Program-made: the position numbers and the translations under genes
Part shown: positions 1 through 63,530 of the stretch, piece after piece
Layout: every line of letters starts with the position of its first letter
Position numbering within the stretch: position 1 is the stretch's first letter
NCBI GenBank assembly: GCA_019248075.1
Contig: JAEHHG010000002.1
Location: 1-63,530 of the forward strand
DNA length: 63,530 nt
Direction: 5' to 3'
Source of the DNA: Candidatus Gracilibacteria bacterium S5_H10
GTDB lineage: Bacteria; Patescibacteriota; Gracilibacteria; Absconditabacterales; Absconditicoccaceae
Notes under the pieces: generated by a model
Databases searched by the model: none
The model's input: only the letters and a program-made list of their open reading frames with translations
What the model was told of the DNA's origin: nothing

Positions 1-1
1 A

Positions 2-340
2 GGAAATCAGAAACTAATGGACGCTGTTATCTATTTATTAAAAAAATATGAGATACCACTCAATACCCAGAAAGACATAAGCTTCACCTATGTTACAACA
101 AAAAATCCTTATTATGCAGAACGAAGGACAGCATATGCAAACAAAATGATTGGGAAAACAACAAATCCAAGCAAATATATTGTCTGTGAAAGTTATATCG
201 TGATGAAGTGATTATTGGAAAAACGAAACGTAGTATATACATCAACAAATGTCTTGGATAAATTCCGAGCTGAAGCAGTCAAAAGAAATGTCTTGAATAG
301 ATGTGTAAAAGGTAAAATTGTGACTGATAAGACCTTGTAG
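2..340 (+). CDS. Hypothetical protein, 5' end outside window
   Basis: An open frame runs from the window edge to TAG at 338-340, with one in-frame TGA (209-211) read as glycine. The first ATG is at 17, but the frame is open upstream, so the start is probably outside the window. The product is at least 112 residues, basic and soluble-looking, with the segment FTYVTTKNPYYAERRTAYAN and a C-terminal half rich in Lys, Arg and Val. I do not recognise the family. It is followed after 25 bp by another small gene on the same strand, so the two may be co-transcribed. Confidence 0.55.
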
Positions 341-365
341 AAATTTATTCATTAATAATATATGC

Positions 366-584
366 ATGAAAGAAAAATATATGGAAGAGTTGGATTTTTG
401 TATGAATCTATGGGAAGAAAAATGAGCTTGTGAGTTTTGATGAGAAACAAAATGTGATCAATGTGGGGTTCCGTATTTGTTATTAAAACTATTAACTTGA
501 GAAGTATTACATTGAAAAGATATTCATAGACTTAGTAAAGAAGATTGGAAGAAAAAAATCACTGAAATAAAGAACAAAGAATAA
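366..584 (+). CDS. Small protein with a CxxC motif
   Basis: This 72-codon frame starts at ATG 366 and ends at TAA 582-584, using five TGA glycines, including the pair in EFGGETKCDQCG. The CDQCG knuckle followed by VPYLLLKLLTG suggests a small metal-binding or redox fold, but one CxxC pair is not enough to name it. An overlapping frame from ATG 362 closes at TAG earlier and has no recognisable composition. A terminator follows directly, so this is the last gene of a unit with the gene upstream. Confidence 0.6.
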
Positions 585-596
585 CTTATATAACAC

Positions 597-626
597 AAAA
601 TCCTCCAAAAGTCTGGGGGATTTTTT
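597..626 (+). terminator. Rho-independent terminator
   Basis: Stem TCCTCC/GGGGGA (one G-T pair) with loop AAAAGTCT is followed by a run of six T. It lies 13 bp after the TAA of the small CxxC protein gene. Confidence 0.7.
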
Positions 627-664
627 AGAAGGAAAACTAGTGTTTTATTGCTTAATATATTGTC

Positions 665-1138
665 ATGGATGTAATAATTAGAAATGCAACGCTAAATGAT
701 CTACAAAAGGTACAAGAATTGAATTTAAAATTATTTGAAAAAGAACACAAAGAATATGACTCTTTATTAAATATGGATTGGACTTTTGGTGGAGCAGGAA
801 CCAAATATTATCAGGATAGAATTTCTGAAGATGATGGTTGCGTTCTCGTTGCTATAATTGATGACAGAATTGTTGGCTATTTGTGTGGTGGACTAACTGA
901 AGCAGAAAAATATAGACATCTGCCAATTGTTGCAGAATTAGAAAATACTTTCGTTTTAGACGAGTTTAGGTCTAAGTGAATTGGTAAACAATTGTATACT
1001 ACATTCGTTGATTGGTGTAAATCAAAAAATGTTGGTAAACTCAGAGTCGAGGCGTCTGCACAAAATGAATGAGCAATTAAATTTTATAGAAAAAATAATT
1101 TTAAAGATTATACCTTGGTATTGGAAACAGAATTATAG
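665..1138 (+). CDS. GNAT-family N-acetyltransferase
   Basis: This 157-residue protein transfers an acyl group from acyl-CoA to an unknown amine. It opens with the typical IIRNATLNDLQKVQELN helix. The acyl-CoA core follows around residues 60-125 (VLVAIIDDRIVGYLCGGL and then FRSKGIGKQLYTTFVDW), where the pyrophosphate-loop glycine is TGA. The ending NEGAIKFYRKNNFKDYTLVLE is the family's C-terminal signature, again with a TGA glycine before AIKFY. The frame runs from ATG 665 to TAG 1136-1138, is monocistronic, and is bracketed by terminators. The substrate cannot be read from the sequence. Confidence 0.9.
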
Positions 1139-1140
1139 AA

Positions 1141-1168
1141 AAAATCCGCCTAGTGCGGATTTTTTTTG
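1141..1168 (+). terminator. Rho-independent terminator
   Basis: AAATCCGC-CTAGT-GCGGATTT followed by eight T, immediately after the acetyltransferase TAG. The flanking A and T tracts could also serve the convergent gene at 1222-1644. Confidence 0.8.
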
Positions 1169-1221
1169 AAAGATGTATTTTTGTATAGTGTAATTTATTA
1201 TTAAATTCACAGAAGAAATTT

Positions 1222-1644
1222 TTATTTATCTTGAGGAATTTTTTCAGAATCAATACCAAGACTATGTTCGTTCTCATCTCCTTCTGGAGCATCTTCTCGT
1301 TCTGTATCTGGCAATAAAGCTGAAGCCAAAGTTTCTTGTGTTTTGGCTTTTTCTTTCAAGAGATTATATATTGTGATAAATCTTTTTCTTGGTAAATTAG
1401 TAAGAATGTTTGTCATCTCTTTTATTTTTGTTTCTTTATTTTTATCGTCTAAATTAATATTAATTGCTCATCAATTTTTCGATAACAAAGTAGCAACTTC
1501 AAAAATACCTTTTTGATCATCAGAAGGTAATTCATCAAATGTCTGCCAAAATCGTATCAAATCTTTTTCCATCTGGTTGTTTCTTTTTTTTCTTTCTTTG
1601 GTAGTATTAATATAATCAAATGCAGCACCAAGAATATTTCACAT
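1222..1644 (-). CDS. Hypothetical acidic C-tail protein
   Basis: A 140-residue frame reads on the minus strand from ATG 1644 to TAA 1224-1222, with TGA glycines at residues 2 and 59. It is strongly helical and charged, begins MGNILGAAFDYINTTKERKK, and ends in an acidic low-complexity tail rich in Glu, Asp and Pro. No membrane segment or catalytic motif is seen. It is convergent with the acetyltransferase gene and divergent from the histidine kinase gene. Function unknown. Confidence 0.6.
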
Positions 1645-1788
1645 CTTTAAATAATTAAAAATTAAATATATTTAAGTATAATCACATTTTCTTTTAAAGC
1701 AAATTTTTATGCTTGATTTTTTTAGTTTTTACATTGTATTCGCACCCTGGTGCGAACTTGTAATATACAAAAAAATTGCTATAGTACA

Positions 1789-1820
1789 TTTAATGTTTAT
1801 TTAAGGTGAATAGTTAGTAT
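1789..1820 (+). promoter_or_regulatory. Direct-repeat activator box and -10, upstream of the HK-RR operon
   Basis: TTTAATG (1789-1795) and TTTAAGGT (1800-1807) start exactly 11 bp apart, followed by 7 bp and the -10-like TAGTAT (1815-1820). The arrangement (two half-sites one helical turn apart, no -35) is what OmpR/PhoB-type regulators use. The same layout recurs at 3856, 4584 and 62680, so this copy probably gives autoregulation. Confidence 0.65.
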
Positions 1821-1853
1821 ACTCTATATATTTTACGACCTATACTCGCAACC

Positions 1854-3149
1854 ATGCAAACATTCTTTCAGGATATCGCAAAACATTTCAGACAGCTCTG
1901 GGAGAAAATATCCTTCAACTTTCCTCAGTTGAAAACTTCGACACAGATTAGTCTTAAGTTTACCTTATTTACCGTATTGCAAGTTTTGCTCTTTAGCATT
2001 TTAGCGAATGCTATTTTTTTCCAAAACTGGTACAATAGACAACAGGGATTATTACCCCCGACACCCGCACCGATAGTAATAAAAAAAATGGTGCTTGGAA
2101 AGAATAGATGACCAGAGACAGAAACTTTTGCTATCAATAGTAATGAGTGACAAACACTACTCCAACTTCACCGACGAAAAAATATCGCGAAAGTGGATGA
2201 CATGTTTTTTATGTATAGGCAAATAGGAAATAATCTTATGGTAACTAATGTAACACAACATGTTGTTGTTCAAAAAAATCTTATCCGAATCAGCATATAT
2301 CTTATGATTGTATTTGGGGCGATTGCTTATATGCTCTCTCGTTTTTTTGTAAAATCATCACTCAAAAAACTTAATGAATTACTCTGATTTCTCGATCATC
2401 TTCACATCGACAATCTAGATCAGAAAATCGAGGTCTCTGGACATCCTGATGATGAAATCAATAGAGTCAGTGAAAAATTTAATGAAGCTCTAGAAAAAAT
2501 TCATAAGCAAACTACGAGTTTGAAAGACTTTGTCACCAATGCATCTCATGAGCTAAAAACACCTTTGATGAGCATGAGTACAGAAATCGATTATGCAAAT
2601 AAAACTAAACAATATGCATCAGGGATCGATAATCTCAAACTACAGCTCAAAAGTATGAATACTTTACTAGAGACATTGGTAACGATAAGCAAACTTGAAG
2701 CATTGTCCGCATTAAAAAAAGAATCAACAAACATAACAGCACTTACAAAAACTATTGTTGCTGATATACAAAAGATTTATCAAGAAAAACATATCACACT
2801 CACTTCACACATACAACAAAATATTTCAAAAAAAATATATAAAGATAGTCGGAATATCATCGTAAAAAATATTTTGGAAAATGCATATAAGTTTACCCCA
2901 AACGAAGGAACCATCAGCGTAAAATTGAACGACAAACAACTTATCATACAAGATACCTGAAAGGGAATCTCCGCTCGTGATCTCGAATATATTTGGGAGA
3001 GATTTTGGCAAGCGGATAGATCAAAAACCGATACGAAGAGTTTCGGATTAGGATTATATTTGACAAAATTGCTCGTAGAAAAACATGGACGAAAGATAAC
3101 TATGAGTAGTAAGGTGGATAAGTGAACGGTGTGTACTATAACATTCTAA
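1854..3149 (+). CDS. Membrane sensor histidine kinase
   Basis: This 431-residue sensor phosphorylates the response regulator encoded next to it. A cytoplasmic N-terminus precedes TM1 (about 35-56), a short extracytoplasmic loop, TM2 (about 144-165) and a HAMP-like linker. The H-box NASHELKTPLMSM carries His232. The N-box (VKNILENAYKFTP, about 335-347), the G1 box (DTGKGIS from Asp367, first glycine TGA) and GLGLYLTKLLVEKHG complete an HisKA-HATPase_c kinase. The roughly 90-residue sensing loop matches no domain I know. It ends at TAA 3147-3149, with the regulator 46 bp downstream across an AT-rich iterated spacer, and a TTTAAGGT box lies upstream. Confidence 0.9.
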
Positions 3150-3195
3150 TTTTAAATTTTGAATTTAAAATTTTAAATTTTAAATTATTTGAGTA

Positions 3196-3849
3196 ATGCG
3201 TATCCTTCTTGTTGAAGACAACAAAACTATCGGGAACAATATCAAAAAATATCTCGAGTTTGAACGCAATGATGTTGTGCGAGCTGACAATGGTTTATAT
3301 GCTTCTGAAGTTATGAAACATCATGAATTTGATGTTATCATTTTGGATATCATGCTTCCTGGAATGGATGGAATAAGTTTATGTAAAAGAATCAGAAAAG
3401 ATCATCCTACCACCCCAATTTTGATGACTACAGCAAAATGAGAACTTGATGACAAACTGGAATGATTTGCTTGTGGTGCTGATGATTATATTGTAAAACC
3501 ATTTGATCTAAAAGAACTTGAAGCGAGAATCCTTGCAGTCATAAAAAGAACACCAACAAGAAATATTCTAGAACACAAAAACATTCGTCTCGATAAAGAT
3601 CAAAAAAAAATATTTAGGAATAGCAAAGAAATCAAAACTACCTTAAAAGAATTTCAGATATTAGCATATCTTTTGGAAGCAAAATGAAGAAGTGTTTCTA
3701 GAACTGAAATCATAGAAGAGATACGAGGCAATGATCAAATTTTTGAAGAAGATGCAAAACTCGATGTCTATATTTCTACACTCAGAAAAAAATTATGAAA
3801 AACTATTATTGAGACAATCAAAGGCTTCGGATACCAGATTCCACATTAA
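3196..3849 (+). CDS. OmpR-family response regulator
   Basis: This 217-residue transcription factor has an N-terminal receiver with the acidic pair Glu7/Asp8, phospho-acceptor Asp51 in LDIMLPGMDG, Thr79 and Lys101 (YIVKPFD). A C-terminal winged helix follows (LKEFQILAYLLEAKGRSVSRTEI to KTIIETIKGFGYQIP). The glycines after TTAK, in LEG, AKG and KLG are TGA. It is the partner of the kinase just upstream. As an OmpR/PhoB type it should bind tandem half-sites 11 bp apart, which matches the TTTAAGGT boxes in front of its own operon and of the next transcription units. Confidence 0.92.
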
Positions 3850-3855
3850 ATTTTA

Positions 3856-3898
3856 TTTAAGGTAATCTTTAGTTTTGTTTAAGGTCAATGTATATACT
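3856..3898 (+). promoter_or_regulatory. TTTAAGGT box pair and -10, upstream of the Met/Gly-rich protein gene
   Basis: TTTAAGGT at 3856-3863 and again at 3878-3885 start 22 bp (two helical turns) apart, with a degenerate half-site between them. The -10 TATACT (3893-3898) follows after 7 bp, the same spacing as at the other three boxes. Confidence 0.65.
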
Positions 3899-3952
3899 GA
3901 TGGCGTCATCTAGAAATAGACAGACGCCTTTTAATTTTTAATATGTAATGAC

Positions 3953-4537
3953 ATGAAAACAAAATTTATCGTAGCAAGTAGCGTCGGTTTGCTTGGGATA
4001 ACCAGCATGATCGTTGGCGCCGTAACATTAGCAGGAAACACTACTACCACATCCCATGGCATGGGAATGGGTTCCGGACAAAGAATGGGTATGTGATCTG
4101 GACAAAGAATGATGTCCCAATTTGCAAGTACAGAGGAAGCACAAGCATTTAAAACCGCTGTAGAAACTGCTACAGACAACAACGATTACAAAGCTTTTGT
4201 TGCTGCTCATACAAAGTATGGTATAGAAAATGTTGCTACTCAAGATGAATTCACTGCAATGATTGAAAGGAAAACTACACAAGAAAAAATCCAGACTGCA
4301 CTCGAAGCGTGAGACTATACGACACGAAAAACTTTGAATGCATGACGTCCTATCCTCGATGTCATCGATACTGAAGCTGAATTTAAAAGACTCCAAGAAA
4401 TGCACAGCTATAATGAAAAAGCTAGAACAATCAGGGAAGAACTAGGAATAGCTCAACAAAGAGGTGAAGGTATGTGAATGGGTATGTGAAAATGAATGAA
4501 GGGAGGAAAGTGAATGCACAGTCAAACTAACCAGTAA
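3953..4537 (+). CDS. Exported Met/Gly-rich protein, regulated by the neighbouring two-component system (predicted)
   Basis: A 194-residue protein with an N-terminal signal or anchor (KFIVASSVGLLGITSMIVGAV). A Met-Gly-Ser-Gln stretch (residues 36-53) precedes a helical middle domain with two similar segments (TEEAQAFKTAVETATDNNDY and TQEKIQTALEAGDYTTRKTL). The C-terminus is again rich in GMGMG and KGMKGGKGMH, where many glycines are TGA. The layout is reminiscent of small periplasmic stress proteins of the CpxP/Spy type, or of Met-rich metal binders, but no LTxxQ motif is present. It has its own box/promoter and terminator, so it is monocistronic. Confidence 0.8.
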
Positions 4538-4553
4538 GAACTGGATATAAAGG

Positions 4554-4583
4554 AAACCCGGAATGCATGGCCGGGTTTTTTTG
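4554..4583 (+). terminator. Rho-independent terminator
   Basis: CCCGG/CCGGG stem within AAACCCGGAATGCATGGCC, followed by seven T (4576-4582), 16 bp after the TAA of the Met/Gly-rich protein gene. The next activator box begins inside its tail. Confidence 0.85.
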
Positions 4584-4615
4584 TTTAAGATTGATTTAAG
4601 GTGAAAGACTATAAA
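4584..4615 (+). promoter_or_regulatory. Direct-repeat activator box and -10, upstream of the VTC-CotH operon
   Basis: TTTAAGA (4584-4590) and TTTAAGGT (4595-4602) start 11 bp apart, followed by 7 bp and TATAAA (4610-4615). Layout is identical to the boxes at 1789 and 62680. Confidence 0.65.
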
Positions 4616-4644
4616 GCTCACATCTTTATTTTTTGCACGATATA

Positions 4645-5400
4645 ATGCATTGATGATTGACTGCGATCAGAAAATTTAATCGTTTCGAATTGAAATATCT
4701 GATATCACGCGAAGCTATGGTTAGACTAGAGGAAGATCTCAAACACTATGTACTTCCCGACACATACAACAACACTGTATGACAGTACACCTTATCAAGC
4801 CTCTACTACGATACTGATGATTATCGCTTCTATTGGGAAAAATTAGATGGACTGAAATTCCGTCGCAAGCTCAGAATCAGAATATATGAAACACAAAACA
4901 CACTAACCGACGATTCCATCGTTTATGTAGAGATCAAACAAAGGGTGAATCGCGTAACACAAAAAAGAAGAGTCCCTATGTCCTACAAAGATGCTTTAGC
5001 CCTGTGTAATGAAGGAGTCATTCCGGACCACGATAGCAGAGACGCGCCGGTTATCAACGAAATTTATGAAATGGTCATAGAAAACAATCTCAAACCATCA
5101 TGTATTACCAGCTATTTTCGCCAAGCATATTTCTGAACGGATTACGATACAGGACTACGCATAACATTTGATACGAATATTCGTTATAGATCTCAAAATC
5201 TCAATCTTCATGAAAAAGATATCGGAGACTATATGATTTCTCCTGATATGGTGATCATGGAAGTCAAAGTCAATGAACGCGTTCCCTATCGATTGACCGA
5301 GCTTATAGCCGATCATAACTTCCGTCTTATCCGCGTCAGCAAATATTGTCAATGATTGGAAACTTCAGCTAAAGTACCGAGATCCGTATACACTCTATAA
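4645..5400 (+). CDS. VTC-domain protein (polyphosphate polymerase family)
   Basis: A 251-residue protein with the VTC tunnel-fold signatures: an early basic helix (RKFNRFELKYLISREA), the strand-turn SSLYYDTDDYRFYWEKLDGLKFRRKLRIRIY with its Arg/Lys cluster, VYVEIKQRV, RITFDTNIRYRSQ, and the late MEVKVNERVPYRLTELI. In eukaryotic VTC4 this fold makes polyphosphate from ATP; bacterial members are mostly uncharacterised. ATG 4645 is the only in-frame ATG before the conserved block, and TGA codes glycine four times. It leads an operon with DUF4956 and CotH genes, a combination seen in other bacteria and archaea, under a predicted two-component promoter. Confidence 0.85.
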
Positions 5401-5470
5401 CAATTCCAACTATAACAATTCCAAATTTTAAATTCTAAATTCTAAATTTTATTTTTTATTTTTTATTCTC

Positions 5471-6166
5471 ATGGAAAATTTTATTCAATCTCTTACCTCT
5501 ATCCAAGATTTAACCTGAACCTTTTCGGTGATGGATATTACCATCGCGATTTTGCTTACTTTTGTACTAACGGCCTTTATTGGACGAGTATACAAAAAAA
5601 CTCATCGTGGAACCTCCTACACCCAAAGCTATGTTCATACACTCGTTATCATGGCTGTGATCGTTGCGGTAATTATGATGATCGTAGGATCTAACATTGC
5701 CCGCGCATTTTCACTTGTCGGAGCTCTGTCTATCATCCGTTTTCGTAATGCTATGAAAGAAACTCGCGATATTGGATTTATGTTTATGGCAATGGCAATC
5801 GGTATGGCAACGGGTACAAAATTTTATCTGCTCGCTATCGTATTTACTGTAGCGATATCGCTCATTATTTTCATCATGTATCGTTTCGATCGATATGCAC
5901 GCAAAGCAAGCAGCCAAATCCTCAAAATCCAACTCGATACTACCACGGATTTTGATCACCTTTTTGATAATGTTTTCGTCAAATATACGAGTCTTTCTGA
6001 GCTTATCAGTGTGGATTCCGTTCGTGGATGAGCGCTGACAGAACTCGTATATAATGTAGATCTCAAAAAACAAAATAAAAAACAAGAATTTCTGACTGCT
6101 ATCAAAGAACTCAATAAAAACCTTAAGGTAACCTTGATTACCGGATACAACACCACTGACCTCTAA
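5471..6166 (+). CDS. DUF4956 membrane protein
   Basis: A 231-residue protein with an N-terminal membrane block of about four segments, including MDITIAILLTFVLTAFIGRV and HTLVIMAVIVAVIMMIVG. The DUF4956 core ARAFSLVGALSIIRFRNAMK-ETRDIGFMFMAMAIGMATG follows, and the C-terminal third is soluble (about 135-231). Conserved RFRN and ETRDIGF face the cytoplasm. It sits between the VTC and CotH genes, 70 bp after the first and 88 bp before the second. These families co-occur widely, so a joint role in a surface phosphate or polyphosphate process is inferred, not shown. Two TGA glycines occur, one in the tail motif SVRGGAL. Confidence 0.85.
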
Positions 6167-6252
6167 ACAACGGATAAACGAATAAACGTCGAAACGAATA
6201 AACGACGTTACATCGTTTGAACGCTGCATCGTTTTATCGTTTCATCGTTTAC
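6167..6252. repeat. Iterated spacer of AAACG/CGTTT words
   Basis: The spacer before the CotH gene consists of imperfect iterations of GATAAACGAATAAACG-type and CATCGTTTTATCGTTT-type words, forming a long imperfect inverted repeat. A shorter relative with CGCTTAAACGTTTAAACG lies at 60094-60130 between rpsG and the next gene. Confidence 0.5.
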
Positions 6253-6254
6253 CT

Positions 6255-7871
6255 ATGTCTCTCACACGAAAAAGAAACCGACCATACCTAACAATAGCTC
6301 TCGTCTTCCTTCTTGTAGTAACGTATTTTGGAACAGTCAGAATTATTTCTTTTAATATAGGGAACAAGTGAGAAATCACAACGACAACAAATGATATAGA
6401 AAACACTGTCGATCTTTTTGATGATAGTCAGATGCATATAATAACACTAGCCATGACATCTGGAGAATATCAGAATATGCTTACCACCTATACAGAGACC
6501 AAGGAAAAAGATTACTACAAAGTCGATATTATTATCGATGGCGTAACAATCGAAGATGTTGGGGTGAGGTTGAAATGAAATTCTTCGCTGATGCAAGCTG
6601 CAGGAACAAGATGAAATGGAAATATGGAAAAATTTAAAAATTGAGCTATGGAAAATTTTTCGTGAGCGGTTGTAAATCCCTGAATAGCAAGTTGAATGCA
6701 GGAAGAAATCAGGCAAATGATTTGATGATATTGATGAGCATCAGGAGACAATAATACTGACTATCTACCATTACTGATAAAATTTGATAAATACGTCGAT
6801 GGGCAGACATACGAGTGACACAGTGAAATAGCACTTCGTAAAGCGTGATTTAGCGACACCACCTTACTCGCTGAACCCGCAGCATATACCGTCTACCAAA
6901 GTTTATGACAACCTGCTCCTGAAACTTCGTATGGACACATTCAAATAGATGGAAAAGAGCCGCATCTCTATATCGTAAGTGAAGTCGTTGATGATGAAAT
7001 CTATCTCAATAGATATTTTAGCTGAGATGATGGGATTTTGTTTAAGGTAGATAGCTTCTCAAGTTTCAGTTATCTCGGTGAAGATCCAACCTTGTATACA
7101 GAAATATTCGAGCAAGCGAGCAATGAAAATGATGATGATTCTGCACAACTCATTGACATGCTTAAGTTCGTTTCACAATCCACCACATGAGAATTTGCGG
7201 AGCATATCAACGGATATATCGATGTAGATTCTGTACTTCATGTCTTGGCTATCGATACGTTTATGTCAAATAGCGATTCGTTTGGTGGCGCAGGGAACAA
7301 TTACTATCTCTATTATTGCAAATCAGAAAACAAATTTTATATGCTGACTCGAGATCAAAATCTCGCGTTCTGATGAATGTGATGATGAAATATGTGAGGA
7401 ATTTGAAGCTGAATGCAAATGCCTGGTTGAGGACAATTACCCCTAGGAGTAACGACCGGCGATAGAGAAAAATTCATAGCGAGAATGTGATGATCTGGCG
7501 AAAGACAAATACCTCCAGGAATGAATGGCAACGATAACGAAAGACCAGAATGAATGTGAGAAAATATGTGAGGAGGTATGTGAAGCAATAAAACTAATGA
7601 TCTCAAAGACCGCTTGTTGGCTAACGAAACATTCAAAAAACAATATGACAAAATCTATGAACAGATCAAAGAAAAAATATATACTGAATGAATTCTCGAT
7701 ACTTTTTTCGACACACGAACATCTACTTTTCTTGCACGGAACGATAATAACGAACTCATCAAAAAAGAAACATATACGCAATGAGTAGAAAAGCTAAAAA
7801 GCTTTTTAGAACAAAGAAAGACTACTACAAGCGATGAAATAGAAAATTTAAAAATGTGATGAGGAAGATAA
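6255..7871 (+). CDS. CotH-family (kinase-fold) membrane-anchored protein
   Basis: A 538-residue protein with one N-terminal membrane segment (about 11-30) and an extracytoplasmic CotH domain. Recognisable motifs are VGVRLKGNSSL (normally GxRxRGNSS), SEIALRKAGF, ILFKVDSFSSF, and the metal/nucleotide region LAIDTFMSNSDSFGGAGNNYYLYY followed by MLTRDQNLAFG. Spore CotH is an atypical protein kinase; non-spore members are little studied. A Gly/Met/Pro-rich insert (about 375-450) is encoded largely with TGA: GGMGGGNMGGIGSGMQMPGG contains nine TGA glycines. A C-terminal helical tail ends in MGGRG. It is the last gene of the VTC-DUF4956-CotH operon; a terminator follows. Confidence 0.87.
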
Positions 7872-7872
7872 T

Positions 7873-7898
7873 AAAAATCCGCCATCGGCGGATTTTTT
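7873..7898 (+). terminator. Rho-independent terminator
   Basis: AAATCCGCC-ATC-GGCGGATTTTTT directly after the CotH TAA. Confidence 0.85.
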
Positions 7899-8001
7899 AA
7901 TTAATAATTAAAAATGAATACTTAATAGCCAAGAATTTATTTACTTACAAATTATGATAAATTCATATCAAAGTAATTCCATCGTTTTTCAGTATTAATT
8001 C

Positions 8002-8322
8002 TTATTGAAACATTCTTTGCAAGTCTGGATCTTTTATCATCGTCTGATTCCATGCTGGATCAAAAGTCACTTCAATACTAACCGTATATGTAGGGACAAC
8101 TTCTAGCGCAGCATTTTTTACCATATCTTTTATCATATCTGCCATAGGACAAAATGGTGTCGTAAACGTCATCAAAATATTCACGATATGTTTTTCTTCA
8201 TCAACATCTACTTTGTATATCAATCACAAAGTAAACATATCAATCATAGGAAACTCAGGATCATAAACCGTTTTGAGCTTCTCTTCTATTTTTTCTCTAG
8301 TTTTAGATATTTGGGAATTCAT
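8002..8322 (-). CDS. MIP18/SufT-like (DUF59) protein
   Basis: A 106-residue protein of the family that helps assemble or deliver iron-sulfur clusters (SufT, PaaD, MIP18). It shows the helix REKIEEKLKTVYDPEFPMID, then the MFTLGLIYKVDVDEE strand, and the signature TTPFCPMADMIKDMV with the family's reactive cysteine, ending in EVTFDPAWNQTMI. ATG 8322 begins MNSQISKTREK; the TGA in FTLGL is a conserved glycine. Its start overlaps by 20 bp the end of the upstream membrane-protein gene, so the two are translationally coupled. Confidence 0.88.
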
Positions 8323-8695
8323 TTGTTGGTTTTTTTTGCTCAGAAAATAAAGTCACCTGTAAAATAATGAATCCTACGAGTAAGATAATTCAAAGAAATT
8401 TGCTTCGGTATCACAAAAGAAGGAATAATGCATTGATAAGTACATAGATTCCAAACAACAGAGAAAGTTTATAGCTATCTTTTATCAAACGATCTTGAGG
8501 TAGCTCACGAAAAAATTTTTGCAACACAAGAAATAGATAAAAACTTGCTCATCGCGCAGCGATAAACAATCAAAGGATACCTAATCAGATGCCGACTACA
8601 GGATCTTCATAGACATTGACGGAAGTATATGTGATGAGCATAATCCCTACCCCAAGTACAAATTTGGTAAGTGATGCTATATGATATAAATACAT
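8303..8695 (-). CDS. Four-helix membrane protein, hypothetical
   Basis: A 130-residue integral membrane protein with about four hydrophobic segments (FVLGVGIMLITYTSV, VVGIGLGILGLFIAARGASFYLFLVL, KLSLLFGIYVLINALFLLLG, FLGIILLVGFIIL) and a short Lys-rich C-terminus. Five glycines are TGA. ATG 8695 to TAA 8303. It overlaps the DUF59 gene downstream. I do not recognise a family; the topology resembles small DUF4870- or DUF308-like proteins but no motif supports that. Confidence 0.75.
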
Positions 8696-8811
8696 ACTAC
8701 AATACTAATTTTAAATTTTAAATTTTGAATTTATAATTTTGAATTTATAATTTTAAAACATTAGCGACTGTCACTTTTAAATTAAATTATACATTTCAAA
8801 TTTTTATCGGA

Positions 8812-9588
8812 TTATCCTTCTACATTAACATCTTCATCTCAACCATTTGTTTCACTATCTTCGTTTTCTTCACCATCAACTTCTGCTGCTGATGGAATAT
8901 AAAATCCATTGTTTCCCATCTCATAAAATTTGTAATATATTTTTTCTCGTATACCTGCACCGAATGGGATCAAAGCATATCCAAGTACTGGCGGTAAGAG
9001 CATGAACAAATAAATCTTTTGCTGAACTTCCGCTGATCATGATGATTTGTATATCAAACAATATACAAGGAATGCCAAAGCAAATCAAAGAATATTTCCC
9101 ATAAACGCTGAAGCGCTATAATTTGGATTAGTTGAAAACTCTATCTGAGATGCTGACGTAAACACAGAAAATAACACATGGAACCCTAAGATAAGAAAGA
9201 GGATTTCTATTTGTCCTGCAAACACGATGTAGATAGGAGCGAGGATAAAAAAGAGTATTCCATTGGTTAAAAGCAAGAGTCAGAACATCTTACTTGTATT
9301 GTAATATTTTTTGTTGTAGAAGAGATTGTATATTCCACCGACAGCAATATTTCCTACAAAAGAAGCAAGAAATCATATAAAAAGCAAGATAATAGACAAA
9401 AGCGGATTGACGCTAGCACCAGCTTGTTGTCCGTATGCACTTGTGAACATTCCTCCCATAAACGAAAGGATAATAAACAATAATGCAGCGATCACTCATC
9501 CGATCAAAACGCCTATAAACACCTTTCCTACTAGTTGCCATCAACTGATATTACTTGGCTCATTAAAAAAATCCGATTGAGATGTCAT
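8812..9588 (-). CDS. Polytopic membrane protein with acidic tail
   Basis: A 258-residue protein with about six membrane segments. One is a Gly-rich pair (LVGKVFIGVLIGGVIAALLFIILSF and LLSIILLFIGFLASFVGNIAVGGIYNLFYNKKYY). The last 30 residues are acidic (AEVDGEENEDSETNGGDEDV). GNIAVGGIYNLFY and GAGIREKIYYKFYEMG recall large-pore or DUF-type inner-membrane proteins common in CPR genomes, but I cannot name it. Seven TGA glycines occur. It is divergent from nothing upstream within 40 bp and probably shares a transcript with the lipoprotein gene that precedes it. Confidence 0.75.
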
Positions 9589-9628
9589 ACTACTACAGTA
9601 AAAGATTAAAAAAATATTTTGTTAGCAA

Positions 9629-10168
9629 TTACTTATTACATTTTATTGTCTCTATGCTTTTGGTGAATTTTGTCAAATCTTTTTTGTCATCACTACTAAA
9701 TGCAAGAAGATAGAGTGTATCATTATTCAGCAAAAAATACTGTCATTCATACAATGTTTCTTTGTCTATTTCATAGGAAAAGGTCATCAGATATCAAGAA
9801 TATTGTATGTCATCACATTTTGTTTTTTTGCTAACAGCGCTAAGCGACTTGTATTGCATAAGATTAAGCTGTAACTGTTTTGCATTGGATTCAGCAAGCT
9901 CTTTTATGGTTATTCACGACTGGGTCGATGTCTTTATGACAAACAAAGAATTGATAAATCCTGTATCCTCTGCTGCAACTATCTCTTCTAAGTTAGCAAG
10001 CACATTCATTCATTCCACACTTGTCTCCAAAGCTGTAGTCGTATATTGTTTTTCGTTATCATATATTTTCATAGAAAATTCTTCGAACGCCAATGGAAAA
10101 GATGATTTGGATGCACATCCCGTAAGTATGATCAAAGCGAATAAAATAATCAGAGAATATCTTTTCAT
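9629..10168 (-). CDS. Lipoprotein, hypothetical
   Basis: A 179-residue protein with a clear lipoprotein signal: MKRYSLIILFALIILTGCAS, cleavage before Cys19. The mature part is a mixed alpha/beta domain beginning SFPLAFEEFSMKIYDNEKQY and ending KDLTKFTKSIETIKCNK, with a possible Cys pair in KTKCDDIQ and the C-terminus. An upstream in-frame extension of 22 codons exists but would bury the signal peptide and runs into a repeat, so ATG 10168 is preferred. Cell-envelope location is inferred from the lipobox. Confidence 0.8.
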
Positions 10169-10188
10169 AGAAGAATATAAACTAAAAG

Positions 10189-10250
10189 GATGTGGAACTT
10201 GGGACGTGGAACTTGGGCAATATTTTCCTTTCACCTTGTCCCTCGTACCT
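10189..10250. repeat. Intergenic hairpin repeat (GGGAC/GTCCC family)
   Basis: GGAACTTGGGACGTGGAACTTGGG is followed, after a T-rich loop, by CACCTTGTCCCTCGTACC. A second member of the family lies in frame inside the prepilin-peptidase gene at 26058-26130. Confidence 0.55.
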
Positions 10251-10262
10251 TTTATCTGTTAT

Positions 10263-10556
10263 TTAAATAAACATATAGATAATTGCCAAAGCAACGCCGA
10301 GGATTACTCCAAAGATAAATGATCTGATATAAATTTTATTTTTGTGTGGATGATCTTCTTCGTATCCGAGCTGTATACGTGCAACGATGTATCAAAACAT
10401 TGTCCCACAAAAAACCAAATAGCCTGGCATTATTATTTGTTTGATCATAAGCTGATATTCTGGTCCGAAAAGCACGCTTCCTCTCAAAAGAAAAAGTCCT
10501 ACAAGGATCGTAAGGAAGAAAAAAATTCATTTTATTACCTCAAAGAATGTGTTCAT
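10263..10556 (-). CDS. Small three-helix membrane protein
   Basis: A 97-residue protein with three hydrophobic stretches (VIKGIFFFLTILVGLFLL, IIMPGYLVFCGTMFGYIVA, SFIFGVILGVALAIIYMFI) and a charged loop (QLGYEEDHPHKNKIYIR). The TGA glycines lie inside membrane segments. ATG 10556 to TAA 10263. No family recognised. It sits between two lipoprotein genes on the same strand, 30-100 bp apart, so a shared envelope operon is plausible. Confidence 0.7.
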
Positions 10557-10586
10557 AGTAGTGGACTAATTAGTTAAAATTGTATA

Positions 10587-10943
10587 TTATTTTCCCAAAT
10601 CCTGGATCTTTTGAATAATCTGATCCATAAGATCTATATCTTCTTCTGTGAGTTTGCTATCATCTTTTGTTTGCGTATTCCTTTGTTCTATCAAATTATC
10701 AACTTCAGCAACTACACCTGTATCATTGTTTGTACCCTCACTTCCAGCTACGGTAGGAACTATTCATGAATCAAATTCACCTGTGAATTCTTCCATCGTT
10801 GAAGTAAGTGTTCCTGTATCTATTGTTCACGTAAGTTCTTGCACATCACCAGTAATTTCTTCAATAGTCTGAGCAGATTTAAATGAGCATCCAGCTGCGC
10901 TAAGCGCAAGTAATACGATTCCCACCATGTATACTTTTTTCAT
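10587..10943 (-). CDS. Lipoprotein with low-complexity Thr/Glu region
   Basis: A 118-residue protein with a lipoprotein signal (MKKVYMVGIVLLALSAAGCS, Cys19). The mature chain is an acidic, Thr/Gly-rich low-complexity region built on repeated E-L/F-TG-T/E-D words (EEITGDVQELTGTIDTGTLT), then a helical C-terminus (EEDIDLMDQIIQKIQDLGK). It looks like an extended envelope spacer protein. TGA glycines occur in LTGT and DSGIV. No function can be assigned. Confidence 0.75.
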
Positions 10944-11112
10944 ATTTTTGTTTAAGATCTAAAAAACTATCACTAGTAATAGCGGTTTGGCATATAAAAT
11001 CAACTAAATTTCAAGAGAGATTCTGAATAATAAAGTGGTTGCATCAAACAGTATTTTAGATACAACAATTTTGAATTTAAAATTTAAAATTTAGAATTTA
11101 AAATTATTAGTT

Positions 11113-11838
11113 ATGTTTCTCGCAGTAGATAAACCAGCACGAATCACCAGCTTTGATGTTGTCCGTATTTTCAGGAAGCATTTTCCGCATAAAAAAATGT
11201 GACACGGATGAACGCTTGATCCTATGGCAACTTGACTCATAATTCTCGCATTGGATGATGATACAAAAAAGCTTACAGAGATTATTGGTCATGACAAATC
11301 CTACATTGCTACGATCGATTTTTCCAAAATCACCGATACACGAGATATGGAAATACGAAAGGAAATTCAAAATTTTGAATGCAGAATGCAGAATTGAAAA
11401 ATAATAGGTCTGGAGATGGAAAATGGAAGTGTTGAAGCGCCGACATTAGCGGAAATAGAACGCAAGCTGCAGAAATTGATCCCGGAATATGAGCTACCAC
11501 TCCCCGCTTTTAGTGCAAAAAAAATAGCGTGAAAAAAATCGTACGATGACGCAAGAGCTGGAAATATCAGGGAAGAAAATAAAGTGATGAAGGTCCAGAA
11601 ATATGAAATTTTGAGATATGAATTTCCGATATTGCAACTCAAACTTGATGTCGGATCGGGGACTTATATCAGATCTATCGCATATCGATTGGGACAACAA
11701 CTCTGACTCTGAGGAACACTTATCCAACTGAGAAGAACCAGGATCGGCGACATCGATATCGACCAGCTCCAGAATTGGGAAGATTTGCATAATACGTATA
11801 AAGAAAAAGAGGAAATCGTGAGATATTGTAAACTCTAG
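11113..11838 (+). CDS. truB: tRNA pseudouridine(55) synthase TruB
   Basis: A 241-residue enzyme that isomerises U55 in the tRNA T-loop. Motifs: FLAVDKPARITSFDVV at the start; the catalytic block GHGGTLDPMATGLI with Asp36, where the glycines at 30, 33 and 41 are TGA; the LPAFSAKK block; and the thumb motif VGSGTYIRSIAYRLG. Length fits a minimal TruB without PUA domain. Between about residues 84 and 95 the protein reads EIQNFECRMQNGK, encoded by an intergenic-type iterated repeat sitting in frame in a variable region. Upstream is an AT-iterated spacer; a TTGACA promoter for the next gene begins just after the TAG. Confidence 0.95.
11363..11396 (+). repeat. AAATTCAAAATTTTGAATG-type repeat inside truB
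   Basis: The palindromic AATTCAAAATTTTGAATGCAG word, followed by GAATGCAGAATTG, is of the same kind as the intergenic iterations at 3148-3186, 5408-5458, 8704-8756 and 11068-11105, but lies in the truB reading frame. Confidence 0.5.
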
Positions 11839-11839
11839 T

Positions 11840-11867
11840 TTGACATTCTAAGGAGAAAAGCTACATT
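11840..11867 (+). promoter_or_regulatory. Promoter TTGACA-N16-TACATT
   Basis: -35 TTGACA at 11840-11845, exactly 16 bp spacer, -10 TACATT at 11862-11867, upstream of the 66-residue protein gene. Belongs to the TTGAC(A/T)-N16-TANNNT set of this window. Confidence 0.6.
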
Positions 11868-11894
11868 CGGTAAAAATATAAAAAAACGACACAT

Positions 11895-12095
11895 ATGGAA
11901 CGAATTTGGACGGATTTCCTGTTACTCGGCGGAGTATGGATTCTTTTGGGGCTCATAGCTCTAGTACTTGTCTATCTCACCAAAGACAAAGAAGAAAAAG
12001 TCTCTTTTTGGACTCACTTTGGCATCATCGGATTGGGATTCATTTCTCTCATCGGGGCCATTGATGACATGAAAGAACATTGGCTTATTTCATAA
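11895..12095 (+). CDS. Small two-helix membrane protein, TGA-free
   Basis: A 66-residue protein with two membrane segments (FLLLGGVWILLGLIALVLVYL and FGIIGLGFISLIGAI) around a charged KDKEEKVSFW loop. All seven glycines use GGN and none TGA. It has its own promoter and terminator, like the next two genes. No family recognised. With its neighbours to 13203 it forms a run of single-gene cassettes whose codon use differs from the TGA-rich genes around them. Confidence 0.7.
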   Translation: MERIWTDFLLLGGVWILLGLIALVLVYLTKDKEEKVSFWTHFGIIGLGFISLIGAIDDMKEHWLIS

Positions 12096-12108
12096 TACAT
12101 CTTCAACC

Positions 12109-12137
12109 AAGCCGGCGTTTTCGCCCGGCTTTTTTTA
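12109..12137 (+). terminator. Rho-independent terminator
   Basis: AAGCCGG/CCGGCTT stem with a CG-TTTT-CG inner loop, followed by a T run, 14 bp after the TAA. Confidence 0.85.
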
Positions 12138-12162
12138 TTCTGAAAATTATTTTTTACTGACA

Positions 12163-12190
12163 TTGACATTTTAGGCAAAATCTCTATACA
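12163..12190 (+). promoter_or_regulatory. Promoter TTGACA-N16-TATACA
   Basis: -35 at 12163-12168, spacer TTTTAGGCAAAATCTC, -10 TATACA at 12185-12190. The block from the preceding T run through the leader is nearly identical to that at 12507-12579. Confidence 0.7.
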
Positions 12191-12211
12191 TTTAAAAAAA
12201 TAAAAAACGCT

Positions 12212-12472
12212 ATGAAAAAAATAAAAGATATTGTACCATTTCCTCTAAGTGATGGAATGCCTCTAAGCAAAAGAATAACTCATGATGATCTCCATCGTCT
12301 ACTAGCGACACCACATACTCCTCAACGATGGCACTTCCATCGATGGATATTCTGGAAATTCTATCAAAAACGCCATCGCGTTTGCCGTATATGTTTTAAA
12401 AAACAAATGGAGAAATCTGGTGTATTTCATCTACCCGGAAATGGATGGGTAGCAGATACTACTTCTAAGTAA
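12212..12472 (+). CDS. Small basic His/Arg-rich protein, TGA-free
   Basis: An 86-residue basic protein, notable for the stretch HTPQRWHFHRWIFWKFYQKR, rich in His, Arg and Trp, and the pair VCRICF just after. The two cysteines with nearby histidines could bind a metal, but no known finger is complete. Four glycines, none TGA; stop TAA. Its promoter is a near copy of the one for the next gene. Confidence 0.65.
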   Translation: MKKIKDIVPFPLSDGMPLSKRITHDDLHRLLATPHTPQRWHFHRWIFWKFYQKRHRVCRICFKKQMEKSGVFHLPGNGWVADTTSK

Positions 12473-12477
12473 TAATG

Positions 12478-12506
12478 AGCTGGCGGTGTGAGCCAGCTTT
12501 TTTTTA
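12478..12506 (+). terminator. Rho-independent terminator
   Basis: AGCTGGC-GGTGTGA-GCCAGCT followed by eight T. Confidence 0.85.
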
Positions 12507-12531
12507 TTCTGAAAATGATTTTTTACTAATA

Positions 12532-12559
12532 TTGACATTTTAGGTAAAATCTCTATATT
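12532..12559 (+). promoter_or_regulatory. Promoter TTGACA-N16-TATATT
   Basis: -35 at 12532-12537, spacer TTTTAGGTAAAATCTC, -10 TATATT at 12554-12559. It differs from the 12163 spacer by a single base, so it is a duplicated promoter. Confidence 0.7.
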
Positions 12560-12579
12560 TTCAAAAAACAAAAAAACAC

Positions 12580-13203
12580 ATGAAAAACTACACCCACATC
12601 TTTCACAAAAAATATCATGGAGAAATCGAAGCATATCTTGCAACATTGCAAAAATTGTCTGTAGAAAAGCAGAAAATCGTAAATCCGATTCTGTTGATGA
12701 TCCTTTTTTTTGCCACAATAGTTATTGTTTTCTTCACTATGGGACATTTTATCCTGAGTGTTGTAATATCAGCAACCATTACCATCTTCATCAAATTTAC
12801 TATTCTGTATTTTTTGACGAGATCAATCAAAAAAAAAGAAAAGAAACTTGAAGAGAAAAAAAAGATGTTACAGGCCGCAGGAATCGCTGTTATATTGGAA
12901 TTCTTCGATGATTTAACAAAAGGCTTGGGAGCCAGACTCCAGACAAAAATTTTTCAAGAAAACTTGCCAAGTCTTGGCTATGAATGGATTAAAGCAGAAG
13001 GGAATGGCGTGATCTTCAAAACACATACTGTACTTCATCCTCCTGTTTTCATTGCCGAAGGAATTACTTTACTAAGTTGGAGTGATACCGCGTATGAAGG
13101 TATTCCTGAAGATGATTTAATATGGTTCTATGATACTCATAATATTCATCTCTTTCGGATAGAACTGTTGGATCATGGAAAACCTATCGAACTTATTTTA
13201 TAA
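12580..13203 (+). CDS. Membrane protein with two adjacent helices, TGA-free
   Basis: A 207-residue protein with a soluble helical N-terminus (about 1-40), a membrane hairpin (IVNPILLMILFFATIVIVFF and HFILSVVISATITIFIKFTILYFL), a Lys/Glu-rich coiled-coil linker and a cytoplasmic alpha/beta domain (about 100-207) ending GKPIELIL. Eleven glycines, no TGA; stop TAA. In topology it resembles DUF3137-type proteins, with the ENLPSLGYEWIKAEG stretch in the right place, but that is a weak guess. Single-gene cassette. Confidence 0.75.
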   Translation: MKNYTHIFHKKYHGEIEAYLATLQKLSVEKQKIVNPILLMILFFATIVIVFFTMGHFILSVVISATITIFIKFTILYFLTRSIKKKEKKLEEKKKMLQAAGIAVILEFFDDLTKGLGARLQTKIFQENLPSLGYEWIKAEGNGVIFKTHTVLHPPVFIAEGITLLSWSDTAYEGIPEDDLIWFYDTHNIHLFRIELLDHGKPIELIL

Positions 13204-13224
13204 CCGGCTATGCCGGTTTTTTTC
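13202..13224 (+). terminator. Rho-independent terminator
   Basis: AACCGGC-TAT-GCCGGTT followed by T run, overlapping the TAA of the 207-residue protein gene. Confidence 0.8.
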
Positions 13225-13225
13225 A

Positions 13226-13253
13226 TTGACTTTTTTGTATAAATATGTAAACA
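13226..13253 (+). promoter_or_regulatory. Promoter TTGACT-N16-TAAACA
   Basis: -35 TTGACT at 13226-13231, 16-bp spacer, -10 TAAACA at 13248-13253, upstream of the 61-residue ORF. Confidence 0.5.
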
Positions 13254-13288
13254 TATTTTTAATAATTTTATCTTTTGTTTCTCTTTCT

Positions 13289-13474
13289 ATGAAATACGCT
13301 ATAGCTAAAGGACCTTCTGTATCCGATGAAAACGTTCAGCAAATTGAACAAGAAAAACCATCTTTGGACACTTCTCTCAGTACTGATGAAGTCATGGAAA
13401 GAACTTCGAGAGAACTACTCAATACCTACAGAATAGAAGAATGATCTGGAATTTCTTCAAATCCAAGACGATAG
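13289..13474 (+). CDS. Small hypothetical protein
   Basis: A 61-codon frame from ATG 13289 to TAG 13472, with one TGA (13442) near the end. It encodes an acidic helical peptide (NVQQIEQEKPSLDTSLSTDE). If that TGA were a stop the protein would be 51 residues. It lies 22 bp before the HAD-like gene and probably shares its transcript. Function unknown. Confidence 0.5.
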
Positions 13475-13495
13475 TTTTAGATCTTTTTCTTTTTT

Positions 13496-14311
13496 ATGCT
13501 CAAATCATATGTTTTCGATCTTGACCAAAATATCGTCCATACCAAGACGCCAATATTTTTTCTTGTTAAACAAGCTGATGGAAGCCGAAAAGAAGAAAAA
13601 GTCCCTAATGCTGAATTTGAAAAAAAATTAGCTGATCCCGAACATTTCAGATTACATGAAAATCCTGATGTTTCACTCAGAGAGATGAGATGATCAGGAA
13701 AAATCATTAAAGATGTCTTTGATGCTATTAGCGAAAAAGCGTACGGACCAAGCCGAGAAAAATTTAAATCCGCAACTATAGAAGCTTCTCCAGTACATAT
13801 AATAACAGCTCGCGGCAACCCGATGGAAGATTTTAGAGAAATGCATAAACAATTTATTTATGAAGTTTTGACCAAAGCAGAAAGAGAAGAAATGTCCTAC
13901 AATATGGAAAATCATATGCGCTGTATTTCACAACACCAACAAATACTCATAAATCAATATCTGAAAAACAATCTCTACATCCCTTGTGCAGATCCTGAAA
14001 CTATCAAACTCTTCAGACGATGATGAAAATCTTCTCATGGAAAAAAAGCAGTCGCTTTTGAAAAAACAATCAAACAAAGCATTAGTACTTATGAAGAATA
14101 CTACGGGAAACCTTTCATGAAAAATAGGCATATCACTATAGGATTCAGTGATGACAGCAAAAAAAATACTGACGCAATCACTGATCTTATCATACACAAG
14201 CTTGCTGACAAATATCCTCACATCCTTTTTTATGTCTACAATACTGAGCAACCTAAGCTCATCAGAAAAGAGACTATCCAGAAAAAATCTGATGCACAAC
14301 GACTCTTTTAG
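13496..14311 (+). CDS. HAD-superfamily-like protein
   Basis: A 271-residue soluble protein. It opens YVFDLDQNIVHTKTPI, matching HAD motif I (DxD nucleophile/acid pair Asp8 and Asp10). Motif II is likely VHIITARGNP (Thr in ITAR), and ITIGFSDDSKKN (with two adjacent Asp) fits motif IV. The hydrolysed substrate is unknown; the long helical middle part (DFREMHKQFIYEVL to LKNNLYIP) would be the cap. TGA glycines occur in REMRGSG, FRRGGKSSHG. It ends 3 bp before the convergent folA stop, so the two genes meet tail to tail. Confidence 0.65.
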
Positions 14312-14314
14312 TAT

Positions 14315-14779
14315 TTATTTTCTCTTATATACGACAAAATCCATTTCTCCTGATTCATCCGGCGTCCTTTCTGCTTCGACAAAATCTTGTTCAAATTCAG
14401 GGAAACTAGTATCGCCTTCGTACGCTTTTTTTATTTCCGTCAAATAGATGCAATCCGCGATAGGAAGAAATTGGCGATAAATGCTGGCTCATCCGATGAT
14501 GAAAATCTGATCAATATCTTCTTTTTTTAATTGATCCAGCATAGCTTCGATACTTGCATAAGTTTCTATATTTTCGATCGGTTCTTTGGAAAGGATAATA
14601 TTTCTCCTGTTGGGAAGCGGTTTTCCGATAGAGAGAAAGGTATTGTATCCCATGACGACAATGTGTCCGGAAGTGACGTTTTTGAAATGTTGCAAGTCCT
14701 GAGCATAATGTCGAGGAAGCTGATTTTTGTTACCGACGATTCTATTGGACGCCATCGCAGCGATCATATTGATTATCAT
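14315..14779 (-). CDS. folA: Dihydrofolate reductase
   Basis: A 154-residue enzyme that reduces dihydrofolate with NADPH. It shows IAAMASNRIVGNKNQLP (substrate loop), HFKNVTSGHIVVMGYNTFLSIGKPLPNRRNIILS (NADPH-binding TSG and GRxT-like segments), and IDQIFIIGGASIYRQFLPIADCIYLTEI with the GG of the cofactor loop, the first G being TGA. The acidic catalytic position is atypical: HYAQDLQHFK where most DHFRs have a D/E five residues earlier. ATG 14779 is taken as start; ATG 14767 is an alternative. Length fits a compact bacterial DHFR. Confidence 0.92.
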
Positions 14780-14832
14780 ACTGTATATTAAACAAATAAA
14801 CATCTATTCTGGCATAATCCAGCAAGAATCCT

Positions 14833-14932
14833 CATTCCGGCGTTACGGTTCGCAGTCGGAATCCAGTTTGCTTGGTATAGATTCCGTCCGCAATTTCTTG
14901 GCGCCGGAATGATGTACTCCGCCGGAGTAAAA
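14833..14932. repeat. ATTCCGGC/GCCGGAAT intergenic inverted repeat
   Basis: CATTCCGGCGTTACGG, GATTCCGTCCGCAATTTCTT and GGCGCCGGAATGATGTAC form an imperfect inverted repeat. A second copy at 34217-34279 shares GATTCCG, GCAATTTCTT and GCCGGAATGA but has a palindrome inserted between the last two words. Confidence 0.55.
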
Positions 14933-15058
14933 TACAACTAATTGAAGATTAATTTTTTAACAAATATAATCAATACAGAAAAAACTTCGTTTGCTTTTTT
15001 TGCTAACATTACTATATATGTTTCGAGCTATTTTTTTATTATTTCTTTGAAAAAGCCA

Positions 15059-15700
15059 ATGGCAATAGACACACAAAATCTGCTCAAAAAATATGGAGAA
15101 ATCATCAAAGAAGAAGTGAACGTAAAAAGCATCGAGACCATGGATGATTCCATAAAAATCACCAAAATATTTAAACCGATCGGTTCACAGCTTTCTGCAA
15201 AATTTGGAAAAGATACAGGAAAGATTATTCAATATGGAAAACAAGGAAACATCAAGGATGGCGGTGACGGCAAAGTCATCATTTTCGACCCCGTAGCAAG
15301 TACGGGGCAGGCAAAAGGGAACGAATGGACATTGGAACAAGGTGAATATGAAATCGCGTATGAATGATTAACATGAGATAATATCGCTGTTGATCAAAAT
15401 ATCATAGCAAGACTTGATCTGGAATTGACACCAGAACTCCAAAGAGAAGGAGTCGCTCGTGAGATTTCTAGATTCTTAAATCAAATGAGAAAAGATGCTA
15501 ATTATAATGTCGATGATAAAGTACAAATGTTCTATCAAACAAATGATGCATATCTCAAAAATATTCTGAATGAATTCGCTGAATTTTTCACTAGCGAAGC
15601 ACTCCTTTCTGACATTCTTTCGACAGAGAAACCTGAAGGTGACATCGTAGCTTTGTTTACAAACAATGAAGTGACGATCAACTTCGCGTTAAAAAAATAA
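15059..15700 (+). CDS. Free-standing isoleucyl-tRNA synthetase C-terminal domain
   Basis: A 213-residue protein matching only the extreme C-terminal part of IleS: IIKEEVNVKSIETM, FKPIGSQLSAKFGKDTGKI, WTLEQGEYEIAYEGLTG, then the hallmark LDLELTPELQREGVAREISRFLNQMRKDANYNVDDKV. No Rossmann fold, HIGH or KMSKS motif precedes it: the 280 bp upstream hold a repeat and folA. It may be the remnant of a truncated ileS, or a separately encoded domain assisting a catalytic part elsewhere. The frame is open upstream to 14942 without IleS similarity, so ATG 15059 is chosen. TGA glycines occur at YEG, LTG. Confidence 0.8.
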
Positions 15701-15735
15701 ACACAAAAAATCATTTAGTCTATTTGCAAAATACT

Positions 15736-16167
15736 ATGCAGTGTTTCGATTATGCGCTTAAATATATCTACCGTTATCCCAAGACTGAAAAAGAGTTGAA
15801 GATTCAGCTCTATACAAAAGGATACAATACCAAAGATATAGATCGAACTATAGGTGAACTTAAGAAAAAAAATTATGTGAACGATGAAATGTTCGCAGAG
15901 AGTTATATCAGAAGTGAGATTGTAAACAAAGGGAAACCATCTATCAGAATAATTCAGAAGCTCTATCAAAAAGGGGTTCCCCAAGAAATTGTCAGAGATA
16001 TTCTGAAAAAATATGAAAATGAAATGTGAGAAGGCATCCATGATAAAATCAAAAAAGAAATCGCAGCATACAAGAAAAAGGAAGTAGATGGATTTGATAT
16101 TATCCAGAAACTGATGAGAAAATGATATAAGCTTCAAGACATCAAGAATGTCATAGAAAATAGATAA
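15736..16167 (+). CDS. recX: RecX-family regulatory protein
   Basis: A 143-residue all-helical protein that in other bacteria binds and restrains RecA filaments. It opens QCFDYALKYIYRYPKTEKELKIQLYTKGY, followed by IDRTIGELKKKNYVNDEMFAESYIRSEI. That is the first of the tandem three-helix RecX modules, including the YVNDExFAxxYI signature. IIQKLYQKGVPQEIVRDILKKY is module two, and a third partial module ends DIIQKLMRKGYKLQDIKNVIE. TGA glycines at MGEGIHD (single) and RKGYK. It follows the IleS fragment by 35 bp. No recA is in the window. Confidence 0.9.
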
Positions 16168-16173
16168 ACTAAA

Positions 16174-16294
16174 AAACATTCCTCCTTTACTGAAAGGAGG
16201 AGGTATCCTTTAGAATGGATGATTTTGTGACTTAGTAAAATATTCCACCCTTAAGGTCCCCCCTCTTTGGAAATAAAGAGGGAACGTATTCAAG
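16174..16294. repeat. Dispersed intergenic repeat, copy A
   Basis: CCTCCTTTACTGAAAGGAGG hairpin, then GATTTTGTGACTTAGTAAAAT, then CCACCCTTAAGGTCCCCCC and CCTCTTTGGAAATAAAGAGG. Copy B at 17079-17193 has the same words in the same order, so the two flank the yebC-family gene as direct repeats. Confidence 0.7.
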
Positions 16295-16319
16295 TATTTT
16301 TAATTATTTAGTTATACCC

Positions 16320-17072
16320 ATGGGAAGACGACATAGTATCGCAGCTAGAAAGGCATCATGAGATGCACAAAAATCACAAAACTATGCAAAGATCGGAAAA
16401 ATTATTCAAATCGCGGCCAAGAAAGGAGCTGATCCAAAAATGAATCCTGCACTCGAGCTCGCACTTAGCAAAGCCAAGCAATATAATCTACCGAGAGATG
16501 TGATGGACAAAGCTATCTTGAAATGATCAGGACAATTGGAAGGAGAAAATCTCGAAGAGATCTTTTACGAAGGATATGGCCCTGAAGGAGTCGCATTGCT
16601 TATCAAAGCACTAACATCAAATACCAATAGAAGCGCTGCCAGCATAAAACAAATCATGTATAAAAATGGATGAACTATGTGAGCCATCGGTTCTGTAGCT
16701 TGGCAATTTAAAGAACAAGGTGTCTTTGTTATTGATGGTATTTCTGAAACCGTACAAGATAAAGGAAAAACTATAGAAAAAGTCTTGCCGCTCAACAAAG
16801 AAGAATTAGAAGAGCGCGCAATGGAACTTCCTATAAGTGATATTGAAATCGAAGAAAACTCTGCGATCATCTATTCTGACAAAAAAGATTTTTCTGCTGT
16901 ACAAGAATGATTAGCTCAGCATCACTATCACATGGCTGAAGCGGATATTCAGTTTATTCCAGAAAATACCGTAAAATTGAACGAAGAAAACACAGAAAAA
17001 TTATATAAATTACTGGACGCACTCGAAGAAGATGAGGACGTCGATCATGTACGACATAACCTGGGAAACTAA
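16320..17072 (+). CDS. YebC/PmpR-family protein
   Basis: A 250-residue protein of the DUF28 family, which includes transcriptional regulators and, for some members, factors that help ribosomes through proline stretches. The N-terminus MGRRHSIAARKASGDAQKSQNYAKIGKIIQIAAKKGADPKMN is the family signature, with the glycine of ASGDAQ on TGA. Further landmarks are LPRDVMDKAILKGSG, YEGYGPEGVALLIKALTSNTNRSAA, NGGTMGAIGSVAWQF (two TGA) and the C-terminal EEDEDVDHVRHNL. Length is typical. It lies between two copies of a dispersed repeat. Confidence 0.95.
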
Positions 17073-17078
17073 AAAAAA

Positions 17079-17193
17079 TGTCCCTCCTTTACTGAAAGGA
17101 GGTGTCCGCCAGGGCGGACGGAGGATTTTGTGACTTAGTAAAATCTCCCACCCTTCGGGTCCCCCCTCTTTGGAAATAAAGAGGATACATATT
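17079..17193. repeat. Dispersed intergenic repeat, copy B
   Basis: Same word order as copy A, but with an extra GTCCGCCAGGGCGGAC palindrome inserted after the first hairpin and CCACCCTTCGGGTCCCCCC instead of the AAGG variant. Confidence 0.7.
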
Positions 17194-17198
17194 ATAGT

Positions 17199-18737
17199 TT
17201 ATTTACAAAGTCCTGCGTCACTTAGCATTCTATAGAGCTCAAAAAGTTTTATCGTCTTTTTGTAATTGCTCAAAGTAGGATAATCGACATTGAGTTGTTC
17301 GATAAGTCATTTAAGCTCTCGAAGATTATCTCCATATGTCTTGTCTATCTTGTTAAGATCAGAGAGTTTTACTATTGCTGACTGAACGACATTGATTCCA
17401 TCTTGTATAGTGAGCGGTCTATCTTCTCATAAACATTTTGTCCCCAATACTTCTGCTATTTCTTCTACTTCTTCTGATGATGCACTTCTTCCGTAGACAA
17501 CGATCGTAACCTTTCATTGATATGTACTATTACTGACATCTGAAAGCGTAGGCGACAATGTTTTGTTGAATTCAAATGCTTTGATAGAAAATATAGGAGG
17601 AAGATTTGCTATAAATTTTTTGAGATTTTCAGCACCGTTACTACCAAAGTCCGTTCATAATAGATATCCAAATGTTGGGATATTTCTGTATCTTTCTCTA
17701 AATTTATAATAACAGATTTCATCGGATTCGTTATTACAAGAAATGATGCTTTTGATTGTTTTATCAATGATATTGTTGTCGATAAGCGTGTTTTTTCCGC
17801 CATTGAATATTCGATTGTAGAGATGATATCAAATGATTTTATCCTGATTTATTTCTTCTCCTGATCCAAAGATTGTCGCATAACTACTTTCCAACGCTTT
17901 GATTTCCTGTTCTTTTCCTTTTTTGATTTCTCCTCGAAGATAGTAGAAAAATTCATTGATAAGCGAAACATTTTCTTTGTTTGATGTCTCTGAAAGTTTA
18001 TCAGAAAGAAGAAGAAATGCACGCTTGGAATTAGCGACAAAAGAAACCGTTATTGGCATACTAAAAAATCCGCTTGAGTCTTCAGTAAAATCACCTATCT
18101 GCATATCTACGACATCATTGGATTCGTTGTTATCGCCAAGATTTTTGAAAAAATCTCATCGTTTTTGCAGTAAAGTGATATCGTTATATGGATTTTTTTC
18201 TAAGAACTTGAGTCCGACCAAATCAACATCAATCTTGTTTGTATATTTTTCTTTCCATACGTTGAGCGAAGGAAGATAGATATATTGGAGCAAATACGTG
18301 TACGGCACCTGAAGAGCATTAAGGTAATCAGTATATTTTGTTATTTCTCATTGTGTTGTCGTATTTTCTTGGAGTAAGTCTGAAATCGTATCTGAGTTTT
18401 TGAGAATGCTTTGTGTAGTTATATCTTCCTGCATACTGCGAAGATCATAATTGGACAATTTTGTTAGCTCAGATGATTTTTCATTGAGATAGGTCACCTC
18501 TTGATAGAGCTGCGCAGCAAAATATAATGCAAGTCCAGACGTAATAACCGCTATCACAAGCATCATCTTGCTATTGTTTTTGTTATCTCTGAAAAAATTA
18601 TATATCTTACTAAAATACATGGTTAATGTATCGAGAAAAGAAGCGACTTTTTTAAAATCTATTTTTATTTTTCCAGTTTTGAGTCCGATTTCAGCGGACT
18701 GCTGGAGCACTTTCTTTTCTGTCGATTGATCTGCCAT
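17199..18737 (-). CDS. Bitopic membrane protein with large extracytoplasmic part
   Basis: A 512-residue protein: charged N-terminus (MADQSTEKKVLQQS), one membrane helix at about 58-80 (MMLVIAVITSGLALYFAAQLY), then a coiled-coil stretch and a long domain read through ten or so TGA glycines. The C-terminal third contains LKKFIANLPPIFSIKAFEF and YQGKVTIVVYGRSASSEEVEEIAEVLG, a strand-helix pattern similar to ferredoxin-like modules of pilus alignment proteins (PilN/PilO), but this is only a structural impression. It follows the 476-residue gene by 6 bp, so they form an operon. Confidence 0.7.
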
Positions 18738-18743
18738 TTCGTG

Positions 18744-20174
18744 CTATTGCGAAGAAGTAAAAATAGGGTCTATATAATCACTGATCTCTCTTTCTGATCA
18801 TTTTTGGATAGGAAGGACAAAATCCATTGTCGAATTATTCACATTGAATACTGAGCTTCCGATCTTGATAGTTTTTGGTGTAATCTTTATGGATTTCACA
18901 TCGATATTTTCTGAAACTACAAACACACTTTGTTTGATCAAGTTGAGCAAGTTACTGAGGATAAATATATGCGGATTGATAATCCCTTTTTTGATCAAAG
19001 CGATTTCATCTTGTTTGAATGTATTTACATCGACAGTAAAACTGATTTGTTTTTGTGTCGGATCATATTTTTTGAATGTTATAGAAAAGCTAGGCAAATC
19101 TGTCTGTTCAAGTTTATTATCGACATAGTACATCATTTTCTTGAAAAAATTAGTATCAGGTCTCGGAGTTTCTTTATCCACCAAATCATAATATCTATCA
19201 AAATCCCCCACAAGATTACAATCATAATCTATCTCATATGGATTGAGATAACAGTTATTGAGATAGACAAGAATATCTTTTTCTCCTCTATCGGCGAACA
19301 TCTGCATATCTGTTTGTGCAGTATTTACTGGCATGCTAAGTGCATTAGCCAAACTAGAAACAAAAGTATCTAGATAACTAAACACTTTTATCGCACTGCT
19401 AAATTTTATGATTTCAAGCGAAAGCAAATATTTCTTGATTGATGTAGAATATTCTTGATTTTCTATCAGATCATACAATTCTTGTGAAAAAAATCCGTAC
19501 TTGGAAATATCTCCTTTGAGTGTACTAAGCTTTTGTGTGTTAGCGATGAAAACAGGAGTAAAAGCGTTGAGTGATTTCTGAAGAATATCTTTTTTTTGGA
19601 TATAACTCAAACTTTTGTCAGCGATCACCTTGTCTATGTTTGCGGATTCTCCGCTTCCTATGATCGACAATGATGCATATTGCTGATAATTGCTAAGATT
19701 CAATGTTTTATCGATAAATGAATGCCCTTGTTTGTAGGTATCTATGTATGTTTGATAGGTTTCATCAGGTATTGCTTGTGAAGCAAAATATACATAACGG
19801 CTATATAAACGCAAAATAATAGATGCAATTCCACTTACAATAATAACAAAAAATGATATCAAAAATAATTTTCGATACTGATTATGATATCTCGTTCTGA
19901 TTCCTCAGATTACGCCACTATTTCACAAGATAATATTTTTTATTTCTCCTTGCGGTGCTTGGATATTCATTCCAAATTTTTCAATCTTGATATCTTCTAC
20001 GGGTGCTTTTTGTTCTTCTTGGAGATTAGCTTGAGAAATAATGCTTTCTGCAGCCATAGGAACAGTATTCAAATCATTGAGTTTCAAATTTTCCATTCCT
20101 GAAAAATTCAGTTCTGATGAACCTCCGGCATTGCTATTTATTGGTGGTGTTAGTGTTTCGTTTTCTTGTACCAT
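18744..20174 (-). CDS. Bitopic membrane protein, partner of the next gene
   Basis: A 476-residue protein. A disordered N-terminus (about 1-85, Asn/Gln/Glu-rich) leads to a basic patch (RTRYHNQYRK) and one membrane helix (LFLISFFVIIVSGIASIILRL, about 105-125). Then comes a helical extracytoplasmic region and a C-terminal beta-rich part (LPSFSITFKKYDPTQKQISFTVDV). The organisation mirrors the downstream protein, so the two probably form one complex. TGA glycines occur in the junction NIILGNSGVIGGIRT. ATG 20174 is used; a TTG 30 bp upstream is possible. Pilus or envelope role is speculation. Confidence 0.7.
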
Positions 20175-20319
20175 CAAGACTAGCTGAATAAAATCATTAC
20201 CCAACTATTATATGCAGAAACAGCTAAAAAATCAAAAAAACAATAGTATCCCACTATTTAGGATTGACAAAATGAGGAAAAATGACGAGTTTTGTACCTA
20301 CTGCACCCGGGTGCAAAAT

Positions 20320-20346
20320 AAAAAAAAGGGCGGAAAATCCCGCCCT
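20320..20346 (-). terminator. Rho-independent terminator after the 142-residue gene
   Basis: Read on the minus strand: GGGCGGGATTTTCCGCCC followed by a run of T. It begins 6 nt after the TGA codon that closes the gene at 20352-20780, so translation through that TGA would run into the stem and T tract. Confidence 0.8.
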
Positions 20347-20351
20347 ACATA

Positions 20352-20780
20352 TCAAGTTTTTTTTTGCTTCTGTATACTGCTAATGATATAGGCTATTACA
20401 AATATACACAAACCAAGATAGATCAAAAATAACATAAGGCTTATCAACAAAACGCCAAAATTCATATCCCGTTCAATGTAATTTTTCTGATGTTCATAGT
20501 CGATTTTTATAAACTCATAATTGCTTTTTAAAAGTTTATCAGCATCGGTTTTGTTCTGTAAACGAGTAAGAGAATCTATCTGAAGATTCTTTACCTCGAT
20601 TAAGCTATCTAATTGCTTACATGCAATAATATCCTTTTCAAATCTCAATCGGATTCCGGGAATTTGCCTTATTATAAACATCTCTGAAGTATAAGAACAA
20701 AATATCCCTATAAATCCTACAAGCGATAGTATCGCTACGATAATCGCTACGATCATTTTGATTTTTTTCCATGTTTTCAT
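20352..20780 (-). CDS. Two-helix membrane protein, TGA used as stop
   Basis: A 142-residue protein with TM1 (IVAIIVAILSLVGFIGIFCSY), a central helical region (residues about 45-105, Leu/Asp/Lys coiled coil) and TM2 (FGVLLISLMLFLIYLGLCIFVIAYII). No internal TGA, and the frame closes with TGA at 20354-20352, just ahead of a terminator. Reading TGA as glycine would add 18 residues through the terminator hairpin, so this gene seems to have been written in the standard code. The promoter on the minus strand is TTGACA-N16-TATAAA (20831-20804). Family unknown; composition is Bacteroidota-like. Confidence 0.7.
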   Translation of the reverse strand: MKTWKKIKMIVAIIVAILSLVGFIGIFCSYTSEMFIIRQIPGIRLRFEKDIIACKQLDSLIEVKNLQIDSLTRLQNKTDADKLLKSNYEFIKIDYEHQKNYIERDMNFGVLLISLMLFLIYLGLCIFVIAYIISSIQKQKKT

Positions 20781-20803
20781 TTTTGTTGTTTTTGTTTTTA
20801 TTT

Positions 20804-20831
20804 TTTATATATATTGTTATAATAATGTCAA
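20804..20831 (-). promoter_or_regulatory. Promoter TTGACA-N16-TATAAA
   Basis: Minus-strand -35 at 20831-20826, 16 bp, -10 TATAAA at 20809-20804. The sequence is closely similar to the promoter at 21372-21345, including the AAAAACAAAA tract in the leader. Confidence 0.65.
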
Positions 20832-20894
20832 TGCCTAGTGAAAAACAAAAAAAGCTCACTCTGAGATACAGAGCAAGCTATTGGGTAATTACGA

Positions 20895-21293
20895 TTAGAT
20901 TACCGCTTTTGTTAAGCGGAAAAACATTCTCTCTGACTTCTTTTTTTGCCATTCACTGGACTCAATACACTCAAAAGAAAGAAATCTTTTGATGTTTTCC
21001 AGGAACAAAGGATCATTGAATTTCATAATATCCACCTCTTTTTGCCTGTCATTACACATATCACTTGTGGTTAAAAACTTAACGATCAGATTCCCAGCTT
21101 TTGCTTTACGATATGAAGGATCATAAATCCGCATATAGCAGCATCCTTTTTTTTTATTGATGCAGATATTTGGCCAAAAATTATTGCGCCAGGTATCAGT
21201 TTCAACATCCACTTCATAATCACTGCCAAGAAAATCAGACAACATTTCCTTGATGAGTGAAAACCGTACCGTGTCCAACTTCAGCTTTTTCAT
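20895..21293 (-). CDS. Hypothetical soluble protein, TGA-free
   Basis: A 132-residue alpha/beta protein (KLKLDTVRFSLIKEMLSDFL at the start, then YEVDVETDTWRNNFWPNICINKKKGCCYMRIYD). It ends TKAVI with TAA. Glycines are few and none is TGA. It has its own TTGACA-N16-TATAAA promoter, duplicated in front of the following gene. The strand pattern with a Trp/Asn-rich turn may be a small effector-like fold, but I do not recognise it. With the 142-residue gene it forms a TGA-free pair. Confidence 0.7.
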   Translation of the reverse strand: MKKLKLDTVRFSLIKEMLSDFLGSDYEVDVETDTWRNNFWPNICINKKKGCCYMRIYDPSYRKAKAGNLIVKFLTTSDMCNDRQKEVDIMKFNDPLFLENIKRFLSFECIESSEWQKKKSERMFFRLTKAVI

Positions 21294-21344
21294 AGTGTTT
21301 AGGATTTTATGATTGTTTTTTTTATTTTTTGTTTCTCTTTTGTT

Positions 21345-21372
21345 TTTATATATATTTTCTATTGAATGTCAA
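21345..21372 (-). promoter_or_regulatory. Promoter TTGACA-N16-TATAAA
   Basis: Minus-strand -35 at 21372-21367, 16-bp spacer, -10 TATAAA at 21350-21345, upstream of the 132-residue gene. Confidence 0.65.
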
Positions 21373-21394
21373 TATCTAATAAAAAACAAAAAAA

Positions 21395-21505
21395 CTACCC
21401 TATTTTACCCCATCCTAACCTTCCCCTAAAACCCCGCAGATAATGACGGGACAGGTGCCGGAAGGAGAAAAAATTCTCTCTATTTTAGAGAGGGTTGGGA
21501 GAATA
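21395..21505. repeat. Pyrimidine-rich intergenic repeat block
   Basis: TACCCCATCCTAACCTTCCCC is followed by a CCGCAG/ACGGG region, CAGGTGCCGGAAGGAGAAAA and a CTCTCTATTTTAGAGAG hairpin. It resembles the dispersed intergenic sequences at 16174 and 22559 in style but not word for word. No gene seen here. Confidence 0.4.
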
Positions 21506-21509
21506 AATT

Positions 21510-22499
21510 TTATCCTCTGATTTTGTACCGCAATTTTACTGCTCAGTAAAGAAATTTATTGAATACGATATCGTAACTACCTAATAGTTCCGTCTTGGTG
21601 CCGCCGAGCGATTCTTTGAATGCACTGACGCTAGCGAGTGGATGTTCTGGAAATCCTGTCGGTGCACCACCTCCAGTATCTACGCTTGATAATCCATTGT
21701 TTCTTGCTCGTGAAAAGAGTTTGAATTTCAAAAAATGCTGTACTCCTATGTTACTAAATTTTCTATCAAAAAAACCGTAAGGACAATAAATCATAGTATC
21801 TGTGAACAAGCAAATCGTTCCCGCAATCATTTCGTTATCCAGAAATGCTCAAATCAACATTCATTTTCACTTCTCAATATATTTGAGTAATCATTCATAC
21901 TGTGTTTTTGAAATGGTATTGAATCACTTTGCATCTGCGGTTTTTTGCCATTTATCAAAAAATACCTCATAGTCTTTTTTGTCGATGATGCGAAATTCCA
22001 TACCTCCAGCAATAACTTTTTTTACACGTTTTTTGCAGCTATCATTCATATCTTTGAGCAACTCTTCATCAGATTTTTTCGTATCATAGATGATTGATGC
22101 AGTCGGCATATTTTCACGAAAAGCAGTCTGTAAGCTATAATTATGATGGAGTATCTTTTGTAATCATAGTCTAAAATCATGTATATCTTGATCAAATTCC
22201 GGACATTTTTTCATACTATTGTCGAAATGAACGATCTCGTTGATGATTCATAATTGCATAAATATTCATTTTTTTCTGAATGACTTTCTCAGCTTGGCGA
22301 GCTCTTTTTGAACATATTCCTGATCGTCGGGAAGCTCGATCCCCATGATCTGATACCGGCTCAAGTTGAAAGGTCAGATGTTTTTTTCTTTGATAGATCA
22401 AAAATATTCTTTACCAAAAAGCTCTACGGTAAACATCGGTTTACGATAGATCTCATGCTGGATCTCTTTTCGAAGTTTGGATTGGTAAAGATTATACAT
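21510..22499 (-). CDS. FemA/FemB-like aminoacyl transferase
   Basis: A 329-residue protein of the FemABX/GNAT-fold group that adds amino acids from aminoacyl-tRNA to peptidoglycan precursors. Signs: a first GNAT half with ASIIYDTKKSDEELLKDMNDSCKKRVKKVIAGGMEFR (the helical D-L-x-S-MxxxCRxxI-type site) and the second half IEKGKGMLIGAFLDNEMIAGTICLFTDTMIYCPYGFFDRKFSNIGVQHFLKFKLF. The C-terminus GSYDIVFNKFLYGAVKLRYKIRG is family-like and crosses a TGA, which places the real stop at TAA 21510. Its cell-wall substrate is inferred from the family only. Confidence 0.8.
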
Positions 22500-22558
22500 C
22501 AACAACAATTAAGTAAAAAATATTTTAATTTATTTTTATTTTAATTTATTTTTTTTCA

Positions 22559-22655
22559 AACCTCTACCCCGGACCGCGGGTCCCCTTCTCCTTCTCAGGA
22601 GACACCAATTACGAGAGGCCTCCCTGATAAGGGAGGGAAATAAAGGAGGGTTTGA
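22559..22655. repeat. Intergenic palindrome cluster
   Basis: CCCCGGACCGCGGGTCCCC, TCCTTCTCAGGAGA and CCTCCCTGATAAGGGAGG are three small inverted repeats in a row between femAB-like and valS; no gene is visible. Confidence 0.5.
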
Positions 22656-22675
22656 CTACAATACAAAAATATTTT

Positions 22676-25093
22676 TTATTCTACTGTAATATTTACTTCG
22701 TCTCCTGCCTTGAAATTCACCTTCATTGCTCTTGTCCCTGACATGATATCGTCAGAAAATTTCGAAAGATCATTTTTGGAAGTTACGGTAAGCTGTGCTA
22801 ATTCTGTTCATAATCACAATTGTTTTTCTGTCTTATATCCACGTACTTTTTCTATGACAGTAAGTAATTCTTCTACAGCAGCATTTATATTCGTCAAATC
22901 TTGCGTGATAGCAAAAACATTCCCATTTGGATAAGCAAGAACATGAATAGAATCTGATGTAATAGTATTTTTATAATATGTCTGATAGAGTTCTTCCGTG
23001 ATAAACGGCAGGTATGGTGCAATCAATTTTATGATAGCGAGAAACGTATGATATAAAGTGTATTGTGCAGAGAGTTTTTGTTTTGCACCATCGCTATATT
23101 TTTCTGGTTTATATATTTTTTCTTTTACAATCTCCAAATAATTATCGCAGAAATCATGTCGAAAAAATCTTTCAAACTCAAGCTTCGCTTGTCCATATTC
23201 ATAATCATTTAATTGTTGATTCATGAGTTTGGATGTAGTATTTATCTGATTAAGCATCCAGAGATCGATAGGATACAAATCTTTTTCCTCTATTGTGGTA
23301 GTAACATCAAAATCTGAAAGATTCATGAAAACAAAATTTGCTGCGTTCCGAAGTTTCGTAATCAATTTTTGTCCGATCTTAAATTCATTTTCATCGAAAA
23401 GGATATCTTTTCCTAACTGTCCTCCAGAAGCTCGATATCTCACTGCATCCGCTCATCGTGTTGTAATCACTTGTTCTGGATCGAATTTTGCATTTCCTTT
23501 GGATTTTGAAAATTTTTCTCATTTTTGTGCGAGACAAAATCACGACATCATCACATCATGAAATGCAATTTCCCCTGTTGCAAAGTAGCTTTGCAATGTA
23601 GTATATAATAGCCACGTACGAATGATATCATGCGCTTGCGGTCTCAGATTCATCGGCAAAATCTTCTGGGTATAGCCATCTCTTTCAAGATATTTCTGAT
23701 TAATTTGTGGTGTAAGTCATGAGGTAAATCGAGTATCAAGAACCAATGTTTCTCCTCTTACTTGTTCGGCAGTATACCCATCTGGCAATTCAGAAGTCGG
23801 GTCAACCGGTCATCTTTTTAGTTGTTCCTCATTTGGCAAAATCATTTCCTCGGTTGAAACATCATATCGGACCGGAATTGGTATTCCGTATTTTCTACTA
23901 CGAGAAATATTTCGATCTCGTTGAAGATTTTCTATCCAATCATTTGATCTTTTTTTCATAAACTCTGGATGCCATTGCATTTTATCATTTTGTGCAAGCA
24001 GCAAATCTTTTTTGTCTAATAAGTTTACAAACCATTGTTTGATAGGAAGTATTTCCACTGGAACTTTCCCCCTTTCAGAGATTTGTTTTGATTGAATTAT
24101 CGGATCTCTTTTTTCTACAATTCATCATTTGGATTCAAAAAGTTCCATAATTTTTTCTCTCGCTTCACTAATTTTAAGTCCATCGATTTCCGGTACTCCT
24201 GTATTTTGCATTTTTCCATATCTATCTATAACTATTTTTTCTCAAAGATTGTGTTTTTTGATCCAATAGACATCAACTTCATCACCGTATGAACAACACA
24301 TAACTACTCCTGTTCCCTTGTCCATTTTTACTTTATCATCAGCCAAGATAGGCACACTGACGCCGATAGGTGTCGTGATAGTTTTACCTACATATTTAGC
24401 GAATCTCTCATCATCAGGATGAACAAATACCGCACGACATGCAGGAAGCAATTCTGGTCTTGTAGTTGCGATAACCAGTTTTCCTCCACAATCTAAGGTA
24501 AAATTTAAGTAATTAAAAAACTCATTGAATTCTTGTTCTTCCGTCTCTGCTTGCGCTACGGTTGTTTGCATTTTGGTACATCGTAACGCAGGAAACTCTT
24601 TGCAAATAATATGTCATTCTTTGTATAGCTTAACAAAAGTAGACTGAGCGATCTGTTGTACTTCAGGAGATATCGTCGTATATGTCCTGCTCCAGTCGAT
24701 AGAAAGTCCGAGCGATTTTCGAAGGTCAGAATAAATATGTTTATATTTTTCTACGACGCTTAGACATTGTGATATAAAATCTTTGCGCTCTACATCTTTG
24801 ATATTTATTCATAATTCTTTCTCAACAAGTTGCTCTGTCGGAATTCCATTATTATCATATCCCATCGGATAGAAGACGTTGTAGCCAGACATTCTTTTGA
24901 ATCTCGCGATGATTTCCGCTTGGGTATACGAAAAAATGTGTCCGATATGGATTTTTCCTGAGACAGTAGGTGGTGGTGTATCTATGGAATAGATAGGTTT
25001 TTTTTCATCCTTTGAAAACGCAAAAACCTGATGTTCTTCTCGGTATTTCTGCCGTTTTGCTTCAGATTCCTGGTGATTGTACTTGTTCGCCAT
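22676..25093 (-). CDS. valS: Valyl-tRNA synthetase
   Basis: An 805-residue class I synthetase that charges tRNA-Val. PPPTVSGKIHIGHIFSYTQAEIIARFKRMSGYNVFYPMGYDNNGIPTEQLVEKE holds the HIGH-type motif. The editing domain includes RPELLPACRAVFVHPDDERF. The KMSKS equivalent is GEKFSKSKGNAKF (about residue 525), followed by RGADAVRYRASGG. The anticodon-binding domain includes LYHTFLAIIKLIAPYLPFITEELYQTYY, and the C-terminus is a short coiled coil ending NFKAGDEVNITVE. The insert pattern IPTEQLVEK with a FKRMxGYNVFYP start is of the archaeal/CPR-type ValS. Many TGA glycines. Upstream leader holds two CTCCCGGGAG palindromes. Confidence 0.95.
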
Positions 25094-25313
25094 CGTTTTT
25101 GAAATAACAGTAAAATAAGGTGATTTGTGTATAGCGAGTTGGCTGGAAATTTCAAGGTTAAAAAGTTGTTTGCTCCCGGGAGTGTGTTTACAAAAATGGC
25201 TTAATACCACAAAAAAAACAGGCTGCTCCCGGGAGCGAACTAAACTGCTGTTGATTTTTTACGTCTCTCTACTATACATAATTCAACTACGCATTTTATT
25301 TTTCTTGCTACGT
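25094..25313. other. Divergent leader with two CTCCCGGGAG palindromes
   Basis: The 220-bp region between valS (minus) and the prepilin peptidase gene (plus) contains CTCCCGGGAG at 25173-25182 and GCTCCCGGGAGC at 25225-25236, 52 bp apart. Similar TGCACCCGGGTGCA and TTCGCACC-CT-GGTGCGAA palindromes occur in the spacers near 20303 and 1739. They could be operator-like sites or tiny hairpins; no T-box features were recognised. Confidence 0.4.
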
Positions 25314-26228
25314 ATGTCTTATTTTATACTTATGATATTTCTCTGACTTATCTTCGGTTCTCTCGGCTCTGTCGTGATGACCAGATTTTCAGATTGAATC
25401 ACACGAAAAAACATTCGTGGATTCTTTTTTGGACGTTCTGAATGTCCACATTGCAAACATACATTGAAAGCGAAGAATTTAATTCCCGTCGTGAGCTATC
25501 TCGTCCAATGAGGGAAGTGTGAATATTGTAAGAAAAAAATCTCCCGAATATATCCCGTCTTAGAATTGTTATCTGCTGGAGTTTTTGTTGTTTCTTATTT
25601 TTTACTAAAAGATTTTTGAACTCCAATATTGATCTTCTGACTTTTGACGAATCGATTGTTAATTCTCCTTCTGATCTATGATTTGAAAAAATATGAACTT
25701 CATATGACCATCTGGATAATGCTAATGATAACAGGAATCTTGGTAAATATTTTTGTCTTAAAAAATCTTCGAAATGCCTTATTTGCGGCGATACTTTTTG
25801 GTATAGTTTTTATGGGAATTTATTTTTTTGCTAAACGATATACCAAGATCAGATTCAAAAAAAACAGGGAAGGATTTGGTGAATGAGACGTTTATCTCGC
25901 TGCATGAATCTGACTCTATATCCCTATTATTTGTTCTCTTCAATGAATGGTGTTTTCCTGGATGATGTTGGCAAATGTCTTGATTTTGTTTGTCTTGATG
26001 AGTAGTATCATCGGGTTGATTCGAGGTTGATTACAATATTTTTTTACTAAAATATTCGGGACATGGGACATGGAACTAGGTAAAAGGAATATATCTTCTG
26101 CATCCCTAGTCCCTAGCCTCTCGTCCCTGCAAGTAGTTCCTTTCTTTCCAGCAATGATTATTGCATTTTGGATACTCGCTTGGAAACTTAGCTTTTTTAT
26201 CTCTCTTGTTTTCCCTCTCGCATGATAG
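25314..26228 (+). CDS. pilD: Type IV prepilin peptidase (A24 family)
   Basis: A 304-residue polytopic membrane protease that removes prepilin leader peptides and may methylate the new N-terminus. It has FLGLIFGSLGSVVMTRFSDGI, the cytoplasmic zinc motif ECPHCKHTL...CEYCKKKIS (two CxxC), the first catalytic Asp in LLIYDLKKYELH, and the GxGD motif FGEGDVYLAAGIGLYIP, whose key glycine before Asp is TGA. Residues about 249-272 (TWDMELGKRNISSASLVPSL) are encoded by an intergenic repeat lying in frame between membrane segments. Implies a type IV pilus. It overlaps the next gene by 7 bp. Confidence 0.93.
26058..26130 (+). repeat. GGGAC/GTCCC repeat inside the prepilin peptidase gene
   Basis: GGGACATGGGACATGGAACTAGG, then CATCCCTAGTCCCTAGCC and TCGTCCCTGC, the same family as 10189-10250, but here fully in frame and without a stop. 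Confidence 0.6.
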
Positions 26229-27175
26229 CAAAACTAGATACCAGTACACCATTTCAGTCTACTGAAAAAAAACTCCATTCACCTAAAGCATGGATATTCC
26301 TCTGACTAGTGTTGATTGCTTACGGACTAATATTCTTCAGATTATTCTGACAATTTTTGGTAATAGAATCCATGATTTACGTTATGCTTTTCTTTGTGTT
26401 TTTTCATTTTTTTTATCTCGAAATCCGCAAATTACCGATCAAATATTTTCTCGGTGTAATGCTTGTGGCTACTGCAATCCAGTGATTGTTTATCTGATAT
26501 GCGAATATATTATTGGTACTTTCCATGTTGGCGATAAACATATGAATAGTTTGTCTTGCTTGGTTTCTTCAATGAGAATCATATGGAAAATTAACATGGA
26601 GCTCATTATGATATTTTAACGTAGGATGATATATTTTTACTGTCTTTATCACTATAGGATATAGTTTATTCGTCTTATGATATTATGAAAAATTTCCTTT
26701 TACCTGCCAAGATCTTTCTAATGCTTCAAATCGTGTAATTACTATCTTTACCAATCCTGTCACTTCAAGTGTAGAAAAAATGAAATCAGACACAGAATCT
26801 TTTTTCACTACCAAAGTAAAAGACATCACTACTATAGGACAAAACATTTCCTTAGAAGCCAATCAATCTAACGCATCCATAATTGCACAAAAATTCAATA
26901 CATTCAAAAAAAACTTGATCGATCAAACACTTAAAGATAGTACTACAGTAAATATGGGAATATGTGATTATATTCTTGGAGAGATGAACAAAATTTATGG
27001 AAATCCTGCATTCAAAGCATCAGTAATATTATTGATGTTTTTGATGCTTTATGGTTTCATCAGAATTGTTTTTTGGGTCATGACTGGTATAGCATTAGTT
27101 ATTTTTAAGATACTCTTTGTATGTAAAGTATATCATATAAAAACTGTTTTAAAAGAAGCTGAAGATATTGAATAG
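26222..27175 (+). CDS. Polytopic membrane protein coupled to pilD
   Basis: A 317-residue protein: five or so N-terminal membrane segments (AWIFLGLVLIAYGLIFF, LVIESMIYVMLFFVFFHFFYL, FLGVMLVATAIQGLFIGYANI and more), an extracytoplasmic helical domain of about 100 residues (SSVEKMKSDTESFFTTKVKD), and a final pair of membrane helices (VILLMFLMLYGFIRIVFWVMTGIALVIF). It starts inside the end of the prepilin peptidase gene, indicating translational coupling and a pilus- or secretion-related role. TGA glycines occur only in the N-terminal half. No family name. Confidence 0.75.
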
Positions 27176-27181
27176 CACACG

Positions 27182-27209
27182 TTGACTTTATTGAAAAAAT
27201 AATTACTAT
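27182..27209 (+). promoter_or_regulatory. Promoter TTGACT-N16-TACTAT
   Basis: -35 TTGACT at 27182-27187, 16-bp spacer, -10 TACTAT at 27204-27209, upstream of the 74-residue gene. Confidence 0.5.
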
Positions 27210-27235
27210 AAGAAAAATAAAAAAACATTTACCAT

Positions 27236-27460
27236 ATGAAAAGAAAAAAACGCATAATCAGAATTTTTGAAGTTAGTATTTTGCCCGCACTACTAACTAT
27301 CATTATTTTTCTTGGGATATTTATACTCTTCGTTGTCTCAGGAATAAAATTCAGATCACCAACTCAGTTGATTTGTATTATGATTGGGATTATTGTTTTT
27401 AGCTTTGAATCTATTTTTGCCTTGGCTAAATCAATTATCAAACAAATTTTTAAAGAATGA
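27236..27460 (+). CDS. Small two-helix membrane protein, TGA used as stop
   Basis: A 74-residue protein with a basic start (MKRKKRIIRIFEV) and two membrane helices (ILPALLTIIIFLGIFILFVVSG and LICIMIGIIVFSFESIFAL). It closes with TGA 27458-27460, two bases before a terminator stem. If TGA were glycine the frame would run 30 codons further through the hairpin and T tract. There is no internal TGA. Together with the 142-residue gene at 20.4 kb it points to standard-code origin. Own promoter and terminator. Confidence 0.6.
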   Translation: MKRKKRIIRIFEVSILPALLTIIIFLGIFILFVVSGIKFRSPTQLICIMIGIIVFSFESIFALAKSIIKQIFKE

Positions 27461-27461
27461 T

Positions 27462-27498
27462 ACTGACTTTCGAATTTCGTTGGTCAGTTTCTTTTTTC
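27462..27498 (+). terminator. Rho-independent terminator
   Basis: ACTGAC (27462-27467) pairs with GTCAGT (27483-27488), followed by a T-rich run. Confidence 0.65.
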
Positions 27499-27617
27499 TA
27501 GGGAATACATATTTTTAAATTGAAAATCTTATTGACTATCATATACATAGAAACGAATTTGAAATTTATCATTACATGACTATTTCGGTCGTAATTTATA
27601 ATTTGAAATTTTAAGAC

Positions 27618-28934
27618 ATGAAGATAAATAAACCAACGATTGTCGCACCCGGGTGATCTTACGAAAAAGCGATGGTAGCCAGCAATTATGGAGCCGAAGA
27701 AGTCTATGTCGGCGTACCGTTCACTTCGCTGAGAATGAGGCAAAATAAAATTTATAATTTTGACGATCTCAAAAAAACGGTCGATGATCTCCACAAAAAC
27801 TGAAGCAAAGCTTTGCTTACTATGAATATTTTTCCAAGAAACCAGGACATAAAAATCTTTGAAAAGACGGTGAAAGAAATAGCTAACGTCGGTGCTGATG
27901 CTATCATTTTTTCTGATCCAGGAACCTTCCATATCATTAGAAAATATCTACCAGATACTCCTCTACATTTGAGTACGCAAAGTTCTACAATGAATCGAGC
28001 TGCTGTAAAATTTTGGAAAGAAATGGGCGTGAAAAGGATTGTCTTTGCTAGAGAATTATCGCTCGAAGAAATCAAGGAAATCCGTGAAAAAGTGCCAGGA
28101 ATTGAGATTGAAGTCTTTGTGCATGGCGCAATGTGCATGAGCTATTCATGACGCTGTCTGCTCGGTGATTATATGTCAGGAAGACCAGGAAATAAATGAG
28201 AATGCTCGCATGCCTGCAGATTTAAATACAAAGTTTGGCTAGAGGAAGAACGCAGACCCGGAAAGCTCTTTCAGATGGAAGGCGACGAAGACGGAAGTCA
28301 TATTTTGTCGTCCAAAGATTTGTGTACGATAGATAAATTAAAAGAAATTATTCCGTATGTCGATGCCTTGAAAATCGAAGGAAGAAGCAAATCCGAATTT
28401 TATGTCGGTGCGATAGTCAAAGCGTACAAGCACGTCAGAGATAGTATTTTGGAAAAGAAAAAAATCGATTCAAAGATTGCAAATCTCGTGAATGTAGTAC
28501 CCCATAGAGAATACCGGGGTGGATTTTTGTTTAATGCATTAAAAGATTTCCCAGAGGGTGAAGAAGTCATTGCGAGGAACGAAGAGACGAAGCAATCTGA
28601 GCTAAGATCGCCACACTCCGTTCGCGATGACAAAAAAGTCGGCTCAACGACTTTGGAGAGTGCCGGACCGCTTTTCAATAGAAATTATTTCGGTATGTTT
28701 TCAAATGAATATAAAGAAAAAATTGGTAAAAAATATTTTCATATCCAGCCAAAAGAAGTCATCACTCCAGGAATGAAGATAAAGTTTTTGAGTCCTACGG
28801 AGATGGGCGAATTGGAAGTTATAGATATCCTAGATGCCAAATGAAATCAGGTAGAAAAAGCGCATTGCAATAGTTGAGCAATGTATATGTTGACTGACAA
28901 AAAATTGGAGGGTCGAGAAATTTTATATGAATAA
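27618..28934 (+). CDS. U32-family peptidase / tRNA or rRNA hydroxylase-like
   Basis: A 438-residue TIM-barrel-like protein. IVAPGGSYEKAMVASNYGAEEVYVGVPFTSLR is the U32 N-terminus (first G of GGS is GGG, second TGA). VFVHGAMCMSYSGRCLLGDYMSGRPGNKGECSHACRFKY is the U32 signature with its cysteines. Family members TrhP and RlhA are now known to help hydroxylate tRNA uridine or rRNA cytidine, so peptidase activity should not be assumed. A 65-bp palindromic repeat at 28567-28631 adds about 22 residues (VIARNEETKQSELRSPHSV) inside the domain. The gene converges on the MFS gene with no spacer. Confidence 0.9.
28567..28631 (+). repeat. Palindromic element in frame inside the U32 gene
   Basis: The element begins GTCATTGCGAGGAACGAAG and ends CACTCCGTTCGCGATGAC, whose termini are inverted repeats (GTCATTGCGA/TCGCGATGAC). 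Sequences of this kind are familiar as intergenic palindromes in many bacterial genomes; here the element is read through in frame. Confidence 0.7.
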
Positions 28935-30263
28935 TTATCCATCATATTTAAAAAACCAGAATCTTTTGATAATACCTATGATAGCGAGGAGCATGACGAA
29001 TATTCCAATACCGATGAATGATGTCTGTAAACCAAATAGCGTTGAAAGTACACCAAATCATAAAACTCCAATAATCTCTCCTATTTTTCCTACGAATTCT
29101 CCTACACCGGTAATTGTTCCTTCATCTTCTGGTCTCGTACAATCAGAAATATATGCTGAAATTACGGGACGCATAAGAGAGAGTCCAAGTGATATACCAA
29201 AAGTGATTATCATTATATTTCGAAATCCCTCATTAAATCAAAGTAAAACGTACAACAAAGAAAGAAAGAACAACATAACAAAAAGAAATTTTCTCTTGCT
29301 GCCGTTTTCGGCGATATCTCAGGTAAAAAAATCTATCAGATATGGCAATCTCATCACTGCAAATATAAGAGCAACCTGAGATAAGCTTAAATCGTTTGCT
29401 ATCGATACGATAGGAATAAAAATAAATCCGACATAATTAAGAAGATTGAAGAGTACCTCAAATCCTAAAGCATAATACATTCTGCCAGGATAATTTTTGA
29501 GTTTCACTATAACTTTTTTTATAGGACGAAAAGAAAATATTTCACGGATGAATTTTTGGGTAAATGTCTCTCCTGCAAGAAACTCTTTGATCTTTTTTTT
29601 GCTTAAGCTAGGAAGTTTCTTGTCTGTCACCAATGATAATAAAGCAAAAATAGGAATAAAGATAAACAGATGTGGCAAATCTACCTTGGTGATCAAATAT
29701 GAACTAATCAATGCACCGACGATATACGCAAGATTGATGCTTGAAAAATATAGCCCAAATGATCTGCCTCTTTCCCCTCATCTTGTGTTTTTGCGGATAA
29801 AAGTTTGATATGTTGTAAATAATGAAGCTGTAGCAAAACCATTAAGCAATACCGCGACAATCAATAAAAACACAGAACTATACATCCCTGCTAACACATA
29901 TATGACACCCATGATCACATAAACAAATTTACTCAAAAACAATACTGACTTAAGATTGGCGTGATTATTTATCTCTCCTATAGGGATTGAAAAAAACATC
30001 TTGCTCAACGACAATATGGCTCCAATAATTGAAATGAGAAATACATAATTGACGATATTTTTTATATATAGTGAAAAAAAAACATCTGCTCATAATCCTC
30101 GTCACAAGACAAATATAAACAAAGAAAAACCTATCATTCTAATAGATAATGGTATAGAAAGAAAGTTTTTTTTGAGAATATAAAATACTCACTTTTCTAT
30201 AAGCGTAGAAAAAAGTTCATTCTTATATGTTTTCTGAAACTGATTTTCTGGAGCGAGTGGCAT
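28935..30263 (-). CDS. MFS-family transporter
   Basis: A 442-residue polytopic protein with about twelve membrane segments in two halves separated by a basic cytoplasmic loop (KKLPSLSKKKIKEFLAGETFTQKFIREIF). The loop-2 motif is GEINNHANLKSVLFLSKFV, and the later SLGLSLMRPVISAYISDCTRPEDEGTITGVGEFVGKIGEIIG is typical of MFS second halves. Many membrane glycines are TGA. Start ATG 30263 (MPLAPENQFQKT), stop TAA at 28935, abutting the stop of the U32 gene. Substrate unknown; the family exports or imports small solutes. Confidence 0.85.
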
Positions 30264-30319
30264 ATATGCATTATAAATAAATATCTATTTTTCTATTGTA
30301 ACGAAAAAAAAAAAATTGT

Positions 30320-30345
30320 CAAAAAAGGCGAATGATATTCGCCCT
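30320..30345 (-). terminator. Rho-independent terminator
   Basis: On the minus strand GGCGAATATCATTCGCC followed by TTTTTT, downstream of the 113-residue gene. Confidence 0.75.
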
Positions 30346-30392
30346 TACATTCTTAATGCTATTTTTTTCTGAATTCTGAATTCTGATTTTTT

Positions 30393-30734
30393 TTAACGTT
30401 TTATCGTCGCTTTTCTCAATCTTGTTCTTGTCCATCATGATTGCGGTGCATCGACTACTTCTGTTCCTCCTGCAGGAGTCCTGATAAATCTATAACCGTC
30501 AGGATCAGTTCTCAATCTTGTTTCTCGGCATATTTTTCTTCCTCTAAGAAATCGAGTATAATCACGACCTTTTGGATTTTTTACTACACCGACAACTCCA
30601 AGATCTTTTGCTTCTTCGAGAGTAAGTTTTCTTTTTGGATATTCGAATCTCTTGGATCCTTTGAGTCTATTTGCAGCTTTTTGTTGCTGGGACTTTTTCT
30701 TAGCTATTCCCTGTTTATTTGTTCTGCTTGCCAT
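30393..30734 (-). CDS. Small basic protein, hypothetical
   Basis: A 113-residue, strongly basic protein: a Lys/Gln-rich start (NKQGIAKKKSQQQKAANRLK), LTLEEAKDLGVVGVVKNPKGRDYTRFLRGRKICRETRLRTD, and a basic end crossing one TGA (GWTRTRLRKATIKR). It looks like a nucleic-acid- or ribosome-associated protein; single-copy small basic proteins of this kind are common in CPR genomes. No conserved family was recognised. ATG 30734 to TAA 30393. Confidence 0.65.
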
Positions 30735-31045
30735 TTTATTGGATGCACAATATAAAATTTAGAATGAAAAGTATATAAGGAATAGCATCGAGATTTCAAG
30801 CGAGAACAATGACGAAGCGTGTTCATCCATAAAAAATATCAGTACATCTTTTTATCTTTATGTATATAATGCTTTTTATACCATCTAAGATAGTGATTTG
30901 AGCAATTACTCCTTATTATCTCTATTTATTGACATTTTATATAAAATATACTTGACTATTTATAGCAGATAATTATCATTACTAAGATGGTGATATTTAA
31001 CATATCATTTCGTTATTTAGAGTTTTTTAGAAAACTCTATTTTTT
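30735..31045. other. Gene-free spacer before the T9SS-type gene
   Basis: AT-rich, no ORF of note. Holds TTGACT-N16-TATCAT (30952-30979) and the AGAGTTTT-TTAG-AAAACTCT hairpin with T run (31019-31047). Nothing else was recognised. Confidence 0.5.
30952..30979 (+). promoter_or_regulatory. Promoter TTGACT-N16-TATCAT
   Basis: -35 TTGACT at 30952-30957, 16-bp spacer, -10 TATCAT at 30974-30979, the same architecture as at native genes. Confidence 0.5.
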
Positions 31046-31047
31046 TT
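31019..31047 (+). terminator. Terminator-like hairpin in the leader
   Basis: AGAGTTTT-TTAG-AAAACTCT followed by eight T lies between the promoter and the coding region, so it would work as an attenuator or ends a short leader RNA. Confidence 0.55.
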
Positions 31048-34000
31048 GAAAACAAAACAACATAATAAAAAAACAAAAATAAAAGGGGGGAAAAAAATAA
31101 AAACAAAAACACTTCTGTTTCTGCTAGCATTATTTGGCAGCTTCTGTGTGCAAGCACAGACAACCGTTACTATTGGTACGGGAACAACAGCTAACCGATA
31201 TGCATTCGGCATGTGGTTTGGCTATGAAAGATCTGCATCAATCTATACTGCTGCAGAAATCGGTTTGTCTAGTGGTAGTACTATTACTTCGTTAGGCTGG
31301 TATGTAAGCACAGCTTATACATCAAGCGCTACTGTCAGAATCTATGTAGCAAACACTACTGCTACAACTCTTACTGCTGGAACTTATGCAAACATTATCT
31401 CAGGAGCTACCTTGGTATATAATGGAACCCGAAGTTTTTCTAGCACAGGCTGGAATACTATCGCAACAACAGGTTTCACGTATACCGGCAACAATTTACT
31501 CGTAATAACTGAAACTACGTATGGAGGAACAGGCACTAGCTCGTATCCAACATTTCAGTACACTGCAGGAACAGCTTTCGAATATTGGTATCAGGACAAT
31601 TCTGCACCTACGGGCAGTGGAACTATCAATAATAGTTACCGTCCTAATATTCAGATAACTGCAATTACTCCTTGTACTAACAGTTCTCTCTATCCAAGCG
31701 CTTTTGCTGCTCCTACAACACCAACTTCTTACACTATTAGTTCCTGTCAATATCAATCCGAATACAATGAAATGACAGGAGTAGTAGCAGGAAATTCTTA
31801 CACTTCCACCGCAAGCATTGCCGGAACATATATTACTGTCCGGTATGGAAGCTACAATGGAAGCGTTGTAACAGCAGGCACTACGCCGCTTACTTGGACA
31901 GCAAGTGCAGGTGCTGGTACCTATTTCATTCATTACAACACCAACTCTTCATGCGGAACTGCTTCTTCATGTATGACAAGTACAATCACGTGCAACTCAT
32001 GCGAAATGATGGTTCCTGCAAGCGGAAGTAATTCGTACACCACATGTTCAGGACATCTCTATGACAATGGAGGATCTACAGTAGCATATGCTCTATCTAG
32101 TAATGGATATACGACTATCTATCCTGCTACTGCGGGTAATATGATCCAATTGACTGGTACCTATTATACAGAAACAAATTATGATTATGTGTACATTTAC
32201 AATGGTGTAGGAATTACTGGTACGTTGTTATATTCCGGATCTGCTTCTGCAAGCACTTCCATCGGAACTATAACATCTACTGATGCCACAGGAGCATTGA
32301 CGGTCAGATTTACTTCTGATGGAAGTATTCAAAATTCAGGATTTGATTTTACCATATCTTGTATCACACCATGTACGACTCCTGGCACTCCAACATCAAT
32401 TTCAGGAAGTGGTACTAGTGCAACGACAGCAAACCTATCCTGGGCTGCAGGTTCGCCCGCAGGAAGCGCTACCGTGACGTATTATTGGACCTTGTATAAT
32501 TCTGGAGGAACAGTAATTACTTCCGGAAATACTACAGGAACAACAGCTTCTGTAACAGGCTTGACTTGTAATACCTCATATTATTTCGCGGTATATGCAA
32601 GTACCAGTTGTAATGCCACAAGCTCTTCTGTAGCTACCAGTGGTTCATTCAGTACTTCTGCATGCGAGATGATTGTCCCTTCCTCAGGAACTACTACTTA
32701 CACGGTCTGCAGCGGTCACATCTATGATCATGCAGGATCTACTACTAACTATTCCAATAGCATCAGTGGATACGCAGTTATCTATCCTGGAGATCCTACC
32801 AAAGCTGTACAGCTTACTGGGACCTACGATGTGGAAACATGTTGTGATCATATCTATATCTACGATGGTGCGGGAACAGGCGGTTCCTTGCTTGGACAAT
32901 TCCAAGGAACTGGTGGAGTATCTATCGGAACAATCACTTCTTCGGGAGCGAACGTTCCTTTGACTATCCAATTCACTACTGACGCAAGTGTAATTTATTC
33001 AGGATTTGATTTTACCATATCCTGTGTTACTCCGCCTACTCCCTGTACAAATGCAAGCCTTCCTTACACGGAAGGGTTTAATTCAATAAACTTACCTTAT
33101 TGCTGGAGCCAGGTAATTGTATCGGGATCTTCATCTTTTCAATTCTTACCTTCAAGTTCTTCCCCAGCCACAACTCCTTGGGAAGGAAGCAATTATGTAT
33201 TTTGGAACTCATGGAGTATTTCCAGTGGATATGAAGCGAGATTGATTTCTCGTCCTATCACTACTATAGGAACTTCCAATGTAGAAGTACGTTTCTTTTG
33301 GATGAATGAAAACTCATCAACGTACAATTCTGGTTCCTACTTACTGGAAGGAGTTCAAGTTCAGTATTCACTGGATAAAATCACCTGGGTAAATGCAGGA
33401 TCTTTTATTCCAAGACAAGATGCTACGTTAACATCTGGAACTAGTCAGTGGAAAATTAAAGAAATTCCATTGCCTGCGGGTGCCGGCAATCAGTCAACCA
33501 TCTATGTAGGATTTTTATTTCACTCATCTTATGGAGATAACTGTTCTATGGATGGAGTATGGATCGGAGAATTATATACTGATCCCCTACCCGTTGAGTT
33601 GGTTTCCTTTACAGGACACTGTGATGGTAATCACGTTGAACTGAAGTGGGAAACTGCTTCAGAAATCAACAATGATTATTTCACGGTTGAAAAAAGTACT
33701 GATGCTATCAACTGGCAATTTGTGACTAAAGTTCCTGGCGCCGGCAACAGTAACCAATTATTACATTACGTTATGACTGATGAAGCAACGTTAGACGAAG
33801 TTGTCTACTATCGTCTGATACAGACAGACTATAATGGAGTAACGGAAACATTTCCTCCACTAACTGTCAGATGTCTATCAGAAAATGACGTGAAACTCTA
33901 TCCGAATCCTGTCACCGATATCTTGTATATCGAAGCGGGAAATACGGAAACAGAAATCAGATATATTCTTTATGATATCCACAATCAGCGTATCGCTGAA

Positions 34001-34105
34001 GGAACGGGACAAACCATTACTATGGCAAATTTTGCTCCGGGTGTATATTATATAGAAATATTGTTTGGTGGAAAAAATGTTTTCAAAAAAATTGTAAGAC
34101 AATAA
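31046..34105 (+). CDS. Bacteroidota-type secreted multidomain protein with T9SS sorting domain
   Basis: A 1019-residue frame with signal peptide (TKTLLFLLALFGSFCVQAQ, cut after AQA). A jelly-roll-like N-domain is followed by CUB domains (YDYVYIYNGVGITG, HIYIYDGAGTGGS), a fibronectin-III module (NLSWAAGSPAGSATVTYYW), a MAM/LamG-like domain (ACT/EGFNSINLPYCW) and a C-terminal T9SS type A domain (LYPNPVTDILYIEAGNT to FAPGVYYIEILFGG). About a hundred glycines, none TGA; stop TAA. T9SS occurs only in the Bacteroidota/FCB group. No in-frame ATG precedes the signal peptide: candidates are TTG 31046 (inside a terminator T run) or ATA 31097 after AAAGGGGGG. Confidence 0.85.
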   Translation: MKTKQHNKKTKIKGGKKIKTKTLLFLLALFGSFCVQAQTTVTIGTGTTANRYAFGMWFGYERSASIYTAAEIGLSSGSTITSLGWYVSTAYTSSATVRIYVANTTATTLTAGTYANIISGATLVYNGTRSFSSTGWNTIATTGFTYTGNNLLVITETTYGGTGTSSYPTFQYTAGTAFEYWYQDNSAPTGSGTINNSYRPNIQITAITPCTNSSLYPSAFAAPTTPTSYTISSCQYQSEYNEMTGVVAGNSYTSTASIAGTYITVRYGSYNGSVVTAGTTPLTWTASAGAGTYFIHYNTNSSCGTASSCMTSTITCNSCEMMVPASGSNSYTTCSGHLYDNGGSTVAYALSSNGYTTIYPATAGNMIQLTGTYYTETNYDYVYIYNGVGITGTLLYSGSASASTSIGTITSTDATGALTVRFTSDGSIQNSGFDFTISCITPCTTPGTPTSISGSGTSATTANLSWAAGSPAGSATVTYYWTLYNSGGTVITSGNTTGTTASVTGLTCNTSYYFAVYASTSCNATSSSVATSGSFSTSACEMIVPSSGTTTYTVCSGHIYDHAGSTTNYSNSISGYAVIYPGDPTKAVQLTGTYDVETCCDHIYIYDGAGTGGSLLGQFQGTGGVSIGTITSSGANVPLTIQFTTDASVIYSGFDFTISCVTPPTPCTNASLPYTEGFNSINLPYCWSQVIVSGSSSFQFLPSSSSPATTPWEGSNYVFWNSWSISSGYEARLISRPITTIGTSNVEVRFFWMNENSSTYNSGSYLLEGVQVQYSLDKITWVNAGSFIPRQDATLTSGTSQWKIKEIPLPAGAGNQSTIYVGFLFHSSYGDNCSMDGVWIGELYTDPLPVELVSFTGHCDGNHVELKWETASEINNDYFTVEKSTDAINWQFVTKVPGAGNSNQLLHYVMTDEATLDEVVYYRLIQTDYNGVTETFPPLTVRCLSENDVKLYPNPVTDILYIEAGNTETEIRYILYDIHNQRIAEGTGQTITMANFAPGVYYIEILFGGKNVFKKIVRQ

Positions 34106-34126
34106 ACGGCGCCGAAGGACGCCATA

Positions 34127-34156
34127 AAGCTCGGGATTTTTCTCGGGCTTTTTTTT
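34127..34156 (+). terminator. Rho-independent terminator
   Basis: AAGCTCGGG pairs with CTCGGGCTT (two G-T pairs), loop ATTTTT, then eight T; 22 bp after the TAA of the T9SS-type gene. Confidence 0.75.
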
Positions 34157-34216
34157 GTTTATGAAGTTTTTAATGAAAACAAAAAATCGAGCCAGTGAAG
34201 TATAGTATATGGTAAG

Positions 34217-34279
34217 ATGGATTCCGGCTGCAATTTCTTAACCCACGCAGTTCTGCGGGGCAGACTGCCGGAATGAGGT
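34217..34279. repeat. ATTCCGGC repeat carrying a palindrome insertion
   Basis: Shares GATTCCG, GCAATTTCTT and GCCGGAATGA with the repeat at 14833-14932, but between GCAATTTCTT and GCCGGAATGA it carries 27 bp containing CCACGCAGTTCTGCGGGG (34243-34260), a degenerate copy of the 18-bp palindrome found in the tRNA fragments. Confidence 0.65.
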
Positions 34280-34361
34280 ACACTGGTTGTTCAAGTGATG
34301 GCTCGAAGTTCTATTCTTAACTATAATATATTTTTTTGATATATGATATGGTCTAATTATT

Positions 34362-35564
34362 CTACACAGTGAACTGACCGTTTTCGTAGATGACTTTTGT
34401 CGTTCCATCTGCAAGCGTAGCGGTGACTTTTCTTCTCTTGGTAGAAATAATATCTGTATGTTCAGCACTCTGATTGAATCATAATTCATCTAATTCTTTT
34501 TCCGTAAGCTTACTCGCATCACCGACAAAAGTTTCGTTATATGCAGATCAGATTGCAATATGCGTATTTCCTTCTGATCATCACATATTTTCATCATATA
34601 ACGTTTCTCCCATAAATTTCGTAATACGAGAATGTCTTCCATCTGTCAACGAAAATTCTCCTACTTTGTTTGCGTTTTCTATTTTGATCATCTCTGCAAG
34701 CAATGCTTTGTTTTCTGACGCATCAAAATCTATGATACTCCCTTTTTCAAATTTCAAATAAATATCCTTGATAACCTGTCCGTATCTATACAAAGGCTGA
34801 TTGAATCTCAATCGTCATTCCGTCCCTCTCCAATCAGGTGAGGTAAAAATCTCGAACGAAGGGATATTGCGTCATGATCATCATAACCATTGTCTATTGG
34901 ATCAGATTTTAATTTTGATGTCTGCATCTTCTCATTCGACATGCACCCATTCTATTTTTAGTGCATTTAATTTTTGTTTGATGATTTCAATGGAAGTGGT
35001 GATATTTTTTCGTTCAGCGATAGGATCTTCTGCATCTAAATAACATGCTTTAATAATTTCATTCCGATATTCTTCGAGTGACATTCCTGCTTCTTGTGCC
35101 ATTGCTTCGGTACCGTATAGACCTAATGTTCGCGTCATTTTACCATCTAATTCTTTTTTCATACGTTTCTCTTTGTAAGGTCTACGAGATGACATTCTCG
35201 CTGCAAGTTTTTTGGGATCGATCTCTTTGAGCTCATATTTATCTGCTTCAGCAATGATAGAAATAACATGGGTCATCTGTTCGACTTTGCCGTGAAAAAA
35301 TTCGCTCGGATAAAAAACAATCTGATCATCATTAGCATGTTCAAAAAAATGTTTAGCAACTCCATCTGGAGAATATTCCATGATAGGATGTGCGCCTGCT
35401 TCGAGAATCGCTTTTTGCAATGGAAGATAAAATGGTTTTGCACATTCAGGTATTTGTACGAAAACAACGTCGTCTTTTTTGACTCCGTCTCCTCATCGAA
35501 GAGCAAACTTTACAAGCACATCTGCGTATTTTTTGAGAAGTTCATATGAAGGTACGTAGGACAT
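34362..35564 (-). CDS. Aminopeptidase, M29 family
   Basis: A 400-residue metallo-aminopeptidase of the AmpS/AmpT/PepS type that removes N-terminal residues from peptides. Start MSYVPSYELLKKYADVLVKFALRGG is family-typical. Metal-ligand regions: RNIPSFEIFTSPDWRGTEG (Glu), KVGEFSLTDGRHSRI (Glu), and ENMGGSEGNTHIAIGSAYNETF (His), with a late EHTDIIS (His/Asp). Length matches the family (about 410). TGA glycines in LRGGDG, VEGED, WLGGSG, MGGSEG. It faces away from the surface-protein gene at 35716. Confidence 0.92.
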
Positions 35565-35658
35565 AATCAAATAGGTAATCCAAATAAAATCAAAAAGTCA
35601 GCGTATATATTTTTTAAAAATTTTCAATTGTTTCAGAAAATAAATCATCATTCAATAT

Positions 35659-35686
35659 TTGACAAATTATTTTTTCTGATTATAAT
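35659..35686 (+). promoter_or_regulatory. Consensus promoter TTGACA-N16-TATAAT
   Basis: Perfect -35 (35659-35664) and -10 (35681-35686) hexamers with 16-bp spacer, 29 bp before the ATG of the 693-residue surface protein. Confidence 0.8.
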
Positions 35687-35715
35687 GTATATGTTTTATT
35701 TTTATTATTCATATC

Positions 35716-37797
35716 ATGAAACAACTATTTATCGATGTACATACCCACATCATTAAACACAAGTACAAGTATCTTGGACTTGCTGCATTTTTGAAATTTA
35801 TGGTTATTTGATTACTTGCTTCTCTTGTAATCAATGGAACACAGCATAATAATGCACACGCTCAGACAATTCTTCCTCTTTCTAGCGATATGTGTTATGT
35901 ATATGATAATTTCGTTAAGTGAAGTTGGGCAAAGGTCAAAATGTGATCACAAAGTCTGATAAATGCTGGTATCTATAATATAGATAATTTTCCTTATTTG
36001 TTTTTCTTTGCAGCAGTCGCTGATTACAATATGGGAGATCAGATGAGTGCTATCACAAATCTAAACTACATATTGGATATGCAAGGACTTCCTATCATTA
36101 GTGATCCAAAGGATTTTATGAGCTGAGTGAACGCAGTTAATCCGCTCATCACTTCATGAACTATGATGTGATTGCAAGCACTAGATGGATTCACTTACTA
36201 TCAAGGGATTTATTCTATTTGTAGCGATACGGTTGATATTCCTACAGACACTTCTAATAATACATATATTAAAGATGCATTTATTCTTAAAAGCTATCAA
36301 GCAAATATCGGTGCATTAAGTACCGTACCTGATGGAACATATGTAGGAAAGACACGTATCAACACAAATAATAGTAGCTGAGAAATCATACAAAAGTTTG
36401 CACTCCAATCTTCGTGATATACTGATGAAATAGAAATTGTAGGACCAGAAAATTTACAAGTGTTTTCAGATGGTTCAGGAACGCTACCATTGAAAGGTAT
36501 CATCAACAATCCAACGCTTCTTGATACTTCTGTCGCGAATACATTATCTAACGTAACTACCGTAATGGAGTGGACCAATGATCAAGATGTTCCTATGTTT
36601 TTCAAAGACAAAACAAGTTGAGAACCAATCAATGTAACGATGAATATACCTATTACTTCTGGTACCGTTTGAGATAGTATACTCGTATATTATTCTAATG
36701 ACAGCGGTAGCACATGGAATTTTAGTGAGCAGACAACAATCTCAGAAATCAATAGCAAACCTTATGCTGTCATCTCATCAACGCATGCAACTATCTTCGC
36801 TATTGTAAGTTGATGAACATGATTATTTACTATCAACAATGATGAAAGTACAACAATATCAACTGGTGTAGTTCTCACTATCAATGTACCCGAAGGAACA
36901 TATATGAGATTTTCAAACGATAATACTATACGAAGCGACTGGGAAATATACAATGAAGAAAAAAATTGGACGCTTTCTGATGGACAAGGAACAAAAACTG
37001 TTTATGCACAATTTGATCTAAATAACAATACGGGTACTGTAGAGGTATCTACAAGCGATACGATTGTCTATGAAACAGAGGCTGTTGTCGTAACTGCTCC
37101 ATCAAATGGTGGTGGCGGAGGTGGTGGTTCATCTATAACTCCAGATGTTTGTTATGATGGAGATTATTCAGAAAGCTATTATGATAGAACGTGTGGGTGT
37201 CGTCCGTCTTCAGCAGATGAAACTACATGAGAAATTAATAATACACAACATGAATCTCCTGACGTCCAATGAGACATCAGCTGATCAAAATATTCCAATG
37301 AAATCAATATGGCTTATCAACGAGCATATTCTTTTGGAATTACTACGATGAATACTATTCGAAAAGCCGATATCGAATGAACGCTTGTGAGAAAAAATAT
37401 GGCAAAACTCATCACTAATTTTGCTGTCAACGTATTAGAAAAAGATATTTCTACAGGGAAAGTCTGTTCCTTCTCTGATATTTCTCATCTTACTAAAGAG
37501 ACTCAATATTATATCTTGGCTGCTTGTAGATTAGGATTGATGTGATATGAAAGTGATGGAATAACCTTGAAGACAAATTTTGATCCTAACGATGAAATCA
37601 CGAGAGCTGAGTTTGGAACTATTATATCTAGATTGATACGATGAGGAAAATATAATAATTGATTTCCATTTTATAATTATCACCTTAATGCATTAGCAAA
37701 CAAAAATATTATGAAAAAAATAGACAATCCTCTCCAAAAAGAAAAAAGAGGTCGAGTCATGCTAATGATGCAAAGAATTTTCCAAACAGAACAATAA
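35716..37797 (+). CDS. Surface protein with C-terminal SLH-like domain
   Basis: A 693-residue protein. The N-terminus holds an internal membrane/signal segment (FLKFMVIGLLASLVINGTQ, residues about 25-46). Then comes an extracellular beta-rich region of about 430 residues, a glycine run (PSNGGGGGGGSS), a short Cys-rich stretch (VCYDGDYSESYYDRTCGCRP) and a C-terminal domain of about 165 residues (AYQRAYSFGITTMNTIRKADIEGTLVRKNMAKLI to KRGRVMLMMQRIF). That domain recurs at the end of the 758-residue protein at 51098 and resembles a degenerate SLH triad (RAEFGTIISRLIRGG fits the SLH helix). Likely cell-wall attached. Many TGA glycines. Confidence 0.85.
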
Positions 37798-37817
37798 TAT
37801 ATTTTATAATAAAAAAT

Positions 37818-37845
37818 ATCCTCTGACGTCTCGGAGGATTTTTTT
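37818..37845 (+). terminator. Rho-independent terminator
   Basis: ATCCTC-TGACGTCTCG-GAGGAT followed by seven T. Confidence 0.75.
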
Positions 37846-37866
37846 GATAAAGAAAATTTTGAGATT

Positions 37867-37946
37867 AGCCACGAACGGGAATTTGCCCCGCAGTACTGCG
37901 GGGTCCAACCCGTGACCTTCCCGTAGGACTACGGGGACGCTCTACC
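37867..37946 (-). pseudogene. Truncated tRNA-Thr copy with two palindrome insertions
   Basis: Minus-strand copy of the 3' two thirds of tRNA-Thr (from the D-arm GGTAGAGCG to the acceptor end), 38 bp from the intact gene. The T-loop is split by CCCCGCAGTACTGCGGGG (37886-37903), and the anticodon arm is replaced by the hairpin CCCGTAG-GA-CTACGGG (37920-37935). The 5' acceptor strand and D-stem half are missing, so it cannot be a tRNA gene. Confidence 0.8.
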
Positions 37947-37984
37947 TACAAAATATGTATCATAGCATAATGATGATTTTTATT

Positions 37985-38057
37985 AGCCACGAACGGGAAT
38001 CGAACCCGTGACCTCACCCTTACCATGGGTGCGCTCTACCGGCTGAGCTATCGCGGC
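37985..38057 (-). tRNA. tRNA-Thr (GGT)
   Basis: 73 nt. Acceptor GCCGCGA pairs with TCGTGGC (one G-U), D-stem GCTC/GAGC, anticodon stem CACCC/GGGTG with loop ATGGTAA (anticodon GGT), T-stem ACGGG/CCCGT with loop TTCGATT. Decodes ACC and ACU. Confidence 0.92.
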
Positions 38058-38280
38058 ATATCAGCTTCGTGCTTTTTTATGTATTACCTATTTTTTTTCA
38101 AGCACGAATAAACCACTATTATATAACTTTTTTTACTAAACGGAAGGTGATTTTGTTCGAAAGCTTATAAAAAATAGTCAAATATTTTTTTCTGAGTACT
38201 ATTATATGTGTATACCAAACACCTTATAAACTAACAGACATTGTGTTTCTATACGTTTTTATTTGACGACCAGCTATGAG

Positions 38281-41200
38281 ATGGGATTCTCTGAAACTAA
38301 CAGCATAGAACGTAAATCACGAATTGATACGTATACAGAAGAAAACAACGTGAAAGATATCGCGAAAAATATTGCGACAGATTTGTCAAAACTGAAAAAA
38401 TCCATAGAAGGCAAAGAAACGCCTGTTTCTGCACAAGAAACAATCACATGACTCGATGAGACATGGGATACTTTTGCTAAAGATATGGATGAACATATTG
38501 AAAATGTTTTTGATAAATACGTCAAAGAACACTCCTCTCATATCCAAGACCTTTTACAACAATGAGAAAATGGACAACAACAATTACAACAAGAATTCAA
38601 TGATATGGTGTGGAAACAAGCAGTAGAATGATTTGAAACAGATAAAAAATTGCTTGAGAAAAATATAATACAACCATTCACCTTTGAGCTTGAAGCACTA
38701 AAACAGGACATACTGTCAAGTATTTGAGAAAATGGAGAAACAGGAAATCCTTTGTTGGCTGATATGCCAAATAAAACAGCATCAGACAAAAATATAAACA
38801 AAAAAACTGTTGAGTGATATCATCCAGAACAAGACTATATCGAAGCATACGGAAATTTTGGATATGCAAATTTAGATAAAAACTATGATATAGAAGATAT
38901 TTACAAAGATAGCAAAGCAAGAAAACTCAGAAAAATCATGCAAAAAATATTTGATGATGAAATCGAAGAATGAGCATGAGGAAAAGAACTCAGAAACGCT
39001 ACGTTTAATATCAACCTCGACAAAGAAAACGGACTTGCTGGTCTCATTATCGCTATCCGCGAATCTGTACAATACAAAGATATCAAAGACAAAACGGATC
39101 CTAATTACAAATATACACTACTTTATAAAAATCTTGTTTCTAGCTATGATCCAGTAACAGGGAATTTAAAACTTAAGGATCAAGAAACTATTAAAAATGC
39201 TTTGGATACATCTTTTGAATCAAATCTCGAATCTGACGAAAACAACAAAGGACTTCTCAAATCAGGATATCTTACTTATGAACGCAAAGGTGGATTTGAT
39301 GGAGAGATCAGTAAAGTTGCAAAAATACTCAGCAGATCACAATGGAAAGATCTAGATACTTTTGCTTCACTTGTCCAATCAAAAGATGATATAGAAATGG
39401 CAATGAAAGAATGGAATAACGCGCTTGAAATGACCTGACAAATGAGAAATGACAAAAAAGAAAATGAAGAAAGAAATCCTGAGATTACAACTAAAATCAC
39501 TGAAAAAAATATTTTCACTTTCTTGTGTGACTTCAATGGAGAATGAATCGTCTCTGCTGAATACAACAAAAAATTTGAAGCACAACAATTAACTCAAGGA
39601 GACGTATGACCACTGTTTGGACAACAAGTATTATTTTCTATCGAACAAGCAATCGCTGTACAAGAAGTACAACATCCTGGAGAATGAGAACAAATAGTAA
39701 TCCACAATATCATCAAAAATATGAGCATCTCAAATAGCACAGTAACAAAAAAGCTAGATGACATGCTTAGTAATCAATCAGCGTGCACAAGAGAAAATCT
39801 TGCAAAATTGATCAATGGATATGATGAAAAAGGGAAACACGTCGAAGGAAATCCAGAATTTAAAATTCTTTTCCTTGATGCTATCAAAAAAATCAATGGA
39901 GGAAGTAACGTTGCACAACCTGATCTTTATGAAACACTTGCAAGCAACAAAAATAATGATGAAGAAATTTTAGTCAAATATTATGAAAGTGAGCATAAAC
40001 TTCAAACAGAGGTTGAAACGCTCATTGCTAAATCATTGCAAGAATCACAAGATCCTGAAATCACAGAAATGATCAGAACACAAGGACTTGTACGCGTCAG
40101 AGAAACATGTGTGACGCAAGTCATGAATGCTGTCGATCATATAACGATAACCCTTCCAAGTTGAGAATCATCTCCGCTAAGAGCTGCGGGAATCAGCAAA
40201 TCATGGATACTTCGCAAAGCATATGAAGAAGTGATGCAAAACCTTGTACAAAATCTTATTTCTTTGGGTATTCACTGAGGAGGATGAACAGGAATTATCT
40301 TGAGTCTTGGAACAGGACAAGAAGGACAGAGTGAATCAGGAAGAACAAAACGAGCTCGATGAGCTGGCGCAGGAATTAATGTCCGTGATGGAAAACTAAA
40401 TCTTTATGCATGACTTTCTGGAGAAATTGCAGAGCAATACAACTACAATAACGTTATCAATGCTAATCTTTCTCAAGTACATAGTGCACAATATTTCGGT
40501 CTAGAATGAAATGTTGCATCTACTATAAATGTCTTTAATTGATCAGGAGTCGAAATCGCTTGAGGAATCAATCGACAAAAAGATCCTGAAATAGGAATCA
40601 ACCAAATCAATGAACAATATAAAAAAGTTTCTGAAGAAATTTTTACTATTTCCAGCGATATAGATCCAACAGATAAAAATGAAGTACAAGCATATATCCA
40701 AGATAAAATCGATCACTCTACAGGTAAATATCAAAAATTTATAGAAAGCAACAAACAGCATCTTAGCGACAATCTTGCATTCATCATCCGTTATATGGAT
40801 GTGAACAACTTTTTTGGTGCAAACAACAGAATCGACAAACTTCCTAAAGGAAATCAGACATTGGCAATCAATGATCTATTGTCTGTGATGCAAGAAGGTA
40901 ATATGGATCTTCGAAGACATAATGTCGTAGCATGACTCCATAGCAAAATAGATGTCACTAAACTTTCTTTTGGAGTGACAAGTGATATGCTTAAAATACA
41001 ATGATTATTTCATAAAAATACTGCACCAAATGCTACAGCTACTGGTGGAGAAGCTATAAACGAATGAGGTATCGGTGTATGAGGAGAACTTATCTGAGAA
41101 CAAGATAAATTCTGAATTTTCTGATTTTATGCAGGAATCAGACTCTCTACTTGGAGAAATATGTACGTTCCAAATGAACAACAATATCTCTATACTACCC

Positions 41201-43152
41201 ATGAAATGGGACAAGGAATCGGAGTCGACAAATATTTTGTAGAACATGAACAAGAATTGCAAAAAGATGTATCAAAATATGCTGCATATCTTCAAGCACT
41301 TTTCAACTCAGATATTTTGACGTGTTCAGCTAATGCAAACAATACACTCCAAATACAATTTAATGGAAAAGGAGAACATCCTACAATATTCGAATACCTC
41401 AATATCCATGCTACTGCCGATGCAGAAAAAAACTTTTCTATAGAAGGGAATATTCTTACGATAGGAAATGTCTGACCAATGACTGCATATACCGTAACTG
41501 AAGCAAAATGAGTACGCAGAATACTTTGTCTAGGAACTAAAAAACTTGATGAAGCACATCGTGTCGTTGAAGTAAAAAAGAATACTGTAGAAGCAATAAC
41601 AAGTGAAGAGAATGGATATAAAGAATGGAAAAAAGATCAACTCACAAGCGACATTATCAACAATATGAAACAAGGAACTACTGAAGCTCCGTCAACGATC
41701 GAATCAGAAACTGCGAAATTTTTTGATGAAACATGAGCATTCAAAAAATCAACGATTGAGTGATATACTCTACATACAACTATCGCTGAATGAGCAAAAT
41801 TTTCTACAGGTACGCTCACTATCAGCAAGAATGAAACAAACAAAACATATACAGTAAATTATGCTACACTACCACAAGACAAATTCACTATAGAATATAT
41901 TGATGAAAAGATATATAATAACTCAATAGATACAGAAGCAAACCGAATAGAAACTACTACACCTGTTGATAAACTCTTCTCTTTTGAATCAGCAAGCGAA
42001 TTATGAAAAGCTCAATTGTGTCTAAATACTTTGGCTTCATCGATTTATGAACTAGAGAACACAAACAATCCATTATATGGAAAATTTATGACTTCAGCTA
42101 GCAGAATTATTGAGTGAACATCTATTGATGATAAAGAATTAACTGATGCTATCTGATATCTACAAGAGCTCTTACCAAACAGCTGATGATTGATTGATGA
42201 ACTCAAAACATATCTAGTTTCTCCTGATCGATATACGAAGACATATATCGTCGATAGATTGAAACAGATATTTGCTAAAGAAGATTATTATACACAAGGA
42301 AAGTCATTATCAACAATAATGTCTTGACGTACAAAACGAGAAAGTATTTCTTGACCATCAGGAGAATCACTCAAACCAGCGTTATTATCTGAATTCAAAC
42401 AACAAAAAAATATACGAGCAAAAGAAACATATGAAATACCTCCCCACATTTATCCTAATCTTATCGGATATACTGCTTTTTATAGAACTTTCTGATGACA
42501 GCAAATAACAAATAACTACTCTATCACTTCATTGGGAAATACAACTTCTCAAGTAGAATTGTATTCCATAAAAGAATCAAATAAAAAAACAGCACAAGAT
42601 TGGTTCTTGAATAATCTTGAAAAGAATCAGATAGAAGTCGAATATCTCGCACAAAGTCTGGAAAAACAATTCGCAGAAAAAGGTGTCAGTGTAAAATTAT
42701 TTATTGAAGGACAATATGAGCAAACACGAAACAATATCAACGATTTACTCTCTGGAAAACAATTAGACAAAAATCAAATTACTATTGACTCTTGAATAAA
42801 AATAAGTATAGATATTGAATATGTATTCTATCTTTTAGGAGAGTGTTGTAATGAATCTATCGGAGCAAATATCAAAACTATCAAGATAGACAAAGTCAAA
42901 GATAATATTCCTGGAAAATACAGCGCTTCATGAGCACCGGAAAAAAATTATATCAATGGCGTAAATCTGTATACCAAGAGTCATTCTCTAGCAAGCAATG
43001 TGATCACTCAAGAATCACGCGTCGATGTCAAAAAATTTATTAACCGTAAAGAAAAATGACCAGACGCAATTGTTTCATCATGAGAAACAGGAACATGATC
43101 AACTGATATTTTAGGAACCCTTATTCCTGACGACGCAAATGGTAATCAATAA
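38281..43152 (+). CDS. Giant glycine-rich protein of unknown function
   Basis: A 1623-residue protein without signal peptide, starting ATG 38281 (MGFSETNSIERKSRID). Residues about 1-600 are helical and charged. A Gly-rich core (about 660-970) alternates short strands, for example GGGGTGIILSLGTGQEGQSE and LNLYAGLSGEI, in the manner of beta-barrel hairpins, each with several TGA glycines. The second half has mixed alpha/beta segments and short repeats rich in Thr/Ser. It heads a row of secreted-protein genes (42 bp to the next). It could be a surface, secretion-related or predatory protein; no domain was recognised. I saw more than 60 in-frame TGA codons and no TAA/TAG. Confidence 0.8.
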
Positions 43153-43194
43153 CAAAAACAACACATCTCTTTTTACCTACTTTTATACCAAGTA

Positions 43195-44229
43195 ATGAAA
43201 ACAAAAAGAAATCTCCTCCTTTGAATTCTCATGACGCTACCTGCGATCATAGGATTTTGACATGCAGCAAGTTGGACAGACCATGTAATCTATACGGAGC
43301 AATCCTATAGTCAACTTTCTTGTAATGATGTAGGAAAAATATATCTCAATCAGGATAATGATGAAGATAATCTTGCTGATTATTATCTTTATCTTAATAG
43401 CAATTTTGTATTAAACCAAACTGCTTATGACTATTCTGCAGGACAGATTTTGAGAGGAACTTCAACTGATACGAAAGTCATCTATTATAGACCCTTGGCA
43501 AACATGCTCTATAAGATAGATGAAAACGGAAATACAGGAAGCATTGATAATAATCTTTTTTGGAGAGCTAGTCGAGTAATGCCGTACAATACTCCTGTAA
43601 GAGGTATAGCAACAAGCCCAAACAAAGTTGTTTTTGAGCAACCATCAGACAACAATCCAAACAAAAATATCGTAGGATTCGTATATGATTATCAATATAA
43701 ATATGCTACGAAATTTGCAAGTAGCGGAATTTCTCCTTATCGATACAACAGTATTCCAAACATAAATTATTATCTTAATACATGAGTAACACTTGTGCAA
43801 ACACTTCCTTGAGCAAATGGAAATAGAACAAGAGTGTGGTCAAGTGTACAAAATACACAAGGATGTAAAAATTATGAGCTTCATCGATGTGGTGATGGTA
43901 TCGTACAATCATGATCTGATAGCTCTTGGGTCAATCAATTCTCTTGAGAAATCTGTGATGAATGATCCTTGAATGGTACACCAGGACACTGTCCAATAAA
44001 CTGTGGACTTGCTGCTACAGAAAGATGTGGTGATGAAACCTTACAGCCAGCTGGAACATATTACAATGGAAATACCAATGATATGAGTTTTGAAGAATGT
44101 GATGATGGAGATGCAACAGGAGATACTGATTGAGTGCTTAATGGAGATGATCCAGCAACAGCATTCTGTAGTTCTATATGTCTACCAACATTCTCAGAAG
44201 CATTTACTGAAGAATTCGTTAACGGGTAA
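43195..44229 (+). CDS. Secreted Cys-rich repeat (DUF4215-like) protein
   Basis: A 344-residue protein with signal peptide (MKTKRNLLLGILMTLPAIIGFGHA). An N-terminal beta domain of about 200 residues precedes two Cys-rich modules of the DUF4215 type: HRCGDGIVQSGSDSS...GEICDEGSLNGTPGHCPINCG and ERCGDETLQPAG...FEECDDGDATGDTD. This CGDG-x-C-D-G-x-C pattern is a calcium- or carbohydrate-associated surface repeat in other bacteria. TGA encodes about eleven glycines. It is the second gene of the cluster, 45 bp before the next, so probably co-transcribed. Confidence 0.85.
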
Positions 44230-44274
44230 ATAATCAATATTAAAAAATATAACTTTATTATATAATTATTTGTC

Positions 44275-46947
44275 ATGAGGTTTACTAAAAACATGTACAC
44301 AAAAGCAGGAATAGTCTTCGCTATGCTAGTATGAACGCGAGCTATATCTTTTGCCGGTAACACTATTGCCGACGTCCCTGCAAGTGCAAACGAAAATAGG
44401 ACTATACAGCAAGCGACTACGCTCTATGCTGATAGCTGTGATATTTCTCAAGAGTTATGATTTTATGATAACTCACCTATCTATCTTCGTATTGCGCAAC
44501 CAAAAGGACCAGTAAGTTATGTTTTTGATAAGACAGAAACCTACGTCAGAGTATATGGAGGTAATGTTTTTGCTGGAAACTTAAGATTTCCTTATGTATC
44601 AAACTTTGTCCCTTCTACAAGTATAGATACGAGTAGCTCTAGCATATTGACGGTAGATGCTACATGATCAACATTTTCGTGAGGAGCAATGACTATGCCA
44701 AGAAATCAAATAGCATGACAAATAGTAACCAAAAACAATGAAAGATCTGTTATCCAAAATACCAATGGAGCATCTCTTAGCTACTATTATAGATGGTCTA
44801 GTGATCTTTCCTTTCACAATGGAACATTAAAAATCACTATCAATCCAAATCTTACATTAAAAACTGCTTGTACTAATTATTATGTAGCAAAATGTGGAGA
44901 TGGAATTATAGATAAAGCTACAGGTACTACAGATGGTAATGGTGGTATCACAACACAAGGTGGTACGTTTTTACCATGGCATACACGATCTATAAAACCA
45001 AATGAAGTCTGTGATGATGGTGCTCTTAATGGAACACCAGGACATTGTAAAACAGACTGTACAGGATTGGGAAATGGAACTCCAGGCGGTCCTACATGTA
45101 CATTGACTGCTAGTGATTCAAGTATTGAATCATGAGACACTGTTACTCTCAGTGCATCGTATACTAGCTGAACAAATGCGACATTTACACCAAGTCTTTC
45201 AGGACTTACTGCATTCACCTATCCGGCATGGAATGGAACAACCACAGATATTCCTACAACTACTACAACGTATAGCCTTACTGTTGCATGAGATACAGGA
45301 ACAACACCAGCGGTATGTAGTACGACGGTAACAGTAGAACAACCGATACCCCATTTACAATGTACTATTACATTTTCACCAAGTATTACTACTACATGAC
45401 AAGCTGTTACTGTAGGATGGAATGTACAAAACGGAATATTCAATTCAACATATATGTATGTCACTCCAGCTATTGCAGGAGCATGGCCACATTTGATCAG
45501 TGCAAACCAATATAATGGAGTTGTAGCAGCTATCCCATCACAAATCGGGGATTATACATTCTCTATGATGGTATGGAACAATCAAGAACAATCAACATGT
45601 ACCTGAGTGCTTCATGTAGTAGAAAATCTTCCTGCTGCATGTTCATTGACAACCACTACTCCTACTATCTATCCAGGGCAAACAGCAATGCTTAACGCAT
45701 CATATAGTAATGCAACGTTAGCGAGTATTTCTCCAAGTATTACATGATTGAATTTTTCTTATCCAACACGAAGCAATACAAATATATCTGTCACACCAAC
45801 ATCAACAACAACATATACTATGAATATATTATGAGTTAACTGATCAGGATCGAATTGTAGCACTACCGTGAAAGTAATAAACACGTGAGTAACATTCAGT
45901 AAATCATTAATTACAAATACCTTGTACAATTCGGGAGACCTTGTAAGTTTCAAAATCGATTTTGCAAACAATGGTCCTTCGACAGTGAACAATATTATGC
46001 TTTCTGATTATTTGCCTGCTGGACTCGAATATGTAAGCAGCCAGATTTTTGGTGTCGCACCGTATACTTCTGCTGTTGGAGCAAATGGAGTAAATCAATC
46101 TGTCACATATTCATGATTCAGCCTTATACCATGACAACAATGATATCTTGTGGTCGTAGGAAGATTCAAATGATATGAATACGCAAACCAAACCCTTAAC
46201 AATGCATTCTTTCAATCAGATGAAACTCCTATGCTCTATGCTGCTGCATTGTTTAATGCAAACATTCCAAGTGGAAACGTATCAGCAATAAAAACTTCTA
46301 ACAAATCTTCCTATTATCTTGGTGAAGATGCTAGATTTACTCTTGCGGTCACTAACAATTGACCAGATGTTATCAATACAGTAAGCATCACTGATGATCG
46401 GCCAAATACTTCATGTATCACTCCAGATAGTCAATGGACATCAAATATGCCACTCACTATGACCAATACTACTGATCCATACACATGGACATATAATGGT
46501 TCATTAGCAGTAGGGCAAACTCTATATCTTTATATCACAGGACATATCGGAACTGCATCTTCATGTATCAATACCTATACCAACAATGCAGGAATCAGAT
46601 ATATCATCAATGGCACAACACAGACAGGAACTATCACACCGCTCAACTTCAACGTCACTGCAGGTGATTCTTCTACATTACTCTTTGAAAAAAGATTAGT
46701 ACAATATGGAAACAATTCTTGAGATCCTGTAGTATTTGAATTACTGTATCAAAACAACTGAACAGCTACTATCACTTCTTATGATATTGTAGATTACTGG
46801 CCAGGAACATTGAATTTTGTTTCTGCTAGTCCTATGCCAACAACACAGACAATTCTTCCATGAGGAAAAGAATTGCATCGATACTTCACTACCCCACTAG
46901 CTCCAAACGGATCTGGTAAAATTACTATTAATGGAACGATAAAATAA
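44275..46947 (+). CDS. Secreted protein with DUF4215 and DUF11-like repeats
   Basis: An 890-residue protein with a signal segment (KAGIVFAMLVGTRAISFA). It has one Cys-rich module (AKCGDGIIDKATG...EVCDDGALNGTPGHCKTDC), three Ig-like modules with Cys anchors (PTCTLTASDSSIESGDTVTL, LQCTITFSPSITTTGQAVTV, ACSLTTTTPTIYPGQTAML), then DUF11/CARDB-type repeats (DLVSFKIDFANNGPSTVNNIMLSDYLPAGLEYVS, ARFTLAVTNNGPDVINTVSITDD, PVVFELLYQNNGTATITSYDIVDYWP). These make an extended surface rod. Its glycines mix TGA and GGN. Ends at TAA 46945. Confidence 0.88.
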
Positions 46948-46951
46948 ATTT

Positions 46952-46983
46952 AGCTTGAGGCTTGAAGCTTGAAGCTTAAAGCT
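46952..46983. repeat. AGCTTGAAGCTT iteration
   Basis: A run of AGCTTGAGGCTTGAAGCTT-type 7-mers ending in AAAGCT fills the short spacer between two surface-protein genes. Confidence 0.5.
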
Positions 46984-47017
46984 GTTTAAAAGTCTTTTAA
47001 TTATTACTGTTACGGAA

Positions 47018-50000
47018 ATGAAAAAAACATTTTATATCATCGCTCTCGGACTCTTGTGATTAGTATGATTTACACGAGCAGATGTAGATAGCATGAATGT
47101 CGCACCAGCGACACAGTCAGCTATTTCTGGTTCAACAGTGACTTTTACTGTCACTGGACATAATGGGACGGGTGATACATATCTCAAATATGTTTTGCCA
47201 AAGACAGCAGCGTACGATATTATATATCAAAACTCAAATCTTACTCCAATAAATAATTGGATGTTGAGTATGTGAGGTGAACACGATCCTGTGTTCTATA
47301 TTCCTGCAAACAGTAATTTCTCCGTAACGATTACTGCAAAAACTACTACCACAAATCGATCACTTCCTACAATAGATCCTATTTGTAATGTCCCTGCTAA
47401 TGTTCTCTCATGCTCATTAGAATTAAATACTTGCCCATCTCAATGTACCAACGTTCCTATCGTTTGGATACATATTGCTTCTGACATGCAATTTTCTACA
47501 TTACTTCATTCATTAATGTCTTGGATCACACCAGTTTCTGATCTTGCAATAACCAATATATTAACAGGAGAAAATCCAAGTGTTTCATGAGATATTGTTT
47601 CTTATTTCATAACACTACAAAATATCTGATCTACTTCTGCGACAGGAATCTCTTTCATCAGTAATTTTCCTATCCCGAAATTGGCTATGCCTACTGCAAC
47701 ATTTAACGGACTATTTCATTCATATACCTACATCAATTATCCACAAGATTTTGTATGGACAGGAAGTTATCTGAATACTTTGAATCCAGGACAATCAATA
47801 ACAATTTTATTAAGCGCCCCTATGATGCAATCATTTGCTGTAGGAACTACGTTTAATCAAATCGCTAAAACAGCAACTACAAATAGTGAATATAGCACAA
47901 CAAATAATACAGCTGCTGCTACAGGAATTGTACAAGCTGCAGCAAATGTGTGGGTAACTAAAACACTCAATGCATTTACTGGGTATCGTGCAGGAGACAA
48001 AGTTGTTTATACTATCACGTATGGAAACAGTTGAGGTAAATCAGCAAGTAATGTAGTCATCACTGATCTTGTACCTGCTTGAATAACTCTTCCTGTAACT
48101 TCATTTACTATTGGAACACTTCCTGCAGGAAGCGGTGGAACACTAGTTGTTACCTGAACACTCAATGCAACATTAGCTTCATGAACTACGTTTGCAAATA
48201 CAGCAAACATTAGCACAACAAGCTTTGATTCTGCTACGGGAAACAACTCATCTACAGCGACAGGAATCGTGCAAGGAATAGCAAACATTAATTTAAATAT
48301 TACTGCAAACAATCTTACAAGACCACAATATAACACTTCTCCATACGGTTCTTGATCAGATAGTATGATCCAAGCAATTAGCGGAGATACGGTACAATTG
48401 ACTATCACCTATGCAAACCGTGGAAATGTTGTAGCAAACAATGCTACGCTATTGCTTTCATGAATACAATGATTTTTTACAACTGCTTCAACATTCAACG
48501 AAACGTTGTCTACTATAGCTATAGACTACACAGGAACTATCATCCTTACTGGCATTGTTGGTCCTAAAAACTATGTTACTTTTTCACCGACCGCTTCTTT
48601 GTATTATAACAACTGAATGTCACTCAGTGATAATGTAGTAGTTCAAGAGCCAATGATTTGTGGAGATTGACTACTTACAAAAACAGAATCCTGTGATACT
48701 CAAGGGAATCTTGGCGTAGAATTTAGCGGACAAGTCTGTGAAAATCAACAAGGAATGTGTGTCTTAGTAACACAATCTATTATCAATAATGCATGTATCA
48801 ATTATCAATATGCTAATCCTCTTGGAGGAATGATTACTGGACAAGCATGTAGTTCAGTAAATACTGCACTTATGAATGCATCATGTAGTACCATGACAGG
48901 ATCTGAAGCGATTACAACAAGCAACGGATATGACATCAATTTCACATGTACAGCAAATAATGCTGCAAGCGATACACCTATCAGCATTGATTGTGGAAAT
49001 GGAACAAGCGTTTCATGAACATGAACAATCACTAATGGAACATGTAGCTATGCTACTTCGTTTATCGGTAATGCTCAATGTAGAGTCGGAAGCGATATAA
49101 CTAATGTAGCATGTAGAGTTCCTGTTCCTACTACACAAATGCAATGTGACCTTGAAGCACTTGATGGTAGAATTATTTTAGTAGATACAGATAACAGTGA
49201 ATGAGAAGGAAGATTTAGATGTGAAACACGTGATGATGTTGTTGCACAAGAACTCGAGATAGATTGTGGAGAAAGCGGAGTAAGCGATCAATGATGAAGA
49301 TATGCAACTGCTACTAACACTTCACAACTTGAAACTGTTTGTAGTTATGATGAAAATACTCTACCGCAAAATAAACAAGTAACATGTTCTACAAACTCTG
49401 TCATCTGTGAAACAGAAAATATCATTGTTGACGAACCTACCTTGTGATATTGTGGAGATGGTATCGTTGAATGATATGAAGATTGTGATGATGGAGATGA
49501 TAATGGAACTTCAGCTTCAAGCTGTTCTGTAGGTTGTGACCTTGAAGGTGCAGAAATGGTAGGATGTTTTAATGTAGGAAATATGAATATCTCTATCCAA
49601 AAATGAGATCTTCTTCCATTCCGATGGATGCTTGATCAGGAGGAAAATATCATCGCATGATCAACATGTGAAGATAAGCCTGATGGAAAAATTCCTGAAG
49701 AAAGTTTATATTGTACATTCAGCGTTTACAATGGTGACCATCAAGAAGCAGATGGAGATCCTCTCTATACGTTCACAAAAAAATGTAATGAAAATAATCG
49801 AAATTGATCACTCTTCAATTACTTTACTAATCAAGCAAATCAAATCTGATCGCTCAAAGATGCGTTTGGAAAATATGCAATCGATTCAAGCAATTTTGTA
49901 GACAGCACTTTTGGTGAATATAAAATCGTCTTGGAAAAAGTAAAATATAATTATTGTCGTAGCGATGATAAAGAAGAATGAACAGAAATAGATAGAGTAT

Positions 50001-50857
50001 GTAGTGTAAACTTTACTGTTACTCAGCCATATCTAGCACAAAAGAGCTCGTTTGGACTTACTCCAAAAGCTACCAATATTTCACTTGATGGATATCAAAC
50101 ACTCAATGGTGAAGAGCTTATCAAGAGTACAGATCTTGATGATATCATGGTGCTCGATGATTCAGATTATGATGGCGGAAGCACAGTAAGAACAATGATG
50201 GATAGTTTCATCACTAAATATAATAAACTTGCTATCACTGTCGACAACCAATATCTTCCATCATCACTTAAGAATCTTGGTATCACGGTAAAAGTTATTC
50301 CAAATCAAAAAATCTATATTTTACAGTCTGATACAAGAAAAACAATTACTATGAAAGATATCACTTCTTTCAATGCGCCATTTACTATCGTTACAAAAAA
50401 TATTGATGTCATCATCAAAGGTAACGTAGAGTATAATGGTATGTTCCTTGTGAAAAATGGGACAATCACTTTTGAAAAATCAGATGAAACAGTAGCATGA
50501 GATAGATGTCCTGGCACACAAACTGTGAAAGGAATATTTGTAACTGATGAATGATTCCTTGGAGGAACGCCATTGAATAATATGGCAAACAACAAAGAAC
50601 GATGTAATTATGGATGATTGTATGTCAAAGGTATTTTGATAGGAAACGATATCGAAAATATCGTCGAAGCAAAAAGATCTCAACTCAATCATTGGTTCTA
50701 TGTATGATGATCTTCTGATGCTGCAGTCAAAGCAGAAAGAAGAAACGAAATATTTAATGGTGCTGCCGTGCTTATTGAATACAGCCCAAGTCTATGGAAC
50801 GCATTGCCTCCAGGTGCAAGCGAATTCACTACTGCATTGGATATATATAAACAATAG
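47018..50857 (+). CDS. Secreted DUF11/DUF4215 protein with long C-terminal domain
   Basis: A 1279-residue protein with signal peptide (KKTFYIIALGLLGLVGFTRA). DUF11-like beta repeats follow (SGDIVSYFITLQNIGSTSATGISFIS, AGDKVVYTITYGNSGGKSASNVVITDLVPAG, SGDTVQLTITYANRGNVVANNATL). Several Cys-rich modules include MICGDGLLTKTESCDTQG and LGYCGDGIVEGYEDCDDGDDNGTSASSCSVGC. A C-terminal region of about 350 residues has a beta-helix or autoprocessing-like look (ITSFNAPFTIVTKNIDVIIKGNVEYNGMFLVKNGTITF), ending YKQ with TAG. Most glycines at turn positions are TGA. Followed by a terminator, so the cluster transcript likely ends here. Confidence 0.87.
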
Positions 50858-50889
50858 TATGTATTTGAAAATGACACATAAATAGTAGA

Positions 50890-50914
50890 AGCGGATCTAA
50901 CAATCCGCTTTTTA
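50890..50914 (+). terminator. Rho-independent terminator
   Basis: AGCGGAT-CTAACA-ATCCGCT followed by T run, closing the 38-51 kb secreted-protein operon. Confidence 0.75.
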
Positions 50915-51026
50915 CTATAAAAAAACAATTTCTATAGTTTGATAGATCCTTATTATCCGTATAAATAAGCGATTTTTTTAAAATTTTCCCTCATAATTCC
51001 AATCCAATAAAATACCCAAAATTGAC

Positions 51027-51054
51027 TTGACATTATCTAGTAAATTATTATAAA
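51027..51054 (+). promoter_or_regulatory. Promoter TTGACA-N16-TATAAA
   Basis: -35 at 51027-51032, 16-bp spacer, -10 at 51049-51054, 43 bp before the ATG of the beta-helix surface protein. Confidence 0.7.
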
Positions 51055-51097
51055 ATTGTATATTCAATAAATATTTTACATTTAAAATATTTCTGCC

Positions 51098-53374
51098 ATG
51101 AAAAATTTTCTTTTAAAATCTTTTTGGAGCATAAGCGTATTGGCACTTGCTATGCTAACATTTTGAACTATCGGTTCAAAAACTTTTGCATATACGGATG
51201 CTGATTACGTAAATACCGTTAATCCAAATCCAAGTGTATGTACAGGAATGACTGCTGCAAATGTCATCCACCTTACTGCAGGAGATATTGCAGGATGAGG
51301 GACATTTGATCATGATATGATTTATGTCTTGCCAGCAGGAAATTATACTGTAGCAGGGAATATCCAAGTTGCAAGCTGTTCTGTATTGGTAACTGATGGT
51401 GACACCCCAGGAAATGCTGTTCTAAATTTTCAATGAGGAACATACATTTCAAGTAATGGTGAGCAAAATTTTTCTATCAGAGGATTTGATACTACACACA
51501 AATTGCAAATTGCATGAGCAACAAGTCCTGGTGCACTTCTCTTGCAAAATAGTTCATGAGTAACTATTTCTTATACCATCCTTTCTGGATATACTAGCTT
51601 TGCTGCGATAATGGCAACTGACACTACACATATGACTATTGCTAACAATATTATTTCAAACAACAAAGATGGAATAAAAACTCGATGAGCATCTACAGAT
51701 AACACTATCACCAACAATACTATCACCAACAATACTAATTATGGTATATTTTTACAACCATGAGCAGACAACAATATCATAACCAACAATACTTCTATTT
51801 CTAGCAATGCTGTTTGATGAATAAATCTAGAAAACGCAAATAATTGCACTATTTCCAACAACACTATTAGCAATCATGTTGTATGACTTTGAGTATCACT
51901 TACCAGCAATACCACAAACAATACTATCACCAACAATACAGTCAGCAACAATCGAATTGGTATAGGAATAACAAATGCTCATACCAACACTATCAGCAAT
52001 ACTACTATTTCTGGCGGTGTATATTGATTATATCTCGATAGCAATTCTAGTTGAAACACATTCAGTTCAGATAATTTTTACTGAAGCACTACTAGCAATA
52101 TCTATCTTAATAACTGATATCATAATACATTCACTAATACTGTCGTAAATGGATTAGCAACATCAGCTATTGGTATACAATTAGAAAATTCACATTATAA
52201 TACATTTTCTGGTACAAGCGTTAGTAACAATCTAGAAGGTACAAGACTAACAAATGCAAGCAACAACACATTAAGATTAACTAACAATGCAAATTGAATA
52301 CATCTGTATGCAAGTTCAAATAGCAATAATATTTGGAACACACAAGCTCTTGGACAAAATACTATCTTCATTTATAACGGATCCAACAATATCATTACCG
52401 GATGATTATTTACTGCAACTTCTACAACAACTTCAACTGTAACGATCAATCTAAAAAATGATCAAACTTCTCCTACGTATGAAATTACAGGAGCTGGACT
52501 TAGCGGTACGTATCCTACAACTCCAATGACTGCTTCAACAGGAACAGCTAGCATTGAACTTACTTGAGGAAATGGAACAAAAAATATTACTGTCATATAT
52601 AACAATGGAAATACTCAATATGATAGCATTACCTTATGAACTGTCGTCACTCCTCCAACATGAGGATGAGGTGGTTGAGGTGGAGGTTGAGGATGAGGTG
52701 GAGGTGCTTGAATTGCAACCTGTACTTCTACACAACTCGTATGTTCTGGTGGTGTACGAATAAAAAACACATGAGTATCATGTCAGTGAGGAAATCTAGG
52801 TAATAGCTGTAGCGTTTCAACAGGAACACTTCCTGTAGGAAGCATTGTTTGATCACCATATTCTACTGAGCTTAACAACGCATATCTTCGAGCATATTCA
52901 CATGGAATCACTACTATGAATACTATCCAAAAAGCAAATATGGATGGCATACTTATTAGAGCACACATGGCAAAAATGATCAGTAATTTTGCTATCACCG
53001 TAGCAGGATTAACTCCTGATACAACAGCTCAATGCGAATTTGATGATATCGCTAATCAAAGTTCAGAAATGAAATTTTATATCAAATTATCATGTCAATT
53101 AGGATTGATGGGACTCCAATCAGATGGAACTCCTGATACTGCATTCAATCCTGCACAAGAAGTAACGAGAGCTCAATTTGGAACAATACTTTCAAGACTA
53201 ATCCGAGCTAATCAATACAATGGAGGAACACCATATTATACTTCTCATCTCAATGCGCTTAAACTCGCGGGAATTATGACTCAAATCACAAATCCTACTA
53301 CGAGAAAAGAATTGAGAGGATATGTTATGCTTATGATGCAGAGAACTTTTGATTGAGGATTCTTAGATAACTAA
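51098..53374 (+). CDS. Beta-helix surface protein with C-terminal SLH-like domain
   Basis: A 758-residue protein with signal segment (SFWSISVLALAMLTFGTIG). A right-handed parallel beta-helix of NosD/pectate-lyase type shows 20-25-residue coils with NNTI/NNIS words (TDNTITNNTITNNTNYGIFL, CTISNNTISNHVVGLGV). A run of 15 glycines written with five TGA plus GGA/GGT precedes a Cys-containing linker. The final 165-residue domain matches the end of the protein at 35716: AYLRAYSHGITTMNTIQKANMD, RAHMAKMISNFAITVAG, VTRAQFGTILSRLIRAN, KELRGYVMLMMQRTF. Presumably a cell-surface protein binding polysaccharide. Own promoter and terminator. Confidence 0.88.
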
Positions 53375-53397
53375 TATTGAATTTAGAATTATATAGG

Positions 53398-53426
53398 AAG
53401 TGAGTACTTCGGTGCTCACTTTTTTA
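53398..53426 (+). terminator. Rho-independent terminator
   Basis: AGTGAGTAC-TTCG-GTGCTCACT followed by six T. Confidence 0.85.
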
Positions 53427-53460
53427 TTAAACACAAATATTCCTCCACCACATCATTCTT

Positions 53461-53537
53461 GCGAAAGCGGGAATCTAGCCTGCCTGCGGTAAGCAGGGTT
53501 ACTTTGTATGGATTCCCGATCTAGTCGGGAATGACGC
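53461..53537. repeat. Inverted repeat of the CATTCCCGA/TCGGGAATG family
   Basis: GCGAAAGCGGGAATC, CTGCCTGCGGTAAGCAGG and GGATTCCCGATCTAGTCGGG form a nested inverted repeat resembling widespread bacterial intergenic elements. No gene lies here; the remaining stretch to 53785 is AT-rich without recognisable features. Confidence 0.55.
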
Positions 53538-53785
53538 TAAAACGTGCCGGAATCTATAGTAATTACTGATAATATTTTAAAATATTTTTCTCTGATTTTT
53601 TTCTTCATTTTTTTTTGCTCTCTACAGAATGATTTTTTTTCTTTATGTTATTTTCCTATCATGAAAAATACATCATATATTTTCCCAAATTAACAAGAAG
53701 CAATCAACTAGAATAGTAGTTCATAAGTCACAAATATCTATATTAGCACCAAATTACTCTTCTTGCTATTTTCTTTTATTTCTAC

Positions 53786-53813
53786 TTGACAATTTATAAG
53801 AAATGTTTATAAC
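53786..53813 (+). promoter_or_regulatory. Promoter TTGACA-N16-TATAAC
   Basis: -35 at 53786-53791, 16-bp spacer, -10 TATAAC at 53808-53813, upstream of the sORF and the three-gene Bacteroidota-type group. Confidence 0.6.
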
Positions 53814-53916
53814 ATTCACAATGCGCTAGTCATAGCCGCAGAGATGTACCCAAGGAATCGTGAGATTTCCCAGGTGATCATTAACAAAAACACTAACCAA
53901 AATGAAAGGAGGAAAC

Positions 53917-54045
53917 ATGAAAAAACTTCTCAATTTTTTGGTTAATAGAAATGAAAACTTTTTTATCCAATATAATAAAACTCTTTTGATCAGCCATCGC
54001 AAAATCTATGCTGGCAATCATATGGTTCTGTTATCAGGATGATAA
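53917..54045 (+). CDS. Possible leader peptide with strong Shine-Dalgarno
   Basis: ATG 53917 follows AAAGGAGGAAAC, the clearest Shine-Dalgarno site in the window. The frame encodes MKKLLNFLVNRNENFFIQYN and ends in TGA-TAA (54040-54045), so it has 41 residues if TGA stops and 42 if TGA is glycine. Downstream, TAATCACGTGAAGGC and GCCTGGATCACGTTA can pair as an imperfect hairpin before the next ATG. It may be a translated leader controlling the TGA-free genes. Expression is unproven. Confidence 0.35.
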
Positions 54046-54143
54046 TTATTTTTTCTGTTAATCACGTGAAGGCCAAAATGAATTTGCCTGGATCACGTTA
54101 AACTTTCCAAAAAATTCGAATAACAAATAAAAAAAATAAAATC

Positions 54144-54914
54144 ATGAAACACTTTTTTGTTTTTGCTTTGCTGATCGGAATGACAGCAATGCAGATGGTA
54201 AACGGACAAACCGTAACCATAACCACAACACCGACAACTATTTGTGCTGGTGCAACAACAAACCTACAGGCTAATGCAAGTGGGGGAACATTCCCTACAT
54301 ATCTTTGGTCAACTGGAGCTGCAACCCAATCAATCAATCCAAGCCCAGCAGTTACCACTACATACACAGTAACGGTAACCTTCATGGGTGGAGCGACTGC
54401 TACTGCTAACAGTACAATAACGGTCATACCGACTCCGGCACAAGCAACTATCACTGCTGGTGGTCCTACTACTTTCTGTAACGGAGACTTTGTTCTTCTG
54501 ACTGCAAGTGCAGGAACTGCTTGGCAATGGTATCTCAATGGAAATCCTATTTCTGGAGCTACTGCTCAAAACTATTCTGCCTCTGCTACTGGTAGTTACC
54601 GAGTACTGACAACTGTCGGCAGCTGTACTGCTCCTATGAGCAATGCAACTACGGTAACCACAATACCTTTACCTGTCGCACATGTGACAAGTTCCGCAGA
54701 TAGCACATGTTTTGGTACGACTATAACCATGACTGCAGATCCTGTTACTGGAGCCACTTATCAATGGTGGTACAGTTATGATCTCAACGGTACGCCTGGC
54801 ACATGGAGCATCATCAATGGTGCTACTGGACAGACGTATGATGCTGACAATACAGGAAGTTATGGAGTAGTAGTAACTGTACTGACTTGTTCCGGAAAAA
54901 ATTTCGTTCAATAA
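54144..54914 (+). CDS. Secreted Ig/PKD-like protein, Bacteroidota-type, no sorting domain
   Basis: A 256-residue protein with signal peptide (HFFVFALLIGMTAMQMVNGQ) and two to three PKD/Ig-like modules with Cys pairs (TTICAGATTNLQANASGGTFPTYLWSTGA, TTFCNGDFVLLTASAGTAWQWYLNGNPISGATAQNYSASATGSYRV, STCFGTTITMTADPVTGATYQWW). Such modules typify Bacteroidota adhesins. About thirty glycines, none TGA; stop TAA. It ends abruptly (LTCSGKNFVQ) with no T9SS domain, 19 bp before the next gene, so it looks truncated or relies on its neighbour. Confidence 0.8.
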   Translation: MKHFFVFALLIGMTAMQMVNGQTVTITTTPTTICAGATTNLQANASGGTFPTYLWSTGAATQSINPSPAVTTTYTVTVTFMGGATATANSTITVIPTPAQATITAGGPTTFCNGDFVLLTASAGTAWQWYLNGNPISGATAQNYSASATGSYRVLTTVGSCTAPMSNATTVTTIPLPVAHVTSSADSTCFGTTITMTADPVTGATYQWWYSYDLNGTPGTWSIINGATGQTYDADNTGSYGVVVTVLTCSGKNFVQ

Positions 54915-54933
54915 ACAAAAAATCAGAAAAAAC

Positions 54934-56406
54934 ATGAAAAAGTTGATATTTTTCGTCATGATATTCACCGGAATGGTGAACATGATCAACGCACAAAGTG
55001 GTGTACCTGCATTTGTTGCAAACCCGCTTATTGAAGCAACAATTTCCGGAAACAACACTCCTCTTTGCTGGGGAGGTAATTCAGGAAACCTTATTGGTGA
55101 CACTGCAACTGGCGGTATCGGAAGTTATACGTATCAATGGCAACGGTCTTTGGACAACATTAGCTGGTCAAATATCGTAGGAGCTACAACTCTTACCTAT
55201 ACACCGGGAATAATGACCATTGGAGGAAATTTCTATTATCGTAGAATCGTCCACAACGATTGTGGATATGATACCAGCAATGTATTGTTTATCCAAGTAT
55301 ATAACCAGTTTGCTCTCGGTACAACAACCGGCGGAACTACACCGATTTGTTTTGGTCAGGATGCTGGAACACTTACCAGCCCTGCTGCAACTGGCGGTGC
55401 ACCTGGTATTACTTACCAGTGGCAATCATCGCTTGATGGTACCACCTGGTCAGATATTACTGGAGCAACAACAACTACCTATGCTATCGGTACACTGACA
55501 GACACTACTCATTTCCGCATTGTTGCAATGAACACTTGTGATACGCTTTACGGCAACGTGAAAACTATTATTGTTCATCCGCTCTTTGTGGAAGGTATCG
55601 CTACGCTTGTCGGCAGCACTAATATTTGTCCGGGAACAGATCCTGGAAACGTTACTGCTACTGCTGCAATTGGTGGTGCTGCTGGACTTACCGCATATCA
55701 GTGGCAACGTTCTATCGATAATGTAACTTGGTCAAATATCATCGGAGCTACTGCTCAATCTTATGATCCGGGAACACTATCTGTTGATACCTGGTACAGA
55801 AGAATGAGCACAAATACCTGTGATACAACGTATACCAATATTATTTTTATTGATGTCTATGATCCTCTGGATGGTGGTCTTATTACCTTAGTTGGTAATG
55901 ATACTATCTGTCATAGTATTGATCCTGGTTTCTTCTCCAGCACTGCAAGTACTGGTGGAGCTCCTGGTTCAAACTATCAGTGGCAACAATCAATTGATGG
56001 TAGTACCTGGTCAAATATCGTAGGAGCTACAACTCAGGATTATGATCCAGGAATTTTGGATACGACCACAGTATTTCGCAGACAGGTTACCAATACCTGC
56101 GGCATAGTGTATTCCAATGTCATTATCATTAAAGTATGGGAAGAGCTTAACTTTGGAGTCCTTGGACATGTACAATATATCTGTCCGGGAACAGCACCCG
56201 CTGCCTATAGTTTTATTACCCTGCCGACTGGTGGTGATGGAAATTACACCTATCAGTGGATATCATCAACAACTAACCTTGTAGGTTCTTGGACTGACAT
56301 CCCTGGTGCAACTGGTACATCGTACCAACCTGGTATCCTGACTACTACAACATACTTTAGTGTCAGGGTAACAAATGTATGTGGATTTGGTTATCCGACT
56401 TATTAA
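54934..56406 (+). CDS. Secreted repeat protein, Bacteroidota-type
   Basis: A 490-residue protein with signal peptide (KLIFFVMIFTGMVNMINAQ) and five tandem units of about 80-90 residues. Each has xICxGxDPGxxTxxxATGGAPG, YQWQxSxDxxTWSxIxGAT, a YDPGxLxxTTxFRRxxxxxC strand and a following Val-rich strand. The pattern is a Bacteroidota Ig-like adhesion repeat. Glycine-rich but no TGA. It ends at GFGYPTY without a sorting domain, 14 bp before the next gene. The three adjacent genes share signal-peptide and repeat style, so they were probably acquired together. Confidence 0.82.
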   Translation: MKKLIFFVMIFTGMVNMINAQSGVPAFVANPLIEATISGNNTPLCWGGNSGNLIGDTATGGIGSYTYQWQRSLDNISWSNIVGATTLTYTPGIMTIGGNFYYRRIVHNDCGYDTSNVLFIQVYNQFALGTTTGGTTPICFGQDAGTLTSPAATGGAPGITYQWQSSLDGTTWSDITGATTTTYAIGTLTDTTHFRIVAMNTCDTLYGNVKTIIVHPLFVEGIATLVGSTNICPGTDPGNVTATAAIGGAAGLTAYQWQRSIDNVTWSNIIGATAQSYDPGTLSVDTWYRRMSTNTCDTTYTNIIFIDVYDPLDGGLITLVGNDTICHSIDPGFFSSTASTGGAPGSNYQWQQSIDGSTWSNIVGATTQDYDPGILDTTTVFRRQVTNTCGIVYSNVIIIKVWEELNFGVLGHVQYICPGTAPAAYSFITLPTGGDGNYTYQWISSTTNLVGSWTDIPGATGTSYQPGILTTTTYFSVRVTNVCGFGYPTY

Positions 56407-56420
56407 AAAAACAAAAAACA

Positions 56421-58508
56421 ATGAAAAAATACTTTCAAATCCTTTTTGCAGTACTACTTATTTGTATTACTGTAATAGGTCAGGCGCAATCAGGTGTGCC
56501 TGCAGTGATTTTGCCGTCACCGACACAATACTCTACTTCTGGTGGAGGTACTCATTGTGCGGGGACAGTAACACCGCATATATGGATCATGCAAACTGAT
56601 CCTGCATCAACAGGAACTTTGTATTTTCTTTGGAGAGAACAGCTTCCCAACGATGTCTTAGTCGCAACGATTTCCGGCAACGGAGGAAGTTATGACTTTG
56701 GCAGTCAACCGGATGGAAGTTATTATGTTACTGCTATGCTTCCGACAGGATGCACTGCTACTATGATTGGCTCAGTAACCGTAACCCCGTTACCGATTCC
56801 GACAGTAAGTATCAGCCATACTGGTTCATTAACTGGATGCGGTAGTGTCACGACAACATTATCCACTCCTTATGAAGTGAATACTTCATACCAGTGGTAT
56901 AAAGATTCTGTCGCCATTTTGGGAGCAACATCAAACACCTACACAGCAACCGTTACTAACGGTACTGAAGTTTTTGTCTGTGTTGCAACCAATACTTCTG
57001 GATGTACAAATAATGACTTTGTTGTTGTTACTGCACATCTGCTTCCGGCAACATTTGTTGTTTCCAGTCCTAATCCTAACAATCACTTCTGTGAACAGAC
57101 AAGTGGAGTGATTGACCTTTCAGGATCTATGAGTGGAACTACTTATACTATTACCGGATCAAGTGTTCCCGTAGCCGGTACCGGTTCCGCTCTTCAGTGG
57201 AATACTGGTATCACGACAACAGGATCTTACACCGTAACCGCTACTACAAGTTATGGCTGCACAGCAACCATGGGTAGTGTATATATGGTTATGGATCCGA
57301 GACCGGTTACAGCAAATATTATTACTGGTCCGACAACTGTTTGTGCTAATTCGGTGGTACCTTATACAACTGCAAACATCTTGTATGCTGACAGCTGTAT
57401 CTGGTCTGTACCGAATGGCGCCACCATTTTATCAGGACAAGGAACTACAAACATTACCGTTCAGATGGGTACGGTTGGCGGAGCTGTTGGAGTATATGGT
57501 AAAAACGATTGCGGTAATGGTCAACCGACTACTATCAACGTAACCATTAATCAGGCTCCAACTTTAAATGCAACTGCTAACCCTGCTACACTTTGTGCGG
57601 GTAACAGCACCACACTTACCGCTAGCGGAAGTGCTGCAACCTACAACTGGTCTTCTGGTTTAGGAACTGCTTCGACAGTGAATATCATCCCGAATGCTAC
57701 AACCACGTATATTGTTACTGCCACTGGCAGCAACGGTTGTGTCAGTACTGATGATGTTACTGTTACGGTACATCCTTTGCCGAATGTTACGCTGAATTTG
57801 TCTCCAACATCTATTTGTCAGGAAACATATAGTGTAACCTTAAGTGGAGGTTCACCGGCAGGAGGAACCTATTATGGTGGCTGTATCTACGGTGCAAACA
57901 CTGTATTTGGCAGTACGGTAGTAGGAACCTATCCTATTGAATACCGTTACACTGACACGTATGGATGCGAAGGCGTATCTCCGACCGTGTTGTTTGTAGT
58001 CAATCCTACACCGACAGCTGTGCTGAATCCATTCTACCCGGCAAGCATTATTCCGTTTGATGAACCTCCATTTATTGTAACCCAATATGGGGTTCCCAAT
58101 GGTGGCGTCTTCAACGGCCCTGGTTTTTACCAAGTTGGCAATGTCTGGTGGTTTGACGCAAGTCAAGCTGGTCAAGGGTATCATTCTGCAACCTATGAAT
58201 ACACTCAAGGCAGCACAGGCTGCGTAGGAGCTGGGTTGGGAGAATATACCGTCGGTTCTCCGACAGGTATTGCTGACAATGATGCATCTGGAATTCTCAT
58301 TTATCCTAATCCCACCAATGATGTCGTGAACATCAATCTGGGAGATATCAATGGAGCTGATATTCAACTCTGTGATGTAACAGGAAAGATGATTTATTCC
58401 GGTACAGAAACCAGCATTGACCTGACCGACATGCCGGCAGGTGTCTATACTTTGAAAGTAATAACCAGTGATGGAACCATGTTCCATTCCAAGGTTGTGA
58501 AAAACTAG
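56421..58508 (+). CDS. Bacteroidota-type PKD-repeat protein with T9SS sorting domain
   Basis: A 695-residue protein starting ATG 56421 (signal peptide KKYFQILFAVLLICITVIGQAQ; the frame is open further upstream but that overlaps the previous gene). Ig/PKD-like modules each hold a Cys pair (TVSISHTGSLTGCGSVTTTLS, PTLNATANPATLCAGNSTTLTASGSAATYNWSSG). After GVPNGGVFNGPGF the C-terminus is a T9SS type A domain: IADNDASGILIYPNPTNDVVNI, IQLCDVTGKMIYSG, DMPAGVYTLKVITSDGTMFHSKVVKN. No TGA glycines in a very Gly-rich protein; stop TAG. No T9SS machinery gene is in the window. Confidence 0.88.
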   Translation: MKKYFQILFAVLLICITVIGQAQSGVPAVILPSPTQYSTSGGGTHCAGTVTPHIWIMQTDPASTGTLYFLWREQLPNDVLVATISGNGGSYDFGSQPDGSYYVTAMLPTGCTATMIGSVTVTPLPIPTVSISHTGSLTGCGSVTTTLSTPYEVNTSYQWYKDSVAILGATSNTYTATVTNGTEVFVCVATNTSGCTNNDFVVVTAHLLPATFVVSSPNPNNHFCEQTSGVIDLSGSMSGTTYTITGSSVPVAGTGSALQWNTGITTTGSYTVTATTSYGCTATMGSVYMVMDPRPVTANIITGPTTVCANSVVPYTTANILYADSCIWSVPNGATILSGQGTTNITVQMGTVGGAVGVYGKNDCGNGQPTTINVTINQAPTLNATANPATLCAGNSTTLTASGSAATYNWSSGLGTASTVNIIPNATTTYIVTATGSNGCVSTDDVTVTVHPLPNVTLNLSPTSICQETYSVTLSGGSPAGGTYYGGCIYGANTVFGSTVVGTYPIEYRYTDTYGCEGVSPTVLFVVNPTPTAVLNPFYPASIIPFDEPPFIVTQYGVPNGGVFNGPGFYQVGNVWWFDASQAGQGYHSATYEYTQGSTGCVGAGLGEYTVGSPTGIADNDASGILIYPNPTNDVVNINLGDINGADIQLCDVTGKMIYSGTETSIDLTDMPAGVYTLKVITSDGTMFHSKVVKN

Positions 58509-58530
58509 AGAGCTGAAAAGCTCTCACAAG

Positions 58531-58560
58531 AGCCCGGATTTTTTATCCGGGCTTTTTTTT
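58531..58560 (+). terminator. Rho-independent terminator
   Basis: AGCCCGGAT-TTTTT-ATCCGGGCT followed by eight T; preceded by a second hairpin GAGAGCTGAAAAGCTCTC at 58508-58525. Confidence 0.9.
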
Positions 58561-59170
58561 ATTGTAAAAAAAATATAGTTCAATTTTTTCTTACAATTAA
58601 GATAAAGGAATATTGATAAAAAATTACTGTACCTACCATGCTAGATGCATAACAAGACACTCCCCAAAATCGAAGCATAGAAATATTCGAGCTGAAGTGA
58701 GTCCCCGTAGTACTACGCGGCGAGCAAAGTGAGATAAATAAATATTTTTTTAATGAAACGACAGTTCTTTGAATTTGCATCTAGCTTGATCTTTTTGGTT
58801 AGTTTTTCCATCAAGGGAAAAAGTAACCCCAGCGGAGCGTTTGAAATATTTCATGAAAGGAATATCTGATCCTGCATCTCGAAAATTTTCATCATCATCG
58901 TACCGTATCGTGATGGTTATTCAGGATGAAATATTCTTTTTTTTTATAAAACATATACCATTATATATCAAATTTTTGTCTACTGAGGACGTTTTTCTTG
59001 TCTACTTCCTTAGGATGAAAATACTTCAATTTCGTGTTGATTTTGCAACTATTTTCCCTATATTCATGCACACGTAAATTTTTTGTTTACCTTGAATTTT
59101 TGGAAACAATAGTTGTGAACGAAGCAAATTCAATGTAAAATATATCATTTATTATTTATCATCGTTTAGT
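58561..59170. other. 610-bp spacer without a convincing gene
   Basis: Contains CCCCGTAGTACTACGCGG (58703-58720), a one-mismatch relative of the 18-bp palindrome, inside GAAGTGA...GAGCAAAGTGAG. An ACTTTTTCCATCAAGGGAAAAAGT-like hairpin lies near 58805. An 86-codon TGA-glycine frame at 58753-59013 (ATG to TAG) has a random-looking composition and is not called. Confidence 0.5.
58703..58720. repeat. 18-bp palindrome, variant copy
   Basis: CCCCGTAGTACTACGCGG: same length and AGTACT core as the tRNA-fragment palindrome, with one unpaired position. Confidence 0.6.
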
Positions 59171-59596
59171 ATGCCTACTATCAATCAACTTATCAAAAGC
59201 GGAAGAAAGCAAAAAACCTATAAATCTAAAGCTCCTGCTTTGCAATTTGGTGTTAATAAACTCAACAGCAACAAAAAAGTCGAGAAACCAGCTCCTTTCA
59301 AAAGAGGTGTTTGTCTCAAAGTTTCTGTCATGGGTCCTAAAAAACCAAATTCAGCGCAAAGAAAATTTGCTAAAGTAAGATTGTCTAATGGTGCTGAAGT
59401 TCTTGCATATATACCTGGAGAATCTCACACTCTCCAAGAGCACAGCGTAGTGCTTGTCAGAGGAGGAAGAGTAAAAGATCTTCCATGAGTAAGATATCAT
59501 ATCGTAAGAGGAAAATATGATGCAAACCCTGTAGACAAGAGAAGACAATCAAGATCTCTCTACGGAGCAAAAAGACCTAAAGCAGCTAAAGCATAA
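59171..59596 (+). CDS. rpsL: Ribosomal protein S12
   Basis: A 141-residue small-subunit protein at the decoding centre. [15 protein letters not shown], then [66 protein letters not shown] are canonical. The invariant glycine of LPGVRYH is TGA at 59486-59488, so a standard-code reading would truncate S12 at 105 residues: strong internal proof of the recoding. Leads the ribosomal run; rpsG follows after 31 bp. No Shine-Dalgarno is visible. Confidence 0.98.
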
Positions 59597-59627
59597 AAAT
59601 TTTTTACCTTATACCTAAGTTACTACC

Positions 59628-60080
59628 ATGGCAAAAGCAATTGTCGGAAACATGTCTAACCCAAAAATCGAAAAAATCATTAACTACATTATGAAAGATG
59701 GGAAAAAAAGCGTAGCAAAAAGAATCTACCATGATATGCTCCAAGAAATCAAATCAAATGGACACATGAATCCAGAAATAGTATTGGAAACTGCTATAGA
59801 AAATGCGTCTCCTAGCTTGATGATAAAATCAAAAAGAATGGGAGGATCTGTCTATCAAGTTCCTGTAGAAGTAAAACAAGACAAAAAATTGTTCTTTGCT
59901 TTCAAATGGATTCTTGCTGGTACTGAATCAAAAACTGGAAAACCTATGTATAAAAAATTAGCTGAAGAAGTATTGGCTGCATACGGTAACCAAGGATATG
60001 CTATCAAGAAAAAAGAAGAAGTTCATAAGATGGCTGAAGCGAACAAAGCATTCGCTTATATGGCAAAATATATTAACTAA
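59628..60080 (+). CDS. rpsG: Ribosomal protein S7
   Basis: A 150-residue small-subunit assembly protein. It shows KIEKIINYIMKDGKKSVAKRIYHDMLQEI, LETAIENASPSLMIKSKRMGGSVYQVPVEV and KKLAEEVLAAYGNQGYAIKKKEEVHKMAEANKAFAYMA. Length and motif order are normal. All glycines use GGN. Directly after rpsL as in most bacteria; the elongation-factor genes that usually follow are absent here. Confidence 0.98.
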   Translation: MAKAIVGNMSNPKIEKIINYIMKDGKKSVAKRIYHDMLQEIKSNGHMNPEIVLETAIENASPSLMIKSKRMGGSVYQVPVEVKQDKKLFFAFKWILAGTESKTGKPMYKKLAEEVLAAYGNQGYAIKKKEEVHKMAEANKAFAYMAKYIN

Positions 60081-60150
60081 AAAAACTATAACGGCTAAGC
60101 GTTTGGTCGCTTAAACGTTTAAACGATTTATCCTCTATATTATTAAGAAA

Positions 60151-60402
60151 ATGGGAAATACTAGTGGTGCAAAATATAAGCACATGATGTACAACGTATC
60201 TCGAGTAAGCCAAAAATCTGGAAAAAAACTAGAAAAAGCTATTGCTCGATATGTTGATCTTGCAAAAAAAGAAATCAAAGCCGGTACAGAAACCAAATGG
60301 ATATTTAAAACAAGAGAAAGAGCAAAAGCAAGACTCAAAAGATACGGAGTCACTCAAAAAATGCTTGATGAAGCTTTGGCTAAAAAAGGAATCAACAAAT
60401 AA
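60151..60402 (+). CDS. Small basic protein in the ribosomal run
   Basis: An 83-residue protein, strongly basic and helical (KKLEKAIARYVDLAKKEIKAGTETKWIFKTRERAKARLKRYGVTQKMLDEALAKKGINK). The ATG follows rpsG after an AAACG-iterated spacer. It does not match a universal ribosomal protein I know, but composition and position suggest a lineage-specific ribosome- or RNA-associated protein. Glycines all GGN. Confidence 0.75.
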   Translation: MGNTSGAKYKHMMYNVSRVSQKSGKKLEKAIARYVDLAKKEIKAGTETKWIFKTRERAKARLKRYGVTQKMLDEALAKKGINK

Positions 60403-60456
60403 AGTAGATGACAGCATGCTGTCTCACCATATTTATCATTTATCACTGTGCAATAG

Positions 60457-60600
60457 ATGTCTAGACTAAAAACCAACGCAAAAAAGAAGCTTAACAAAGC
60501 GATATTCAGAGTAGAAAAAGTAGTGATCATGGATGTAAGAAAAAACCTCGAACAGCAAAAAAAATGGAAAGCTAAAGTTATGAATAAAAAGGCTAAATAG
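60457..60600 (+). CDS. 47-residue basic protein
   Basis: ATG 60457 to TAG 60598. Sequence MSRLKTNAKKKLNKAIFRVE continues with an equally Lys-rich helix (KNLEQQKKWKAKVMNKKAK). It sits 54 bp after the 83-residue gene and 29 bp before rplS. Very small and basic, so possibly a ribosome-associated peptide; no family recognised. Confidence 0.6.
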   Translation: MSRLKTNAKKKLNKAIFRVEKVVIMDVRKNLEQQKKWKAKVMNKKAK

Positions 60601-60629
60601 TTTTTTTAAATTATTGAATATTATTACAA

Positions 60630-61049
60630 ATGAATTTTGACAGACTCAAACATTTTTATGATAACAATGGAAGCAAAATCCTTGATATCAAACCAGGAAT
60701 GTACATCGAAATCCACGAAAAAGATGTAGAAACAAATAGAATCTGGAGATTTAAATGTCTCGTGATCAAGGTAAAAAAACCTAGTCATGCTGATGGATCA
60801 TTCACTGTTAGAGGAATGGTTGCTGGAGTAGAAGTAGAAAAAATCTATCCACTTTCATTCAAAAACTTTGATAAGATTATTCTTTTGGATGAATACCAAA
60901 TCAGAAGAGCTAAACTTTACTACATAAGAGACAAGGTAGGTAAAGACGCTAGATTCAAGTCTAAAATCACTGCTGAAAAGAGAGATATCGACCTTCTTGA
61001 TAAAGAAGCAGGCAAAGTAAAAGAAAATAAAGGAAAGAAGAAAAAATAA
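60630..61049 (+). CDS. rplS: Ribosomal protein L19
   Basis: A 139-residue large-subunit protein at the interface with the small subunit. The core is ILDIKPGMYIEIHEKDVETNRIWRFKCLVIKVKKPSHADGSFTVRGMVAGVEVEKIYPLSFKNFDKI, then the hallmark IRRAKLYYIRDKVGKDARFKSKI. A Lys-rich tail (about 120-139) extends beyond the usual end. No TGA. Followed after 39 bp by rplY. Confidence 0.95.
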   Translation: MNFDRLKHFYDNNGSKILDIKPGMYIEIHEKDVETNRIWRFKCLVIKVKKPSHADGSFTVRGMVAGVEVEKIYPLSFKNFDKIILLDEYQIRRAKLYYIRDKVGKDARFKSKITAEKRDIDLLDKEAGKVKENKGKKKK

Positions 61050-61088
61050 TTTATACTCTATCATTTATTACCTATCATTATTTTTCAC

Positions 61089-61709
61089 ATGGAACTTATT
61101 GTAACTTCTCGTCAATATAAATCAGCTAAAGAGCTTAGAAAGGAATGACTTATTCCTTGTATTGTTTATGGAAAACATCTTGAAACACCTATCGCTATTG
61201 CATGTCCAAAAAACAATATCATAAAAAAATATAAAGAAGCTGGATACTCTACTCCGCTTACGCTTACTGGTGATGGAATCAAACAACTTGTTTTGATCCA
61301 AGATATCCAATTGGATCCTGTAACAGACGTACTGCTTCATGTAGATTTTCTTGCTGTTAAGTCTGACGAAAAAGTTAAGACAGAAATACCAGTAAAGATG
61401 ATCGGTGAATCTCCAATAGAAAAATTAGGTGAAGGACAAATCCAACTTGTAAAAGATTTTATCGAAGTTGAAGCGTTCCCACAAGATTTACCACACGATA
61501 TTACTATTGATATCTCTGTTATCCAAACAACTAATGATACAATCTTCGTAAAAGATTTGAAGTTCTCAAGCAAAGTAACAGTTCTTGATGATCCAGAACA
61601 AGCAATCATCACTGTTGCTACAGCAGAAGAAGAAACATCTGCAGCTGAAGCAACTCCTACAGCTGAAGCAACTCCTGCAGCTGATACAAAAGATGAAAAG
61701 AAAGATTAA
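61089..61709 (+). CDS. rplY: Ribosomal protein L25 (CTC family)
   Basis: A 206-residue 5S-rRNA-binding protein of the long (CTC) form. The L25 domain opens KSAKELRKEGLIPCIVYGKHLETPIAI, where the glycine of KEGLIP is TGA. QDIQLDPVTDVLLHVDFLAV ends the first domain, and the TL5/CTC C-terminal beta domain follows (EIPVKMIGESPIEKLGEGQIQLVKDFIEVEAFPQDLP). An acidic Ala/Glu/Thr tail closes it. ATG 61089 is preceded by AT-rich spacer with no ribosome-binding site. Confidence 0.95.
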
Positions 61710-61745
61710 TACTATACCCTATTTTACCTTCTATACGTAACTATT

Positions 61746-61934
61746 ATGGCAAGAGTATGTGACTTTACCGGAAGATGAACTTGATCAGGAAATATGAGAT
61801 CTCACTCTATGAGATCAACTAAAAGAGCATTTAAAGTAAATTTGATCGAAAAAAAAGTAAAAATGGAAGACGGTTCTAAAATCAAGATAAAAGTCAGTTC
61901 AAAAATATACAAGAAACTCAAAGGATTCATCTAG
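61746..61934 (+). CDS. rpmB: Ribosomal protein L28
   Basis: A 62-residue large-subunit protein. MARVCDFTGRGTGSGNMRSHSMRSTKRAF carries the L28 start, with two TGA codons (positions 11 and 13) where L28 has conserved small residues, so standard-code reading would stop at residue 10. It then runs KVNLIEKKVKMEDGSKIKIKVSSKIYKKLKGFI to TAG 61932. Length matches the bacterial family. Last gene of the ribosomal run. Confidence 0.95.
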
Positions 61935-62112
61935 GATGAAGCGACCGTTACTTTTTGAGCTAATCAAAAGTACGGGCATGTTTTCCTTCTAATTTGACAA
62001 AAAAAATCGTGAAAACTGTTGATATTATTCGTCAAATATATAATCATTTATATGATCTCACAACAAGTCCGCTCTCCAGCGGACGTGAACAGATCAGGAA
62101 CGCTTTTGTTAT

Positions 62113-62185
62113 GGGGTGGTAGCTCAGTCGGTAGAGCAATGGCCTTTTAAGCCAGTGGTCCAGGGTTCGATCCCCTGTCACCCTA
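62113..62185 (+). tRNA. tRNA-Lys (TTT)
   Basis: 73 nt. Acceptor GGGGTGG/TCACCCT (two G-U), D-stem GCTC/GAGC, anticodon stem ATGGC/GCCAG with loop CTTTTAA (anticodon TTT), T-stem CAGGG/CCCTG with loop TTCGATC. The anticodon stem has one non-pair at the top, tolerable. Its 3' part is duplicated 357 bp downstream. Confidence 0.92.
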
Positions 62186-62217
62186 AATGAAAGCAATTAA
62201 ACAATGAAACATAAAGA

Positions 62218-62246
62218 AAAATATCTAGTAATGGATATTTTTTTTA
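62218..62246 (+). terminator. Rho-independent terminator of tRNA-Lys
   Basis: AAATATC-TAGTAATG-GATATTT followed by T run; the same sequence recurs in the duplicated copy at about 62597-62625. Confidence 0.75.
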
Positions 62247-62263
62247 TTTTGTTTACATTTCTC

Positions 62264-62512
62264 ATGTACTTTGTTTATATCCTGAAATGAGCACATAAAC
62301 ATTATATTGGATATACCAACAATATTCAAAGAAGATTATCTGAGCATAAAAGATGATGAACTATTACTACAAAAATAATGAAAGACTTTATTTTATTATG
62401 ATATTTTGAAAAAGAAACAAAAGAAGATGCACAAAAATTAGAGATAATGATTAAAAAAAACTGACATATTCAACATCGATTGAATCATCCAACATTTAAA
62501 AAACATACCTAG
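62264..62512 (+). CDS. GIY-YIG nuclease-domain protein
   Basis: An 82-residue protein consisting of one GIY-YIG domain: MYFVYILKGAHKHYIGYTNN has the YVYILK...YIGYT signature (VYI/YIG pair), then IQRRLSEHKRGGTITTK with the catalytic Arg and the RLxxH helix, LLGYFEKETKEDAQKLE with the metal-binding Glu region, and IKKNGHIQH. It is the UvrC-N/endonuclease core without extra DNA-binding domain, like many free-standing homing-type nucleases. Five or six glycines are TGA, so it is adapted to this host's code. Between duplicated tRNA-Lys 3' ends. Confidence 0.9.
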
Positions 62513-62564
62513 TGGTCCAGGGTTGGACCCCGCAGTACTGCGGGGCGAGTCCCCTGTCACCCTA
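62511..62564 (+). pseudogene. Truncated tRNA-Lys 3' copy with T-loop palindrome
   Basis: AGTGGTCCAGGGTT, then 21 bp including CCCCGCAGTACTGCGGGG (62528-62545), then CGAGTCCCCTGTCACCCTA. Only the variable loop, T-arm and acceptor 3' strand are present, so it cannot fold as tRNA. The insertion point (GGGTT/CGA) equals that in the tRNA-Thr copy. Confidence 0.85.
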
Positions 62565-62679
62565 AATGAAAGCAATTAAACAATGAAACATAAAGAAAAA
62601 TATCTAGTAATGGATATTTTTTTTATTTTGTTTACATTTTAAGAGAGAAAAAGTATCTAAACACCTAGGTATTTTTTTA

Positions 62680-62711
62680 TTTAATCTAGATTTAAGGTGG
62701 ATTGTTATAGA
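62680..62711 (+). promoter_or_regulatory. Direct-repeat activator box and -10, upstream of the 108-residue gene
   Basis: TTTAATC (62680-62686) and TTTAAGGT (62691-62698), 11 bp apart, then 7 bp and TATAGA (62706-62711). It is the fourth member of the box family, 58 kb away from the other three. Confidence 0.6.
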
Positions 62712-62799
62712 TGGACTTGCAATTTTTTGGAAAACTACTAATATAGCACTTGTAAGTTATTTGTGCTATACAATATTTTATGTATTCTATGAACACCCT

Positions 62800-63126
62800 A
62801 TGAAACGTAATCAACAAAAACAATCTACTCTTTCTATGATTTCTCCGCAACAAGTTGCTCACCAACAATTCGATGCAAAGATGATGGAAATGCTACTTTC
62901 TACCGCATACCAAATGATTAAAACAACAGACATATATTCGGATGACCATAACGTCATGGATGACTATCAACAGATTCAATACGCGATCGACGCCATTCAT
63001 ACCTATCTCTATGAGAGAAAAAAATCACACCTCAAAGAACAAGACGCACAGATCTTCGCGAATTATCTGGTCCAGAAAATGAAAGGATTCCAGACCGTCA
63101 TCGATCAGATCAATACGGGAAAATAG
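62800..63126 (+). CDS. Small helical protein, predicted member of the TTTAAGGT regulon
   Basis: A 108-residue soluble helical protein (MKRNQQKQSTLSMISPQQVAHQQFDAKMMEMLLSTAYQM, then a charged helix pair ending YLVQKMKGFQTVIDQINTGK). No TGA, few glycines. Unrecognised. Its promoter carries the same activator box as the two-component operon, and a terminator follows before topA. It may take part in the same envelope-stress response. Confidence 0.7.
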   Translation: MKRNQQKQSTLSMISPQQVAHQQFDAKMMEMLLSTAYQMIKTTDIYSDDHNVMDDYQQIQYAIDAIHTYLYERKKSHLKEQDAQIFANYLVQKMKGFQTVIDQINTGK

Positions 63127-63148
63127 TCTGATATAATTTTTTTGGTTG

Positions 63149-63193
63149 AAATACGGAGCAAATACAATAAAAACTCCGTATTGAGATTTTTTT
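63149..63193 (+). terminator. Rho-independent terminator
   Basis: AATACGGAG (63149-63157) pairs with CTCCGTATT (63174-63182), then seven T. Confidence 0.8.
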
Positions 63194-63209
63194 ATTCCAA
63201 AATATTTCT

Positions 63210-63530
63210 ATGAAAAATCTAGTAATTGTAGAGTCTCCGGCGAAATCTGCGACTATCAAAAAATTTCTCGGTGAAGGATTTGAAGTCAAAGCATCATTTG
63301 GTCATGTAGTTGATCTCCCGCAAAAAGAGCTCTGAGTCGACGTAAAAAATAATTTTGAACCAAAATATCAAATCTCTCCTGATAAGACTAAAGTCGTCAG
63401 CGAGCTTAAAGCGCTAGCAAAAAAATCTGATAAAGTCTGGATCGCTACCGATGAAGACCGTGAGGGGGAAGCTATTGGACGACATGTAGCGAACGCGCTA
63501 TGATTGGATGTGAAGAAGACTGCAAGAATC
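63210..63530 (+). CDS. topA: DNA topoisomerase I, N-terminal part (runs off the window)
   Basis: The first 107 residues of a type IA topoisomerase that relaxes negative supercoils. The TOPRIM domain is present: [37 protein letters not shown] with Glu8 in VESPAK, and [21 protein letters not shown] with the acidic DxDxEGE triad. The TGA glycine in KELGVDV precedes VKNNFEPKY. The active-site tyrosine would lie beyond the window. Confidence 0.97.

Follow-up and report, generated by a model that had tools for sequence, protein, structure and literature searches.

TGA-free genes with Bacteroidota-type translation and export signals in a bacterium that reads TGA as glycine: candidates for expression in a host cell

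The window, i.e. the whole 63,530-nucleotide stretch of DNA analysed here, contains at 31046..34105 (+) an open reading frame of 1019 codons that ends in TAA and holds no in-frame TGA. Its glycines are encoded by GGN only (0 TGA/100 GGN), as the original prediction had stated, while in the window's remaining ORFs this residue has 362 TGA and 801 GGN codons (31% TGA); a gene of this kind would be TGA-free by chance with a probability of ~0.69^100, i.e. 1e-16. The native secreted repeat proteins next door have 26–36% TGA, in line with the earlier remark that neighbouring surface proteins use this codon freely. By profile search, the protein of gene 31046 was found to carry CUB domains (PF00431, 29.9; cut-off 21.4) and a C-terminal sorting domain of the type IX secretion system (T9SS), matched by both Por_Secre_tail PF18962 (31 bits, cut-off 27) and TIGR04183 (26.5, cut-off 23). 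The fn3 profile scored 22.4, under its cut-off of 25, and the same search gave no MAM domain. With a C-terminal sorting domain above the curated cut-off, gene 31046 resembles T9SS type A cargo, as does the third gene of a second island (see below).

The start of gene 31046 is uncertain. Initiation at the TTG at 31046 would translate an A-rich leader, namely the 17 codons before 31097, and a normal signal peptide, KTKTLLFLLALFGSFCVQA followed by Q, starts from 31097. The assembly shows ATA there in place of the expected ATG, and 31097 is perhaps the true start. Predicted cleavage occurs after VQA, directly before Gln. Upstream of the gene, we read from the sequence a promoter-like TTGACT-16-TATCAT (30952..30979, +), a type that is enriched class-wide, and a leader motif, TGATATTTAACA (30991..31002, +), with the consensus TGATCATTAACA that is common to the TGA-free genes of the family. 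A hairpin with a T-run (31018..31046, +; arms 31018–31026 and 31031–31039) lies just 5' of the A-rich leader and resembles an attenuator or a terminator, and a second hairpin with a T-run, read from the sequence as intrinsic-terminator-like, follows the gene at 34126..34157 (+). A palindrome, ATTCCGGC...GCCGGAAT, is present at 34221–34274; similar palindromes of the GGAATGAC type occur before the second island and in L070, and are probably dispersed repeats.

Among relatives, gene 31046 is present only in this genome. On both sides of this first island, gene order agrees with that of relatives, where the two flanking genes are direct neighbours. The closest database relative lies on a Bacteroidales contig, with 72% identity over only 136 residues, and a donor search, viral contigs included, revealed no close donor, the viral contigs giving nothing. 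The genome is a draft MAG, 74% complete in 258 contigs. GC content is raised in both islands, mostly owing to amino-acid content, and GC3 is native-like.

The second TGA-free island (54144–58508, +) comprises three genes with 0/164 glycines encoded by TGA and lies directly before rpsL and rpsG. Gene 1 (54144..54914; 0/25) has a signal peptide that follows the Q-rule (Gln at +1 after the predicted cleavage site) and an Ig_7 domain; gene 2 (54934..56406; 0/59) encodes a repeat protein with orthologues of 45–71% identity in three species; gene 3 (56379..58508, likely start 56421; 0/80) combines PKD_6 with a T9SS sorting domain scoring 47.9 and 45.4 (cut-offs 27 and 23). An ordinary code-25 gene would use TGA for glycine at the genomic rate, which neither island does (0/100 and 0/164). 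The promoter of island 2, TTGACA-16-TATAAC (53786..53813, +), is conserved and aligned in four species. It is followed by a two-hairpin 5' leader element (53822..53886, +) that ends in the motif TGATCATTAACA (53875–53886) and folds in four species of differing sequence, with z-scores of -2.4 to -3.9; an Rfam search of the window returned two tRNAs only and no family for this leader. A mini-ORF of ~41 codons (MKKLLNFLV...HRKIYAG...; 53917..54045, +), read by eye from the alignment, is preceded by the purine-rich AAAGGAGG and ends in TGA TAA. Similar frames with HRKIYA-like ends exist in G002, G006 and G008, and the mini-ORF is a possible leader peptide.

The native genes of this bacterium have TGA at conserved glycines, a code that points to a code-25 lineage such as Absconditabacteria/Gracilibacteria. 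Release factor RF2 exceeded the curated cut-off in 0/16 genomes of this family, compared with 10/10 genomes of the other families of the class; in nearly all 16 family genomes the release-factor match was RF1-like only, and the genes concerned themselves hold 4–17 TGA codons. Stretches of G022 and G049 contain tRNAs with a UCA anticodon. Some genes nevertheless end in TGA. One T9SS gene (G008:C8) ends in AAA TGA with a terminator stem beginning a few bases on, another (G014:C15) ends in CTT TGA followed by a terminator, and the terminal TGA of a PorP gene in G002 shares bases with the ATG start of the following gene (ATGA). In the window, a small membrane protein gene (20354..20780, -) with an A-rich leader (A 0.80) has a TGA stop with a terminator directly after it; no homologue of this gene was found in 40 relatives. 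In three of these four genes, TGA thus stands directly before a terminator. Without RF2, such frames would extend by ~18 to 58 codons. The TGA-stop genes could be young imports. The stops of the TGA-free gene set are nearly all TAA (38 TAA, 1 TAG), while TAG ends 23% of native genes.

To what extent this class is shared was seen from a search of relatives with PF18962, which found sorting domains in 36/99 genomes, mostly of this family. All matches of at least 35 bits lie in TGA-free frames, and six weaker matches hold TGA. Phylum-wide, only 4/287 genomes exceeded the sorting-domain cut-off, indicating that the family is enriched in these domains. TGA-free T9SS genes are also present in the single-contig genome G049. 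Over 16 family genomes, the TGA-free set amounts to 2362 glycines, in genomes with native TGA fractions of 0.23–0.81; since the set was picked for being TGA-free, the lack of TGA in it carries no independent weight. Figures free of this bias come from the search of relatives and from a sample of G008, in which 3/139 ORFs with at least 25 glycines were TGA-free (two genes of the island 2 cassette and one PIN/PhoH-like gene) and a further T9SS gene uses TGA solely as stop. Apart from TGA, codon usage of the TGA-free genes is native-like and their GC3 tracks that of their own genome (r = 0.76), so that the codon statistics suggested by the original prediction reveal no foreign usage. An arginine codon test for a second reassignment was uninformative, CGA, CGG and AGG being used in both classes. 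It should be noted that automatic ORF rules chose the gene sets, with predicted starts, that genomes were sampled as stretches, and that the main statistics exclude L061 and L067, two phage-like contigs of the G007 bin, of which L061 is within the early counts.

These two contigs (G007:C55 and G007:C44) have nearly no TGA and carry tRNA genes, repeated GIY-YIG-like genes and a chaperonin gene; L061 also encodes a 516-aa protein with a T9SS-like tail. A UPF0182 family gene of 1009 aa (L069:3680–6709) has 0 TGA/57 glycines in a genome with a TGA fraction of 0.66, and adjoins a T9SS gene. In G008, a TGA-free gene with an A-rich leader (L116:18681–19529, -) encodes a 282-aa secreted protein that has the look of an outer-membrane barrel (ending YLWLHF); a family search gave no significant match for it. 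TGA avoidance occurs in some conserved native genes too: the PIN/PhoH-like gene (L115:11348–12742, -) has 0 TGA/31 glycines, and rpsG 0/9.

The signals for translation and export in the TGA-free genes are of Bacteroidota type. The 30 bases before the start contain 63% A, against 36% in native genes (P 1e-22), with A peaks at -3, -6 and -11 to -14. These are the positions at which A promotes initiation in Flavobacterium johnsoniae (PMC6847099); A-rich leaders aid initiation in other bacteria as well (PMC6847099). Shine-Dalgarno sequences are scarce in TGA-free and native genes alike. Moreover, Gln occupies +1 after the predicted signal peptidase site in 27/38 TGA-free proteins and 40/229 native secreted proteins (P 9e-11), and in 12/12 cases in the cassette; this Q-rule has been described as a Bacteroidetes-specific feature within the larger group to which the phylum belongs (PMC5837995). 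An operon of G002 (G002:C22) encodes an SprB-repeat adhesin with a CHU_C domain, PorP/SprF and a PD40 protein without any sense TGA, and its neighbours use TGA. PorP was matched only in G002, within this TGA-free cargo operon. As for the secretion machinery, which the original prediction had proposed to search for, SprA_N and PorP profiles had no match in this genome, and SprA_N none in 31 genomes, the SprA control being equally silent, so that the SprA_N result is no sign of absence. Overall, the T9SS tails, Q-rule, A-rich leaders and PorP/SprF give good support to the predicted link with Bacteroidota, possibly as the host.

Transcription signals are those of the recoded cell. Sigma-70-like promoters were found 5' of 67% of TGA-free genes, compared with 21% in shuffles; Bacteroidota promoters, also considered for these genes, showed no enrichment upstream. 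Among genes with free upstream regions, the box TTGACTTTT precedes 32% of the TGA-free ones, against 1.7% of the native ones. The motif TGATCATTAACA, allowing at most 2 mismatches, was present in 11/25 TGA-free and 7/351 native genes (P 2e-10), a value for which the motif was discovered and tested on one same set and orthologues were counted, so that there are fewer independent cases. Promoter box and leader motif are nearly missing from the few Bacteroidota genes compared; only 55 such genes served as the control for leaders and promoters.

Island 2 is collinear and orthologous in the window species and three others of the genus, flanked by the same native genes in all four genomes (G000, G002, G006 and G008). 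Its proteins share 38–71% amino-acid identity between species, compared with 24–94% for native ones. At the conserved glycines of island 2 (115–158 per species pair), no copy has TGA, and the GGN codon has switched at 55–68% of them. Identity at the fourfold sites of island 2, which are saturated, is 0.27–0.44, not above the 0.41–0.43 of native genes. Among native orthologues, TGA and GGN interchange freely, and roughly every second conserved glycine column has a TGA from one or more of the species. Since synteny is kept and synonymous sites are saturated without any TGA, recent import is not supported for the gene class; the recent acquisition originally predicted for gene 31046 does not account for the class, which also shares family-specific promoter and leader motifs, although gene 31046 itself may be a recent arrival. 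The cassette thus dates back roughly to the divergence of these species, or has passed between them, and TGA has been kept out of it. The G000 copies (38–53%) are more distant than native genes predict, and replacement of the copy in the G000 line is possible. A neutral lag after import is ruled out for island 2 by the saturated synonymous sites. High expression was also considered as the cause of TGA avoidance and rejected: rpsL still holds 1–3 TGA, and the TGA stops are left unexplained by it.

Given a Bacteroidota-like frame, start context, signal peptide and sorting domain, and a native promoter, leader motif, composition and locus, the simplest account is a message made here and read there. 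We therefore favour, as somewhat better than an even bet, that the TGA-free genes are transcribed in the recoded cell and translated in a standard-code Bacteroidota host. The recoded bacterium, presumed to live attached to other bacteria as an epibiont, reads TGA as Gly and lacks RF2; it would keep a set of genes that have a leader motif in common and transcribe them from TTGACTTTT/TATAAT-type promoters. The message, either RNA or DNA, would pass into the attached Bacteroidota host, whose ribosomes would translate it with TGA as stop. Host Sec and signal peptidase I would process the product according to the Q-rule, and the host T9SS would place the protein on the host surface or release it. 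In that place, the protein could be of use to the epibiont, for instance by forming a layer for attachment or recognition. The code signature, with its age in island 2 and its upkeep, the TGA stops, the lack of RF2 and the signatures of expression and export are observations, whereas the host, the passage of nucleic acid and the function are inferred. A correlation between Absconditabacteria and Bacteroidetes has been described in mats (PMC8406219), and our literature search returned no paper linking Absconditabacteria with type IX secretion. The fuller version, in which mRNA (or DNA) for surface proteins is exported with the structured 5' leader as transfer or recognition signal, one chromosome serves two codes and the host displays parasite-encoded proteins, is put forward tentatively, as a little less probable than its opposite. 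What speaks against host translation is that the promoters resemble ordinary sigma-70 ones rather than those of Bacteroidota; the version with DNA transfer needs another promoter. TraG/VirD4-like ATPases are found in all 26 genomes searched, standard-code families included, and are hence unspecific. There are 2–4 per genome, partly clustered (e.g., G000:C223 and G000:C241), as a conserved transfer system.

The best of the alternatives, which we nonetheless regard as improbable, is continual import: T9SS-type genes would be repeatedly acquired from Bacteroidota and lost, all copies being young and under no need to function. Family-wide turnover fits this, many genes being confined to a single species (such as gene 31046 and the gene at 20354–20780), and the TGA-stop genes look fresh. 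Gene 31046 has no orthologue in sister species, as expected of a recent import, which is untrue of island 2: its three genes recur at one and the same locus in four species, with synonymous sites saturated. Neither a close donor nor foreign codon usage was found: the nearest relative of gene 31046 reaches 72% over 136 aa, a search of 395 Bacteroidota genomes with island 2 gene 2 revealed no full-length relative, only partial repeats of up to ~42% over long stretches, and codons are native apart from TGA. The promoter box and leader motif shared by these genes, nearly missing from the few Bacteroidota genes compared, also argue against it.

Slightly less probable still is translation in the cell itself with TGA avoidance enforced, for example by a state without tRNA-Gly(UCA), the sorting domains serving some other purpose. 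Native-looking promoters and terminators agree with this, as do conserved native genes that avoid TGA (PIN/PhoH-like, 0/31; rpsG, 0/9). However, the adjoining native secreted repeat proteins have 26–36% TGA and rpsL carries 1–3, TGA stops occur despite the absence of RF2, and the Q-rule and PorP/SprF have no obvious role in a cell that presumably has no outer membrane.

Mobile DNA that shuttles between Bacteroidota and recoded cells and keeps its frames readable in both codes is a further explanation, which we hold to be quite unlikely. Phages without in-frame TGA have been published (PMC10746230), and the TGA-free phage-like contigs of the G007 bin include a gene with a T9SS tail (L061). However, each island consists of one gene or a short operon, next to which no integrase, relaxase or phage genes were recognised, island 2 is a fixed chromosomal locus, and a frame that ends in TGA is unsafe in a dual code unless a second stop lies close by. 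Finally, a wrong joining of Bacteroidota DNA into the contig, a worry suggested by the draft state of the MAG with its 258 contigs and by the raised GC of the islands, is scarcely credible, since island 2 recurs in four genomes, which rules out a chimera there, the flanks of island 1 are collinear with relatives, the single-contig G049 also has TGA-free T9SS genes, and GC3 is native-like with the GC rise mostly due to amino-acid content.

Expression in the host, if confirmed, would be a stable cross-phylum bacterial gene expression made visible by the code change. For most recoded Patescibacteria the hosts are unknown; TGA-free genes with Bacteroidota signals would name the host phylum for the whole family and offer a sequence test for it. 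More generally, looking for genes that refuse the new code would be a route to host-directed genes in any recoded symbiont.

Several known systems invite comparison. Like the type A cargo of the Bacteroidota T9SS (PF18962/TIGR04183), the TGA-free proteins have a Sec signal peptide with Gln at +1, repeat, Ig, PKD or CUB domains and a sorting domain over the cut-offs; unlike that cargo, they are encoded in TGA-free frames on the chromosome of a bacterium that reads TGA as Gly and in which no T9SS was detected (the SprA control profile being silent). The G002:C22 operon resembles Flavobacterium SprB-SprF in joining an adhesin (SprB repeats, CHU_C) with PorP/SprF, here together with PD40, but lies in a recoded genome, and the TGA stop of its PorP gene overlaps the next start. 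In Agrobacterium T-DNA, genes of the resident carry the expression signals of the recipient. Here, Bacteroidota translation and export signals are present and Bacteroidota promoters are not enriched; the recipient would be a bacterium, the promoters look donor-native, and the transfer is what we infer from this combination. The code-11-compatible phages of Gracilibacteria/Absconditabacteria (PMC10746230) likewise have no in-frame TGA though the cell reads TGA as Gly. Those are phage genomes with backup stops, whereas the present genes are chromosomal and encode secreted proteins, some with TGA as the effective stop.
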